5,932 nucleotides of DNA, taken from the NCBI GenBank assembly GCA_023132075.1, contig JAGLYT010000102.1:1-5932 (forward strand), read 5' to 3'. The DNA is from JAGLHV01 sp023132075 [NCBI: bacterium]. Lineage in GTDB: Bacteria > CBDUZB01 > JAGLHV01. The notes under the pieces are model-generated. The model was not told where the DNA came from, searched no databases, and saw only the letters and a list, made by a program, of their open reading frames with translations. Each line of letters starts with the position of its first letter. Within the stretch, counting starts at the first letter, position 1. Shown in pieces: positions 1-5,932 of this stretch. The translations under genes were made by a program, and so were the position numbers.

Positions 1-443
1 AAGTAGAAGATTTATTGTATTTTTATGGTTCTTTTTTTAGATTAACTGATAAGCAAAAAAGAGAAAGGATAAATGTTCTCCTGGATGAACTGGGACTGGA
101 GAATAAAAGAAAAGAGGTTGTAAAGAATTTATCAATTGGCCAAAAGCGTGCACTTGGTTTGGCTCAGTCGTTAATTAATGATCCGGAATTGCTTATATTG
201 GATGAGCCGACTGTTTATCTTGATCCGCTAATTTTAAACCGGTTCCGGTCAATGCTGATTAAGTTGAAAGAAAGGGGTAGAACTGTTTTTTTGTCTTCCC
301 ATATTCTTTCCGAAGTAGAAAAAGTATCTGATAGAGTAGCTATCATAAACAAAGGTAAACTAGTAGCTTTGGAACTTACTCGGGAATTAACCAGACAGGG
401 GTCACTGGATAAAGGATTTCTGAGATTAATCGGTGTTGAATGA
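1..443 (+). CDS. ABC-2 type transporter ATP-binding protein, C-terminal part (5' end outside window)
   Basis: This is the nucleotide-binding subunit of an ABC exporter, cut by the window edge; the frame is open from base 3 and gives 146 residues. Counting from that first codon, the signature motif is LSIGQ (43-47, normally LSGGQ), Walker B is LLILDEP (63-69), the D-loop is YLDP (72-75, where GLDP is usual), and the H-loop histidine is H100 in FLSSH. Walker A and the Q-loop lie upstream and cannot be seen. The short tail ending in FLRLIG is typical of ABC-2/NatA/CcmA-like ATPases. A TTG at base 15 is in frame but lies inside the conserved helical region, so it is not a real start. The permease gene begins 9 nt downstream, so the two are almost certainly one operon and one complex at the inner face of the membrane. 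The substrate is not predictable. Confidence 0.93.
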   Translation, partial: VEDLLYFYGSFFRLTDKQKRERINVLLDELGLENKRKEVVKNLSIGQKRALGLAQSLINDPELLILDEPTVYLDPLILNRFRSMLIKLKERGRTVFLSSHILSEVEKVSDRVAIINKGKLVALELTRELTRQGSLDKGFLRLIGVE

Positions 444-452
444 GGAATAAAG

Positions 453-1244
453 ATGATCGATAGAATTAAGATAATTTATTTAATAGCTCAAAATGTGTTC
501 AAGGCATCCTTACGGGATAGAGTAATGTATGGGCTTCTTTTTCTCTCTTTATTATTTGGTTCTATGGCTCATTTGCCATTTGTAGTGAAAGAATTACAGG
601 GGTTTAAGGGGGAAAGCCCCCTTATTATGGCCGTTGAAATTGGTTTTATTTTTATAGTTATTTTTATGGTTCTTATAGTCGTATTTGTTTCTCTTGGAAT
701 ACTACGGGATCAATTGGAATCCGGAAAAATGTTATTGATATTGTCTAAACCGATAAGAAGGTGGGAGATGCTCTTTGGCATTACTCTGGGATTGATGGAG
801 ATGCTTTTTTTGAATTGGTTAGTAATCACCAGTGGATTGTGGGGAACCATTTTTATTCATACCAAACAGTTAAACCTTAATATATTTTTAGGGATGGGAT
901 TTATTTTATTGATGGGAATTCTTTTTTTATCTCTTATAATAATGATATATACTTTTATTCCTACCGGTTTAAGCGGGATTTTAGCCTTTTTGGTCTTTCT
1001 GGGTAGTTTTGGAGCGGTTAATTTAAATCGTTTAGTCCAATGGATTAATTATCCGTGGTTAATAAATCCGGCTAGAATTATTATTAAATGTTTACCTCCG
1101 ATAGTTCCGTTATTGGCTGTTTCTATGAATACGTTGGGAATGTTATCGTTGGATGTAAGGGGTTTTTCACCGATGCTGCATACTTTTATTTTAATAGTAG
1201 TATTTAATATTATTGGATTTATAAAATTTAATCGTGTAGAATAA
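453..1244 (+). CDS. ABC-2 family transporter permease
   Basis: The 263-residue protein is very hydrophobic, with about six membrane segments by eye near residues 24-45, 58-83, 107-135, 144-169, 171-190 and 241-258. Between the second and third lies a polar stretch, LESGKMLLILSKPIRRWE (88-105). This resembles the conserved cytoplasmic loop of ABC-2/NosY-like permeases, where the ESG and LSKP..RWE pattern recurs. ATG 453 is preceded by GAGG at 442-445, which overlaps the stop codon of the ATPase gene, so translation is probably coupled. The protein would form the membrane channel for the ATPase encoded just upstream. Length and topology are normal for one half-transporter subunit. A perfect hairpin sits inside the gene (separate entry). 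Cargo is unknown; drug, lipid or polysaccharide export are all possible. Confidence 0.88.
   Translation: MIDRIKIIYLIAQNVFKASLRDRVMYGLLFLSLLFGSMAHLPFVVKELQGFKGESPLIMAVEIGFIFIVIFMVLIVVFVSLGILRDQLESGKMLLILSKPIRRWEMLFGITLGLMEMLFLNWLVITSGLWGTIFIHTKQLNLNIFLGMGFILLMGILFLSLIIMIYTFIPTGLSGILAFLVFLGSFGAVNLNRLVQWINYPWLINPARIIIKCLPPIVPLLAVSMNTLGMLSLDVRGFSPMLHTFILIVVFNIIGFIKFNRVE
606..623. repeat. Perfect G5/C5 palindrome inside the permease gene
   Basis: AAGGGGG (606-612), a 4-nt loop AAAG, then CCCCCTT (617-623) form a perfect 7-bp hairpin. It encodes K52-L57 in the loop between the first two membrane segments, a place that tolerates sequence change. A similar G-tract/C-tract hairpin occurs in the intergenic region at 5234-5258. 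Confidence 0.6.
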
Positions 1245-1271
1245 GAAAGCGCTTAAAGTTAAAGACTGTGC

Positions 1272-1310
1272 ATTGGTTTTATTAGTTTAAATTAGTTTCA
1301 ATTGGTTTAA
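1272..1310. repeat. Four-unit, 10-bp phased AT-rich repeat
   Basis: Successive units ATTGGTTTT, ATTAGTTTAA, ATTAGTTTCA and ATTGGTTTAA follow the pattern ATTRGTTTNA; the first is one base short. The spacing is close to one helical turn. A related ATTGGTTAG occurs at 1371-1379. Confidence 0.6.
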
Positions 1311-1338
1311 AAATAAAAGAAAAAGACAGTTAAATTGC

Positions 1339-1389
1339 TTGTCTCGCCAGTCTGTTATGGCGGAGTTTAGATTGGTTAGTTAGAGACAA
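1339..1389. repeat. Nested inverted repeat (possible cruciform or RNA hairpin)
   Basis: TTGTCTC (1339-1345) pairs perfectly with GAGACAA (1383-1389). Inside it, CGCCA (1345-1349) pairs with TGGCG (1358-1362) around an 8-nt loop. The two stems share base 1345, so they compete at that position. No T-tract follows. Confidence 0.5.
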
Positions 1390-1571
1390 AAAACTGCGAA
1401 TGGCAAAAAAAAAGGCACGAAGGCATTAATGTACAGAGGCATTTGCCTTACTGACTGAAGGACTGTCGTTTTGCTTCAGCAAAATCAAAGAGAAAGAGAG
1501 TCGGTAGTCCGTAGGCAAAGACAAAAAATAAAACATTTTTGACATTAGCGGAGAGGGGGAAGATAAAATAT

Positions 1572-2675
1572 ATGATGATTGATAAACTATTAAGATGTTT
1601 CATTGTTAAAATATTAATGATTTCATTTTTATGTGCTGGTTTTTGTAACGGTATAGAAAAGAAATCATCAATTGATAAAGAAAAACTTAAAAAGCGAGTA
1701 GAATTGTTTTTAAAAAAAGACAATGTTACCCGGAGAAGGAACGTGGAAGATGTTTTTGTGTTGGCAGAAATTTATGAAAAAGAAGGAAATGATAAAGACG
1801 CTATGTTCCTTTATCAGGAAGGATTAAGGGTCAATAGTTGGCGTTTGGATTATCAACTTAAGCTGGCACAGCTTATGTATAAATATGGGGACAAAAAACA
1901 GGCGGTAGAAAAAGTAAAGATTGTATGTCAATATACAGAAGACGAAGAGCTTTTAATAAAGGCGGAAGAATTTCTTTCTAACATGGGTATTCAACCGGTT
2001 AAAAGTATAAATAAAACAAAGGGGAAATTGATTGAGAATCCGGAAATGATTATAGTTCCTATAGGGAAAGTGAATAAGCGTCTTTTATTGGAGGTAAAAG
2101 ACAAACTGCAGGAAAAAATGGGTATCAGCTATTCTATTATGGAAAAGGAGATTAACCCTGGAAAGTTTGACCGCAGTTATCTGGATAAATACACGATAGA
2201 TACAAAGAGGAAGTTGCTGGTTAGCTTTTTGAGATTAATTCCTGAACAAAACGAAAGATTTAAAGAATTAGAAAATCAAGGGCAATTTAATGCCTCACGG
2301 TTGATTTCAGAACTTAAAGAGAAATATATAATTGAGGAAGGGTCTAAACTTGAGGGTTATTTGGGAATAACCCGGGAAGATATTTTTAGTGGAAACAGTA
2401 ATTTTCTTTTCGGGTGGGCAGAGAAAAATTACGGTGTGATGTCCTATCACCGGTTTTTAGCAGAATTTAACCGGGAACCTCCTAATCGGACAAGATTGTG
2501 TAATCGTATGGTAAAACAGGGGATATCCAGTTCTTTTTTTATTCTTGGTATTCCGCGTTGTACGAATCCTACTTGTATTCGGGCTTATCCTCATAATTTG
2601 ACTGAACATGACCAAAAAAGTAATGAGTTATGTTCTTGGTGCAAAGAACAATTAAAGCTTTATACAGGTGATTAA
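1572..2675 (+). CDS. Exported TPR-like protein with inactive archaemetzincin-like domain
   Basis: The 367-residue protein starts with a hydrophobic signal segment (residues 6-27). Two TPR-like helical pairs follow (about 59-125), and then an archaemetzincin-like domain (about 145-360) beginning MIIVPIGKVNKRLLLEV. Family landmarks are clear: NFLFGWA, a VMSYHRF strand, and the cysteine pattern C330-X4-C335-X18-C354-X2-C357, close to the family's structural zinc site. The catalytic motif HEXXHXXGXXH is replaced by SSSFFILGIPR (319-329). Both metal-binding histidines, the catalytic glutamate and the third histidine are all absent, while the glycine (G326) and following cysteine stay in register. 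It should therefore fold but not cleave peptides. I chose ATG 1572 because GAGAGGGGGAAG (1551-1562) is a good ribosome site; ATG 1575 is equally possible, and TTG 1539 would bury that site. The family assignment is from remembered motifs, not a search. Confidence 0.78.
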   Translation: MMIDKLLRCFIVKILMISFLCAGFCNGIEKKSSIDKEKLKKRVELFLKKDNVTRRRNVEDVFVLAEIYEKEGNDKDAMFLYQEGLRVNSWRLDYQLKLAQLMYKYGDKKQAVEKVKIVCQYTEDEELLIKAEEFLSNMGIQPVKSINKTKGKLIENPEMIIVPIGKVNKRLLLEVKDKLQEKMGISYSIMEKEINPGKFDRSYLDKYTIDTKRKLLVSFLRLIPEQNERFKELENQGQFNASRLISELKEKYIIEEGSKLEGYLGITREDIFSGNSNFLFGWAEKNYGVMSYHRFLAEFNREPPNRTRLCNRMVKQGISSSFFILGIPRCTNPTCIRAYPHNLTEHDQKSNELCSWCKEQLKLYTGD

Positions 2676-2755
2676 AATTAAGAAGGAAAATCTCATGTTA
2701 AATAGAAAAAGATACAGATATTAAGGGCAAATATATTTTTAGAAAGGAGGCAAGT

Positions 2756-3478
2756 ATGCGTCGTTTGTTTGTTTTTATGTTTTTGGTGATGATGCTCATT
2801 TCCGGGTATCTCTGGGGGGAGAAGGTTAACCCAATCCGGGATGGGGTTAAGGTTTACCAGGATAAGCCTGGAGTTAAAGGGAATAAAGTTGTCGGTACAC
2901 TTACTCCTGCGGCAGCGGTTAAATCTATTGAAAGTAAAGGCGAATGGATAAAAATTAATTTAACGGGGTGGGTTATGAAAAATCAGATGAAAAAAGATTC
3001 AAGTAAGGTTGTTTTGCCTAAAGCGGTTATTGAAACAAATCATGGGAAGATTGTTGTGGAACTTTTTATGGAGCGTGCTCCGCTAACTGTGGAAAATTTT
3101 ATAAAACTTACAGAGAAAGGATTTTATAATGGAATTATTTTTCATCGGGTTATTCCTGATTTTATGATTCAAACCGGAGACCCGACAGGAACAGGGCGGG
3201 GAGGTCCGGGATATAAGTTTGAGGATGAATTTCATCCCCAGCTTCAACATAATAAACCGGGAATGCTTTCCATGGCTAATTCCGGACCCAATACCAATGG
3301 CAGTCAATTCTTTATAACGGTTAAGCCTACTTCCTGGCTAAATAACCGTCATACAGTATTTGGGCAGGTTATAGAAGGGATGGATGTAGTAAATAAAATT
3401 GTTAATGTTCCCAGAAATAATCAGGATTGTCCTATGGAAAAGGTGTTAATGAAAAAGGTTTCGATTATAACAAAATAA
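2756..3478 (+). CDS. Exported cyclophilin-type peptidyl-prolyl isomerase with SH3-like N-terminal domain
   Basis: This enzyme catalyses cis-trans isomerisation of bonds preceding proline, helping exported proteins fold. The 240-residue product has a signal peptide (about 1-21), an SH3b-like beta domain (about 25-78, including [12 protein letters not shown] at 62-73) and a full cyclophilin domain (about 88-240). Residues matching human CypA active-site positions are all present: R131 (R55), F136 (F60), M137 (M61), Q139 (Q63), F186 (F113), W194 (W121) and H199 (H126), in [22 protein letters not shown] and [10 protein letters not shown]. Activity is expected. AAAGGAGG at 2743-2750 gives an ideal ribosome site. 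The gene follows the archaemetzincin-like gene by 80 nt with no terminator seen, so cotranscription is likely. The extra N-terminal domain is unusual and may tether the enzyme to cell wall or partner proteins (inference). Confidence 0.94.
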
Positions 3479-3510
3479 CTTTTTTTGGTTGGTTGAAAAT
3501 ATAAATATAT

Positions 3511-3539
3511 TTGATGGAAGCAGATGGTTACATTAAAAT
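3511..3539 (+). promoter_or_regulatory. Candidate sigma70-like promoter for the GYD gene
   Basis: TTGATG (3511-3516) and TAAAAT (3534-3539) are separated by 17 nt. They match 4/6 and 5/6 of consensus and would start a transcript about 40 nt before the GYD start codon. In AT-rich DNA such matches arise by chance. Confidence 0.35.
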
Positions 3540-3586
3540 ACGTTTGTGATTTTAAATCTTAAATCAATTTTAAAAGGGAGGTTGGT

Positions 3587-3871
3587 ATGTCAAGATTTTT
3601 TATGTTGGGTAAGTATTCATCAGAAGCAGTAAAAGGGCTTTCCTCAGAACGCACAAACGAAGCCGTTAGCAGTATTGAGAAACTTGGAGGGAAAGTGAAT
3701 TCCATGTATGCCCTGGTTGGAGGGTATGATTTAGCGCTTATTATTGATTTTCCCGGTTTAGAGGAAGCAATGAAAGCATCAATTGTATTAAATAAATTAA
3801 CCGGAATCTCATTTTCTACCTTTCCGGCAGTAACGGTAGAACAATTTGATAAAATGATTGCTGAGTTATAA
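3587..3871 (+). CDS. GYD-domain protein
   Basis: This 94-residue cytoplasmic protein has no signal peptide. It matches the GYD family (Pfam GYD, a small dimeric alpha/beta fold) end to end. It has an N-terminal FFMLGKYSSEAVKG strand and helix, a KLGGKVNSMYALVGGYD block carrying the name-giving Gly-Tyr-Asp at 46-48, then AMKASIVLNKLTGISF and TFPAVTVEQFDKM. The family has no established biochemical role that I know of. Ferredoxin-like dimer folds of this size often bind small ligands or act as regulators, but nothing here shows which. GGGAGG at 3576-3581 places the start at ATG 3587. It stands alone, with about 100 nt of non-coding sequence before it and the riboswitch control region after it. 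Whether it is functionally linked to either neighbour is unknown. Confidence 0.92.
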   Translation: MSRFFMLGKYSSEAVKGLSSERTNEAVSSIEKLGGKVNSMYALVGGYDLALIIDFPGLEEAMKASIVLNKLTGISFSTFPAVTVEQFDKMIAEL

Positions 3872-3900
3872 AAATCCGTTGCTAAATGATATTGCTGAGG

Positions 3901-3937
3901 GAGTAAAACAATAAAATTATTATTGTAAATTTTACTC
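3901..3937. repeat. Long interrupted inverted repeat abutting a -35 box
   Basis: GAGTAAAA (3901-3908) pairs with TTTTACTC (3930-3937), and CAATAA (3909-3914) pairs with TTATTG (3920-3925) around a 5-nt loop. A 4-nt bulge separates the two stems. It begins 30 nt after the GYD stop and ends exactly at the TTGACA box. It lacks a T-tract, so it is either a weak processing or termination hairpin for the GYD transcript or an operator-like site. Confidence 0.5.
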
Positions 3938-3965
3938 TTGACAAATATTAAAAAGGTGCTATTTT
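3938..3965 (+). promoter_or_regulatory. Candidate sigma70-like promoter upstream of the riboswitch
   Basis: A perfect TTGACA (3938-3943) is followed after 16 nt by TATTTT (3960-3965), a weak 4/6 match to the -10 box. The predicted start near 3972 leaves about 58 nt before the aptamer and places the TGTGA-N6-TCACA box just downstream of the start. A second possibility is a start near 4024-4027 driven from TAAATA (4012-4017). Confidence 0.4.
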
Positions 3966-3977
3966 TAGACTGAAGGA

Positions 3978-3993
3978 TGTGATAATAGTCACA
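3978..3993. promoter_or_regulatory. Perfect CRP/FNR-family-type binding box
   Basis: TGTGA (3978-3982), six bases, TCACA (3989-3993) is the exact consensus core bound by E. coli CRP and close relatives. Its centre (3985.5) lies about 44 nt before the aptamer. With a transcript start near 4027 it would be at about -41.5, the class II activator position. With a start near 3972 it would instead block transcription. The regulator in this organism is unknown. Confidence 0.5.
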
Positions 3994-4029
3994 AGGCCGT
4001 AAAATGACAATTAAATAAGGATGTTGATA

Positions 4030-4122
4030 TTTACTCTGATAAAGGCAAACTTCGGGAAACCGAAGGGCGCAAAACTGCGGGTCCACAATTATAGTGGAAA
4101 GCTGGGTTACCAAGAGAGTGAA
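4030..4122 (+). promoter_or_regulatory. Cyclic-di-GMP-I (GEMM-I) riboswitch aptamer
   Basis: The RNA would sense cyclic di-GMP. P1 is TTTACTCT (4030-4037) with AGAGTGAA (4115-4122), 8 bp including one G-U. The conserved GGCAAAC (4044-4050) leads into a 6-bp hairpin, CTTCGG/CCGAAG (4050-4055, 4060-4065), capped by a GAAA tetraloop. Next come CGCAAAA (4068-4074), CGGG and a 5-bp hairpin TCCAC/GTGGA (4082-4086, 4094-4098), then GGGTTACC (4104-4111) closing the fold. The order matches the Vc2 aptamer: tetraloop stem, then receptor stem. The base matching G20 of Vc2 is G (4044), which favours c-di-GMP over the cyclic AMP-GMP variants. One change is visible: the usual CGCAAAGC reads CGCAAAAC, weakening the first receptor-stem pair. 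Assignment is by eye. Confidence 0.88.
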
Positions 4123-4130
4123 AAAAAATG

Positions 4131-4175
4131 AAACCAGGTTAACCGCAGAAAAAGCGAAATAACCTGGTTTTTTTT
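4131..4175 (+). terminator. Intrinsic terminator, riboswitch expression platform
   Basis: AAACCAGGTTA (4131-4141) pairs perfectly with TAACCTGGTTT (4160-4170), 11 bp. An inner CGC/GCG (4144-4146, 4154-4156) may extend the stem. Eight T residues follow (4168-4175). It starts 8 nt after the aptamer and ends 27 nt before the next start codon, so it is placed to control transcription of that gene. Confidence 0.9.
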
Positions 4176-4202
4176 ATGTAAGTAAAAAAGGGAAATGAAA
4201 AA

Positions 4203-4631
4203 ATGAAAAAACGAACTTTTATCTTTTTTATCTTTTTTATACTTTTTATGTGGGGAGGTAATATTTATGCTTCCTCTGTTGATAGTAATTTATTTTTACC
4301 CGGAACTTCCTCGGATTTTTACTTAAGGATAAAGATGCAATTATTACCTCTTTATTTGATTTTTCCTGATTTGGATGTTCGCGATGAGGAAAACAAACCG
4401 GTAAAAGATTGTAACGATTTATTTTTAAACAGTATGAATTATTGGGATAATAGTTTGAACATTTGGGGTGTTATCAAGAAAAGAGTAAAAATAGGGGATA
4501 TAGAATTAGCCATAATAAACTTAAATAAATTAAAAATCACAAAATCATCTGATAATACAAGATACTCGGATACTGCTGTATGCTTTTTTAAAGATGGCCT
4601 TTTTTTAAAACTACAAGTTGTTCTTTGTTGA
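4203..4631 (+). CDS. Exported protein of unknown family, first gene after the riboswitch
   Basis: I do not recognise this 142-residue protein. It opens with a clear signal peptide (KKR, then a Phe/Ile-rich core, with likely cleavage after A23 in NIYASS). The mature part, about 119 residues, is mixed polar and hydrophobic with three cysteines (in KDC, AVC and the final residue). The C-terminal segment FLKLQVVL suggests a closing beta-strand. The signal peptide points to the periplasm, cell surface or medium. GGGAA (4190-4194) lies 8 nt before ATG 4203. The riboswitch terminator ends 27 nt upstream, so expression should follow c-di-GMP level. The next gene begins 86 nt downstream with no terminator between. 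A degraded copy of its 3' end exists at 5382-5458, so it belongs to a duplicated unit. Its short length and abrupt end leave open that it is itself a shortened form. Confidence 0.75.
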   Translation: MKKRTFIFFIFFILFMWGGNIYASSVDSNLFLPGTSSDFYLRIKMQLLPLYLIFPDLDVRDEENKPVKDCNDLFLNSMNYWDNSLNIWGVIKKRVKIGDIELAIINLNKLKITKSSDNTRYSDTAVCFFKDGLFLKLQVVLC

Positions 4632-5054
4632 AAACCTCTCTTTCCTCAATGAAGTATCTCTAAGTAAAATCAAATTAAAAAATTACAAAGCAAAAACAAT
4701 TTAAAGGAGAAAGAAAAATGAAAAAATCAATAATCGTCTTAATAACAATAGGACTTATACTACTAATAAGCGGGATAGTAATGGCCGCCAATACCGATAA
4801 CCATACGGTAACCATTACGGTATCTGCAGTTAACGAGTTGGCTATTACAGGGGTTGATCCTATCCTGGTCATTAGTGCCGCAACGGCTGGTAGTGGATTG
4901 ACTAATGCTACAGACAATACTTGTGCACTTGACTGGACGACCAACTCCAGTGTGAATAAAAAGGTTACCGGACAGTTAGATACTGATTATTCGGCCGGTA
5001 TTGCATTAGCCGTAAATGTTACTGTGGCCGGTGGTAATGGTGCCAGTGCTGGGC
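4555..5054 (+). repeat. Tandem duplication, first copy (extent visible in window)
   Basis: This segment recurs at 5383-5932. It covers the last 24 codons of the orphan gene, the spacer and the first 112 codons of the beta-rich gene. Landmarks shared in order are ATACAA, ATACTGCTGT, TTTCCTCAAT, CAAAG, and a gapless 337-nt coding match. The true 3' limit lies beyond the window. Confidence 0.85.
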
Positions 5055-5209
5055 AGCAAACACTTATTAGTGCCAGTGCAGTGGATCTGGTCACCGGAAT
5101 GCATAATGAATTTGTTAGTGCTAATACCCTTGGTTATACAGCATCAGCTCCCACTGCTTCTCCGGCCAGTGAGACAAAGACTGTCACTTATACAATCCTT
5201 GATCAGTAA
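4718..5209 (+). CDS. Exported beta-rich protein, copy 1 (probable surface or secreted protein)
   Basis: The 163-residue protein has a signal peptide (MKK, a long Ile/Leu core, cleavage near VMA-AN at 21-25). The mature part is rich in Thr, Val, Ala, Ser and Asn, and alternates like beta-strands: TVTITVSAVNELAITG, then DWTTNS, KKVTGQLDTDY, LAVNVTVAGG and ending TKTVTYTILD. This suggests an Ig-like or fimbrial-type sandwich of one domain, with one cysteine (C69) in the mature chain. No anchor, pilin motif or enzyme motif is seen. AAGGAG (4704-4709) gives a good ribosome site for ATG 4718. It lies 86 nt after the orphan gene and is probably transcribed with it under riboswitch control. By eye, the mature domain is richer in G+C than the orphan gene. 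A paralogue follows at 5596. Confidence 0.85.
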   Translation: MKKSIIVLITIGLILLISGIVMAANTDNHTVTITVSAVNELAITGVDPILVISAATAGSGLTNATDNTCALDWTTNSSVNKKVTGQLDTDYSAGIALAVNVTVAGGNGASAGQQTLISASAVDLVTGMHNEFVSANTLGYTASAPTASPASETKTVTYTILDQ

Positions 5210-5233
5210 TATATAGACTAAAAGGGGGAAAAC

Positions 5234-5258
5234 AAGGGGGGGGAGAAATCCCCCCCTT
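5234..5258. repeat. G-tract/C-tract hairpin after copy 1
   Basis: AA plus eight G (5236-5243) faces seven C plus TT (5250-5258) across a loop of about six bases. This very stable hairpin lies 25 nt after the stop codon. Without a T-tract it is more likely an RNA 3'-end stabiliser or a repeat element than a classic terminator. Another G5 run at 5224-5228 could compete for the C-tract. Confidence 0.6.
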
Positions 5259-5329
5259 AGCAAATAAGTAATACTGAATAAAAAATTCTTGTTATATCAA
5301 TTTTATTGGTGATTTTTTTTTATTTTTTT

Positions 5330-5367
5330 ATATCAGTTTCTTTAAATGAATTGACTGATATTTTTTT
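5330..5367 (+). terminator. AT-rich intrinsic terminator closing the first unit
   Basis: ATATCAGT (5330-5337) pairs with ACTGATAT (5354-5361), with an inner TTC/GAA (5338-5340, 5348-5350). T residues run to 5367. The stem is weak in G+C, but the T-tract and its place between the two paralogues support termination. Confidence 0.55.
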
Positions 5368-5381
5368 ATATATTTGATGCC

Positions 5382-5458
5382 TATACAAAACATCTTAATA
5401 CTGCTGTTTACCTTTCCCGGACAACCTTTGTTTAAAATTAAAAATTATTCTTTCTTGA
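5382..5458 (+). pseudogene. Frameshifted 3' remnant of the orphan exported gene
   Basis: Aligned to the end of the 4203-4631 gene, this reads TKHLNTAVYLS, then after loss of one base near 5418-5422 continues in another frame as DNLCLKLKIILS with a stop at 5456-5458. The intact gene ends TRYSDTAVCFF, KDGLFLKLQVVLC, stop. The stop codons align, and the 36 nt from CCTTT differ at only six positions. No recognisable 5' part is left; the terminator at 5330-5367 occupies that place. Confidence 0.72.
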
Positions 5459-5550
5459 AATTTTTTCCTCAATGCAGTGTCTTTAAAGAACATCAATGTA
5501 AAACAAATGCAAAGTAAATAAATTAAATTAAATCTTTGGAAATTAAATAT

Positions 5551-5579
5551 TTGACTAAAAAAAGAAAAAGTAATATAAT
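5551..5579 (+). promoter_or_regulatory. Near-consensus sigma70-like promoter of copy 2
   Basis: TTGACT (5551-5556), exactly 17 nt, then a perfect TATAAT (5574-5579). The start would fall near 5586, inside the G6 run, giving a leader of about 10 nt before ATG 5596. It lies in sequence absent from the first unit. Confidence 0.75.
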
Positions 5580-5595
5580 CCAGGGGGGTATGAAA

Positions 5596-5932
5596 ATGAA
5601 AAGAATAGTATTTTTTTTAATAGTAGTTGGATTTATCTGGCGAATAAGCGGGATAATAATGGCGGCTAATAATGATAACCAGCAGGTGACCATTATGGTT
5701 GTTGCAGTCAATGAATTGGCTGTTACCGGGGGTAATATTACTCTGACCATTAATACTGCGACGGCTGGTAGTGGGCTGAATAATGCTACAGACACTACCT
5801 GCGCACTTGACTGGACGACCAATTCCGGTACTAACAAAAAGGTTACCGGGCAATTAGATACTGATTATTTAGCCGGTATTTCATTAGCTGTGAATGTTAC
5901 CGTAACGGGTGGTAATGGTGCCAGTGCTGGGC
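5596..5932 (+). CDS. Exported beta-rich protein, copy 2 (3' end outside window)
   Basis: The frame is open to the window edge (112 codons). It aligns without gaps to copy 1: 81 of 112 residues are identical, and 51 of the last 58, including CALDWTTNS and KKVTGQLDTDY. Differences concentrate in the signal peptide and the first strands (for example GGNITLTINT replaces GVDPILVISA). I chose ATG 5596 over the in-frame ATG 5590 because it matches copy 1's start exactly and leaves 7 nt after the G6 run (5583-5588) as a ribosome site. The signal core contains W15-R16 where copy 1 has two leucines, a charged residue that may weaken export. It has its own promoter and sits beyond a terminator, so it is probably not under the riboswitch. 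Confidence 0.87.
   Translation, partial: MKRIVFFLIVVGFIWRISGIIMAANNDNQQVTIMVVAVNELAVTGGNITLTINTATAGSGLNNATDTTCALDWTTNSGTNKKVTGQLDTDYLAGISLAVNVTVTGGNGASAG

Follow-up and report, generated by a model that had tools for sequence, protein, structure and literature searches.

Archaemetzincins (family M54, PF07998) carry the motif HEXXHXXGXXHC, with three zinc-binding histidines and a catalytic glutamate. PMC3427221 lists a four-cysteine (Cys4) site and a Met-turn beneath the zinc among the family features, treats the third histidine as doubtful in AMZ1, and describes the biologic role of archaemetzincins as little known. Some relatives do not cut. According to PMC3427221 and PMC8156234, CarG of Myxococcus xanthus is archaemetzincin-like and proteolytically inactive, with its Cys4 site kept. 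The NCBIfam model NF033824 describes myxobacterial archaemetzincin-like proteins that are also annotated as non-proteolytic. Two comparisons lie further afield. The MEROPS M94 mini-zincins (DUF1025/Zincin_1) combine TPR repeats, in some cases with signal peptides, with a zincin (PMC3890501). However, they belong to a separate zincin family, with the motif HEXXHXXGXXD. To our knowledge, they lack a Cys4 site. The iRhom pseudoproteases offer a functional analogy only: they are inactive protease relatives that bind other proteins, but have an unrelated membrane fold.

Here we describe an archaemetzincin relative encoded in a 5,932-nucleotide stretch of bacterial DNA (contig JAGLYT010000102.1; hereafter, the window). 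It shares with the archaemetzincins AfAmzA (3zvs/4axq), MkAmzA (2x7m) and 3lmc a predicted fold (Z 19.6-22.2), the Cys4 site and the position of the HEXXH helix. It differs from them in lacking both HEXXHXXGXXH and the Met-turn methionine, and in adding an export-type start and a TPR-like extension. According to PMC8156234, CarG instead keeps its histidine ligands, binds two zinc atoms and partners with CarD at promoters. None of the histidines of the CarG HQ motif, as given there, occurs in the window protein, and CarG, at 170 residues, is too short for a TPR region. A protein of the NF033824 type (L017, 333 bits) retains the Cys4 site, but differs in its motif, HQAGHLLGLSYC, in which two histidines are kept, as is the methionine. 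The same genome (G030) also encodes a protein with a CarG-type motif, HQLGHLWELHHC (L022). This protein scores 23.2 against the NF033824 cut-off of 250, and NF033824 scores thus test for NF033824 alone. L022 adjoins a gene whose start appears to resemble CarD.

Inactive archaemetzincins are already known in CarG and NF033824, which keep their histidines wholly or mostly; in the family described here the metal site is fully exchanged. In the literature searched, which lacks most subscription papers, the titles, abstract openings and passages covered contained no account of this switched family.

The gene and its product

The whole gene occupies positions 1572 to 2675 (+), or 367 codons plus a stop, as supported by the list of open reading frames in the window, by alignment of its start with the homologue in L002, and by dN/dS. 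The ATG at 1572 (MMIDK...) is the likely start. The earliest in-frame start, a TTG at 1539 that yields a reading of 378 amino acids, is less likely, and we prefer the ATG because the L002 homologue begins at the matching position of the alignment. The L003 homologue starts with GTG, a few codons off this position. Numbered from the ATG, codon 2526-2528 encodes Ser319 and codon 2640-2642 encodes Cys357. The span of 2526 to 2642 and the cysteines C330, C335, C354 and C357 given in the initial annotation are exact in this numbering.

Residues 1-27 (1572-1652, +; approximate boundary) form a predicted export signal, which consists of a charged start and then a hydrophobic run and is present in all three species of the genus. 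Export-type N-terminal extensions also appear in all six family members outside the genus that are not truncated, and one export-type start (L068) ends with a lipobox-like LMGC. These features were read from the sequence by eye, and the window protein is probably exported.

A TPR-like helical region follows at residues 34-154 (1671-2033, +), as suggested by AlphaFold2 (AF2) helices and TPR models. The full-length AF2 prediction, made from three rows (mean pLDDT 48.8 for the whole model), places helices at residues 31-140, with pLDDT of 56-91 in this block and lower values beyond. It is poor in the M54 part, for which it was set aside. In the window protein, TPR models stay below every Pfam cut-off (TPR_14, 18.7 against 23.5; TPR_2, 18 against 27). 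Cut-offs are passed in two of nine scanned family proteins: L070, with TPR_19 at 29.1 bits against 25, and L100, with TPR_19 at 35.7 against 25 and TPR_14 at 32.2 against 23.5. No TPR model matched L081, L098 or L099 in these scans. The proposal of a signal peptide joined to TPR-like helices, made at the outset, thus holds in part for the helices, while the signal peptide depends on the reading described above.

Relationship to archaemetzincins

Residues 155-361 (2034-2654, +) are assigned to an archaemetzincin domain by Pfam, PDB sequence search, an AF2 model and VIA-align. The Pfam model Peptidase_M54 matches residues 248-373 of the 378-residue TTG reading with 35.6 bits (E 1.2e-8), above the cut-off of 24.4. 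Our own profile, built from 43 intact M54 sequences, gives 74.4 bits (E 1e-21). The NCBIfam archaemetzincin model NF033823 gives E 1e-22, with 80.9 bits, which is below its cut-off of 145. L085 has no match to the 43-sequence profile; L082 has no motif in the motif listing, which holds one row per locus, and its motif-bearing reading frame is in the seed of that profile. The best PDB sequence matches are archaemetzincins, the closest being 3lmc (E 2.6e-11), and in this alignment SSSFFILGIPRC faces HEIGHLFGLGHC without gaps. A chance alignment of the motif region was ruled out by nine homologues in identical register.

The domain alone was modelled by AF2 from 26 rows, of which 23 were viral M54 reading frames and the other three came from the family, and the viral rows bias the prediction toward the archaemetzincin fold. 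The resulting model has a pLDDT of 84.6 and a pTM of 0.80, with low values at domain residues 46-56. Superposition on 3lmc gives Z 22.2, with an rmsd of 2.4 over 172 residues (VIA-align), and Foldseek gives E 2.2e-11 for the same pair. Archaemetzincins score Z 22.2, 21.0, 20.9 and 19.6 in VIA-align, against 13.7 for the next metzincin, and among the 50 matches listed all are metzincins. The helix on which active relatives carry HEXXH is retained in the model (DSSP helix, domain residues 152-170) and corresponds to residues 306-324 (2487-2543, +). Judged by Pfam, by our profile, by PDB sequence matches and by predicted fold, the domain is a member of the archaemetzincins (M54). The initial annotation had called it archaemetzincin-like, in agreement with both the above-threshold M54 match and the fold search.

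The former active site

In the alignments, SSSFFILGIPRC (2526-2561, +) replaces HEXXHXXGXXHC. The positions of the three histidines and the catalytic glutamate are held by Ser319, Ser320, Phe323 and Arg329, with Ser319 at the first histidine and Arg329 at the third. The Met-turn is changed as well, from CxM to CxR: Arg337 (2580-2582, +) takes the place of the methionine, with arginine in all ten family members for which the motif region is sequenced and methionine in 63 of 65 active-type rows.

None of these ten members carries HEXXH, and the replacements follow a fixed pattern. In every one, the first histidine has become serine, and the third histidine and the Met-turn methionine have each become arginine. 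A glutamine lies three residues ahead of the first histidine position throughout, where 52 of the 65 active-type rows have glutamate. The other two positions vary within limits: serine, valine or threonine stands at the catalytic glutamate, and phenylalanine or leucine at the second histidine. A further family-specific element, Glu345-His346-Asp347 (EHD; 2604-2612, +), is present in 10/10 members. Here the middle residue of DTDxK has become histidine (EHDxK), a residue found at this position in none of the 65 active-type rows. Ser319, Glu345, His346 and Asp347 are invariant in all ten, as are the strand residues SYxRF; this strand may be the edge strand that holds substrate. The four cysteines Cys330, Cys335, Cys354 and Cys357 (2559-2642, +), also invariant in 10/10, are predicted to keep the structural zinc site.

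Because the three zinc histidines, the catalytic glutamate and the Met-turn methionine are all absent, we infer that the protein would bind no catalytic zinc by known means and would hydrolyze no peptide by the metzincin mechanism. From the alignment and the Met-turn description, Arg329 and Arg337 would lie at the empty zinc site. The starting proposal, that all catalytic residues were lost and the cysteine site kept, was right as to both the loss and the cysteines, but its count fell short: five residues are lost, and the change from the Met-turn methionine to Arg337 was missed. It also understated the result, since the motif is not just missing in 10/10 members, but the old site is fixed for new residues.

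The extent of this fixation was measured as mean pairwise identity over the five old-site columns (three histidines, glutamate and methionine). With each family lineage represented by a single row (six rows), identity is 0.81 at these columns versus 0.37 before the helix. The corresponding values for 65 active-type rows are 0.99 and 0.32. For a second inactive set of seven rows, described below, they are 0.31 and 0.29. The family's old site is thus fixed while that of the second inactive set drifts, and therefore the site was remodelled rather than just lost. Conservation within the family, calculated without L091, an incomplete row, is 0.50 in the TPR-like region, 0.41 in residues 151-260, 0.61 in the strand, 0.64 in the helix and motif, and 0.69 in the Cys4 region. 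Residues 261-361 are therefore more conserved (0.61-0.69) than the preceding part (0.36-0.50), and this C-terminal conservation is partly that of the Cys4 site itself.

The complete absence of the catalytic motif is also what would be expected from loss of function, that is, from a decaying gene, a mutant allele or an assembly error. However, the motif residues are identical in all three genomes of the genus (the window, L002 and L003). Among these, the codons of SSSFFILGIPRC vary solely at silent third positions, and one flanking codon changes isoleucine to valine. The dN/dS values of the gene in the three genus pairs are 0.21, 0.19 and 0.17; the adjacent cyclophilin gene has 0.21, 0.18 and 0.17, and the permease gene 0.31, 0.30 and 0.21. 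With dN/dS near 0.2 and the identical switch in other phyla, we regard decay as having practically no likelihood, and artefact or decay is ruled out by the three genomes and the dN/dS. The early statement that this is "not simple gene decay" is thereby borne out.

Distribution and descent

The gene is present in all three genomes sampled from the phylum, which belong to one genus. The L002 and L003 proteins are 83 and 81 percent identical to the window protein. The Pfam Peptidase_M54 model matched in 72 of the 386 genomes searched, and among the matches examined the switched motif was found in six genomes (G000, G001, G002, G090, G120 and G228). Weak matches below the cut-off in G092, G360 and G383 are outside this motif count. 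Searches by phylum used a family alignment (A1) and counted full-type matches, the other matches being to other M54 types. They identified members in two of 44 genomes of a second phylum (G090, G394), one of four of a third (G228) and five of 39 of a fourth (G120, G449, G450, G451, G457).

In total, the family comprises 11 genomes in four bacterial phyla, and the motif region is sequenced in ten. The G450 match ends ahead of the motif, which makes it a member outside the motif counts, and the G394 copy has lost its N-terminal side to a contig end. These ten rows represent about six lineages, because L001, L002 and L003 are close to one another, as are L081, L098 and L099. In 381 genomes, members score at least 125 bits with a ten-row profile (A5) and the next M54 protein reaches 88.5; a search of 384 genomes gave largely the same listed matches. 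Most members are themselves in this profile; the independent one is G450, with 125.2 bits over a partial stretch. The family is rare and patchy within the genomes sampled. Alignment of homologues, the check proposed at the outset, showed that members of the clade retain the Cys4 site and lack the catalytic motif (10/10). Neither an absence of M54 similarity nor close homologues with intact HEXXH (0/10) was found. In one genome (G457; L107, L108, L100), two M54 frames that retain HEXXH accompany the switched family member.

All ten family rows group in a single clade, with an SH-aLRT of 99 in a tree of 100 rows, and with a bootstrap of 100 and an SH-aLRT of 98 in a tree of 71 rows. Both trees used 140 columns, few for so many rows, with the motif and Met columns excluded. 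The loci L019, L020, L050, L075, L077, L107, L157 and L158, as well as rows with fewer than 70 filled columns, were left out of the 100-row tree, and L101 and L022 are absent from the rows displayed for it. For the 71-row tree, sequences from viruses, those on long branches and near copies were removed as well.

The second inactive or part-inactive set of bacterial M54 proteins consists of seven rows (L016, L066, L071, L072, L079, L080 and L093). The first histidine position holds arginine, glutamine or histidine in this set, and the third holds six different residues; the methionine is kept in 7/7, and cysteines 1, 3 and 4 are kept. A single clade of this set and the family is not rejected by the AU test (p 0.39); the union with L017 has p 0.065. 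We do not claim independent losses, because the test leaves a shared origin with the second set unrejected.

At least 43 IMG/VR viral contigs (L118-L160) encode archaemetzincin relatives, and the 14 viral rows in the tree all keep HEXXHXXGXXH, the methionine, and cysteines 1, 3 and 4. Phage archaemetzincins may merit separate study. L018 (G018) and L074 keep HEXXHXXGXXH and have lost the Cys4 cysteines within reach of the alignment; L018, which also matches Matrixin, is outside the family.

Flanking genes

In the window, L002 and L003, which represent the genus, the M54 gene follows genes for an ABC ATPase and an ABC permease, in that order, and is itself followed by a cyclophilin gene. The latter encodes a peptidyl-prolyl isomerase of the cyclophilin type whose start is also of the export type (2756-3478, +; Pfam Pro_isomerase, 191 bits) and lies 80 bases downstream of the M54 gene on the same strand. 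It is possibly an operon partner, seen in the genus only. A GYD protein comes next after the cyclophilin in the window and in L002, where a beta-barrel-like gene just below the Pfam cut-off lies in between; L003 ends before that point.

Elsewhere, the neighbours include RecQ and an AAA ATPase at G090, YchF at G228, and an arginase family protein and a prepilin peptidase at G449. Six of the eight scanned neighbours in other phyla match a Pfam family. The families of the genus neighbours are absent among the neighbours named in other phyla (eight scanned with Pfam, L109, L110 and L112, and the rest judged by eye). Because neighbours differ between phyla, context indicates no partner gene, and a function based on the operon was dropped. 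As to a mobile origin, the protein had no match in plasmids or phages, and A1 had none in viral contigs. Promoter-like sites are about as frequent as chance predicts (7 against an expected 7.7), and terminator-like sites somewhat exceed expectation (4 against 1.6).

Several further features were observed near these genes. In L003, a gene for a Zincin_1 mini-metallopeptidase with HEIGHYFG (1-381), cut by the contig end, precedes that of the family member by about five genes. The window contains a c-di-GMP-I-GGC riboswitch aptamer (4035-4115, +; RF03167, 62 bits against a cut-off of 59), which lies about 90 bases upstream of a gene (4203-4631) whose small product begins with an export-type sequence and has no Pfam family. 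Two tandem copies of another gene follow at 4718-5209 and 5536-5932, the second running past the window end. Their products, likewise export-type at the start, match no Pfam family above its cut-off and are 72 percent identical over 112 amino acids (DNA, 78 percent over 300 bases). Similar genes, recognized by eye, are present at L002 985-1545 and L003 1164-1655.

Possible functions

We consider it likely that the protein is a non-catalytic pseudoprotease, probably exported, that serves as a binding or scaffold protein. It would act outside the cytoplasm, where the TPR-like region may hold a partner protein and the old cleft, lined by Ser319, Arg329 and Arg337, could bind, but would not cleave, a ligand or partner peptide. 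A more specific version is tentative and, on balance, rather doubtful. It holds that zinc was switched for arginine, so that the Zn(His)3 site with its Met-turn became a fixed Ser/Arg/Arg anion-binding pocket. On this view, the old substrate cleft of an exported TPR protein would recognize a carboxylate, such as that of a peptide C-terminus, or some other acidic ligand, and the proteins would make up a binding family present in four bacterial phyla.

The domain could instead be a structural remnant, a stable platform on which all binding falls to the TPR-like region, and this is somewhat unlikely. In that case, Arg329 and Arg337 would stand in for the zinc and maintain the fold through internal salt bridges, for instance with Glu345 and Asp347. 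The predicted fold is indeed intact, and the fixed EHD puts acidic residues near the arginines in sequence. However, conservation is somewhat higher at the old active site (0.64-0.69) than in the TPR-like region (0.50), and a pure platform has no obvious need for the invariance of SYxRF in 10/10 members, although neither point is decisive. This segment conservation and the fixed old site favour, without proving, a functional cleft rather than a domain that serves only as a platform. New chemistry at the site, for example through Ser319, His346 and Glu345, would account for the invariance of these residues and Asp347 in 10/10 members. It is nonetheless improbable, in that no other enzyme family exceeds its cut-off in the window protein or its scanned relatives (the Matrixin match of L018 is that of a non-member) and the fold matches, among the 50 listed, are metzincins. 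Least probable of these readings is a regulator that binds a transcription factor, even though CarG is a documented inactive archaemetzincin that does so by binding CarD (PMC8156234, PMC3427221). CarG retains metal-binding histidines (HQx2Hx2Ex2HC) and two zinc atoms (PMC8156234). Moreover, with its export-type start the window protein should not meet RNA polymerase, and it scores 40.8 bits against the NF033824 cut-off of 250.

Conclusions

In one clade found in four bacterial phyla, the whole metal site of an archaemetzincin has been swapped for one fixed set of residues. The family offers a clean natural experiment on the purpose of the archaemetzincin fold in the absence of cleavage, with the drifting second inactive set as a built-in control.
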